The notes under the pieces are model-generated. The model saw only the letters and a list, made by a program, of their open reading frames with translations. It searched no databases and was not told the origin of the DNA. The translations under genes were made by a program, and so were the position numbers. Shown here piece after piece: positions 1 to 47,928 of a stretch of 47,928 bases of DNA; position 1 is the stretch's first letter; each line of letters begins with the position of its first letter. Source of the stretch: Candidatus Omnitrophota bacterium (lineage in GTDB: Bacteria > Omnitrophota > Gorgyraeia > Duberdicusellales > 4484-171); the NCBI GenBank assembly GCA_023135905.1, contig JAGLSE010000055.1, positions 1-47,928 on the forward strand, read 5' to 3'.

Positions 1-13
1 TAATTAGTTTTAA

Positions 14-286
14 TTAATCTTTTTCCCAAAATGCATCGGCTTCTTTTTCCATCTTTTCAAGTCTTGTATAATAATCCGGAAACTCATTAAGATGTGCAAG
101 TGCTATTTTACCGGTAACTAAGGGCTCATTATCCGTAACGTTAGTTAACAAATCCCGTGTTCCATGCTCAAGCTCAACATTCATCCCATCTCGAAATTGT
201 TCAACATCAAATTTATCCCATTTAATCCCAAGTTTTTCGCCAATAACTTTTGCTTCTTGTTCGGTAAATGTTTTTTTCTTAGACAT
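14..286 (-). CDS. DUF5661-like small protein
   Basis: 90 aa ORF; 'GMNVELEHG...VTGKIALAHLNEFPDYYTRLEKME' resembles DUF5661 proteins as recalled. Confidence 0.7.
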   Translation of the reverse strand: MSKKKTFTEQEAKVIGEKLGIKWDKFDVEQFRDGMNVELEHGTRDLLTNVTDNEPLVTGKIALAHLNEFPDYYTRLEKMEKEADAFWEKD

Positions 287-619
287 GATAACCTCCTTTC
301 ATAAATTCAAATAATAAAAATAATTAGTTTAATTTTATAGAGTCAAATCATTTTGCATTTCGAGGTCTGCCCCCTATAATACTCTATAATACCGACCCCT
401 ATAATACTAAATCATTAGTATATCCGTATAATAAGTTATATCAGAACACTCGAGGATATAGACGTGAAAATTAGCTGCACATTTAGTATCAATACTCACG
501 ATTACTATTATAGCAAGAAGATAAGTTTTTGAAAAGAATTTAGATTATTAAAGGATTAAAGGTGACCCTTCAAGTAACCTTTAATCTTATAGAAAATTAC
601 ATACCCTTTACTGTTAATT

Positions 620-2200
620 CTATTTATGTTTATTCTTTTTCAAATGTTTTTGGGCCATTTTTAATTTTTCCTGAAATGAGCCCTTTTTATATTCTTTAGT
701 CCATCCTTTCAAAACTATCCATCCACCAAAGCGAATCAATGAATTTCGCCAAGGTCGATGCCACCTTTTCCAACCCATTTTAATATTATGCAGAAAGAAA
801 ACCAGCGAAGGAAAAGAAAATACATGCAATCCTAACAGAAACATATATTTAAACTGATAAAACTTACCCATGATCTTTTGTGTAGAAGATTGCAAATCTT
901 CAGCGGTCAACGGACTGTCTGGCTCAAAGAGGGGGAAATTACCATCATAATATTCCCAACCCACATCTGTTGTTGAATAAATTCTATTTTGTTCTTTTAA
1001 CCGATTACGCAATTCTGTTCCCGGCAAGGGAACCGGCAATAGAATTTGAACCGTATCAATCTTAGCTTTTCCAATAAAACTTCTAAAACGTTTTACCCTT
1101 TCTTTAGCTGTCATTTTAAAGTTTATATTCTCTTTTATTGGGTAACCAAAAATAAACATTCCATGAACTAAAAATCCGAATTTATGAAATATTTTTGTCA
1201 TTGATATCATATCTTGCGGCTTGATATGTTTATCCATAGCGTTTAATTCTTCTTCAATAGGAGATTCAAAACCTATGGCAACCATGTTAATACCGGCTTC
1301 TCTCATCACAGAAAGCAATTCTGGATCTTTAGATTTATCCAAACGTATTTGAGCCACAAATCCTAATCTTTTTCCAATATTTTTTTGGTAATCCCTTAGA
1401 ATATTGCAAAAATGGATAGTCTCTTTTCGTTGTTGTCCAAAAAGGTCATCAACAATAAAAAAATGTCTGGCATTTTGGGTTTCAAGAAGAAGACTAATTT
1501 GATCAAGAAGCCTTTGGGGAGTAGCGCATCTAGGTTTACCCCTTACAGTACAGAACTCGCAGGACATACCACAGCCACGTATTCTTTCTATAGGATAGGT
1601 TTTAATCTTGGCATAACGGACTAAAGAAAAATCTGGTAACGGAAACTTATTAAAATCAGTTATGGGTTCTCTTGCTTCTGTAATGATAACTTTTCCATTT
1701 TTTTTATATGCAATACCTTTAACCTTACGAACATCCTCTTTATTTTCTAAAGCAAATATCAGTTCTTCTATAGTTTCTTCCCCTTCACCAATAACAATAT
1801 AATCAATAAAAGAATTCAATGCTTCATTTATATTATCATCCAAAAAATGCTGTCCTCCAGCTATGGTAATAACACCTTTTTTCTGGTAAAAACGAGCTAT
1901 TTTATAGAGTCTTGGTATAGTGCTGGTTAAGCCGCCGTATAAGCCTAAAAAATCTATAGGTCTTAATCGTTGTAAAACCTCATGATCCGCCCCACCCTCA
2001 GGACTTTTTGTTCCATACAATCGAAGATTATTCTCATCAATAACCTCAACATCCCAATTTTTCATCTTATTTACAATACTGGCGATACAAACAGGTCCGA
2101 GAGCTGTGGTTTTTTGGGCGATACTTGAATAAATATTAAAAGTAGGAAAGGCTGGAACAACTATTCGCAATCGATATCTTTTATTTGGTAAATCAAACAT
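620..2200 (-). CDS. B12-binding-domain radical SAM protein
   Basis: 526 aa; N-terminal cobalamin-binding-like Rossmann region, then CGMSCEFC (CxxxCxxC). Confidence 0.85.
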   Translation of the reverse strand: MFDLPNKRYRLRIVVPAFPTFNIYSSIAQKTTALGPVCIASIVNKMKNWDVEVIDENNLRLYGTKSPEGGADHEVLQRLRPIDFLGLYGGLTSTIPRLYKIARFYQKKGVITIAGGQHFLDDNINEALNSFIDYIVIGEGEETIEELIFALENKEDVRKVKGIAYKKNGKVIITEAREPITDFNKFPLPDFSLVRYAKIKTYPIERIRGCGMSCEFCTVRGKPRCATPQRLLDQISLLLETQNARHFFIVDDLFGQQRKETIHFCNILRDYQKNIGKRLGFVAQIRLDKSKDPELLSVMREAGINMVAIGFESPIEEELNAMDKHIKPQDMISMTKIFHKFGFLVHGMFIFGYPIKENINFKMTAKERVKRFRSFIGKAKIDTVQILLPVPLPGTELRNRLKEQNRIYSTTDVGWEYYDGNFPLFEPDSPLTAEDLQSSTQKIMGKFYQFKYMFLLGLHVFSFPSLVFFLHNIKMGWKRWHRPWRNSLIRFGGWIVLKGWTKEYKKGSFQEKLKMAQKHLKKNKHK

Positions 2201-2619
2201 AATAAAATCCTTTTTTATACTTTTAACAAATTTACTTCAAATGAAACTCTCACAAAAACATTATATACCAAAAAAATATAATTTATAAATAACTTTAGTC
2301 CAAATAGATATTACATATATTGTCATTAATACTTTAAATATTGTACATTTAGGTATAGATATCGCACCACCATATATTTCATCAAAACCAATCCCCTTTT
2401 CGACAATTAGTTTCAATATTAAAGTTTAAACCAATTATACTATCTAATAGTTTCTGAAATTTTAATACTTAGCGTTATAAATAAAAGGTCGCTGGCCCCT
2501 TTAACCTTTTAATGTTACAGGGAATTACTTTTATAAAAGCTGAAAGCTCAAATAAATACGAATACTCTTTCTTTTGTTTCCAAGAATCATATTCAATATA
2601 ATATTTATCAAATACGTAT

Positions 2620-2937
2620 TCATAAGTCCAAATTGCCCCACCAACCATCATAAAATTGTTTCAAATGCTCATATTGTTGAGACGACATACTACCGCGTTT
2701 AACATCCTTCTCTTTAAATGAATATAGATATCTCTCACAATAAGATATTACAACCTGATACGCGTTGGTAATTTCCTTAAAGAACTCTTCACACTCTTTT
2801 TTCTTCTTTCCTTTGCAACGATCAGGATGATATTTAAGACTCAACTCACGATAAACTTCTCTTATATCATCTAAAGTAGCGTAATCTTTCAACCCTAAAA
2901 CTTTTCGGGCTTTATCTATTAATACAAAATCATCCAT
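2620..2937 (-). CDS. J-domain (DnaJ-like) protein; ORF-track start at 3066 probably too long
   Basis: HPD motif in 'LSLKYHPDRCKGKKKKECEEFFKEITNAYQ'; internal Met 'MDDFVLIDKARKVLGL' at 2937 starts the conserved region. Confidence 0.7.
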   Translation of the reverse strand: MDDFVLIDKARKVLGLKDYATLDDIREVYRELSLKYHPDRCKGKKKKECEEFFKEITNAYQVVISYCERYLYSFKEKDVKRGSMSSQQYEHLKQFYDGWWGNLDL

Positions 2938-3353
2938 ATTATATTTTATCTCTATCCTTATGATTGTTCCTGCTGATTGGTTTTCATAATCCGAAAAACT
3001 AAAATTATTAACCCAAATAATGCATTTAGCATTATTTGCCCGGAGGGTCGACTCCAAAATTTCCACAAGAAAATTTGGAAAAGTCGAGGTTACCTTAGAA
3101 AAATGCTACGGTACTATTTTGTTCATCGCAGTTTTTACATAACTCTTTCGTTTGTTATTCATTGCGTATATAGGTTTCTTTCAAATGCATTTTTTGGGTT
3201 GAATAGCCTCAAAAACTATTATTCATAGGAAAGCACCGAACAAAAACACCTCGTTAAAGGCAGCACCGCCCTTTTTATATTTAATTTTAAAGTTAATAAA
3301 AGGTCGCTGTCCCCTTTAACCGTCCCCTTTAACCTTTAATCCTTTGAATTAGG

Positions 3354-3764
3354 CTAATCTTTCAACAAATAATCAGCGATTGCTCTGTGAAGGGTGCTTA
3401 CAGCCAAAATAGAACAGTGTCTATGTTCTTCGGGTAAATCAGTTAAATTGTCCATAACTTTTTTAGGGGAAATGCCTAATGCTTCATCTATAGATTTTCC
3501 TAAAGCCAACTGTACCGTTATTATGCCGCAGACTCTTGTTGCTATACAGCCCTTAGTATAAAACTTTATTTCTTCTATAATTTTATTTTTAATAACCAGA
3601 TAAAACTCCATCTCATCCCCGCAAGGACCTTTTATTGCCGCTGAAGACGTAGGGTCATTCATCCTCCCAAAATTTTGTCCATCTTTGACAATATCACTTA
3701 TAATTTTTGAATAACCTGACATTTCATTAGCAAATGCCATATTTTGATTATCATCTTTCATCAA
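3354..3764 (-). CDS. NifU/IscU-like iron-sulfur cluster scaffold protein
   Basis: 136 aa; 'GPCGDEMEFYLVIKNKIIEEIKFYTKGCIATRVCG' and 'HRHCSILAVSTLHRAI' resemble NifU N-domain. Confidence 0.75.
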   Translation of the reverse strand: MMKDDNQNMAFANEMSGYSKIISDIVKDGQNFGRMNDPTSSAAIKGPCGDEMEFYLVIKNKIIEEIKFYTKGCIATRVCGIITVQLALGKSIDEALGISPKKVMDNLTDLPEEHRHCSILAVSTLHRAIADYLLKD

Positions 3765-3858
3765 CTTTAAACATGAAGTTTTTTACCAACACATTATTTT
3801 ATCTAATAAACCCTTTAAAATTAACTCTTTTAAAAATTGAGTATAAGCTTCTTTTCTT

Positions 3859-4674
3859 TTATTTACCTATCCCCATTTTAAACTTAACCCAAGGAAAATT
3901 TTTCCCCGGGCAATCTGTTTGAGCCTTAGGCACCTGACCATGTCCCATAATGTTTTTTAAGGGAATCTTATAATTCTTCCTTAAAGTATTAACTAAATAA
4001 ATCAACGCGTTCATTTGCTCTTGAGAAACCCAATTTTTATTAAAATTTCCAACCAAGCAAATCCCTATTCCTTTATAATTCATATCCGAAGCCTTACAAT
4101 GGGCGCCGTTCTGCTGTTTTATCCAGCGTGGTGAAACTTCAATTTGACCGGCCTGTTTACCTTTCGTTCCGTTACTAATAACAAAATGATACCCTAACCC
4201 GTTATCAAACCCTCTTCTCTTATGAGATCCATGAAAACATAAGGCATTACCGACATCAGTAGCACTATGATGAATTATTATATATTTCCATTTTTGAGAA
4301 GTATACAAAGTTATCACCGGTTTAATTCCGGCAGCAGCAGGAATATTCAGCCGTTGTCCCATCTTTATTTTCTTTGAAGTATTTAAATTATTAGCCCTCG
4401 TTATATCATTAATACCTACATCGTACATCTTGGCTATCCGCCATACTGTTTCGCCGGGAGCTACGGTATGAAGAACGTTTTTTCTTAAAACAGGGGCTGA
4501 CGGACGAATAATACTTTTTCTTGTCGGATAACTTACCGACTCAATCGGTATCCTAGCACAAGAGCTTACAAAAATGACCATACAAACAATTATTCCCTGA
4601 AAAACAAATCGCCACGATCCTTTCGTAAAAATTCTTTTTGCTTTTAATTTCATATTTCTCTTTTTATTTCTCAA
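3859..4674 (-). CDS. LysM plus N-acetylmuramoyl-L-alanine amidase/PGRP-like protein
   Basis: LysM 'HTVAPGETVWRIAKMYDVGINDITRANNL..IKMGQRLNIP'; amidase 'IIIHHSATDVGN...GHGQVPKAQTDCPGKNF'; lipoprotein-like N-terminus. Confidence 0.85.
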   Translation of the reverse strand: MRNKKRNMKLKAKRIFTKGSWRFVFQGIIVCMVIFVSSCARIPIESVSYPTRKSIIRPSAPVLRKNVLHTVAPGETVWRIAKMYDVGINDITRANNLNTSKKIKMGQRLNIPAAAGIKPVITLYTSQKWKYIIIHHSATDVGNALCFHGSHKRRGFDNGLGYHFVISNGTKGKQAGQIEVSPRWIKQQNGAHCKASDMNYKGIGICLVGNFNKNWVSQEQMNALIYLVNTLRKNYKIPLKNIMGHGQVPKAQTDCPGKNFPWVKFKMGIGK

Positions 4675-4722
4675 ATATTATTAAAAAACAGTCTATAAAA
4701 TATTAAACCCCGACCAAAACAT

Positions 4723-6432
4723 TCACAAAATCATATTTAACAAGCTTCCAACAACTAAACTGCTAATTATCATAATCAAAACACTTTTTAACGTATCTTT
4801 TATTCCCAGCTCCTTAAATAAAATAACAAAAGTAGCTATACAGGGGAAAAACATTGCCAAAACTGTTGAAGCAACCACAAGCTGTTTCGCGTTTAATGAT
4901 AGGGTTCCCAACATTCCTATAGCTATATCCTTACGAAGAAATCCAATCACTATCGCGGAAACCGCTTCTTTCGGCAGCCCAAGCAAATTAGTAATAACCG
5001 GTGATGTAAAGTCAGCTATAATATTAAAGATTTTCAATGAATAAAGAATATTTATTGCTAAAACTCCTAATAAAACTATTGGAATGGCCTCTTTTAAAAA
5101 TCCCACTATCCTCATCCAGAGTTTCTTACTTACTGCTTGAATGGAAGGTAACCGGTAAGGCGGCACTTCCATAATCAACGATGGACTCTCACCTTTTAGA
5201 GTAATATTAAGTATCCACCCAAGAATTATCCATGTTATAAATAGGCTAAAATATACAATCCCAACATATATACCGCCATATTTTCCCAACAATCCGAATA
5301 TCATCGCCTGAAGAGCTAGACAAGGCACACCGATAGAAATAATTGTTGCCGCAATTAATCTTTCTCTGCGGCTCTCTAACATTCTTGTAGCCATTACTCC
5401 TGGGACATTACATCCCAATCCTAAAAGATTGGGGATAATCGCCCAGCCGTGAAGCCCCATTTTATGGAACAGACTATCTAATAAAGTTGCCAGCCGCGGC
5501 AAATAACCAAAATCTTCCAAAAATCCCAACACTAAATAAAAAGCAAAAATATAGGGTAAAACCATTCCTATAGGAACAAAAATACCTGTAGTTAGTAAGC
5601 CGAAGGATTGAACGAAATCAATCTCTCCATTAATCAATTTGCCAATTATGATAGAGTGAGCAAAACTTCCCTGAGTCAATATCCCGCTTAATTTAACCAT
5701 TAACGGCTGCCATAAATTATTAAAAAAAGGTTCAAAAAAATTTCCAATTAAACCTTCACCAATAAAGCGAATTATCTTAAACGAGCTAAACATTACTAAC
5801 ACAGCTATTGGAAAACCAGTAACATGATTAACTGAAGCATCACCAAGTATCTCTAAAAAGGTATGATGACGATGCTTAAGTGATTGAATTTTATCAATAA
5901 TTTTACCTACCTCTGTCCATTTTTGCTCTTCAGTACGTATGACTAACTTAGGAATTACAGCTTCTGATATTCGAGAAACAAGTTCTTTAATCCCTTCTCC
6001 TGTAACTGCTACTGTAGGAACCACCGGAATTCCTAAAAGTTCTTCCATTTTTTTTATATCAATAGTAATACCTTTATGTTTAGCGTCATCCCAAACATTA
6101 AGAGCTACAATGACTGGTATATTTTGTTCTAAAAGGTGCAAAGTAAAATGAAGATTTCTTTCCAAGTTAGTGGCATCTACTACATTAATAACCAAATCCC
6201 CATCTTTAAGCATATTTAAGGCAATTTCTTCCGCCTTGCAATTTGCCTCCAAACCATATGTACCGGGAACATCTATCAGAGACGCTTCTTCATTGTTTAC
6301 CTTCATTACTCCTTGAGTAAACTCTACCGTTGTCCCTGGATAATTTGCGGCAACAACATGTATTCCAGTAAGGCGGGAGAAAACCGCACTTTTACCTACA
6401 TTAGGATTACCCAGTAATAATACTTTTCTCAT
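4723..6432 (-). CDS. feoB: Ferrous iron transport protein B
   Basis: G1 motif GNPNVGKS, 'YPGTTVEF', DVPGTYGL, and FeoB membrane core 'GCNVPGVMATR'. Confidence 0.95.
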   Translation of the reverse strand: MRKVLLLGNPNVGKSAVFSRLTGIHVVAANYPGTTVEFTQGVMKVNNEEASLIDVPGTYGLEANCKAEEIALNMLKDGDLVINVVDATNLERNLHFTLHLLEQNIPVIVALNVWDDAKHKGITIDIKKMEELLGIPVVPTVAVTGEGIKELVSRISEAVIPKLVIRTEEQKWTEVGKIIDKIQSLKHRHHTFLEILGDASVNHVTGFPIAVLVMFSSFKIIRFIGEGLIGNFFEPFFNNLWQPLMVKLSGILTQGSFAHSIIIGKLINGEIDFVQSFGLLTTGIFVPIGMVLPYIFAFYLVLGFLEDFGYLPRLATLLDSLFHKMGLHGWAIIPNLLGLGCNVPGVMATRMLESRRERLIAATIISIGVPCLALQAMIFGLLGKYGGIYVGIVYFSLFITWIILGWILNITLKGESPSLIMEVPPYRLPSIQAVSKKLWMRIVGFLKEAIPIVLLGVLAINILYSLKIFNIIADFTSPVITNLLGLPKEAVSAIVIGFLRKDIAIGMLGTLSLNAKQLVVASTVLAMFFPCIATFVILFKELGIKDTLKSVLIMIISSLVVGSLLNMIL

Positions 6433-6668
6433 CGTTCCACTTCTACAATAATTTTATGAGCAACTCCAAAGCCTAACGCGGTTTGAGCACGTCCTACTCG
6501 TAAAACAACAGGACCGCTGACAAAATTTGAATTCACCCTAACAATCTTTATACCTAACCTAATCCCCATAGACTTTAACCGGTTATATACTCCTCTTCCA
6601 CCACGAATATCTATAATTATTCCTTCTTCCCCTGTTTTCACTTCAACTAAAGAAATTTTTGCTAACAT
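6429..6668 (-). CDS. feoA: Ferrous iron transport protein A
   Basis: 79 aa SH3-like FeoA; overlaps feoB start by 4 nt. Confidence 0.9.
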   Translation of the reverse strand: MLAKISLVEVKTGEEGIIIDIRGGRGVYNRLKSMGIRLGIKIVRVNSNFVSGPVVLRVGRAQTALGFGVAHKIIVEVER

Positions 6669-6752
6669 AATTTTACTTCCCTCTTATAGTTAATAATTAA
6701 CAAATAACAAATATATTGTTTACTTTTTAAGAACCTTTTTCGTAAATTTTAT

Positions 6753-7373
6753 TCATCTTATCTTCTCTCCTGAGATTACAACAAATCCACCATCACCAAA
6801 TCCTTTACGCGGTTTTTGGACCGAATTAACCTTTTCGGGTAAATCAAATAGTGTCTGGTAATAGCTGATTCGTTTAAAATCTAAATCGCTAAGCAATTCG
6901 GTTAATTCCTTCACTCTGAAAAAATTTGCATTTTTGTAGAATATACTTTTCTTCTGCTGATAAAATCTGCCTAAAAAACTTTCTCGATCAACAATACCAA
7001 TAATTAGCTTACTATTTTTTTTTAAAATTCTATAGCATTCTTGCAAAACTTTTAAAGGATTTTTCACAAAACATAAACTAATAATAATTACCGTATAATC
7101 AAAAGTTTCATCCCAAAAAGGCAGGTCTTCGCCAAATCCCCAACGCACATTTACTCCACGCTGGAAAGCAATTTTTAACATCTCAACTGACGGATCAATC
7201 CCTAAAGTAATTCCTAAAGGATGGGCAAACCTGCCGGTACCAACTCCTATTTCTAGTCCTTTACCAAACCTTGGTAAAACTTTTTTTAAAGCTTCCAGTT
7301 CCGAAAAATAAGTAAACTTATTTCTATCATACCAAACGTCATACTCTTTAGAATAACAGTCAAATATGTTCAT
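6753..7373 (-). CDS. Class I SAM-dependent methyltransferase
   Basis: 'GLEIGVGTGRFAHPLG' motif I and 'LPFWDETFDYTVII'. Confidence 0.85.
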   Translation of the reverse strand: MNIFDCYSKEYDVWYDRNKFTYFSELEALKKVLPRFGKGLEIGVGTGRFAHPLGITLGIDPSVEMLKIAFQRGVNVRWGFGEDLPFWDETFDYTVIIISLCFVKNPLKVLQECYRILKKNSKLIIGIVDRESFLGRFYQQKKSIFYKNANFFRVKELTELLSDLDFKRISYYQTLFDLPEKVNSVQKPRKGFGDGGFVVISGEKIR

Positions 7374-7509
7374 CCTAATTTAAATTTCTCCCCATCAGCA
7401 ATCGTGAATTGTCCAGGGATGATTATAACAACTTTATCATAAATTTAGTTCGACATTCATACTTAGGGACTATTGAGAAATACAACATTCCCTTAGTATA
7501 TATCCTTCT

Positions 7510-7842
7510 TCAAATATATGGTTCAATCATAGTTTCTAATTCATTTTTAGAAAGCGCTCCAACAACTTTATTAACTACCTTCCCATTTTTAAAAACGGCT
7601 AGTGTTGGTATACTCATCACTCCATATTGAGACGCGGTATTAGATGCATCGTCAACATTTATTTTACATACTTTTAGTTTTTCCTTATATTCTTGAGCAA
7701 TTTCTTCAATTACTGGAGCCAGCATTCGGCAAGGTCCGCACCATTCTGCCCAAAAATCAACTAATACGGGTTTATCTGACTTTAACACTTCCTGTTCAAA
7801 ATTTAAATCAGTCACTTCCACTTCTACTTTCTCAATGCTCAT
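7510..7842 (-). CDS. trxA: Thioredoxin
   Basis: WCGPC active site in 110 aa thioredoxin fold. Confidence 0.95.
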   Translation of the reverse strand: MSIEKVEVEVTDLNFEQEVLKSDKPVLVDFWAEWCGPCRMLAPVIEEIAQEYKEKLKVCKINVDDASNTASQYGVMSIPTLAVFKNGKVVNKVVGALSKNELETMIEPYI

Positions 7843-8471
7843 TTTTCTGCCCCCGTTTTAGATCGTTTTTTAATAAATAAAAGTGGAAATACAATATCAC
7901 TTATACAACAAGGCAACCACACCGCGAAAAAGAGAAAAATAAAAATAGCAACGTATACGAACCCCGATAGGTTTTGCCCTTTAGCCATAAGAATATGGAA
8001 TAACGATGCCCAAGTACTAATTAAAACATGGGCAGCATGAGGAAATTTTGTAGAAGGATTAAAATAGGCGATAATTATCCCAACTACGGCAACTCCCGAT
8101 ATAAGCCACCATTTTTCTAAAAATCCAATATGATGATGCCGATGGGGCATATCTAATAATACTTCACCTACATAAGGCATGATTGAATCGCTTAATGTAG
8201 CTATACCTATAGAACCAATAAATCCAATAACAAGTAAAAGCGGTAAATTGCATTTTTTACCACTTCCTTTTGGACAGGCGTGAAGCTCATAGATCGATGC
8301 CGTAACCAAAGCACTTAATAACACATGGAGGGGATGAAATACAAAAAAAAGTTCGAGAGAAACTTCTTTAGATAAATCACGAAATAAAAATATAAAAATA
8401 ATCCCCGTAAAGGCGCCAAAGATAGTAAAAGGGGCGTGCTCTTTTAATTCATGTTTGATAGACTTAAGCAT
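7839..8471 (-). CDS. Histidine-rich polytopic membrane protein, unknown function
   Basis: 210 aa, several TM stretches, MPHRHHH loop, HPLHV, HAAHV and CC motifs; overlaps trxA start by 4 nt. Confidence 0.6.
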   Translation of the reverse strand: MLKSIKHELKEHAPFTIFGAFTGIIFIFLFRDLSKEVSLELFFVFHPLHVLLSALVTASIYELHACPKGSGKKCNLPLLLVIGFIGSIGIATLSDSIMPYVGEVLLDMPHRHHHIGFLEKWWLISGVAVVGIIIAYFNPSTKFPHAAHVLISTWASLFHILMAKGQNLSGFVYVAIFIFLFFAVWLPCCISDIVFPLLFIKKRSKTGAEK

Positions 8472-8482
8472 TCTATAACTCC

Positions 8483-9196
8483 CTATACATTGTATATCTG
8501 TCCTACTTTTACGGAAATAAACTTTCTTCCATAATATTCTTTAAAAATCATCTGCGCATCATATCCTGTACAATGAGTAGGCCCAACTTTTTCAACACCC
8601 ATATTTTTAAGTTTTTCCGCTATAATATTTACCTCACGTTTATCTTTATCCATTAAATGGAATCCGCCAAAAACAAGTTTTATTCTTTTCTTTGGAAATT
8701 TTTCATTAACTTTCTCCATAATTCGTAAAATCCCTGGATGAGAACAACCAGTTATTACAATAATATCATCTTTATTCTCAACCACAAGAGCTTGTTCTGC
8801 TATATAACTGTCTTTATAGTTACCAGCAATCTCACCAGTAACAAAAACATTATCACTCAATTTAGTAAACTTTTCAGTTTCTATAAGTTTTCCTTGAAAT
8901 TCTCTAACCTTATCTTTAAATTCGGAACTGAAATTTGGACAAGCATATACTTTAATCCCGCTTTTTTTCTTTAACAATTCCCATAACCCATTGGTATGAT
9001 CCCAGTGATGGTGAGAAATAACTACTGTTTTTATATCTGCCGTATCAATATCCATACCTATTAGGTTATTGAATAGATATTCTGCCTTTTCTCCGGTATC
9101 AAACAAAATGTGTTTACCCACCAAACAAGAAAATCCCCAACCTGTTGAGAATTTCATATTTACAGAATCCTTATCAAAAATAATTTTTAATTCCAT
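8483..9196 (-). CDS. MBL-fold metallo-hydrolase
   Basis: 'SHHHWDHTNG' metal motif, 'TGCSHPG', 'VFGGFHL', 'GPTHCTG'. Confidence 0.85.
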   Translation of the reverse strand: MELKIIFDKDSVNMKFSTGWGFSCLVGKHILFDTGEKAEYLFNNLIGMDIDTADIKTVVISHHHWDHTNGLWELLKKKSGIKVYACPNFSSEFKDKVREFQGKLIETEKFTKLSDNVFVTGEIAGNYKDSYIAEQALVVENKDDIIVITGCSHPGILRIMEKVNEKFPKKRIKLVFGGFHLMDKDKREVNIIAEKLKNMGVEKVGPTHCTGYDAQMIFKEYYGRKFISVKVGQIYNV

Positions 9197-9411
9197 CGCA
9201 GTATCTTTTAAGAATATTTTATTATATCTAAAAAATCGATCTTTTTTCCCATTATATATATTTTTTGTAAATATTGCTTCAAAATTTTCTACTCTAAGAA
9301 AAACATATACTCTAAATCTTAGTCAAATTAAAATCGTAGGAATTTCAAAAAAAATTTATTAATAAAACGTATCCGTTTATAAAACCCATTACCAAAAATA
9401 TCTTAATAAAT

Positions 9412-10308
9412 TTATTTCAACTTTTTAATATGATGATATTTTAGAATAACATCCCCAAGTTTACACCCCACATCTTTGGCTATCACCGGACACTTTGCTA
9501 TAAATAAAAAGAATATGGGCCTTTTAGGTTGAGATAAGGCCTCAAAATTACCCTGTCCTTTACTAATAACCATATCTGTCTTTCTGTAAATTTTTAAAAA
9601 TTTATTGGAACATAAAGAAAGAACGGTTCCAGGAGAGTCGACACCGCTTGAAATAACTTGAGCATTTTTTTCTATGCCGCATGCAAAAGCATCTTCCATT
9701 AAAGCGTCATTAATAACCGGTTTTTCTTTAACCGCATAAATTATTTCTTTGGTTTCATCGATTCTTTTTATTTCTTCAATCAAAATTCGGTCAAATACTG
9801 TTTCACCCGCGTTATCCGCTAAGTAAAGTATAGTTCTTGACTGCTTTAAAACTTGTTTAAATTTCTCATAATCAAATATTGTTTTATTCTCTTTTTTAAT
9901 TGCTTTAGTTTCCGCATTAAGAATTTTGGCTAATTCATCATCAACATTTAAAGAATTTTTCGCTCCGTAATCAATAATATTGCCCGCGATAGCTAACTCA
10001 ACCGCTATCAATAACCTATCAGAAGAATGTAATACTTTTCTTTTTAAATGATCATAAATATTTAGCGCTAATCGGTTACTGTCCTTCTTTATTTGCGCGT
10101 AAATATCATTATTTTTTGTTATCTTTTGCAAGATACGATTAATAACACGCGCTATTTGAGGAGGAGAAGCATTTAAAGAAATTTTTGGAATTTGACGAGC
10201 AACTTCATCCAAAATTATTTTTTGTTTTCTTTTACTCGCCCCGGCAATTCTGCCTGATTCTAAGGCTTGTTTAAAAAAGCAAGGTATACAATCCAAATAA
10301 GTTTTCAT
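9412..10308 (-). CDS. DUF89/ARMT1-like damage-control phosphatase family protein
   Basis: N-terminal 'CIPCFFKQALESG', 'YLADNAGETVFDRILIEEI', 'ISKGQGNFEAL'. Confidence 0.85.
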   Translation of the reverse strand: MKTYLDCIPCFFKQALESGRIAGASKRKQKIILDEVARQIPKISLNASPPQIARVINRILQKITKNNDIYAQIKKDSNRLALNIYDHLKRKVLHSSDRLLIAVELAIAGNIIDYGAKNSLNVDDELAKILNAETKAIKKENKTIFDYEKFKQVLKQSRTILYLADNAGETVFDRILIEEIKRIDETKEIIYAVKEKPVINDALMEDAFACGIEKNAQVISSGVDSPGTVLSLCSNKFLKIYRKTDMVISKGQGNFEALSQPKRPIFFLFIAKCPVIAKDVGCKLGDVILKYHHIKKLK

Positions 10309-11084
10309 TACACTTTACCTCTTCTCTTTAAAGTATCTTCTTCACTAACCGGGCAAACTTCTTTTTTTTTGGCGGTATAAACTGAAACAACGTTTAAACC
10401 TTCAAAATGACTCTCTATATCGTTAAGTTCACTTTCAGATAATGGTTTTACCCCGCAAGACCGTAACGGTGTATTAATCTGCACTTGATCAGGATTAATT
10501 TCCCTAGCAATCTCAGCAATTTTAGAAACAAATGCTTTATTCTCCTCAATAAACATAATCTGTAAGGCTAACTCGCCTTTATATTCCCTTCTAAAGGTTT
10601 TTAGAGCCCTGACAATAGTCTCAAATTTTATTTTTTTCATAGGACGATTTATACACTCAAACATTGACTGAGAAGCAGCATCAAGCTTAGCTATAACAAA
10701 ATCAGCCGCTACTAAATCATCGCGTACATACTTTTTATCCAACAAAGATGAATTGGTTATAACGGCAATTTTATTTCTTCTTTTCTTTTTGATAGATTTG
10801 ATCATTCTACCGATGTTTTCCGCTAATGTAGGTTCGCCTCTGCTGGAAAAAGTTATATAATCTATCTCTAAAGAGGATAATGAATCCAGTTCTTCTATCA
10901 CTTTAGCAATAGGAACAAATGTTTTTCTTTCATCGGTAAAAATCTTAGTTTTTCCAAGTTGACAATAAAGGCAATCAAAACTGCAAATCTTCTCCTCAGA
11001 AGAAAGAGGGTCTATCCCTAAAGAACTCCCCAGACGCCACGAAGGCACAGGACCATAAATATATCTATAATCTCTCTTGCTCAT
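10308..11084 (-). CDS. Radical SAM protein (COG0731/TYW1-like)
   Basis: 'IYGPVPSWRLGSSLGIDP..KICSFDCLYCQLG' with CxxxCxxC; next gene start at 10308. Confidence 0.85.
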   Translation of the reverse strand: MSKRDYRYIYGPVPSWRLGSSLGIDPLSSEEKICSFDCLYCQLGKTKIFTDERKTFVPIAKVIEELDSLSSLEIDYITFSSRGEPTLAENIGRMIKSIKKKRRNKIAVITNSSLLDKKYVRDDLVAADFVIAKLDAASQSMFECINRPMKKIKFETIVRALKTFRREYKGELALQIMFIEENKAFVSKIAEIAREINPDQVQINTPLRSCGVKPLSESELNDIESHFEGLNVVSVYTAKKKEVCPVSEEDTLKRRGKV

Positions 11085-11707
11085 TTTATAGAATATTGTT
11101 CATTGCCCACAAACATCTCAAATAATCTTTCTGGAATACCGACTGCCATAATATCTCTTCCTAATCCTGCTGACTTACGGGAATCTTCACAGCCAAAAGA
11201 AAAAGTTATATCTTTAGATAAATGTGTTTTTACCGCCACACTGCCACAAATAGACATCATCCCACCTAATGAAACATCCAGAGTTTTTCCTGTATTAGCC
11301 TGATATATTTTAACTATAGCCATGGCTTGCTCAGGGGAGACATATGACAAAACAAGATCGGGTTTACCCATAGTATTTAACCCGATATACTCTACCGGCT
11401 TTTTAAAGAAATAAGCTTGAGATAATATCGATTCAAGAGTATTCAGTGGCATACTATTTTTATCACGACATCTTTCTACGAATTTATCTCGTGAATCATT
11501 CCAGCCAAAAGCACAATTAGCGCCAGCACAGTTTAGACTGGTTTTATCTAAAATTACCGGTTGAATTATAGCTAGTTTTATCGCCTGACAAAATTTTACG
11601 TCTTTTAATATTTTAGCATCTGTATCTTTCGGCTTTTCTTGATAAAATTTTACTTTAATCCAATGAGAACCAAGTTTATTTGATAACTTCCAATTAACTT
11701 TTTCCAT
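11081..11707 (-). CDS. DUF169 domain-containing protein
   Basis: 208 aa; 'W.KVKFYQEKPKD', 'GANCAFGW', 'SFGCEDSRKSAG'; 4-nt overlap with radical SAM gene. Confidence 0.75.
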   Translation of the reverse strand: MEKVNWKLSNKLGSHWIKVKFYQEKPKDTDAKILKDVKFCQAIKLAIIQPVILDKTSLNCAGANCAFGWNDSRDKFVERCRDKNSMPLNTLESILSQAYFFKKPVEYIGLNTMGKPDLVLSYVSPEQAMAIVKIYQANTGKTLDVSLGGMMSICGSVAVKTHLSKDITFSFGCEDSRKSAGLGRDIMAVGIPERLFEMFVGNEQYSIK

Positions 11708-12641
11708 CCAGTACCTCCTTTTGCAGCCGATCCCAAATACTTTTAATTTTTGTACTGATTTCTCCTTGAGAATACTCTATGATCGTCTCCCCCTGTACCA
11801 TTGCTTTAACGATATCTTTATCAAACCCTATCTTACCAATAAGGGGCACATTGTTGCTTTGACAATATTGAACTATTTTTTCGGCGACATCAATATTCAA
11901 ATCATACTTATTTATAACTAACGCGACTGGTACTTTAAAATGCCTTGCAACATCAATAACTCGCGTTGCATCATGTAAACCCGACAAACTAGGCTCTGTT
12001 ACAACTAAAGCACAATCGACTCCTGATAAAGAAGCGATTACCGCGCAACCTATCCCCGGTGAACCGTCAATAATTACCCAGTCCGCATTAATCTCTTCTG
12101 CCTTTTCTTTTGCTCTCTTTCTTACCAAACTTACTAATTTACCCGAATTTTCCTGAGCTATCCCTAGTTTAGCGTGAATCATCGGGCCAAAGCGAGTTTG
12201 AGAATCAAACCATTGGCCGGCAATATTTTCTTTCATTTCAATTGCCCCGCAAGGACAAACAAAACTACAAAAAGCACAACCTTCACAAGAAACCGAATCT
12301 ACAACAAACCTATCCTTGTCCGTGCCCATATTCTCACCCAATTCTTTCTTCTGTAATTTTTTTTCTAAAAAAATTTTAAATTTATCGACTGAAATAGCAT
12401 CAAACCGACAAATCATCTTACATTTACCACACAAAATACATTTATCTTGATCAATAACCGCTGTTTTACCACTTTTAAATTCGTGTTTTTCTTTTATTTC
12501 AGGCTTAAGTAATAAATGTAAGTCTGCCGCATCAACATCGCAATCAGCCATTACCGTATTATTAGCTAATGCGGCAAAACTAGCCGTAATTACTGTTTTG
12601 CCTGTGCCGCCTTTTCCACTAATAACTACAATCTGTTTCAT
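11694..12641 (-). CDS. MinD-superfamily P-loop ATPase with inserted 2x[4Fe-4S] ferredoxin domain
   Basis: 'SGKGGTGKT' deviant Walker A; 'CILCGKCKMIC' and 'CEGCAFCSFVCPCGAI'. Confidence 0.9.
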   Translation of the reverse strand: MKQIVVISGKGGTGKTVITASFAALANNTVMADCDVDAADLHLLLKPEIKEKHEFKSGKTAVIDQDKCILCGKCKMICRFDAISVDKFKIFLEKKLQKKELGENMGTDKDRFVVDSVSCEGCAFCSFVCPCGAIEMKENIAGQWFDSQTRFGPMIHAKLGIAQENSGKLVSLVRKRAKEKAEEINADWVIIDGSPGIGCAVIASLSGVDCALVVTEPSLSGLHDATRVIDVARHFKVPVALVINKYDLNIDVAEKIVQYCQSNNVPLIGKIGFDKDIVKAMVQGETIIEYSQGEISTKIKSIWDRLQKEVLDGKS

Positions 12642-12707
12642 AATTAACCTCTCACATTTTATCTAGTATTATCACAAATAACTTCTGTATTTTGCATCTT
12701 CCCCCTA

Positions 12708-12772
12708 AATCTTGCATCCTACCGCCTGTTACTTTTATAAACAAACTTATGAACTTATCAACGTCCCCTTAA
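12708..12772. repeat. Dispersed ~60 bp intergenic repeat, copy 1
   Basis: CTTGCATCCTACCGCCTGTTACTTTTATAAACAAACTTATGAACTTATCAACGTCCCC; core AACAAACTTATGAA(C/A)TTATC also near 39117 and 39759. Confidence 0.8.
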
Positions 12773-12784
12773 ATCTTAAATTTA

Positions 12785-13018
12785 TTTTAACACCCTGAAT
12801 TTAAATCCCCCTAACCCCCTTTTTCAAAGGGGGGACATGCTTTTTTATTTTTTTTATATTTCCTTTTATCTTCCATTTTCTTCTTTCCCCTCTTTTCCCT
12901 CCTTAGAAAAAGGGGCCTAGGGGAATTTGAATTTATATCCGTTCCGTCACCTAAGCAGATACGGGCTTCATAATATTAACCCTCAACCGCAAATAACTTT
13001 TCTCTTATTCTTTTTCTC
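12785..13018. repeat. ~235 bp inverted-repeat-containing element, copy A (no gene)
   Basis: Near-identical by eye to copy B at 40786-41026; internal arms CCCCCTAACCCCCTTTTTCAAAGGGGGG ... AAAAAGGGGCCTAGGGGAATTTGAATTTA. Confidence 0.85.
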
Positions 13019-13357
13019 TTTTACAATTTAAAATGCTAATTGCTAAATACCAAATTTAAAATTTTCTCCCATACCAAAGCAAATTAATTCTTTATTTGAG
13101 ACAATTTAACCAATTAACTTTTCCTCAAATTCATCTGTGTGTATCATTTTTTATCTGTGTGCATTTAAAATACCACACTTTTTCCCCCTTTTTTCTATAA
13201 TTTCGTAAACGAAGTGAACTAATTTCTATTAATTTCATTTTGCGATAGCAAAATATATTTCCTTTTTTACGTCTATACGTCGTTACATCGCTACTTCTCT
13301 CCCTTCTCCTGACCTCTAGACTTCTTTCTTCCTGCGTCCTTAATCCTGCATTTTACA

Positions 13358-14704
13358 CTACATCTTATCTAAAGCATCTTGAGCTGCTACTACTAAGGGA
13401 TAAGTTGTAGGCGCGCTAGTCAAAAAAGGATGCGTAGCCATTTGTAATGTTTCCAATTCAGTAGCAGACATTCTTTTCTGAATAGCGACACCGATTAAAT
13501 TAATCAGCTCCCCGCAAGATATTCCTCCTACTACCTGACCACCCAATATAATTCCTGATTTAAGGGAAAAGATTAATTTAACTTTAATATTACTTGCACC
13601 AGGTAAAGTACCGGGATGTTTATCTACGTTTTGGGCTAAACCGGTTACTATCTCAAAACCTTCTATACTGGCATTATTTTCCGTTAGTCCCGCCGATCCT
13701 AAAACTAAACCATCAATAAAAGTAGAATAAATAGCAATTGTCCCTTTATTCTCTCTAATTACCTTTAATTTATAAAGATTTGCCCCTGCAATTCTTGCCT
13801 CAGCTGTAGCAGTAGAAGCAAGCATTACCGGGGTATTTCGACGGGTATAAAAATCTCTTTTACCAACACAATCACCTACAGCAAAAATATCGGGATCATT
13901 TGTACGCATATATTCATCTACCCATATACCTTTACCTCGATCTAAATCTAATCCAGCTTCAATCGCTAGTTCGCTGTTAGCAATCCCTCCTACACCTAAA
14001 ATAATACTATCAATATCTATTTCTTTACCATCAGAAAAACGTACTTTTTCAACTTTTCCACTACCTTTAATTTCTTCTACTCTGGTATTAGTTAAGACCT
14101 TAACATTACAACTTTTAAGTTTTTCTTCTACAAGCTGAGAAAACTCAGGATCAAAAGAATTGGCTAAAAGTCTAGGCAACATTTCCACTAAATATACATT
14201 TATGTTATTCATCTTAGAAATCTCATCAGCAAACTCAACACCAATGAACCCTCCCCCTATAATCAAAACATTCTTTGATTTCTTAATTTCTACAATTGAA
14301 TTCTTTAAATAATCCATATCCTTATATATAGGATAAACTCCTTTTTTATCTATCCCAGGTATAGGCAATACCATCGGAGATGAACCAACAGCTATAATTA
14401 ACTTTTCATAAGTATAACTTTGGCCACTTTTACTCAAAACTTGTTTTTGACCACGATCGATTTTAATTGCTTCATCTACAATTACCTTAATATTATTCTT
14501 TTCTAAAGCTGCGTTGCCTAATTTATTATCATCAGGATTCTTTAAACTGGAAAACATATAAGGAATTCCGCAAGGGATACAGCCATTCCCTATACTTTTC
14601 ATCAATGAAATTTTTTTATCAGGATAAGATCTTTTTGCTGTCACCGCGCTGATTATTCCTGCAGGACCGCCGCCGATTACTAAAATACCTGTTTGATCTT
14701 CCAT
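13358..14704 (-). CDS. FAD/NAD(P)-dependent disulfide-type oxidoreductase (CoA-disulfide reductase/NADH oxidase-like)
   Basis: GGGPAG FAD motif; 'GCIPCGIPY'; GGGFIGVEFA NAD motif. Start placed at 14704 (MEDQTGILVIGG) with GGAGG upstream. Confidence 0.85.
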   Translation of the reverse strand: MEDQTGILVIGGGPAGIISAVTAKRSYPDKKISLMKSIGNGCIPCGIPYMFSSLKNPDDNKLGNAALEKNNIKVIVDEAIKIDRGQKQVLSKSGQSYTYEKLIIAVGSSPMVLPIPGIDKKGVYPIYKDMDYLKNSIVEIKKSKNVLIIGGGFIGVEFADEISKMNNINVYLVEMLPRLLANSFDPEFSQLVEEKLKSCNVKVLTNTRVEEIKGSGKVEKVRFSDGKEIDIDSIILGVGGIANSELAIEAGLDLDRGKGIWVDEYMRTNDPDIFAVGDCVGKRDFYTRRNTPVMLASTATAEARIAGANLYKLKVIRENKGTIAIYSTFIDGLVLGSAGLTENNASIEGFEIVTGLAQNVDKHPGTLPGASNIKVKLIFSLKSGIILGGQVVGGISCGELINLIGVAIQKRMSATELETLQMATHPFLTSAPTTYPLVVAAQDALDKM

Positions 14705-14720
14705 AATTAATCTTACCTCC

Positions 14721-15104
14721 TTAATTAGTTTCAATCATTACACATAGACCGTGTATAATATTAATGCTGTTTTGTTTACAAAAATTTATTACTTCCTCGT
14801 TTTCCGCGCCCGGCTGAATCCATACTCTATTTATACTCATTTCTTTACACTCCTTGATAATATTGGCCGTAATCTTAGGTGGAGTAACAATATTCACAAC
14901 ATCTATACTTGTAGGAATATCTTTAACACTCGAGTAACACTTGACTCCTTCGACCTCAGTAATCCTGGGATTAACAGGATACACCTCATAACCTCTTTTT
15001 TTTAAGGATTTAAAAATACGCCAAGCTACTTTTGTTTCATTAGAAAACGATCCGGCTACAGCAAAACTTTTCTGGTTCAAAAAATCTTTAATTAAATTCT
15101 CCAT
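14721..15104 (-). CDS. CoA-binding domain protein (YccU-like)
   Basis: 'FAVAGSFSNETKVAWRIFKSLKKRGYEVYPVNP' and 'VWIQPGAENEEVI'. Confidence 0.85.
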   Translation of the reverse strand: MENLIKDFLNQKSFAVAGSFSNETKVAWRIFKSLKKRGYEVYPVNPRITEVEGVKCYSSVKDIPTSIDVVNIVTPPKITANIIKECKEMSINRVWIQPGAENEEVINFCKQNSINIIHGLCVMIETN

Positions 15105-15954
15105 TGCTTATCCTCCTGAACAATTCTTTAAAATGTTCTCTGTATTTCGGTAAGACTTCAACAATTGGCACGCCTTGGGAATAAGCTGAGGCGATTTCCT
15201 TTTTAAAAGGTATCCGCATTAATATTGGTATATTTTGATTTTGACAATATTCGTCAGTTTTATTATCCCCTAAATCAGAGCGATTAATTATCACGCCAAA
15301 AGGTATTTTGAGTTTTCTTAACACTTCTATAGCTAAAATTAAATCGTTAAGACCAAAAGGAGTGGGTTCAGTAACAAGAATACAAAAATCACTTTCCTTA
15401 ATTGATTCTATTACAGGACAAGACGTCCCCGGAGGAGCATCAATAATATTTACTCTAGTGGAACTGATATGTTTTTTAACCGCCCTAATAAGCGGGGGTG
15501 CCATTGCCTGGCCAATATTAAGTTTTCCGTGAACAAATTGCAAATCTGTGATGAACGAGGTTGAACCATAACCGATTTCTGTAAAACCTATTTCTTTATC
15601 AACTTCTTTTATCGCTTTTTGTGGACAAAAATATGTGCAAGATCCGCAGCCATGGCAAAGCTCAGCAAAAACGAGGGTTGTTTTATTCAGTATCGCGATC
15701 GCATTATACATACAGACCTGTTTGCATTTACCGCAATAATTGCATTTAGTTTTATCTATCTGAGGAACGGGAATAAAAACAAAAATCTTTTCCTGAATTT
15801 TAGGTTTTATAAAAATATGGGCATTAGGCTCTTCAACATCACAATCTAAAATTTGCGCGTTCTTTATAGATAAAGCTAAATTAGTAGCAACAGTAGTTTT
15901 ACCTGTTCCACCCTTTCCACTGGCAATAGAAATAATCATATGTTTCAACTCCAA
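15088..15954 (-). CDS. Second MinD-superfamily P-loop ATPase with ferredoxin domain
   Basis: 'SGKGGTGKTTVATNL'; 'CNYCGKCKQVC' and 'CHGCGSCTYFCPQKAI'; overlaps CoA-binding gene start. Confidence 0.9.
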   Translation of the reverse strand: MELKHMIISIASGKGGTGKTTVATNLALSIKNAQILDCDVEEPNAHIFIKPKIQEKIFVFIPVPQIDKTKCNYCGKCKQVCMYNAIAILNKTTLVFAELCHGCGSCTYFCPQKAIKEVDKEIGFTEIGYGSTSFITDLQFVHGKLNIGQAMAPPLIRAVKKHISSTRVNIIDAPPGTSCPVIESIKESDFCILVTEPTPFGLNDLILAIEVLRKLKIPFGVIINRSDLGDNKTDEYCQNQNIPILMRIPFKKEIASAYSQGVPIVEVLPKYREHFKELFRRISNGEFN

Positions 15955-16100
15955 TTAATGTTAGGCTTTTATTTACCTCTAAAAAAGGCAAGAATTCTCT
16001 ACAAAAAAAATTTCTTTTTAAATATCTTAACTAAAATTTTTATAAAATTTATCCTTTTAGAAATATTTTTTATAAATTTTTATTTATGTATTTTTAAAAA

Positions 16101-16322
16101 TTATCCTCTTGCCATTTTTATTCCGCATTTAGGGCAATCTACTGACGTACAGGGTGTTCCCGGCTGATGAGCTACTTGAGCTCCACAGGCTAAACATACG
16201 CAATATCCGCCTGGACCTCTGCCCAAATCCCTTCCGCTAGAACTTGTTCTCTGACCACCACCTAATCCTCTTCCTGTGCCTGCCCCTTGACCCGCAGGAC
16301 CTGTTCCATCTCCTCTAGGCAT
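16101..16322 (-). CDS. Small Gly-rich protein with C-terminal Cys4 zinc/Fe-S-like ribbon
   Basis: 'MPRGDGTGPAGQGAGTGRGLGGG' start and CLAC...CPKC; strong upstream GGAGG. Confidence 0.7.
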   Translation of the reverse strand: MPRGDGTGPAGQGAGTGRGLGGGQRTSSSGRDLGRGPGGYCVCLACGAQVAHQPGTPCTSVDCPKCGIKMARG

Positions 16323-16484
16323 GTTACACCTCCGTATTTTTTAAAAGTTTTTTTGAACACTTATTCATACAAACAAAGTACATTTCATATATCACTCACT
16401 AATAATTGGTTTTTTATTTCCAAATTTTATTACCCGCATAGGTTATATATCAATACAACCACTATAACTTATCTTTCTTTTTAA

Positions 16485-16853
16485 TTATTGTCCACTGCCA
16501 AAATGAGAATCTACACTTGGACCATCAGTTGATTTAATCTCTCCTTTTTTATACTTTTCAATTGCTTCCTTTACTGTCCCGGACATACCTATGACAACCT
16601 TAATACCAGCCGCATTTAAAGTCTGATAAGCATTAGGACCAACATTACCAGTAAGAACTACTTTTATTCCTTTGTCAGAAATAAACTGTCCCGATTGAAT
16701 TCCTGCTCCTCCCATACTATCCATATTAGGATTTTTAACGGCCTCAAATTCTAAAGAATCAGAATCAGCCATAATAAAATATTGGCATCTGCCAAATCGC
16801 GGATCAACCGCTGAATCTAAACTATCTCCTTGTGACGTAATACAAATCTTCAT
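16485..16853 (-). CDS. NifX/NifB-C-like (dinitrogenase Fe-Mo cofactor family) protein
   Basis: 'DPRFGRCQYFI', 'GGAGIQSGQFISDKGIKVVLTGNVGPNAYQTL'. Confidence 0.85.
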   Translation of the reverse strand: MKICITSQGDSLDSAVDPRFGRCQYFIMADSDSLEFEAVKNPNMDSMGGAGIQSGQFISDKGIKVVLTGNVGPNAYQTLNAAGIKVVIGMSGTVKEAIEKYKKGEIKSTDGPSVDSHFGSGQ

Positions 16854-16864
16854 AGACTTACCTC

Positions 16865-17266
16865 CTATTGATGCTCACAATCATCTTCATTAGGACTATC
16901 GCAAACTGTTTTTTCTACACCATATCCTTTTCCTGCCCCAGGCTGACAAAGGCTTTCTCCACCCTGAAGAGTTCCTTCCGCTGTTTGTTTAACTACTTCA
17001 GCTACTGTACCGCTAATTCCCATTATTGTTTTAATCCCTGTTTCATCAAATAACATTTGCGCCCGTTGTCCCATACCGCCGGCAATAATAGTGTCCACGC
17101 CTTTTTCCTTTAAAAACTGTGGTAAGAATCCTGGATGATGTCCTGGATTATCAATCGTATTGTTACTTATTATTTTATCACCTTCAAACTCTACAATAGT
17201 AAACGAAGGACACCTGCCAAAATGAGCTGAAACTAATTCACCATCTGTTGAAATTGCTATTTTCAA
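16865..17266 (-). CDS. NifX/NifB-C-like protein with Cys-containing C-terminal tail
   Basis: 'STDGELVSAHFGRCPSFTIVE', 'GVDTIIAGGMGQRAQMLFDETGIKTIMG'; tail CQPG...CDSPNEDDCEHQ. Confidence 0.85.
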   Translation of the reverse strand: MKIAISTDGELVSAHFGRCPSFTIVEFEGDKIISNNTIDNPGHHPGFLPQFLKEKGVDTIIAGGMGQRAQMLFDETGIKTIMGISGTVAEVVKQTAEGTLQGGESLCQPGAGKGYGVEKTVCDSPNEDDCEHQ

Positions 17267-17409
17267 AATATACCTCCTTAATAAGACTTATCCTTGCTAT
17301 CTAAAATCTCAAGGACTTAGCCGACTTGATCCTAAAATACTCTTGAAAAATACCTTAAAAAGAATTCAGATATTCAACCGCAAAGAATCTTACAAAATTT
17401 ATCAAAACC

Positions 17410-17441
17410 GGTGGGAATAAAGATGCTGCTTTACTCCCACC
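17410..17441 (-). terminator. Hairpin between DUF5320-like and NifX-like genes (terminator or attenuator)
   Basis: GGTGGGA-A-TAAAG-ATGCTG-CTTTA-C-TCCCACC. Confidence 0.5.
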
Positions 17442-17453
17442 AATGACTAATTA

Positions 17454-17843
17454 CTATTCATTCCCTTCTGATGCCGCGTTAGATTCTAATTCTTTGATAC
17501 GCTGATTGATTGCGGCTATTTCATCCTGCATGGCACGAGATTCTTCTTTTAAAACTCTAGCTTCATCTTCAGCAGAAATAGCCGGACTGCCATAAGCATT
17601 TCCATATGGAGACCCATAAGCATAAGGATAAGGTTGCACTGCCCCAAACCGTCTAAAACCACGACCTAAGCCTTGTCCTCTGCCAAAACCTCTACCGAAC
17701 CCACGAGAATAAATATCTTCTTGAGTTCCGACAGGTACGAATCTACGTCTAGGTATCCGCGCGGGATAACCAACACAATAACCTCTGCCTCCACCAGTAG
17801 ACGCTCCCTCCCCTCTTGGTCCTGTTCCATCAAAACCTGGCAT
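17454..17843 (-). CDS. DUF5320-like Gly/Arg-rich protein
   Basis: 'MPGFDGTGPRGEGASTGGGRGYC' start and C-terminal coiled-coil-like helix; start moved in from 17879. Confidence 0.75.
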   Translation of the reverse strand: MPGFDGTGPRGEGASTGGGRGYCVGYPARIPRRRFVPVGTQEDIYSRGFGRGFGRGQGLGRGFRRFGAVQPYPYAYGSPYGNAYGSPAISAEDEARVLKEESRAMQDEIAAINQRIKELESNAASEGNE

Positions 17844-17899
17844 TTTAATCACCTCCCTTCTATTTACTAATGTTAACAATTATCCTTAGAAGTAAAAAA

Positions 17900-18376
17900 C
17901 TACTTTTTTTCTTTACACCTCTCGCATAATCCGTAAAACTGTAATATATGTTTCATAATCCTAAAATTATATTTTTTAGTAAGACCTTTTTCCGTTTTAT
18001 TAAGCAACTCTACTTCTTCATCAATAAAATCAGTATAATTAATTATTCGTTGGCAATTAATGCAGATTAAATGATGATGGTGGTGATTTTTGTCCTCAAT
18101 TCCTCTATTCAACTCATATCTTGCACGGCCGTCACCAAAATCAAATTTATAAACCAGCTGTAACTGAGCTAATAGCTCTAATGTCCTATAAACTGTAGAC
18201 ATACCGCTTGAAGGATGGATTTTATAAGCATGATGATATATCTCTTCCGCGCTTAAATGTTCTGACGTTTTACTTAAAACGTCTAAAATCGCCTGCCGAG
18301 ATAAAGTAAGCCGATACCCATACCCTTTAAATCTTCCATGGCACCATCCTAATCCTTTCCCGAAACTTCTTGGCAT
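17900..18376 (-). CDS. Fur-family transcriptional regulator
   Basis: Winged-helix 'LTLSRQAILDVLSKTSEHLSAEEIYHHAYKIHPSSGMSTVYRTLELL'; HHHHH motif and CxxC/CxxC sites. Confidence 0.9.
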   Translation of the reverse strand: MPRSFGKGLGWCHGRFKGYGYRLTLSRQAILDVLSKTSEHLSAEEIYHHAYKIHPSSGMSTVYRTLELLAQLQLVYKFDFGDGRARYELNRGIEDKNHHHHHLICINCQRIINYTDFIDEEVELLNKTEKGLTKKYNFRIMKHILQFYGLCERCKEKK

Positions 18377-18389
18377 TTTTTCTCCTTAT

Positions 18390-18404
18390 TGGGAATAATT
18401 CCCA
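18390..18404. promoter_or_regulatory. Perfect 7-1-7 inverted repeat TGGGAAT-A-ATTCCCA in the Fur-family gene leader
   Basis: Read directly; lies just upstream of the start codon and downstream of the predicted promoter. Confidence 0.7.
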
Positions 18405-18415
18405 CTTCCAATTAA

Positions 18416-18444
18416 AATATACCGCATATCTTTTTCTTTGTCAA
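18416..18444 (-). promoter_or_regulatory. Sigma-70-type promoter of the Fur-family gene
   Basis: Minus strand TTGACA-17 bp-TATATT, ~40 bp upstream of ATG. Confidence 0.7.
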
Positions 18445-19085
18445 GAATTAAAATTCTGGAGTTTCCTCATTTTTTAAAAAAGCCGCAAAACCCACGAATA
18501 TAAGCTATTTTACATAGCTTATACTTTTTTCTTACAAAAACGGATATTAAAAAGAATTCTAAAAACCCTTCCAGAGAAAGATAATTCTTGCCACGGGGTA
18601 GTTAATTTTCTCATCTTTTATAATACATTTACGTTTATGAGCAATAATGATAAACTGCTCGATTTCTACTAATAAAAATTTCTTTTATTTCTTTAATATT
18701 TCGTTTTTTTATCTTGCCTATATTGGATAACAAATCCCAGGTCATAGCACACATCCCCTATGTTTGAATGGCCGATAATCAATATATTTTGAAACATGAA
18801 ATCCTTTCTTTTTTAAACAAATTGCCTTTAAAAAAAATAATAGTTTTCACACAACATCAAGTATTATAAAATACCAATAATGATAAAACGGATACAAGAT
18901 AGGAGGAGTAGTAATCAAGTCAGAGTAAAGAGTGAGGAGAAATTTGCGCTATTTGTGCCCAAAATCATGAATATTGATCGTTTGTTATTATAGCCTCTTT
19001 TATAATAATGATATAAAAATATTTTTCGAAAATATATCAAGTTTGTACCATAACTAAATAAAAATAGATTAACTTAGATAGGTAA

Positions 19086-19760
19086 TTACTTGTCTTGAAG
19101 CTTTTCGGGATGATGCTTTACAACTCTGGACTGGACCATATAAATAACATCTTCGGCAATATTTGTAGCATGATCACAAATTCTCTCTAAATGACGAGCA
19201 ATTAAAAAAAGTGAGATTGCCTGAGGAGCAGTTATGCAATCTTTCATTATATAACCATTTATTAATTCATCACATATTAGATTTTTCAATTTATCAGCTT
19301 CAGGATCTAAAAGAATAGCCCTTTTTGCTAAATTTCCATCACGATTAACAAAAGAGTCTATCACGTCTTTTACCATTCTTCTAGCAACTGCGGCCAATTT
19401 TGGAATATCCTTTAAAGGTTTAAGTTGCGGTTTATCAGCCAATTCAAAAACTTGTTGGGCAATATTTACAGCAAGATCCGCTATTCGCTCCAATTCAGCA
19501 TTTATCTTCATTCCCGTTGTAATAAACCTAAGATCTCTAGCCATAGGTTGACGCAACGCTAAAAGGTTAATTGATTTTTCCTCAATTTCAAGCTCCAACT
19601 CATCAATATTACGGTCTTCATTAATTATATCTTTAGCTAACTTTTTATCTTGATTTTTCAAGGATTCTATAGACTTATAAATCGCAGCTTCAGATAATGT
19701 TGCCATTTTTAAAAGCGCCTTTTTTAATTCTTTCAGTTCTTCATCAAAATGTCTCTCCAT
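19086..19760 (-). CDS. phoU: Phosphate transport system accessory protein PhoU
   Basis: 224 aa PhoU: 'MERHFDEELKELKKALLKMATLSEAAI', 'ERICDHATNIAEDVIYMV'. Confidence 0.95.
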   Translation of the reverse strand: MERHFDEELKELKKALLKMATLSEAAIYKSIESLKNQDKKLAKDIINEDRNIDELELEIEEKSINLLALRQPMARDLRFITTGMKINAELERIADLAVNIAQQVFELADKPQLKPLKDIPKLAAVARRMVKDVIDSFVNRDGNLAKRAILLDPEADKLKNLICDELINGYIMKDCITAPQAISLFLIARHLERICDHATNIAEDVIYMVQSRVVKHHPEKLQDK

Positions 19761-19782
19761 TATTCACCTCCTTTTATTAAAA

Positions 19783-20601
19783 TTATCCAAATCTTCCGGT
19801 AATATAATCCTCAGTAGTTTTTTTAGAAGGAGCGGTAAATATTTTATCGGTTTTATCAAATTCTATTAACTCCCCCAACATAAAAAAAGCTGTAAAATCT
19901 GAAATACGCGCTGCTTGCTGCATATTATGAGTAACAATAACTATGGTATATTTTTTCTTTAATTCTTGAATAAGCTCTTCAATCTTTGCGGTAGCCGTCG
20001 GGTCTAAAGCAGAACAGGGTTCATCAAAAAGGACTACCTCCGGCTCAACTGCCAAGGCCCGGGCAATACATAAACGCTGCTGTTGGCCTCCGGATAAATC
20101 CAGTGCTAAACTATCCAACCTATCTTCAACTTCTTTCCAAAGTGCGGCATCTTTTAGGCTTCTTTCAATCTTCTGCTCGAGATAATTTTTATCTTTTATT
20201 CCGTTCACCCTTAACCCGTAAGCGACATTCTCAAATATCGACTTAGGAAATGGATTGGATTTTTGAAAAACCATACCGATTTTTCTTCTTATTTCTACAA
20301 CATCGACATCTGTATCATAAATATTCTTTTCATCTAGTAAAATTTTTCCTTCTATTCTCGATTTCAAAATAACATCATTCATACGGTTCAAACTGCGTAA
20401 AAAAGTCGATTTTCCACAGCCTGAAGGCCCTATAATAGCAATGACCTTGTTTTTCTCAATACTGAGATTTATATTCTTTACCGCATGCACTGCCCCATAC
20501 CAAATATTTAAATTTGTAGTACTCATTTTAAACCTTTTCAGAAAAGTAAGGTCTCTATTCCTCCTTTCTGCATAATCCATATTTATAGCCATTTTTACCA
20601 T
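19783..20601 (-). CDS. pstB: Phosphate ABC transporter ATP-binding protein
   Basis: Walker [47 protein letters not shown] ahead of 20601. Confidence 0.95.
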
Positions 20602-21449
20602 TTTTGCCTCCTCCTGAATCGATTACGCATAATAATAGCAATACAATTTATACCTAAAACCAAAAAAATCAAGACTAATGCTGTGCCATACGCTATAGGC
20701 ACTTGAGCCTTAGGATGCACTCCTTCTGTCATAAGAGCATATATATGATATGGTAGCGCCTGCACCTCATTAAAGATTGAACAGGGAAGTTTTGTAGTAT
20801 AAAAAGCGGCGGCTGTAAAAAGTATAGGTGCGGTTTCACCAGCAGCCCTGCCAATACCCAGTATTGAACCGGTTAACATCCCCGAAACAGCATTAGGAAG
20901 CACTACCTTAAAAATAGTCTGCCATTTAGACGCTCCCAAAGCCAAAGAAGCCCAGCGAAATGAATGAGGAACTAACAATAACGCTTCCTCAGAAGAACGA
21001 ATGATTGTTGGCAGAATTAATATTCCCAAGGTAAGACCGCCTGAAAGAATAGATATACCAAAACCAAAGAATTTAACAAAAACCGCTAATCCAAAAAGCC
21101 CAAATACAACCGAAGGAACCCCGGCAAGATTGCTTACACCAATACGAATTATTCTTATCAGTTTCCCTTGTTTTGCATACTCGGTTAAATATATTGCCGC
21201 AGCCACTCCCAAAGGAAAAGCAAAACAAATCGCGCACATAGTCAGATAAAATGTGCCTAAAATTGCGGGTAAAATCCCCCCGGCAGTCATTCCTGAATGC
21301 GGCATTTGAGATAAGAATTGCCAGTTAACTACTTTTATACCCCTAATAACAATAAAATAAAGGATGGCAAAAAGTGCTAACAGAATGATTATTGTGGCTA
21401 ATCTTACAATCCCAAAACCTATAAATTCTTTAATCTTTCTCAGTCTCAA
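20595..21449 (-). CDS. pstA: Phosphate ABC transporter permease
   Basis: PstA-type permease; '[42 protein letters not shown]'; overlaps pstB and pstC. Confidence 0.93.
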
Positions 21450-22324
21450 CGTAATCTTCTCCTGAATCTTTGAGATAGAAAATCCGCAATAATATTAAAG
21501 GTTAAAGTCATCAGAAAAAGGACTATGGCAATAGCAAACAAAGCATGGAAATGTTCTCCTCCTACAACCGTTTCTCCCATTTCCGCTGCAATAGTAGCTG
21601 TCATCGTACGCACAGGCTCAAAAAAAGAATGCGGAATAACAGCTGCTCCCCCGGCAACCATCAGCACAGTCATTGTCTCACCCACTGCTCTACCCATACC
21701 TAAAATAATGCCAGTACTTATTCCTCCCATAGCAGCGGGCAGAGTTATTTTAACTGTAGTCTCCCATCTATTCGCACCCAAAGCGTAAGAAGCCTCCTTA
21801 AAACTTTCCGGAACTGCCGAAATTGCGTCCTCTGAAACACTGGTAATCGTGGGAATGGCCATAACGCCTAACAGGATCGCGGCAGTAAAAGCATTCAGTC
21901 CTACAGGTAAACCAAAAAAATTCTGAACTAAAGGCGCCAAAAAAACCATTCCAAAAAAACCATAAACGACAGAAGGAACCCCAGCAAGAAGCTCTATTAG
22001 CAATTTTACAAATTCTTTTCCTTTAGGATGAGCAACTTCTGAAATATAAATAGCTGAAGCTACTCCTAACGGAACAGAAATAATCAATGCCCCTACGGTG
22101 ACCATAAGAGAACCTAAAATTAAAGGCAGCATTCCAAAATCTGCAGGCTCATAAGTAGGATACCAAAATTTACCAAAGAAAAGTTTTCCGAAAGATATCA
22201 CGTTAAAGATAGGCAATCCTTCTTTAAACAATACTATTACTATTCCTAAAAGAAAAAGAATAGAACATAAAGAAAGTCCGCAAAAAAATCCTTGGATTAA
22301 ATTTTCTTTTTGTCTTCTTTTCAT
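21446..22324 (-). CDS. pstC: Phosphate ABC transporter permease
   Basis: PstC-type permease '[47 protein letters not shown]'. Confidence 0.93.
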   Translation of the reverse strand: MKRRQKENLIQGFFCGLSLCSILFLLGIVIVLFKEGLPIFNVISFGKLFFGKFWYPTYEPADFGMLPLILGSLMVTVGALIISVPLGVASAIYISEVAHPKGKEFVKLLIELLAGVPSVVYGFFGMVFLAPLVQNFFGLPVGLNAFTAAILLGVMAIPTITSVSEDAISAVPESFKEASYALGANRWETTVKITLPAAMGGISTGIILGMGRAVGETMTVLMVAGGAAVIPHSFFEPVRTMTATIAAEMGETVVGGEHFHALFAIAIVLFLMTLTFNIIADFLSQRFRRRLR

Positions 22325-22458
22325 AAATTATTTTTCACTGCTTTTAGCTTAATACTTAAATTAATAAAAATTAAAATTTTACTATTCAATATCAATAAAT
22401 TAGCACAATCTAAATCCAATCTGTGTAATCAAATTCTTTATAAGCCTTTCAATAAAAA

Positions 22459-23271
22459 TTAGTCTAAAGAAACGAACCCCTGCTTCTTAATTATTTTCTG
22501 TCCCTCCATGCTTAAGACAAATCTGATAAAATCCTTAACTAATCCCTTTGGTTTGCCATCAGTATACATAAATAACGGCCGGGAAATAGGGTATGTATTT
22601 TTTAACACAGTTTCAACTGAAGGTTCAATACCTTGGACAACTAAAGCCTTAACCTCCGAGCATAAATATCCTAAACCTACATAACCGATAGATCCTTTTG
22701 TTCTAGTAACTGTTGATGTCACAGCCATATTCGAAGCTTGAAGTAAGGCATCCGGACGTACCCGTTGTTTTTTTAACGCTATTTTACTGAAACATTCGTA
22801 TGTTCCTGAAGCAACATCTCTGGAAATTACTATTATCTTCTGATTATCGCCGCCGAATTGACTCCAATTCGATATTTTGCCGGTATAAATATCTTCGATT
22901 TGGCTAAGAGAAAGTCCATTAACCTGATTAGACGGATGGACAATCACTGCAATCCCATCCATGGCAACTACATGAGCTATTGGATCGATTCTTCTATCTA
23001 TTGCTTTGTTAAGTTCTTTATCCTTTATCGGCCGTGAAGAATCAGCAATATCGCATATTCCGTCAATTAAAGCGGCTATACCTGTTCCGGAACCTCCACC
23101 TCGAACACTAATATCCACTCCTGGATGTTTTTGTGAAAACATCTCAGCACACTTCTGCGCTATAGGTAAAACCGTGGTTGAACCCTGAATAACAAGCGAG
23201 TTATCTTCCGCATAAACAGATTGTATTGCTCCGAAAATAAACAATGCACATATTGAAATTATTTTTTTCAT
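22459..23271 (-). CDS. pstS: Phosphate-binding protein PstS
   Basis: 'IQGSTTVLPIAQKCAEMF...GGGSGTGIAALIDG'; start at MKKIISICALFIFG signal peptide (23271) with GAGGAGG. The ORF-track start at 23322 overlaps the Pho-box array. Confidence 0.92.
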   Translation of the reverse strand: MKKIISICALFIFGAIQSVYAEDNSLVIQGSTTVLPIAQKCAEMFSQKHPGVDISVRGGGSGTGIAALIDGICDIADSSRPIKDKELNKAIDRRIDPIAHVVAMDGIAVIVHPSNQVNGLSLSQIEDIYTGKISNWSQFGGDNQKIIVISRDVASGTYECFSKIALKKQRVRPDALLQASNMAVTSTVTRTKGSIGYVGLGYLCSEVKALVVQGIEPSVETVLKNTYPISRPLFMYTDGKPKGLVKDFIRFVLSMEGQKIIKKQGFVSLD

Positions 23272-23315
23272 CTTATGATACCTCCTCAATTTCATAATTA
23301 TTTTAATATTCCATT

Positions 23316-23355
23316 GTGACAATCGTGTTACAATTTAGTTAAGATTAAGTAAAAT
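23316..23355 (-). promoter_or_regulatory. Pho-box array upstream of pstS
   Basis: Plus-strand 7-mers GTGACAA(23316), GTTACAA(23327), GTTAAGA(23338), GTAAAAT(23349): exact 11-bp steps. Confidence 0.8.
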
Positions 23356-23363
23356 CGTAACCT

Positions 23364-24608
23364 TTAAAATTTGACTTGCCAATCAACCTGCACAACATGT
23401 TTTCTATTACTATCGCCGGTAATTCTCGTCATATAATAATAATCAAAACCGAGAGTAGCATTTTTTCCCAGACCATAGGTAAACGCAACTTCATGACCTT
23501 TTGTGTCAGTATACCCACTATACGCGTCTGAATCCGGGAATATATCTATCCAAGCATCTTTTTCTAAATGTCTATACATATACTTAGCTTGCCATTGCCT
23601 CCAATCCTTAACTTTTTTCGCTCCAAACTTAATACCACCTAAATACCCCTTATTTTTTTCTGATGGATCCATGTTATAAACATAATCACCAAAAATAGCC
23701 AAGTAAGGAACTAAACCTCCTAAAGGTTTTTTGATTCCAAACTCAAAACTCGGTGCTACGGAGTTATAATCGTATTTTAGTCCGCCCCTTTCCAATGTAT
23801 TGTAATATCCGCTACTCTTTGAGCCTCCATTATTCAAACTAGTTCCTTTGATGTTTTCAAAAAAATAACCGGCAACTGCTATTTTCAAACAAGTACTCTT
23901 ATTGAAACTATATTTCATCCCCGGTTGAACCACCCACATAAACGAATCTGAAGTATCACTACTTGATTCATCCAGTATCCAAACTCCCGTGTTCATAAAC
24001 CAATCAGTATTATTTTCCCTTTTACTCAGTAAGATAGATACACCTTCAGGATTTATATCAGAATCCCAGAGGAGATCAGACGGACGAAATATTAATTTCT
24101 TTATACCTTTTATCTTACCGGCTTTAAAAGTTACCCCGGGCGCCGCTACAAATTGAGCGTAAGCATAATCTAATTTAATATCCTCAGTAGAAAAACCATC
24201 ATCCATAGTCTGATTAGTTGAACGGGCATCATCACCACCTGTGGCAAGCCCCGCAGCCACTTTCATCGTATCATTTACTTTTGATTCCAACCCTAATCTG
24301 AAACGATAACGGCTTCGATGCCTTTCTTCAGAGCCGAGCTTGTCTTCCCATTGATAGCGCAGCCTAAAATCACCATTGAGTTTAGTGTTCTGCACCCATT
24401 TTGGCAAGCCTTCCAGCGTCCCTTTCGCTAAATCCTTTCTTATTTCTTCTTTTGTTTCTGTCAAGATGACCTGTGCTTCACCTGAAGAAAGAATCCCCTT
24501 ATCTACCAACTTATCTACAAGAATATCGATTTCACCGGCGAAAAGCAGCGATGAATTTAAAAAAGCTGACAATATTCCAAAAAACAAAACAAAAAAAATC
24601 TTCCTCAT
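23364..24608 (-). CDS. Putative outer-membrane porin
   Basis: Signal peptide, 'LVDKGILSSGEAQVI' segment, 'LNGDFRLRYQWED' and alternating beta strands to C-terminal '...VQVDWQVKF'. Confidence 0.8.
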   Translation of the reverse strand: MRKIFFVLFFGILSAFLNSSLLFAGEIDILVDKLVDKGILSSGEAQVILTETKEEIRKDLAKGTLEGLPKWVQNTKLNGDFRLRYQWEDKLGSEERHRSRYRFRLGLESKVNDTMKVAAGLATGGDDARSTNQTMDDGFSTEDIKLDYAYAQFVAAPGVTFKAGKIKGIKKLIFRPSDLLWDSDINPEGVSILLSKRENNTDWFMNTGVWILDESSSDTSDSFMWVVQPGMKYSFNKSTCLKIAVAGYFFENIKGTSLNNGGSKSSGYYNTLERGGLKYDYNSVAPSFEFGIKKPLGGLVPYLAIFGDYVYNMDPSEKNKGYLGGIKFGAKKVKDWRQWQAKYMYRHLEKDAWIDIFPDSDAYSGYTDTKGHEVAFTYGLGKNATLGFDYYYMTRITGDSNRKHVVQVDWQVKF

Positions 24609-24621
24609 TTCGACTCCTCCT

Positions 24622-24834
24622 TTAATTATTCAAATAAAGTTTTCTAGCCTGACGCAATTCTTTTTCTACTCGATTCAAAAATTCTTTCACGTAAGAACCT
24701 TCAATCCTGCCCGAATTTTCAATTGTTTCCAATACGCCTCGTAAACTTACAAGTTGAGAACGCAAAAAACTTGCTACGAAATCCTTCTGCAGACTTGACA
24801 TCATTTTTACATTGTTCATGTTATTTTTTTTCAC
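24622..24834 (-). CDS. Small conserved-looking helical protein upstream of porin
   Basis: 70 aa ORF co-directional 13 nt upstream of porin; GGAGG ahead. Confidence 0.5.
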   Translation of the reverse strand: MKKNNMNNVKMMSSLQKDFVASFLRSQLVSLRGVLETIENSGRIEGSYVKEFLNRVEKELRQARKLYLNN

Positions 24835-25016
24835 CTCCTTTTCGTCACATATTTTTTCTTATTCATCAATATATCTAAAACTTCAACCAAAGTCTTTTCG
24901 CGCATGCCATACGAAAAAAATCCCATCACCGTTAAACAAATTAAACTATCAAAAATAAAACAATTTTCATTTTCTTTTCTTCAAGTATAATCTACAATGT
25001 ATCTGTGTAAAAAAGA

Positions 25017-25643
25017 TTACAGACACGTAAATTCTTTGTGAACATTCATTTTATTTTTAAGCGAATCTTTTACCTTAATTACAAGTTCAGCTACACTAAA
25101 AAGCTTAATAGCATAATCATCGGCATCTAACCGCATACCTTTATCTATATTCATTTTCAAAGTCTTAGCGCTTAAGATAACTAACAGAATATGAGACATC
25201 CTCATATTTTTCTTTATACGCCTTAGAACCTCATACCCATGAAGCACAGGCAGCATAAGGTCTAAAATTATCAAATCAGGATTTACCAGGTTTACTAAAT
25301 TAAACGCTTCTCTTCCATCAAGAACACCTATTTCCCTATTCAGAGTTTTCATTAATTTAGAAACATTCTTTTTTAACTTAACCTGTATTCCAACTTTTTT
25401 AAAAAGCTGTTTTTTAACCTTACCTGTATAATCTGAGTCATTAGTAATAAGGTAAGCTAATTCTCCACCCAGGGGAGTGATGTTTCGTTTTCTCACTTCA
25501 GCAAGTTTTCTTTCAAACTCTTCCTCGCTAATTCCAATTTTTTCACTCAAAAAAACTCCTGAATCGTTAAAACTTAGAGTCTTATCGAAATCACAAATAA
25601 ACAAGTATTCTTTCATATTTGAATTTTTAATATTTTTTTTCAT
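25017..25643 (-). CDS. Chimeric protein: truncated HAD phosphatase-like N-terminus fused to receiver domain lacking beta1
   Basis: N-half 'YLFICDFDKTLSFNDSGVFLSEKIG..GGELAYLIT'; C-half 'PDLIILDLMLPVLHGYEVLRRIKK...LSAK...DADDYAIKLFS'. Confidence 0.75.
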   Translation of the reverse strand: MKKNIKNSNMKEYLFICDFDKTLSFNDSGVFLSEKIGISEEEFERKLAEVRKRNITPLGGELAYLITNDSDYTGKVKKQLFKKVGIQVKLKKNVSKLMKTLNREIGVLDGREAFNLVNLVNPDLIILDLMLPVLHGYEVLRRIKKNMRMSHILLVILSAKTLKMNIDKGMRLDADDYAIKLFSVAELVIKVKDSLKNKMNVHKEFTCL

Positions 25644-25670
25644 TTCACATTAAAAGTATATAATTCTAAT

Positions 25671-25710
25671 GTGAAGAAAAAATTACAAGAAAGTGAATTC
25701 TTAGTGAATT
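25671..25710 (-). promoter_or_regulatory. Pho-box array upstream of HAD/receiver chimera
   Basis: Plus-strand 7-mers GTGAAGA(25671), ATTACAA(25682), GTGAATT(25693), GTGAATT(25704): exact 11-bp steps; candidate -10 TATACT at 25655-25660. Confidence 0.75.
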
Positions 25711-25743
25711 ATAAAATAGAGAAGTCTTTAAAAAAGAGGCTTT

Positions 25744-27516
25744 TTAAGCCTTAGGGATGGTAAAACTAAAAGTGGAACCTTGACCTAATACGCTCTGGAC
25801 ACTAACTTTTCCGTGATGAACTGAAACGATGTGTTTGACAATAGAAAGACCAAGACCAGTTCCGCCTAACTCACGGGAACGGGCTTTGTCAACGCGATAA
25901 AAGCGTTCGAAAAGCCGGGAAATGTCTTTTTCCGGAATACCAATACCTGTATCAGAAACATCTACTAGTATAAATTCACCTTGATCCGTCGCCGATATTA
26001 AAATTTTTCCTTGATCGTTAGTATATTTAACCGCGTTATCTATAAGATTTAATAAAACTTGCGCGATTCTATTTTCATCAGCCTTAATACGCGATATATT
26101 TTTTGGAATATTTATATTAATAGTAAGTAATTTAGCTTTTGCCTGAATTTCCAATCCGGAAACAACACGCCGAACAACCAGATCGAGAACACACGGCTTT
26201 AAAGCTAAATTAAGCTTATCTGATTCTATTCTTGATAAATCTAAAAGGTCATTAATCAATTTCGCCAGTCGGTCAGAATCAGAATGAATTATTTTTAAAA
26301 ATTCTTTAGCATTTTCTTTATCACCTAACGCTCCGTCTAATAAGGTTTCAGCATAACCTTTAATACTAGACACAGGTGTCCTCAATTCATGAGAAACATT
26401 CGCGACGAAATCTTGGCGAATATTTTCCAGCCGCCTCAAATTAGTTATATCATGAAATACCAAGACCGCCCCTTCAGATTTACCCTCTCGAAGAATGGGA
26501 GCAGCATTCACTAATAAAATTTTTTCTTCGGGAACCAGAATAGATATTTCACAAGATTTAACACCTTTCTTTAATTTTAAAACTTTATCAGCAATCTCTT
26601 GAATTTCAATATTACGTATCACCTCAAGAGGCCTTTTACCCTCGAACTCTTCTTTGACACACAAAAAATTTTTCAAAGGTTGATTCATTAATAAAACTAC
26701 CCCTTTAAAATCAATAACCATAACACCCTCAAACATACTCAAAAGCACAGCTTCTAATCTTGATTTGTTTGCTGTAATCTTTTGTACTCGCAACCTAATT
26801 TGCTCTGACATAAAATTAAATGACTTAGCTAAATCACCTATTTCATCATCAGAAGTAATGAAAATTTTTTTCGAAAAATTGCCCTGTGCTATTTCTTTAG
26901 ATATTAATGATATTTCCCGTATTGGCTTTGAAATAAAAATTGAAGATAAAAAACTAATTAAGATGGTTATTGCGAATGCCACTAAAAAAGAAATAAGAAG
27001 AAGTTTTTTTAACCTATTAGAAATCAGCTCTACTTCTAAAAGAGGAATGGATAAACGAATAATCCCCCTGGTGTCATTATTTCTAAATATTGAAGCAATA
27101 TAAATAAAATCTTTTTTAATAGTAGTGCTGAATCGCCTGCTTTCACCAATGCCCGACAGAAGGGCCTGTTGAACTTCAGGTCTGTAAATATGATTCTCAA
27201 TATTTATAAGCTCATCTGCTTTGAGTTCTGAATCACCGTAAACAGTGCCATCTATACCAATAATAGTTACTCTTAAATCTAAATCACTGCTAATTGTATC
27301 AGCTATATCATCTAAATAATAGGATGAGCTATTCTTTAGAGTAATATCAGTTAGATATGATTTACATAATTTGATTTGTTTAGTGACATTTATTTTTATC
27401 CGATTATATGTATATTCCTTAAGATTAACACGCAGGTAAAAAAATACACCCAAAAGAATAGTAGCACTGGTTGTAATAAAAATAAATGTAATTTTATGCT
27501 GAATGTTTATCCTCAA
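25744..27516 (-). CDS. phoR: Sensor histidine kinase (PhoR-like: TM, HAMP, PAS, HisKA, HATPase)
   Basis: 'FVANVSHELRTPVSSIKGYAETLLDGAL', 'DNAVKYT', 'DTGIGIPEKDI', 'GGTGLGLSIVKHIV'. Confidence 0.9.
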   Translation of the reverse strand: MRINIQHKITFIFITTSATILLGVFFYLRVNLKEYTYNRIKINVTKQIKLCKSYLTDITLKNSSSYYLDDIADTISSDLDLRVTIIGIDGTVYGDSELKADELINIENHIYRPEVQQALLSGIGESRRFSTTIKKDFIYIASIFRNNDTRGIIRLSIPLLEVELISNRLKKLLLISFLVAFAITILISFLSSIFISKPIREISLISKEIAQGNFSKKIFITSDDEIGDLAKSFNFMSEQIRLRVQKITANKSRLEAVLLSMFEGVMVIDFKGVVLLMNQPLKNFLCVKEEFEGKRPLEVIRNIEIQEIADKVLKLKKGVKSCEISILVPEEKILLVNAAPILREGKSEGAVLVFHDITNLRRLENIRQDFVANVSHELRTPVSSIKGYAETLLDGALGDKENAKEFLKIIHSDSDRLAKLINDLLDLSRIESDKLNLALKPCVLDLVVRRVVSGLEIQAKAKLLTININIPKNISRIKADENRIAQVLLNLIDNAVKYTNDQGKILISATDQGEFILVDVSDTGIGIPEKDISRLFERFYRVDKARSRELGGTGLGLSIVKHIVSVHHGKVSVQSVLGQGSTFSFTIPKA

Positions 27517-27518
27517 AG

Positions 27519-28208
27519 CTAATCCTCATCGCTGAAGCAATAACCGATACCTCTTACTGTTTCGATTGACTTCCCTGTTTTGCCTATTTTTTTTCTAAGA
27601 CGCTTTATATGAGTATCTATGGTACGTGTTGTAACATCACTAGACATATCCCAAACATCTTCGAGCAAGGTATCTCTTGATTGAACCCTGCCTTTTCTTT
27701 TGATAAGAGTAACTAAAAGCTTAAATTCGATCTTAGTTAATGTTATTTCTTTTTTATCAACAATCACTTTATAGCGAGGGATATCCACTATTATTTTACC
27801 AACACTTAAGACTTCTTTGTCTTTCGTGTTCAGTTTGCCACGCTTCAATATAACTTTTACTCGAAGAATAAGTTCTCTAGGACTAAAAGGTTTTACAACA
27901 TAGTCATCTGCCCCTAGCTCAAAGCCAACAACCTTATCTACTTCCTCACCTTTAGCTGTAAGCATTATAATGGGGATACTCGATAACTTAGTTTCTTGCT
28001 TTATATGCCGACACATTTCAAAACCATCCATTTCAGGAAGCATAATATCAAGGATGATTAAATCAAATGATTCACGGTCTAAAACTTCCAAGGCAGCTTC
28101 ACCAGTTAGAGTTGCAACACAATCAAAACCCGCCTTTTCTAAATTGTACTTAACAAGCTTCGAAATATTTTTATCATCCTCAACTACAAGGATTTTCTTT
28201 CTAGCCAT
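27519..28208 (-). CDS. phoB: OmpR/PhoB-family response regulator
   Basis: Receiver 'KILVVEDDKN..LDIMLPEMDGFEM..LTAKGEE..DDYVVKPFSP' plus winged helix 'TTRTIDTHIKRLRKKIG'. Confidence 0.9.
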   Translation of the reverse strand: MARKKILVVEDDKNISKLVKYNLEKAGFDCVATLTGEAALEVLDRESFDLIILDIMLPEMDGFEMCRHIKQETKLSSIPIIMLTAKGEEVDKVVGFELGADDYVVKPFSPRELILRVKVILKRGKLNTKDKEVLSVGKIIVDIPRYKVIVDKKEITLTKIEFKLLVTLIKRKGRVQSRDTLLEDVWDMSSDVTTRTIDTHIKRLRKKIGKTGKSIETVRGIGYCFSDED

Positions 28209-28285
28209 TCTTATATCTCCATAACTAATTATACCTGTCTATTAAAAAACATTACCTTTCCGTATTTATACTTTAAAAAATATAA

Positions 28286-28325
28286 ATGAATTTCACGTTA
28301 CAGTTATGTGACTTTTTTGTGAACT
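28286..28325 (-). promoter_or_regulatory. Pho-box array upstream of phoB
   Basis: Plus-strand 7-mers ATGAATT(28286), GTTACAG(28297), GTGACTT(28308), GTGAACT(28319): exact 11-bp steps. Confidence 0.8.
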
Positions 28326-28573
28326 TTATTATCTTTTCACCATTCGTTTACTTTATTCTCATCGATACATTTCCGATTTTTTAAGTACTCAAAATTGACA
28401 GACACAACATTATGTTAATTTTTTGTTTTACCTAAACATATTCCTCTACATTACAATATAAAAGTTAGACTCCATAACCAAAAAACAAAACTAAACCAGT
28501 AGTTATAGTTATCCTTCCAATTCTTCATTTTCCGCTAAAAATGGAAATTATCGTATTTTTTTCGATTTTATTG

Positions 28574-29176
28574 TTACAAGTACGTTATTATAGTTTCTTG
28601 AAAAACAGTTTTACGCTTTTCCGTCTTAAACTTTTTCTCTGAAAAATAATCTTCTATATCAGCTATAGCAACTTTTCCAACAGGATGTTCTCGTCCTTCC
28701 AGCTTATGAATCCTGCCAACAAGATCTAATCCTTCTTTGTTAAAATCACTTACTATTATCTTACCATTACTTTTAACGACCCTTACAAATTCATCAATAA
28801 CTTTGTAAGGCATTGAAAGATGATGTGCTATATTAATTGCAAAGATGTTATCAAAACTATTATTTTTGAAACTTAACTGTCCTGCATCATCAATCCTAAA
28901 GTCTATTTGATCTTGCAATCCATAATATCCAATATTCAGTTTGGCATATTTTTGTTCTTCTTCTGAAATATCAACACTTATAAACCGATAGCCCTTTTGA
29001 GCCAACGCTATTGAAAAATGCCCTTTCCCTGTACCGACTTCAAGTATTGAACCTTTTATAGGCAAAGCTTTCTCTAATATAAAATCTCTCTCTTTTTCAA
29101 AATCATAACCAAAACTTTTAAAAAGTTTTTTCCTTTCAAGATATTTATTATGGTTTTCAAGAATTTTTTTATTCAA
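28574..29176 (-). CDS. Class I SAM-dependent methyltransferase
   Basis: 'ILEVGTGKGHFSIALAQKGYRFISVDIS', 'NIAHHL'. Confidence 0.85.
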   Translation of the reverse strand: MNKKILENHNKYLERKKLFKSFGYDFEKERDFILEKALPIKGSILEVGTGKGHFSIALAQKGYRFISVDISEEEQKYAKLNIGYYGLQDQIDFRIDDAGQLSFKNNSFDNIFAINIAHHLSMPYKVIDEFVRVVKSNGKIIVSDFNKEGLDLVGRIHKLEGREHPVGKVAIADIEDYFSEKKFKTEKRKTVFQETIITYL

Positions 29177-29480
29177 AAGTTTACCCTCCTATCCTTTTCT
29201 TTTCACACTTTAGATAACTTATGGTATCGCATGAAATACCTCGTTGATAAAAATTTCCCACATTTTAGAATACACAATTCCCTTCATATCCTGGATTTAC
29301 CGACCCCTTACATCTTCCTTTCCTATAGGTTCAGCTCTATCTCCACCTAACATTCCACGCCATATGATAATTTAATTTTTATTATGATTTATACCTAAAT
29401 TTTACGGAATTTATTGTAAACCATTTACACTCCTTATCAACTATAATCCCATATTTATATATAGAAACGTCGCAAATAAA

Positions 29481-29508
29481 TTGGGGTTGCATCCGTTTGC
29501 AACCCCAA
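29481..29508 (-). terminator. Strong hairpin downstream of 2-hydroxyacid dehydrogenase
   Basis: TTGGGGTTGC-N8-GCAACCCCAA perfect 10-bp stem; T-rich on the minus-strand 3' side. Confidence 0.55.
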
Positions 29509-29622
29509 ACCACTTTTACTAAAAACTAAATCTAAGTGGATAACCTGATATTTAGGTGTATGGCTATATTACCAAAATCTTTTTTTACACCTTACAAAAT
29601 AAAATTACTTCCCCGACTTTAG

Positions 29623-30669
29623 CTAAAAACATCGTTTTTTTTGTTTTTTAAGGCATTCTTTTTCACATTTATAACAAATTTCATTTTCCAGGTATTCGTT
29701 TTTAAAATAGTTTGTAATATTCAAAAGTGTCGTGTGTGCTATGGAAGCTAAAGCTTCTTTGGTAAAAAAAGCCTGATGAGATGTTACTAACACATTAGGA
29801 AAAACTAATAGTCGAGCAAGAACATCATCATTGATGACTTCGTTTGAAAAATCTTCAAAAAAATACTCGGATTCTTCCTCATAAACATCTAATCCGGCGC
29901 AGCCTATTTTATTATTTTTTAAACCTTGTATTAAGTCCTGAGTATTTACCAGTCCGCCTCTTCCGGTATTAATAAGCATTACCCCATCTTTCATTAATGA
30001 GATACTTTTGGCATTAATCATATGATGCGTTTCCCGGGTTAAAGGGCTGTGAAGAGAAATCACATCTGACTGAGAATATAACTCCTCTAAACTAACATAT
30101 TTAATATCTTTTTCTTGAGCAAATTTATCATCAGTAGCTATATCGTAAACCAAGACACGCATTCCGAAACCTTTAAGAATATCAATGAGACATCGGCCTA
30201 TTTTCCCTACACCAATAACACCCGCGGTCTTTCCATAGAGGTCAAAACCAATCAACCCATTAATAGAAAAATTACCATCTCGTATCCGGTAATATGCTTT
30301 ATGAGTTTTACGGTTTAAACTTAATATCAAGGCTACCGCGTGTTCGGCAACCGCATGGGGTGAATACCCTGGAACCCTAACAACATGTATCTTTCCATAA
30401 GAAAATTTAATATCGACATTATTGTATCCCGCACAACGCATCGCGATTAACGCCACCTTATTTTTCATAAGTTGTTCAAGCACTTGTTTATTTAGGTCAT
30501 CATTAACAAACGCGCAAACCACGTCATAGCCCTTTGAAAACATCGCAGTATTATTGTTAAGATGTTCGTTGAAATATTCTATTTTAAAACCAAATAATTT
30601 ATTAGCTTGATCGAAAAACCTTTTATCATAAGGTTTAGTATCAAAAAATAGAATTTTTTTATTTTCCAT
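29623..30669 (-). CDS. D-2-hydroxyacid (lactate-type) dehydrogenase
   Basis: 'GKTAGVIGVGKIGRCLIDILKGFGMRVLVYD', 'INTGRGGLVNT', 'TSHQAFFTKEAL'. Confidence 0.9.
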   Translation of the reverse strand: MENKKILFFDTKPYDKRFFDQANKLFGFKIEYFNEHLNNNTAMFSKGYDVVCAFVNDDLNKQVLEQLMKNKVALIAMRCAGYNNVDIKFSYGKIHVVRVPGYSPHAVAEHAVALILSLNRKTHKAYYRIRDGNFSINGLIGFDLYGKTAGVIGVGKIGRCLIDILKGFGMRVLVYDIATDDKFAQEKDIKYVSLEELYSQSDVISLHSPLTRETHHMINAKSISLMKDGVMLINTGRGGLVNTQDLIQGLKNNKIGCAGLDVYEEESEYFFEDFSNEVINDDVLARLLVFPNVLVTSHQAFFTKEALASIAHTTLLNITNYFKNEYLENEICYKCEKECLKKQKKRCF

Positions 30670-30881
30670 AACCCCCCCATCCTTTAATTATTGTGTTTAA
30701 ATACTATTTGTCCCTTTAACTTGTCAATTAAATTAAATAAGTCTTAGATTTTTTAAAGAAAAACCTCTAGACGAATCCTGACTACCGGCAGGGAATCCGT
30801 TGAATGCAGATAAAATGTCGAAAAATTATCTGATATTTAGCAAATCCAGACAAATATTTTAAATAGTTTAATATCCATCCT

Positions 30882-31610
30882 CTATTCTCTCGATTTACTC
30901 CCTCTTTCTATAGTAAAACTATTTTTAATTTCTGCTACAAAAATAAGGGCTGATTTAACTATTTCTTCTTTATCTTTAATAGGAATTATTTTAACATTAA
31001 CAACTCTCATCGCATTTTGAACAGGCATTTGAAATAAAACTTTACCTTCCTGAGGGATTTTTTCTGTTTCTACAGCTTTCTTAACTAAACGCATAAGATC
31101 GTCATTTTCTTTACAGCTTTTTATGGCAGCAAAAGTAAATGTTTCTTGATTAATATTAAAAAACTTTTGTACAGCAGTATTACATTTAAATATATTTTTT
31201 TCTATGTTTACAATAACTATACCTTCACCAACAGTATTATACATTAAAGCCATGGTACGTGCTGTTAAAGCTATTCGATCAATTCGCAATTTATCGTATA
31301 ATCTTAATTGCTGTAAAAAATTTTCTATCAGCTTATTCATAGTTTCTATCTCATCATTAAAAATACGACTATTTTTTAATCCTATTTCATAATTACCTGT
31401 TATAAGTGATCTAAATAATCTAACAAGCTTTTTATGAAAACCTTCTATCCTTCTTCCCAAATATAAAGCACATAAGCCACCTACAACAAATAAACCTACA
31501 AAAATAAAAAAATTACCAAAAGTATCAACAAGAACTATTAAATACATGAACATCAAAACAAAACATAAAAAGAAAAGCAGAAATGCAATTTTAATTAAAT
31601 TATTTTTCAC
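30882..31610 (-). CDS. Membrane-anchored HAMP-like/PAS protein without visible output domain
   Basis: Two N-terminal TMs, helical linker, PAS-like 'MALMYNTVGEGIVIVNIEKNIFKCNTAVQKFFNI'; no kinase, GGDEF or HTH. Confidence 0.65.
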   Translation of the reverse strand: MKNNLIKIAFLLFFLCFVLMFMYLIVLVDTFGNFFIFVGLFVVGGLCALYLGRRIEGFHKKLVRLFRSLITGNYEIGLKNSRIFNDEIETMNKLIENFLQQLRLYDKLRIDRIALTARTMALMYNTVGEGIVIVNIEKNIFKCNTAVQKFFNINQETFTFAAIKSCKENDDLMRLVKKAVETEKIPQEGKVLFQMPVQNAMRVVNVKIIPIKDKEEIVKSALIFVAEIKNSFTIERGSKSRE

Positions 31611-31619
31611 TAGTCCCCC

Positions 31620-32306
31620 TTATTTTTGGGAAATTTTTTCAATATTCTCATCTGCCCCAACTATAAGTAATATATCATTTTCTTCAAATATAGTATCAGG
31701 TAATGGTACATCCTCAATGAATTCTTTAAATGTTCTTTCTCCAACAGAGTTTATCGCCGGTACGTTTTTCTTAATTGCAACAATATTAACATTATAGTTT
31801 TCTCGTGGTTTAATATATTTTATTGTTTTCCCAATAAAAGCTAAAGGAATTTTTACTTCAGCGATACTATGTCCGGGAGAAAGAGGTATGTTTTTAATTA
31901 AACTTGTTGAAACAAGGCTGCTTGCTACAATTTTACCCATCTCTTCTTCAAGATTTATTATTCCAGCTATCTCCATCATTTTAAGAATATCTTGTTGTAA
32001 AGGATCTATAGCTCTAGCCCATATTTTTTTTACTCCTAATTTCTTTAATAAAAATACTGTTAAAATATTAGCTTCCACATCATTACCAATACAAACAAGT
32101 GCGACATCGACATCTTGGATGTTAATGGATTTCAACGCTTTAGAATCCGTTGTATTTAAAGAAACAGCCAATGAAACTGAATTTTTTATTTCTTCTACTA
32201 AATCTTTATTCAAATCAATCGCGGTTACATAAGCACCTTTTTCTGCAAGACTCTTGGCTACCGAATTTCCAAAGTTACCTAACCCTATTACTGCTACATG
32301 ACGCAT
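31620..32306 (-). CDS. trkA: Trk potassium uptake regulatory subunit
   Basis: RCK 'VAVIGLGNFGNSVAKSLAEKGAYVTAIDLN' plus TrkA-C-like region. Confidence 0.9.
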   Translation of the reverse strand: MRHVAVIGLGNFGNSVAKSLAEKGAYVTAIDLNKDLVEEIKNSVSLAVSLNTTDSKALKSINIQDVDVALVCIGNDVEANILTVFLLKKLGVKKIWARAIDPLQQDILKMMEIAGIINLEEEMGKIVASSLVSTSLIKNIPLSPGHSIAEVKIPLAFIGKTIKYIKPRENYNVNIVAIKKNVPAINSVGERTFKEFIEDVPLPDTIFEENDILLIVGADENIEKISQK

Positions 32307-32328
32307 AGATATTCCTCCTTTTATAGAT

Positions 32329-34008
32329 TTATCCTATCATAATACGTTCTTCAGCATATTTATAACGTGCTGGTATTGTACGATTTGCAAAAGCATAACC
32401 GATAGTAAGCGGCCCCAGTCTACCTATAAACATAAGTATACTTAACAAAACTTTTCCACTTATTGATAAGTGCGGAGTAATTCCTGTAGATAAACCAACT
32501 GTAGCAAAAGCACTTACAGTTTCAAATAAAATATCCACAAATTTAAATTTCTCCAGACATGCTAAAGATATCGCAAAAATAAGAATTATCATTAATGATG
32601 AGGCTAAAATAGTTATCGCTTTTTTAATAATTTCATTAGGTATAGTACGTTTATGCAATTCAACGTTTTCGTTTTGTTTAAATCCGCTCTTTATTGTTGC
32701 CCATAATACTGCTATAGTGGTAGTCTTTACTCCTCCAGCCGTTGAACCTGGAGACCCCCCAATAAACATCAGAACTATCATAAACAGTAAAGTAGCTGAT
32801 GAAAGTACAGGAATATCAAAACTATTAAACCCAGCGGTTCGGGTCGCAACTGATTGAAATAACGATACAAAAATTTTACTTTTTAACGATAAAGATTCAA
32901 AAGCTTGGTTATTTTCTACGAAATAAATAAATATCCCGCCTAACAGAATAAGAAAAATACTCATTCCAAGAACTAATTTTGTCTGTACTTTTAGTTGAAT
33001 TATTTTTTTTGTTTGATGTAAAACATGATTTTTAATTTTTTGAAAAACATCATTTATAACAATAAACCCTAATCCTCCAAAAATGATAATCATAGAAATT
33101 ATAAAATTAGTAGAGAAACTATCTGAAAATTGTATAAGGCTGTCGGAAAAAGTAGAAAATCCGGCATTACAAAATGCGGAGACCGAATGAAACAATGCAT
33201 GATAAGCCGTAATCAATTTATTTTCAAATCGGCCGTTCCATGAGAAAAATAGGAATAAAGCACCTATAATTTCAACTAGAAAAGTCATTTTAAATATAAA
33301 AAGTACAAACCTTTTTATTGTAGAAATTTCATCTTGGTCTAAAACATCTTTCATAACAACTTGCTGATGCATTTTGATACGTTTTTTTAATAAAATTGAT
33401 AAGGATACTGAAAAAGTCATAATCCCTAAACCGCCGATTTGTATAAGAGCGAGTATAACCATTTGTCCGAACAAACTAAAATAAGTAGCTGTGTCCTTAA
33501 CTATAAGGCCTGTCACACAAGTAGCTGAAGTCGCGGTAAATGCCGCATTTATTAATGATGTTTTTTCTCCGGAAACAGTTGCGGCCGGAAGCATAAGTAA
33601 AATTGTTCCAACCCCAATAGCAAAAATAAAACTGGATACCATTAATTGTGTAGGCTGTAACCTTAACAGAGAAAATAATTTATTGACTTTTCGTAAACGT
33701 GAAATGAGTATTGTAACTATGACAACCTGCCAAACAATAACAAAAAATGGAGTATTTTCAAATGAATAGAAAAATTGAATTAGAGGGATAAAAACTATAA
33801 AATCAATCGGATTTTTCTTTATAAATTTAATTTTATTTTTACTGATAAATAACCGTAAAATTAAATCCAAAATAAATACGCATAATATCGTAAGATTAAT
33901 CATACGAAAAATATGTGTATATGCGCTGAAATATGAACTCAATTCAGCCATTAAAAGAAAAAAAGCAATTACAGCGATTACACCAATAAAATAATCAAAT
34001 TTTTTCAT
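32329..34008 (-). CDS. trkH: Trk/Ktr potassium transporter membrane subunit
   Basis: 'TSATCVTGLIVKDTATYFSLFGQMVILALIQIGGLGIMTFS', 'SVSAFCNAGFSTFSDSL', 'GGSPGSTAGGVKTTT'. Confidence 0.92.
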   Translation of the reverse strand: MKKFDYFIGVIAVIAFFLLMAELSSYFSAYTHIFRMINLTILCVFILDLILRLFISKNKIKFIKKNPIDFIVFIPLIQFFYSFENTPFFVIVWQVVIVTILISRLRKVNKLFSLLRLQPTQLMVSSFIFAIGVGTILLMLPAATVSGEKTSLINAAFTATSATCVTGLIVKDTATYFSLFGQMVILALIQIGGLGIMTFSVSLSILLKKRIKMHQQVVMKDVLDQDEISTIKRFVLFIFKMTFLVEIIGALFLFFSWNGRFENKLITAYHALFHSVSAFCNAGFSTFSDSLIQFSDSFSTNFIISMIIIFGGLGFIVINDVFQKIKNHVLHQTKKIIQLKVQTKLVLGMSIFLILLGGIFIYFVENNQAFESLSLKSKIFVSLFQSVATRTAGFNSFDIPVLSSATLLFMIVLMFIGGSPGSTAGGVKTTTIAVLWATIKSGFKQNENVELHKRTIPNEIIKKAITILASSLMIILIFAISLACLEKFKFVDILFETVSAFATVGLSTGITPHLSISGKVLLSILMFIGRLGPLTIGYAFANRTIPARYKYAEERIMIG

Positions 34009-34086
34009 ATTAACTTTTCATTTATATGTTTTACAAATATATTAATTCAAACTTTAAAATAATAGGATTAAAAACTCGAAATAAAA

Positions 34087-35421
34087 CTATTTTACAATCC
34101 GATAAGTAGTATAGGCAAAATTAACTTTATCTTCTTTTGAAAAATCGCATAAAATTTTTCGTGATAAAGCATCCTCTGTTGTACGTCTTTGTTTTGCATC
34201 TGTTAAATATCTAAGTGATAATTCCACCCCACTATCTTTAATTTTTATATAAACAATAGGTCTAAACTTCTCATAATGTATCATATATTTGCGCGACATA
34301 CGATTTATTTTACGCCGAACTTTATCCTCCATTTCTTCCGAATGTTCATTTGCGTATTTTAAAATAATTTTTTCGGCAACTATCAAATCACTTTCAAAGG
34401 TAACTAAAATTTTTATTTCATTCCATATAAACTCAAAACCGCTAGTATAATTATAATTCTCTTTTTTAAATATTGCACTGTTCGGAATATTTACTATACG
34501 CCCTGTACTCTGGTCAGCTTCAACCCAATTACCAATCTCAAGTAAAGAAATTTGAAAAAGACGAATATCTATTACGTCTCCTTTAATACCGCCAAACTCA
34601 ATGCGGTCCCCGACATCAAAAGGCTTTCGTGCAATTAAAAGAAACCAACCGGCTATACAAAGAATAGCTTCCTGTAAAGCTAACGCGACACCGGCTCCAA
34701 TTACACTAAAGATTATAGCGATTGAACTTAAATTTTGCAGCCACAAAAAAACAATCATTACTAGAATTAAAAAATTTACAGAATACGTAACATTCTTCCT
34801 CATAACATGTTTCACTTTGAGGTCTTTTATTCTTCGATTAATAACGCTTACTAAGAAAAAAATTAACAAATATCCTGTCAATATAATGACACCGGTATAA
34901 AGTAATCTTGAATAAAACATTTTTTTCCTTTTTTTAATTTCCCTTTCTGCTTCCGCTTCTACTTTATCAACTTTTTTCTGCTCCAAATTTAGTACTTCTT
35001 CTAAAAGCCTTACCGTTTCTTGAGATGATTCTAATATTTCTTCGGAACTTTTTACCTTTGCTACAGCGGCTTGAGCTTCTTCTTCCTTTTTCTTAACAGT
35101 TTCAGCCGCAGCTTTAAGCTTTAATTTACTCTTTGTAGTTTCGTGAACAATTGCTTCTTCTTTTTTAGCTATTTCTGCTTCTTGAAGTTTTAATTCAGCA
35201 TCCTTTTTTTCGATTTCTAATGCCTTTTCTTGAATTTCAGCTTTTTTCTTTACTACTTCTGCTTGAGTTTTAATATCTTCAACTGTTTCTTGTAAAATTT
35301 CTTCATTTTGTGCCGATGGAGTTATATTTTGTATTTGCGCGTTAACAAAAAAAGGGAATAAAATAAAAAAAAGCGGAAACAACTTTATAAGTTTTATATA
35401 CACCTTCATGAAAACCTCCAA
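34087..35421 (-). CDS. MscS-family mechanosensitive channel with N-terminal coiled coil
   Basis: Signal peptide, ~120 aa Glu/Lys/Ala coiled coil, MscS core 'GAGVALALQEAILCIAGWFLLIARKPFDVGDRIEFGGIKGDVIDI'. Confidence 0.85.
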   Translation of the reverse strand: MEVFMKVYIKLIKLFPLFFILFPFFVNAQIQNITPSAQNEEILQETVEDIKTQAEVVKKKAEIQEKALEIEKKDAELKLQEAEIAKKEEAIVHETTKSKLKLKAAAETVKKKEEEAQAAVAKVKSSEEILESSQETVRLLEEVLNLEQKKVDKVEAEAEREIKKRKKMFYSRLLYTGVIILTGYLLIFFLVSVINRRIKDLKVKHVMRKNVTYSVNFLILVMIVFLWLQNLSSIAIIFSVIGAGVALALQEAILCIAGWFLLIARKPFDVGDRIEFGGIKGDVIDIRLFQISLLEIGNWVEADQSTGRIVNIPNSAIFKKENYNYTSGFEFIWNEIKILVTFESDLIVAEKIILKYANEHSEEMEDKVRRKINRMSRKYMIHYEKFRPIVYIKIKDSGVELSLRYLTDAKQRRTTEDALSRKILCDFSKEDKVNFAYTTYRIVK

Positions 35422-35773
35422 AATATATTAAATATTATTCTTTTATCCTTAAATTTTACAAAATTATTATAACAGTATAACTCATTTTAAAAAGTTAATT
35501 CTTCAAGGATTAGCACTAAAGGAAGAGCCGATTTATTATTTGTGATATTTAAGTAATAATTTTATTATAGCCTTATAGTTGTAAAATTAAAGTTATTTAC
35601 ATAAACCATTTTTCTCATTTAATACCATTTCTGTAATATTCAGTATCTCATCTTTAAATAATGGTGCTGTTGCATAATAGTATCAGCGCCTGATTTCAAC
35701 GATTAAAAAATGATTACACCGATGAAAAAGTCAATGTTTTCAATCTTTGTAATCAATAATTAATCTGTGTAAT

Positions 35774-35804
35774 CAGGAATTGTTGCTTTTTGCAACAATC
35801 CCTG
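35774..35804. repeat. Hairpin CAGGAATTGTTGC-TTTTT-GCAACAATCCCTG next to GATTACA-type inverted words
   Basis: 8-bp perfect inner stem plus outer CAGG/CCTG; preceded by TGATTACACCGAT (35711) and AATCTGTGTAATCA (35762). Confidence 0.5.
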
Positions 35805-35995
35805 AATGGTTTACAAAGTATTTTAACTATCCCAGTCTCAATAAATTCTTGTCTATGTCTAAATATTTCCGTAGGAGCACCTGAAAAGATTATCACTTCA
35901 AAATTAAGGTCTATTGATTTTATTTAACCGCAAAACTCTGAGCCATTCATTTCGGACATTATAACTTTGGTTGTATACTATTTTTGTTATTCTTC

Positions 35996-36023
35996 TTGAC
36001 ACTATAATTACGGTAATTACAAT
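35996..36023 (+). promoter_or_regulatory. Promoter of AOR gene (TTGACA-16 bp-TACAAT) with 7-1-7 palindrome in spacer
   Basis: TTGACA 35996-36001, TAATTAC-G-GTAATTA 36005-36019, TACAAT 36018-36023; ATG at 36030. Confidence 0.65.
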
Positions 36024-36029
36024 ATTGTT

Positions 36030-37781
36030 ATGTTTGGATGGACAGGTAAAATACTTTGTTTAGATCTATCAAAAAAACAATATACGACATTAACTCCTAA
36101 TCAAAACATCTATGATGAATATATTGGGGGTCGAGGATTAGCGGGATACTACCTTAAAGAAGTCATAAAAGAACCTTGGGATTCCGAAAAAATGCGGCTT
36201 CTATTTTTTACCGGCCCTTTGACTGATACACCATCCCCTACTTCAGGCAGAATGACAATTATGTCCCGATCTCCTTTAACAGGGACTCTATGTGATTCTT
36301 CCGTCGGAGGGACTTTAGGCGGACAAATAAAAAAAGCCGGTTGGGATGGTTTAATAATTACAGGTAAAAGCCAAAACATGATCGGTATAGAAATAATTGA
36401 TTCGTCTATAAATTTTATTGACGCTTCCAATTTAAAAGGCTCAACTATATCTGAAGTTATTTCAAAGTTTGAAAAAAATAGTTCGACAGCCATAATTGGT
36501 CCGGCCGCAGAAAATGGTGTTTTGTTTAGTAATATCGTATTAGACAGCCATCATTTTGCCGGACGCGGCGGATTAGGATTAGTTATGGCCAATAAAAACA
36601 TAAAATATATAAAGGTTAAAGGTACAGGTAAAACTTCAGTTTTTGATATAAATGAACTTCGAAAAGCCAGAGAAAAAATTTTTCGTTTAACTGCGGCTTC
36701 TCCGATATTACTCGGAGAATTAGGCATATCTAATTATGGTACAGGAGCTTTATATGACCTGATGGATTCAAGAAACATGATGCCTACCGATAATTTTAAA
36801 GCGACAAAATTTAATTATGCCCCAAAATTAAATGCCTATCAATACAAAAACAAATACGAGCCAAAAAAAACAGGCTGCCCGGGGTGTCATATTTTATGTA
36901 AAAAAATAGGCAAAAACAATGAAATATTGCCGGAATTTGAAACCATGTCACATTTTACCGCTCTTATCGGTAATAAAGATTTAGATACTGTAGTTAAAGC
37001 GAATAATATATGTAATGAAATGGGTATGGATACTATCTCTGCTGCCGCTACTCTTGCCTGCTATAGCGAAATAAAAGAAAAAATCATTACTAAAGGAAAA
37101 GTCCTTTCTTTGCTTTATGATATAGCTCTAAGCAAAGGAATCGGTAAAGAATTAAAGCTAGGTTCTTATCGTTACGCGGAACTTAAAGGTCAAGAAGAGG
37201 CTGCTATGACCGTAAAAAAACAAGAGTTGCCGGCATATGACCCCAGAGGTGCCTATGGTATGGCTCTATCTTATGCTACTTCGACCCGTAGTGGCTGTCA
37301 TTTACGTGCTTACCCCATATCCCATGAGATACTTAGAAAACCAGTCGCCACAGATAGATTTACTTTCAACGGGAAAGCCAGGATTATTAAAATAAGTGAG
37401 GATTTAAACGCAGTAATTGATTCTCTTACAACCTGTAAATTTTTATTTTTTGCCGCAACATTAGAAGAATACGCGCAAGTCTTTTATGCGGTAACTGGAA
37501 TAAAAACTACAGCTCAAGATTTATTAAAAAAAGGTGAACGGATTTATTATAACGAATATACAATGAACGCTTTGAACGGGTTTACATCAAAAGATAACGA
37601 TTTGCCTAAGCGTTTTTTTAAAAATCCTGGGACAAGCACCATTGAATCAAAAATTAAACCTTTAAAAAGAAAAGACTTTCTAAAATGCCTAAAAGACTAT
37701 TATAAAATAAGGGGATTAGATAAAAACGGTCTTCCGACAAAAAAAGAAACAGAAAAATTAGGTATAGAATGGAAAGATTAA
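36030..37781 (+). CDS. Aldehyde:ferredoxin oxidoreductase family (tungsto/molybdopterin) protein
   Basis: 'GWTGKILCLDLSKKQY..YIGGRGLAGYYL', 'SGRMTIMSRSPLTGTLCDSSVGG', 'CPGCHILCKK', 'ATSTRSGCHLRAYP'. Confidence 0.92.
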   Translation: MFGWTGKILCLDLSKKQYTTLTPNQNIYDEYIGGRGLAGYYLKEVIKEPWDSEKMRLLFFTGPLTDTPSPTSGRMTIMSRSPLTGTLCDSSVGGTLGGQIKKAGWDGLIITGKSQNMIGIEIIDSSINFIDASNLKGSTISEVISKFEKNSSTAIIGPAAENGVLFSNIVLDSHHFAGRGGLGLVMANKNIKYIKVKGTGKTSVFDINELRKAREKIFRLTAASPILLGELGISNYGTGALYDLMDSRNMMPTDNFKATKFNYAPKLNAYQYKNKYEPKKTGCPGCHILCKKIGKNNEILPEFETMSHFTALIGNKDLDTVVKANNICNEMGMDTISAAATLACYSEIKEKIITKGKVLSLLYDIALSKGIGKELKLGSYRYAELKGQEEAAMTVKKQELPAYDPRGAYGMALSYATSTRSGCHLRAYPISHEILRKPVATDRFTFNGKARIIKISEDLNAVIDSLTTCKFLFFAATLEEYAQVFYAVTGIKTTAQDLLKKGERIYYNEYTMNALNGFTSKDNDLPKRFFKNPGTSTIESKIKPLKRKDFLKCLKDYYKIRGLDKNGLPTKKETEKLGIEWKD

Positions 37782-38950
37782 TAAAAAAATACTCTAAAAA
37801 GCTTGTTGAACATGGTCTTTGTAATGAAGGATCTCCTCTTATTGGCGGGTTAGAGGTTGAGTTGATATGGAATAAAAAAGATCCTTCCCGTAAAATTTTA
37901 GAAAAAGTTATTAATAGTTTAAATATTACATCTATCCTTTTTGCTGAACCCGCTGAACCTTATTTTTCTATATTGAATTACTTGTCATTTAAAGCTAATG
38001 AATTAACTATACATCCCAAAGATTGCGAGACAAGGACCTTTCTTCATGATATCCCCGTATCTTTAAAGTTTGAAGCAAATTCAATAATTAAAATCTTAAA
38101 AAACAGAAAAAGTGTTATTATTCCTAAACATGGAATAATTACCATAGGAACAATCAGTCCAGAACAAACTTTCATTGTATATAGTTCGGTTTGTTTTGCC
38201 TTATTTGTTAAGTTTTTTGATGATTATTATTATTCAATAACATCAAACAATATCAATGAACAACAGAAAACAATTTTTAACCAAACAATTGATTATTATA
38301 AAAATTTTATATCAAAAATAAAAAAAGTCTCCTCAACAAATAATATATCGTTAAAAAAGGAAGATGAAGTTATAAAATCTATAATAAAAACTGGAAAACT
38401 AACTGTAGATTGCCTAATGGTTGACTCTTTTTTTGGAAATATTTCATATAAACTAAAAAAATCTATATATATAAGCCAAACTGGCAGTTCTTTAGATGAA
38501 CTCATCGGGTGCATTGATAAATGTCCTATTAACCAAAGCTCTTGTGCTGCAATTACCGCGTCCAGTGAGTTTTCGGCTCATAAAGATATTTATTTAAACA
38601 CTAAAAATAAAGCGATATTACACGGACATCCTAAATTTTGCGTTATAATGTCCCTATTATGCCGAAAAAATAACTGCAAATTCAAAGGCCAATGTCATAT
38701 TAAGTGTCCAGAAAAACGGTATGCTAAAGATATACCTATTGTTTCTGGGGAAGTTGGAACCGGTATTTTCGGTCTCTACCGCACTTTACCGCCAGCAATA
38801 AAAAATAAACGAGGGGTTATAGTCTATGGTCACGGTCTTTTTATTGCAGACAAATATTCACTTGAAAACACCTTTAACAATTTAATTGATATTGAAACTA
38901 TGTGCTTAAATTTGTATCTCGAAAAAGTTAAAGAAAACAACGCGATTTGA
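37769..38950 (+). CDS. Tandem class II aldolase/adducin-like, Cys-rich protein of unknown function
   Basis: N-domain 'KSVIIPKHGIITIGTISPEQTFIVYSS'; C-domain 'ILHGHPKFCVIMS...VIVYGHGLFIADKYSLENTF'; Cys sets CIDKCPINQSSC and CRKNNCKFKGQCHIKC; overlaps AOR by 13 nt. Confidence 0.6.
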   Translation: MERLIKKYSKKLVEHGLCNEGSPLIGGLEVELIWNKKDPSRKILEKVINSLNITSILFAEPAEPYFSILNYLSFKANELTIHPKDCETRTFLHDIPVSLKFEANSIIKILKNRKSVIIPKHGIITIGTISPEQTFIVYSSVCFALFVKFFDDYYYSITSNNINEQQKTIFNQTIDYYKNFISKIKKVSSTNNISLKKEDEVIKSIIKTGKLTVDCLMVDSFFGNISYKLKKSIYISQTGSSLDELIGCIDKCPINQSSCAAITASSEFSAHKDIYLNTKNKAILHGHPKFCVIMSLLCRKNNCKFKGQCHIKCPEKRYAKDIPIVSGEVGTGIFGLYRTLPPAIKNKRGVIVYGHGLFIADKYSLENTFNNLIDIETMCLNLYLEKVKENNAI

Positions 38951-39182
38951 TCCTCAGCAATTTTACCAATGATTTATTTTATAACAATTGCCCTATGAAG
39001 AAAAAGAAAATATAAATGCAGAGTTGGATTAAGGTTTAGTGGTTGTTTAAATAGAATTGATTGATCAGAGAAAGTTTCGTTCTGTTTCAATTAATCAAAT
39101 GACGTTTTGTTTTCTTCAACAAACTTATGAACTTATCAACGTCCCCCTATTTTCTTTATTTTTTCAGATAACATAAAAATCA

Positions 39183-39226
39183 CCTGCCTTTTGTTTTGAA
39201 GCAACGAAGCCGCAGAAAAAGGCAGG
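39183..39226. repeat. Stem-loop CCTGCCTTTT...AAAAGGCAGG
   Basis: 10-bp inverted repeat with outer AACATAA/TTATGTT flanks. Confidence 0.5.
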
Positions 39227-39289
39227 TTAATGGAATTGTTATGTTTTATTTATTTTATCCAATTATATTTTATCAAAGGATTATTGCAG

Positions 39290-39309
39290 GGGCCAGGCCT
39301 GCCTGGTCC
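39290..39309. repeat. REP-like palindrome GGGCCAGG-CCTG-CCTGGTCC
   Basis: 8-bp stem with one G.T pair, at the 3' edge of the RAYT-like remnant. Confidence 0.5.
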
Positions 39310-39565
39310 TTTACAGAATAATTTTTAATATTATTTTCGTCCAATTCCCAATTTGCAAGGTTATTTACAATATATTCCTGAATATTTTGCAATGAATCGG
39401 TTGTACGAATAATGCGGTCGTAAAACGTTCGTTGCCATTTAAAATTATCCGCATTAAAATTATGTATGACTTTTGACGCGCGTGCCTTGAAATAACGTAA
39501 AATTTTCCCAATGTTGTTTTATTATATGTCATCAATATCCAAATCGTAGGGGCATGATTTATCAT
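39310..39565 (-). pseudogene. Fragment of REP-associated tyrosine transposase (IS200/Y1-like), frameshifted and 5' truncated
   Basis: Minus strand, one frame 'KVIHNFNADNFKWQRTFYDRIIRTTDSLQNIQEYIVNNLANWELDENN'; upstream piece 'MINHAPTIWILMTYNKTTLGK' in another frame. Confidence 0.75.
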
Positions 39566-39657
39566 GCCTGCTATATTTTGATCCGTATTGTGATTATCAA
39601 TATTATTCTGTAATTTGTTAATTTATTTATCACGGGTTTGATGAATCAAGCCCCTAC
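39546..39657. repeat. MITE/REP-like element bounded by GTAGGGGC...GCCCCTAC
   Basis: 8-bp perfect terminal inverted repeats with subterminal 'CATGATTTATCATG' and 'TTTGATGAATCAA' palindromes. Confidence 0.6.
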
Positions 39658-39893
39658 ATATTTGTATTGTTGCATGAACATGACAAATACAGGGTTGAAT
39701 CAACCTTTTCTAAATTTTCAAATAAAATTAATTAATCTAATGAGGTGTCGTTCTGTTCAACAAACTTATGAAATTATCGCCGGCCCCCTGTTTCATATCA
39801 CATTCTGCGTTAGCTGAATTTATGACGCAAACGCTAATGAGAATATGACATTTCTCGCAAGCGAAACTTATAACTTTTCTAAACTACAATTCA

Positions 39894-40313
39894 TTACCAA
39901 AGATTCAATCCGGTTTCTGAATCATATTTTCTAACATATTCATCCCCGACTATTTCTTTAATATAATATTCAGCGGCAAAAATAGCTGATCCCGGCATAA
40001 GATGTCCGCCATAACATTTCCCTTGATGATCAGCTAATGTAATATGAGCATGAACAAATATTTCTAATTCCTTAGTAAGTGAAACGTTTCCCATGCAAGA
40101 AGAAATTTCGAGTTTTTTATTTAAATTAACACAATCAACATATTTCTTTTCATCTTGATGATAATAACCTAATCTAACACTCGTTAAAGCCCCAATAACT
40201 GAAAATACACCTAATTTAATCTTTTCTTTTTTACATAATTCTGTGAGCGATAATAATAAATCCGATTCAAAATCCATTCGCCCCATAAACATTCTACCTT
40301 CTTTCAAAGCCAT
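39894..40313 (-). CDS. PPC/DUF296 domain protein
   Basis: 139 aa; 'GVFSVIGALTSVRLGYY', 'SSCMGNVSL', 'VHAHITLADHQGKCYGGHLMPGSAIF'. Confidence 0.8.
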   Translation of the reverse strand: MALKEGRMFMGRMDFESDLLLSLTELCKKEKIKLGVFSVIGALTSVRLGYYHQDEKKYVDCVNLNKKLEISSCMGNVSLTKELEIFVHAHITLADHQGKCYGGHLMPGSAIFAAEYYIKEIVGDEYVRKYDSETGLNLW

Positions 40314-40400
40314 CTTTACTTACCCTTTCTAAATATTTTTCTTATCATTATTAACTCCCCTAATATCATGCATACCTCCCCCTTTTGTCATTCCTCTTTT

Positions 40401-40449
40401 TCCCCCCTTTGAAAAAGGGGGGAAGGGGGATTTGAATTATAACCGTCCT
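40401..40449. repeat. Third copy of the IR arm at the 3' end of DUF559
   Basis: CCCCCCTTTGAAAAAGGGGGGAAGGGGGATTTGAATTATAACCGTCC; last DUF559 codons lie inside the repeat. Confidence 0.85.
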
Positions 40450-40796
40450 TCCACTGTCTTATAAATAACTTCCATTACAGAATCTATTTCTTGTAAAACC
40501 TGTAAATTATTAAACCGTAACACTTCCAACCCTTGATCCTTCAAATACATATCCCTTTTCCTATCTTTCTCTTCATTATCATCATTCATATGCTGCGATC
40601 CATCAACTTCAATAACAATCGTTGCTTTCGACGCATAAAAATCGACAATATAATTCCCAATTGATTTTTGACGATAAAACTGAACCTCCAAAATTTGTTT
40701 ACCTCGCAACCTTGACCATAACATCCTTTCGCTATCCGTCATTTCTTTGCGCAATCGCTGGGCTCTTGACTTCAAATTAGCCTTATATTTTAACAC
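40437..40796 (-). CDS. DUF559 (Vsr-like endonuclease fold) protein, GTG start
   Basis: 'RAQRLRKEMTDSERMLWSRLRGKQILEVQFYRQKSIGNYIVDFYASKATIVIEVDGSQH'. Confidence 0.9.
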   Translation of the reverse strand: MLKYKANLKSRAQRLRKEMTDSERMLWSRLRGKQILEVQFYRQKSIGNYIVDFYASKATIVIEVDGSQHMNDDNEEKDRKRDMYLKDQGLEVLRFNNLQVLQEIDSVMEVIYKTVEGRL

Positions 40797-41026
40797 CCTG
40801 AATTTAAATCCCCCTAGCCCCCTTTTTCAAAGGGGGGACATGCTTACTTATTTCTTTTATATTTCCCTTTATATTTTTTATTCTCCATTTTCTTCTTTCT
40901 CCTCTTTCCCCCTTTGAAAAAGGGGGTTAGGGGGATTTGAATTTATAACCGTCCCGGCACCTAAGCAGATACAGGCTTCATAATATTAACCCTCAACCGC
41001 AAATAACTTTTCTGTTATTCTTTTTC
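40786..41026. repeat. ~235 bp inverted-repeat-containing element, copy B (adjacent to DUF559)
   Basis: ATTTTAACACCCTGAATTTAAATCCCCCTAGCCCCCTTTTTCAAAGGGGGGACATGC ... CCCCCTTTGAAAAAGGGGGTTAGGGGGATTTGAATTTATAACCGTCC...AACCCTCAACCGCAAATAACTTTTCT. Confidence 0.9.
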
Positions 41027-41230
41027 CTGAAAGCTTTTTCTTTACGTCTCTCACTTCTCCTGCCCTCGAACCTCTTTCTTCCCGCGTCCCTCGTCAGAGC
41101 GAAGCGATTCGTCTCTCGTCTTTCGTTTATTTCTCGGTCTCCGGTTTTCTGACCTCTGACTTCTGGACTTCTCTCTACTTTTCCTTTAACCTTTTTCCTT
41201 AGTGTTTTTTCTCCCCTTAAGTACTAAGTA

Positions 41231-41256
41231 CCCTGCCTACCGGTAGGCAGGCAGGC
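41231..41256. repeat. Palindrome CCTGCCTACCGGTAGGCAGG
   Basis: 20-bp perfect palindrome; related stem-loop CCTGCCTAACG...CGTTAGGTAGG near 47575. Confidence 0.7.
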
Positions 41257-41349
41257 ATGAGCTAAGAGCTTCTTCTTAACCTCGTTACATCGCTACGTCT
41301 TTACGTTTCTTGTCTTCCTTCAATCCTACCTATTAACTTGTTTGTTTAT

Positions 41350-41497
41350 TTTAAAATACTTGTTTTCATGTTAGCTGAAGGCTAGCACTTATTTTTTAAA
41401 GGCAGGTTACAAAATTAAAACTTGTTTTGAATTTTTAAGCTGTTTTTTAAAAAAAGCGGTTTAAACAAATTTAAAACATGAAAACTAATATTTCAAA
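41350..41497. repeat. 148 bp element with 23-bp terminal inverted repeats
   Basis: TTTAAAATACTTGTTTTCATGTT / AACATGAAAACTAATATTTCAAA, 20 of 23 positions complementary by hand count. Confidence 0.65.
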
Positions 41498-41559
41498 CCC
41501 TTCGTGTGATTCCCCCTTTTTTTTAGTTTTTTCTTCCCTAAGTACTAAGAGCTTATTTT

Positions 41560-43488
41560 TTACTCACTCCTTCCTCCCAAATGTTTTGCTAAAAATTTTT
41601 CGGCTGCCTCAAAGAACTTTAAACGATTTTCCGGTTTTGCAAATCCATGGCCTTCATCAGGAAAAAGTAAATATTCATGCTCTATATTTCTGCGTTTCAT
41701 CTCAGCAACTATTTGTTCTGATTCATCTTGATTTACTCTGGGATCATTTGCTCCTTGAGCTATAAGCATAGGTATTTTTATATTCTGAACCTTAAATAAC
41801 GGTGACCTTAATTTCAAAAATTCTTCTTCGGTTTCAGGGTTTCCTACTTTTTTATACATTATAGAACGAAATGTAGACCAATATGGAGGTATAGTATCTA
41901 TAAAAGTTATCAGATTACTAGGACCCACTATAGAAACTGCGCAGCTAAATACATCCGGAGTAAATGTTGCGCCAACTAATGCGGCATATCCGCCGTATGA
42001 ACCGCCATAGATACATATCTTGTCTGGCTCAGCTATACCCTGTTTAATTAACCAATCCACCGTATCAACAAGATCATCATGCATCTTCCCGCCCCACTCT
42101 TTGTTGCCGGCATTAAGGAATTTTTTTCCGTATCCGCTCGATCCTCGATAATTCACTTGGACACAGGCATATCCTCGGTCAGCAAGCCATTGAGATTCAG
42201 GATCAAAACCCCAAGTATCTCTCACCCAGGGACCTCCGTGAACATTCAAAACTACAGGTAACTTTTTTCTGTTCTCTCCCTTAGGATATGTAATATATCC
42301 ATGAATTGTAAGACCGTCTCGAGATTTAAAAGAAATCGGTTCCATAAAAGACATTTCATAATTTTTTAAATCCGGTTTATTATAAAAAAGAAGTTCTCCC
42401 TTTTTTTTATCTCGGCTATAAGAATAAAAACTAACCGGCCCATTATCAACAGTAATGCCTATAAGCCAATTTTTATCTTCATTATCTCTATCATAAATAA
42501 AATAATCACCTTCTGACAACTTGCTCACATTTTCAAAATCATCTTTTAAATTTTCGTCAAGAACTAACCATTCATTTCGTTCTTTAGTAAAAGAAACAGC
42601 TTGAACTTCATAAGTATCCGAATTAATCAAAATATTACCTATATCATAATAAGAATCTTTTGCGATTACTTCAATATTACCAGTTTCTATCTCAAACTTT
42701 ACCAAAGCTGATATATCAGAATTACGGGAATCAAAAAGATATAAAGATTTCCCATCTTTTGTAAAACTTACAGGTCCGCTGCTTAAAGTATCATCAAAAC
42801 CCCATGATATTGTTTTTTTCCACTCACTATGCTCATCTTTTCGTAATAAAAGGTCTGAACTTCCATCCGGATTTGAAACCATAGCACCCCGAACTTTTAA
42901 GTCAATATCCGCTACCCATGATGAAATATTACCAGGGTTCTTAGCTACAAGAGTGATTCTTCCGGTTTTTATATGCAAATTATAAACATCATGGACTTTA
43001 GGATCTTCTTTATTCATTCCAATAAGCATTTTTTGAGGATGAAACTTATTATGATCTTCAATCCTAACTTGCACATTATCAAAAGGAGTTAAATCCTTTA
43101 TTTTATCTGTTTTTAAATCAACACTATATAATCGCCAATTTTCATCGCCGCCGATATCCTGAAGATAAAATATATACTCGGAATCTTCTGACCAAAAATA
43201 GCGGCGTATGCCTCTATTAGTATCATTGGTTACCATCTTATCATTATCCTCACCAATAGTTTTAACCCAAACATTTAAAACTTCTTCCGACGGAGCCAGA
43301 TAAGCCATTTTTTTTCCATCCGGTGATAATTTTGGACTGGTTTTAACCGGATTCCCAAAAAGTATATCTCTAGGAATAAGTTTGTATTCGTTATTATTTT
43401 TAGTAGTATCCGCATTCACTATCGCACCTCCAAAAATTAACAAAAAAATATTTAAATTCACTATTAAACTTAAAATTTTATTTTTCAT
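41560..43488 (-). CDS. S9 family peptidase (prolyl oligopeptidase/DPP-like)
   Basis: 'GGSYGGYAALVGATFTPDVFSCAV' nucleophile motif; C-terminal 'DEGHGFAKPENRLKFFEAAEKFLAKHLG'; N-terminal beta-propeller; signal peptide. Confidence 0.92.
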   Translation of the reverse strand: MKNKILSLIVNLNIFLLIFGGAIVNADTTKNNNEYKLIPRDILFGNPVKTSPKLSPDGKKMAYLAPSEEVLNVWVKTIGEDNDKMVTNDTNRGIRRYFWSEDSEYIFYLQDIGGDENWRLYSVDLKTDKIKDLTPFDNVQVRIEDHNKFHPQKMLIGMNKEDPKVHDVYNLHIKTGRITLVAKNPGNISSWVADIDLKVRGAMVSNPDGSSDLLLRKDEHSEWKKTISWGFDDTLSSGPVSFTKDGKSLYLFDSRNSDISALVKFEIETGNIEVIAKDSYYDIGNILINSDTYEVQAVSFTKERNEWLVLDENLKDDFENVSKLSEGDYFIYDRDNEDKNWLIGITVDNGPVSFYSYSRDKKKGELLFYNKPDLKNYEMSFMEPISFKSRDGLTIHGYITYPKGENRKKLPVVLNVHGGPWVRDTWGFDPESQWLADRGYACVQVNYRGSSGYGKKFLNAGNKEWGGKMHDDLVDTVDWLIKQGIAEPDKICIYGGSYGGYAALVGATFTPDVFSCAVSIVGPSNLITFIDTIPPYWSTFRSIMYKKVGNPETEEEFLKLRSPLFKVQNIKIPMLIAQGANDPRVNQDESEQIVAEMKRRNIEHEYLLFPDEGHGFAKPENRLKFFEAAEKFLAKHLGGRSE

Positions 43489-43503
43489 ATTTATCCTTTT
43501 TTT

Positions 43504-44868
43504 TCATCTTACTGTATGTATTAAATAAAACTTTTTTTCACCAGCAGATAGACTAATTTTACCTAGATCAAATTCTCCTAAATAACGGCCTTCTGAATTA
43601 AAATTTTTAACACCAAAATCATACTTCCCAGGATCGAGTATCAGCCTGGCTATTCTTATTTCATCTGGTAATGTTTTCCAACATCTAAGGTCTGCTCTTT
43701 CAACAAACAAATTAAACATATTACTAAGAAATTTAAACAATCCCGCAGTATCACTTCCATGTTTCTTTCTTATAGTCTCCTCCTGTTTTCTTTCAATTAT
43801 ATATCGTCCTGCAGAACGGGCTATAGATTTAGCTATGGTTCTAACTCTTCTCGATTCTAAATTTTTTATAGCTATAGCTCCAATATCTTCTCCTGTTTCG
43901 GTATAAGTCTCAAAAGTATCACCCCGAAAGTTTTGTGCCAAAAATAATGACCGGGCCGCCCCATAATATCTTTTCTGATATTTAGGAAACGCGATTTTTA
44001 TAATATATCCGTCCGGTAATGGTACAGGTAAAAAACTCTCAACCTTAATTGGAGAAATACCATTATATTGGATAAGATAAACCTCTGCTTTGCTGTTCTT
44101 TGCTTTTAAACTTATAAAATTTGTTTCTTCAAATAATTTTCTATACTGATTAAACTCACTAGTACCCATATAATCAGCGGTAGTTAATAAATTCTCTTTT
44201 AATATTTCCGGGATACTCAAATTATAATTCTGGGAATATTCATTTTTATAAATTTCGAAAGCTTTTTCATAGGAAATAAATGCATCGTTAAAATCAGCGG
44301 GAGTATTACTTATTTCATAGAGGATACCCATAAGCAAACGTGCAAAAGCATCTTCTTTATAAACATTTTTTTGACCGGATTTATACTGCAAATTTATCGC
44401 TTTTAATTTCGAATCAACTTCCCGAGCCTCAACCAATGAATCTTCGTATTTCCCAAGCATTAAATAATTTAAAGATTGGAAAATATTTATCAAAACAGAT
44501 TCAAAATCTTCCCCTCGATACGGTGCGGCATAATCATTTAATATCCAAGTAGACGCTATATTACTTAATGATTTTGTATATAATTCATCAAAAACTTTTT
44601 TCCCATTGGCTAAAGTATAGACACTTTCATTAAAACGTTCAGATAAATGGAGAACGTATCCTTTATCCAACAGATATAATAATTTATTTTTTTTACCATA
44701 AACATTCGGTTTACTATTCAATATTTGAAGAGCTTTACTATAATTTGACGTAACCACCATATTATCAACACCATGCTGAAATTTTTGAGCAGTGACACAT
44801 GATGAAGTAATTAAAATAAATAAAAAATAAAATGGCAGTTTTATAAATTTTAACAAAATATTTCTCAT
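43504..44868 (-). CDS. COG3014-like lipoprotein
   Basis: Lipobox 'LFILITSSC'; helical 'YEDSLVEAREVDSKLKAINLQY', 'RLLMGILYE', 'YDFGVKNFNSEG'. Confidence 0.7.
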   Translation of the reverse strand: MRNILLKFIKLPFYFLFILITSSCVTAQKFQHGVDNMVVTSNYSKALQILNSKPNVYGKKNKLLYLLDKGYVLHLSERFNESVYTLANGKKVFDELYTKSLSNIASTWILNDYAAPYRGEDFESVLINIFQSLNYLMLGKYEDSLVEAREVDSKLKAINLQYKSGQKNVYKEDAFARLLMGILYEISNTPADFNDAFISYEKAFEIYKNEYSQNYNLSIPEILKENLLTTADYMGTSEFNQYRKLFEETNFISLKAKNSKAEVYLIQYNGISPIKVESFLPVPLPDGYIIKIAFPKYQKRYYGAARSLFLAQNFRGDTFETYTETGEDIGAIAIKNLESRRVRTIAKSIARSAGRYIIERKQEETIRKKHGSDTAGLFKFLSNMFNLFVERADLRCWKTLPDEIRIARLILDPGKYDFGVKNFNSEGRYLGEFDLGKISLSAGEKKFYLIHTVR

Positions 44869-44940
44869 TTTATAAAAAAATATTAAACTCCTGTAAAAGA
44901 ATATACAGGAAATCGCGGTTTTGGTAAAATCTTATATTTT

Positions 44941-44967
44941 GGGACTGTTGTTTTTTTTAACGGTCCC
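44941..44967 (-). terminator. Hairpin downstream of LpoB-like gene
   Basis: GGGACTGTT-N9-AACGGTCCC. Confidence 0.5.
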
Positions 44968-44977
44968 ATTTTACAAG

Positions 44978-45586
44978 TTACAAAGAAAATTTACTTTTTT
45001 TTACTTGTTTTTTAATCTCTTTTTGCCCTATCCAAACCTTCTGATTAGTCCCTAAATCTATTAATTCAAGGTTTACTTGATATAAAATAACATACTTACC
45101 TTTTATCTCGTCTTTAACAGAATTTATACTTCCCTTAAGCATATAGTCAGCTCCGGTCTCATTACCTATAGAAGTAACAGTTTCTTTTTGTGTATAACCT
45201 TCTTGTTGAGAATCTCTTTCTTCTCTTATATCTTTTCTTTCAGTTCTAGATGCAACAAATTTAATCAGTCCGGAATTAAGCAAACTTTTCTCTAAATTCT
45301 TAGTAAATAACCGGGAATTTATATGTTCATGACTTCTGTTAATAATAGTTCCGACAATAATAACCGGGTCAGCATTATTTATTTCATTAAATTTATTTAA
45401 CCAAGGCCTTTTTAAACAATCGCTAATCATTTCTTCGGCAACAAGCCTTGAATCTGTATCATTCCATGAACCGCTAACATCGACGATTTTATCAGTTTCC
45501 ATACGTTTCACTGATACCCTGGCACACCCTGCTATAGAAACTGATAAACCTAATAAAAAAACAAAAAAAACTTTTAATTTATACAT
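44978..45586 (-). CDS. LpoB-like (penicillin-binding protein activator/CsgG-fold) lipoprotein
   Basis: Lipobox 'SVSIAGCARV'; 'VDVSGSWNDTDSRLVAEEMISDCLKRPW', 'GADYMLKGSINSV'. Confidence 0.8.
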   Translation of the reverse strand: MYKLKVFFVFLLGLSVSIAGCARVSVKRMETDKIVDVSGSWNDTDSRLVAEEMISDCLKRPWLNKFNEINNADPVIIVGTIINRSHEHINSRLFTKNLEKSLLNSGLIKFVASRTERKDIREERDSQQEGYTQKETVTSIGNETGADYMLKGSINSVKDEIKGKYVILYQVNLELIDLGTNQKVWIGQKEIKKQVKKSKFSL

Positions 45587-45629
45587 AAATTCCTCCTTTT
45601 TCTAAAATTATATCTATGGCAATAGATTC

Positions 45630-46082
45630 CTATAAATTTTCTTTACTAATAGTATCAGACAACTCATTTATATCATCCGCGGTATATGGGAAAAATTTTT
45701 TCAGTTTATCTCCTATCATTAAGATTGACTTCACTAACCCTTCAACATAACACTGTTTTTTAAAATTTTTCACCATATTATTGATAACATCATCCCAAAA
45801 ATTATTTTCCACCAAGTCATTAATACCCTTATCTCCTATAACAACAATCTTTTTATTTTTTAAACCAATAAGAACTAAACAACCGTTACTCTGTTGAGTT
45901 TTATCCATCTTTAAAATTTTAAAAATCCTAATTGCCTCTTTTAGGGGATCAGTTTTAATCTCTTTAGTAAGATGAACCCTTATTTCTCCGGAAGTAGCTT
46001 TCTCAGCTGCTTGTATCGCCTCAATTATTTTTTTTTCTTCTTCGGAATTAAAAAATTTTTTAGGATGTAAAACTCTATCCAT
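45630..46082 (-). CDS. TPM-domain protein (soluble)
   Basis: 'EEEKKIIEAIQAAEKATSGEIRVHLTKEI', 'GCLVLIGLKNKKIVVIGDKGI'. Confidence 0.8.
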   Translation of the reverse strand: MDRVLHPKKFFNSEEEKKIIEAIQAAEKATSGEIRVHLTKEIKTDPLKEAIRIFKILKMDKTQQSNGCLVLIGLKNKKIVVIGDKGINDLVENNFWDDVINNMVKNFKKQCYVEGLVKSILMIGDKLKKFFPYTADDINELSDTISKENL

Positions 46083-46133
46083 TTATTCTCCTTTACCTAA
46101 CAAAAATTTATCTTAAACAAAATTCATTGCTCT

Positions 46134-46853
46134 CTACCATCCTCCTGACGCGCCGCCGCCGCCAAAAGAACCACCACCGCCGCCAAAAGAACCACCACCT
46201 CCATAACGACCACCCGATGAAAACCCTCCACTAAACAAAAGTAAAGCCAAAAATGGATGCCTTATAAAAAAAATAATCATTATTATTAAAATTATAAAAG
46301 AAAAAATGCCGTTACCTTTCTTAACGGTTGTTTTCTCAGAATACCTACCCAAATCCTCTTTCGAAATTTGCCCTGACAAAATTTTTATAATTTGAATAGT
46401 TCCCTTATTAATACCGGAATAATAATCTCCTTTTATAAACTCCGGTCTTATTTCATTTATTATAACTGCCTGAGATAAGGCGTCTGTCAAAGTATGTTCT
46501 AACCCATATCCTACCTCAATACGCATTTTTCTGTCTTCTTTAAATATTAACAATAGAACCCCATTATCCTTATCTTTTATGCCGGGTTTCCAACGTTCAG
46601 CAATACGAATAGACAAATCTTCAAGATTTTCTCCATTAAGACTCTTAAATGTCGCAATAAACAACTGATTTGTAGTCTTTAATTCATAATTATTCAACAT
46701 CTTATTTAAAGACTGTTCTTGAGAAGATTTCAAAACACCCGCATAATCATTCACATAATTAGTTGGGGAACTAGGTATTTTAAAAGCAGAGTAACATAGG
46801 GTTACACCGAAAAATAAAATTATTGAAATTATTATACTAACTTTTTTTTTCAT
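46134..46853 (-). CDS. TPM-domain (YgcG-like) membrane protein with Gly-rich tail
   Basis: 'VNDYAGVLKSSQEQSLNKML', 'DNGVLLLIFKEDRKMRIEVGYGLEHTLTDALS', GGGGSFGGGGASGGW. Confidence 0.9.
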   Translation of the reverse strand: MKKKVSIIISIILFFGVTLCYSAFKIPSSPTNYVNDYAGVLKSSQEQSLNKMLNNYELKTTNQLFIATFKSLNGENLEDLSIRIAERWKPGIKDKDNGVLLLIFKEDRKMRIEVGYGLEHTLTDALSQAVIINEIRPEFIKGDYYSGINKGTIQIIKILSGQISKEDLGRYSEKTTVKKGNGIFSFIILIIMIIFFIRHPFLALLLFSGGFSSGGRYGGGGSFGGGGGSFGGGGASGGW

Positions 46854-46873
46854 AATAAATGTTTTCTCTTAAA

Positions 46874-47458
46874 TTAAAATTCAACTTTTGGTACTGTTGC
46901 AGCTTCAGGAACTGATTCAAAATAATTAACTTTTTCAAATCCAAACATTCCGGCCAACATATTAGTAGGAAATCTTTGAATCTTTGTATTAAATGCTCTC
47001 ACTGCTTCATTAAACCGTTTACGTTCCACAGTAATTCTATTTTCTGACCCCTCAAGCTGACTTTGTAATGCAAGAAAATTTTGATTAGCTTTCAAATCAG
47101 GATATCTCTCTACAACTACCATAAGTCTCGATAAAACCGAAGAAAGCTGATTTTGAGCTTTAGAAAAAGCTTCAAATTTAGCATTATCGGTTAAAGCTCC
47201 TACATCTAATTTAGTCTGCATAGCTTTACTACGAGCTTCAACAACAGAATTTAATGTTTCTTTTTCATGATTAGCATATCCTTTTACAGTTGATATCAGA
47301 TTAGGTATTAAATCCAATCGACGTTGATAAACATTTTCAACCTGCGCCCATTTTTCCTTTACGCCTTCTTGGAGAGTTACTAATCCATTATAACTACCTG
47401 CGAACATAAACCCAAACAGTATAACAACACCTAATAAAATCAATAAAATCTTTTTCAT
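46874..47458 (-). CDS. lemA: LemA family protein
   Basis: 'YNGLVTLQEGVKEKWAQVENVYQRRLDLIPNLISTVKGYANHEKETL'. Confidence 0.93.
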   Translation of the reverse strand: MKKILLILLGVVILFGFMFAGSYNGLVTLQEGVKEKWAQVENVYQRRLDLIPNLISTVKGYANHEKETLNSVVEARSKAMQTKLDVGALTDNAKFEAFSKAQNQLSSVLSRLMVVVERYPDLKANQNFLALQSQLEGSENRITVERKRFNEAVRAFNTKIQRFPTNMLAGMFGFEKVNYFESVPEAATVPKVEF

Positions 47459-47752
47459 ATATTCCTCCTCAATACTATTAATTAAATACTATATATTTGA
47501 TTATATCAAAAATCCTACAATAACAATGAAAATATTTATTAATGTATCTTTTTTAGATCCCAGCCTGCCTAACGTTTACCTGCCGTTAGGTAGGGCAACG
47601 TCTCTGACAGACAGTATGGGGTATTTTTTCACCCGATTAACAATTTATCCATTTACCAATTAACTCTTCCTCTTTACCCTAAGAGCTTCTTTTCACGTCT
47701 ATACGTCGTTACATCGCTACGTTGATACTTTTTTGCCTTATCTTTTACCTAA

Positions 47753-47813
47753 ATCTTGCATCCTACCACCAGTTACTTTTCTAAACAAACTTATGAACTT
47801 ATCCTCGCACCCT
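47753..47813. repeat. Dispersed ~60 bp intergenic repeat, copy 4
   Basis: CTTGCATCCTACCACCAGTTACTTTTCTAAACAAACTTATGAACTTATCCTCGCACCC. Confidence 0.8.
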
Positions 47814-47928
47814 TAAAATTCTTTCGTTCTCCAGTCTTCATTCTCTGACCTACTTTTTCTTCCTTTCTTCATTTTTCCCTTTTGTCTTCCTTCAATTATA
47901 TTTATTAATGGTATCTACAATTAAAAAA

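Follow-up and report, generated by a model that had tools for sequence, protein, structure and literature searches.

The gene described here has its closest counterparts in three known systems: HAD-IB phosphatases (TIGR01488, phosphoserine phosphatase-like), single-domain response regulators (PF00072), and fusions formed by deletion between adjacent genes. It lies in a stretch of 47,928 nucleotides from a Candidatus Omnitrophota bacterium (contig JAGLSE010000055.1), the whole of which is referred to below as the window, and consists of an open reading frame (ORF) of 208 amino acids on the minus strand (25017-25643) in which the front of a HAD-IB phosphatase (residues 1 to 105) is joined to the back of a receiver (residues 104 to 198). 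The front of this chimera is ∼84% identical to the full-length HAD-IB phosphatases of two relatives, here designated G073 and G180, with motif I and the cap kept, but motifs II, III, and IV have been deleted. The back is 64 to 73% identical to the adjacent receivers of G073 and G180 and retains the phosphoacceptor aspartate and the LSAK motif of single-domain response regulators; unlike them, it lacks beta1, alpha1, and the acidic pair and has altered KLF and DADDY motifs. Like deletion fusions of adjacent genes, the chimera is an in-frame join of tandem genes at a short direct repeat in one lineage, with nothing notable to set it apart except an intact promoter. Nothing on this particular fusion was found in the literature. 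The chimera is very probably a deletion fusion of two adjacent genes associated with Pho promoters, and a recent, non-functional remnant rather than a novel type of signaling protein, although we infer both its recency and its loss of function.

The chimeric gene is part of a locus in which all genes are on one strand in the order phoB, phoR, chimera, orf70, phosphate-type porin, pstSCAB, and phoU. Based on synteny, a phoB-type response regulator was assigned to positions 27519-28208, a phoR-type sensor kinase to 25744-27516 upstream of the chimera, the small conserved protein orf70 to 24622-24834, and the phosphate-type porin, pstS, pstC, pstA, pstB, and phoU to 19086-24608 (all minus strand). 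Translation of the chimera might begin at an internal start, Met10 (25616), which coincides in the alignment with the start position of the relatives. The C-terminal tail (residues 199 to 208 plus the stop codon; 25017-25049, minus strand) is mostly (NVHKEFTCL and stop) read from a downstream Pho-box array, and the receiver gene of G073 has the same kind of ending (NLTKS and stop), encoded by its own downstream array copy. Orf70, for which no Pfam family scored above the cutoff, comes after phoR or after the HAD-receiver pair in several relatives. PstC and PstA of the window (20595-22324) are 82% identical to those of G180, a member of another family (L145:11469-13239), and mostly only about 58 to 63% identical to those of members of the window's own order, a pattern not seen for phoB. 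It is possible that pst genes have been exchanged between families.

The original prediction described a HAD start with a DFDKT motif that halts before motif II and is joined to the back of a receiver, and Pfam together with alignments to full-length relatives confirmed this composition. The HAD-derived half (residues 1 to 105; 25329-25643, minus strand) was not recognized by Pfam alone. Compared with the N-terminal part of full-length HAD proteins from other genomes, it shows 51 to 82% identity, and its nearest full-length relatives are HAD-IB family phosphatases (TIGR01488, above the curated NCBIfam cutoff). Motif I (DFDKT, residues 18 to 22) includes D18, D20, and T22, all of which are invariant in the relatives. 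The relatives also carry the motif II serine (of SA), a lysine (motif III), and GDGxSD (motif IV); the match to the chimera stops short of motif II, at about residue 105, and none of motifs II (S/T), III (K), and IV (GDGxSD) is present in the chimera. Because motifs II to IV are gone, the chimera is predicted to be enzymatically inactive and should not hydrolyze phosphate esters. A PDB sequence search with the HAD half returned nothing useful. AlphaFold modeled the intact phosphatase only weakly (6 sequences; pLDDT, 62), yet the model matched phosphoserine phosphatases.

The receiver-derived half (residues 104 to 198; 25050-25332, minus strand) extends from the beta2 region to alpha5. Pfam Response_reg matched residues 108 to 191 of the chimera (profile positions 29 to 110 of 111; E value, 8.6e-13), and the match begins only at profile position 29; thus, beta1 and alpha1 are missing. 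The acidic pair, which in intact receiver relatives lies within IVDDE or VVDDE, is also absent. As had been noted from the sequence, the phosphoacceptor Asp (DLMLP) and LSAK are kept. So is the Lys, which is followed by Leu instead of Pro (KPF to KLF), and GADDY has become DADDY. Since beta1-alpha1 and the acidic pair are gone, it seems unlikely that the chimera would take up a phosphoryl group.

Matches in related genomes were of two types: those that stop near residue 103 to 112 and fall inside full-length HAD ORFs, and those that cover the later part of the query only and fall inside receiver ORFs. In two distant relatives, G180 and G073, both types are found side by side after phoBR. G180 encodes a HAD protein of 267 amino acids and a receiver of 137 amino acids whose gene overlaps the end of the HAD gene. 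The HAD protein of G073 has 262 amino acids, and its receiver (147 amino acids) starts 134 bp further on. Identity to the proteins of these two genomes is 84 to 85% for the HAD half of the chimera. The gene order is phoB-phoR-(nucleotidyltransferase and HEPN-like pair)-HAD-receiver-porin-pstSCAB-phoU in G180 and phoB-phoR-HAD-receiver-orf70, up to the end of the contig, in G073. With the HAD-receiver pair at the same locus in relatives, the chimera occupies exactly the site of the intact pair. The original prediction had suggested a search for the junction in related genomes and had named two separate full-length genes in relatives as a result that would speak against it; G180 and G073 carry both genes, in synteny, and the junction was found in no other genome among those searched (42 from the order and draws of 384 each from the class and the phylum). 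A scan of genome contigs returned essentially receivers rather than the fusion. No HAD-receiver-type gene follows phoR in five genomes of the window's own order (G039, G008, G006, G010, and G012), where the next genes are orf70 and the porin, or just the porin. In G038 and G013 a lone single-domain receiver lies between phoR and the porin (L150:7046-7468 and L152:8453-8854). These lone receivers are only about 30% identical to the chimera receiver; free-standing receivers are a recurrent feature of this part of the Pho locus.

DNA matches to the HAD and receiver genes abut at the junction, where they overlap by 6 bases in the comparison with G073 and by 4 bases with G180. The 6-base overlap is AATAGG (25327-25332, minus strand), a sequence common to both parental genes, of which the G073 gene pair has just two copies, one at each breakpoint. 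Random breakpoints share at least 6 bp in about 0.3% of draws. The implied loss is 776 bp with the layout of G073 and about 587 bp with that of G180. To judge from these alignments, the AATAGG overlap is what a microhomology deletion, here of about 0.6 to 0.8 kb, typically leaves behind. The suggestion that the gene might be a recombination product was thus the part of the original prediction on its origin that held, with separate parental genes in G180 and G073 and AATAGG at both breakpoints.

In the proposed sequence of events, phoB-phoR would have been followed in the ancestor by a promoter dependent on PhoB and then by genes for a full-length HAD-IB phosphatase and a single-domain receiver; a further copy of the promoter would have separated these from orf70-porin-pst. 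The two AATAGG copies would then have recombined, or slippage would have occurred between them, with the loss of about 0.6 to 0.8 kb that held the 3′ part of the phosphatase gene and the 5′ part of the receiver gene. The outcome would be one in-frame ORF still under the Pho promoter of the phosphatase.

The two halves of the chimera have diverged unevenly. In the receiver half, 5 of 26 columns conserved at ≥90% are altered, compared with an average of 1.0 and no more than 4 among 35 intact receivers, and in the HAD half none of 38 such columns is altered (Fisher P = 0.009). The receiver losses (P153L, D165N, G173D, P181L, and R190K) are all G:C-to-A:T transitions (C to T or G to A). Decay of the receiver may predate the fusion; alternatively, the HAD half may have been kept. 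Branch dN/dS was low, 0.10 for the HAD half (95% upper limit, about 0.28) and 0.24 for the receiver half, with silent sites near saturation and distant outgroups; the branch includes time before the fusion, which may account for most of it, and therefore cannot date the fusion. Under neutral drift, about 2.4 stops would be expected per 0.1 substitutions per site, and the frame of the chimera is still open, which indicates that the fusion is either young or constrained.

Alternatively, the fusion may have been retained as a stable, receiver-like protein that is independent of phosphorylation, is produced when phosphate is scarce, and interacts with, for example, PhoR or PhoB; in this reading, the HAD strand and the post-cap helix have taken the place of beta1-alpha1. 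The open frame, the low dN/dS, and the unaltered conserved columns of the HAD half are in line with this, as is the AlphaFold model of the chimera, which is compact (pLDDT, 81; pTM, 0.64), with a strand at residues 13 to 16, a helix at residues 89 to 101, and a receiver-like body. Foldseek matched the model to nearly whole receivers (target TM score mostly 0.75 to 0.81), with one CheY match over 193 columns. However, no sequence in the AlphaFold input alignment other than the chimera crosses the junction, and the joint fold therefore reflects fold preference only; the low dN/dS can stem from the time before the fusion; the junction is known from one genome; and the KPF proline and the GADDY glycine are among the conserved residues lost from the receiver. 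The idea that the HAD strand completes the receiver thus agrees with the model at moderate confidence as far as the fold is concerned, but a working phosphorylation site is not expected. A retained structural role is unlikely, and retention of the fusion in general is improbable. Slightly less probable still is the more specific possibility that the deletion made a working Pho-induced, non-phosphorylatable protein that would modulate PhoR-PhoB or Pst, with HAD beta1 and the post-cap helix completing the fold.

That two genes were wrongly joined during metagenome assembly is very unlikely, even though the assembly is fragmented (150 contigs) and the junction was seen once, because the 6 bp of common sequence at the junction fall far short of any overlap or k-mer used by assemblers, and searches of the rest of the genome assembly found neither the deleted HAD portion nor a second HAD copy; in addition, the receiver half has lost conserved residues whose retention would be expected if the gene were intact.

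The chimera is preceded by a Pho-box array (25654-25708, minus strand) with four 11-bp-spaced PhoB half-sites and a TATACTT −10 element. The four half-sites score 20/20, which none of 300 shuffles equaled. The pattern TTCAC-N6-TTCAC-N6-GTAAT has no mismatches at 25682-25708 (minus strand), and the window contains seven matches with ≤3 mismatches, a number reached in 1 of 100 shuffles. The shorter pair TTCAC-N6-TTCAC was rejected as a signal, as it was at chance level genome-wide (77 sites versus 70 in the reversed control); only the longer array, together with its conservation, is informative. The array had been considered private to the chimera. It is real, but not private: copies are present at 25016-25042, overlapping the 3′ end of the ORF, and at 28297-28323, upstream of phoB. 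The first of these belongs to a duplicate promoter (24983-25042, minus strand) ahead of orf70-porin-pst. In the eight other relatives for which the spacer after phoR was inspected, the array there has the same layout. Where the HAD-receiver pair is missing, one array follows phoR; G180, G073, and the window have two, which flank the pair or the chimera. Because the array is conserved after phoR and around the intact pair, it was inherited and is uninformative on selection for the fusion. With separate genes in the relatives and an array inherited from the phosphatase gene and the post-phoR promoter, a selected phosphate starvation function was not substantiated, and PhoB control of the chimera itself is putative.

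These results suggest that one small deletion under an intact promoter can join two alpha/beta-fold genes in frame, and such a fusion could plausibly serve as raw material for a new protein. The more useful lead on phosphate starvation in these little-studied bacteria is the intact pair of HAD phosphatase and lone receiver in the relatives, which is linked to a Pho promoter and flanked by two pst-type promoter copies.

The copies that bracket the pair as direct repeats are 61 bp long and 97% identical in G073 (L146:8134-8194 and 9540-9600) and 116 bp long and 78% identical in G180 (L145:7769-7884 and 9049-9164). This arrangement suggests that the pair may have been inserted or lost by recombination between the promoter copies, or that conversion has occurred between the copies. 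A second HAD-IB-like paralogue of G073 (L146:4694-5482) lies immediately upstream of its phoB and is about 47 to 52% identical to the HAD half of the chimera. In G180, the nucleotidyltransferase and HEPN-like pair, named by eye, is an insertion between phoR and the HAD gene (L145:6511-7682) that comes with a duplication of the phoR 3′ end (30 bp, 83%).
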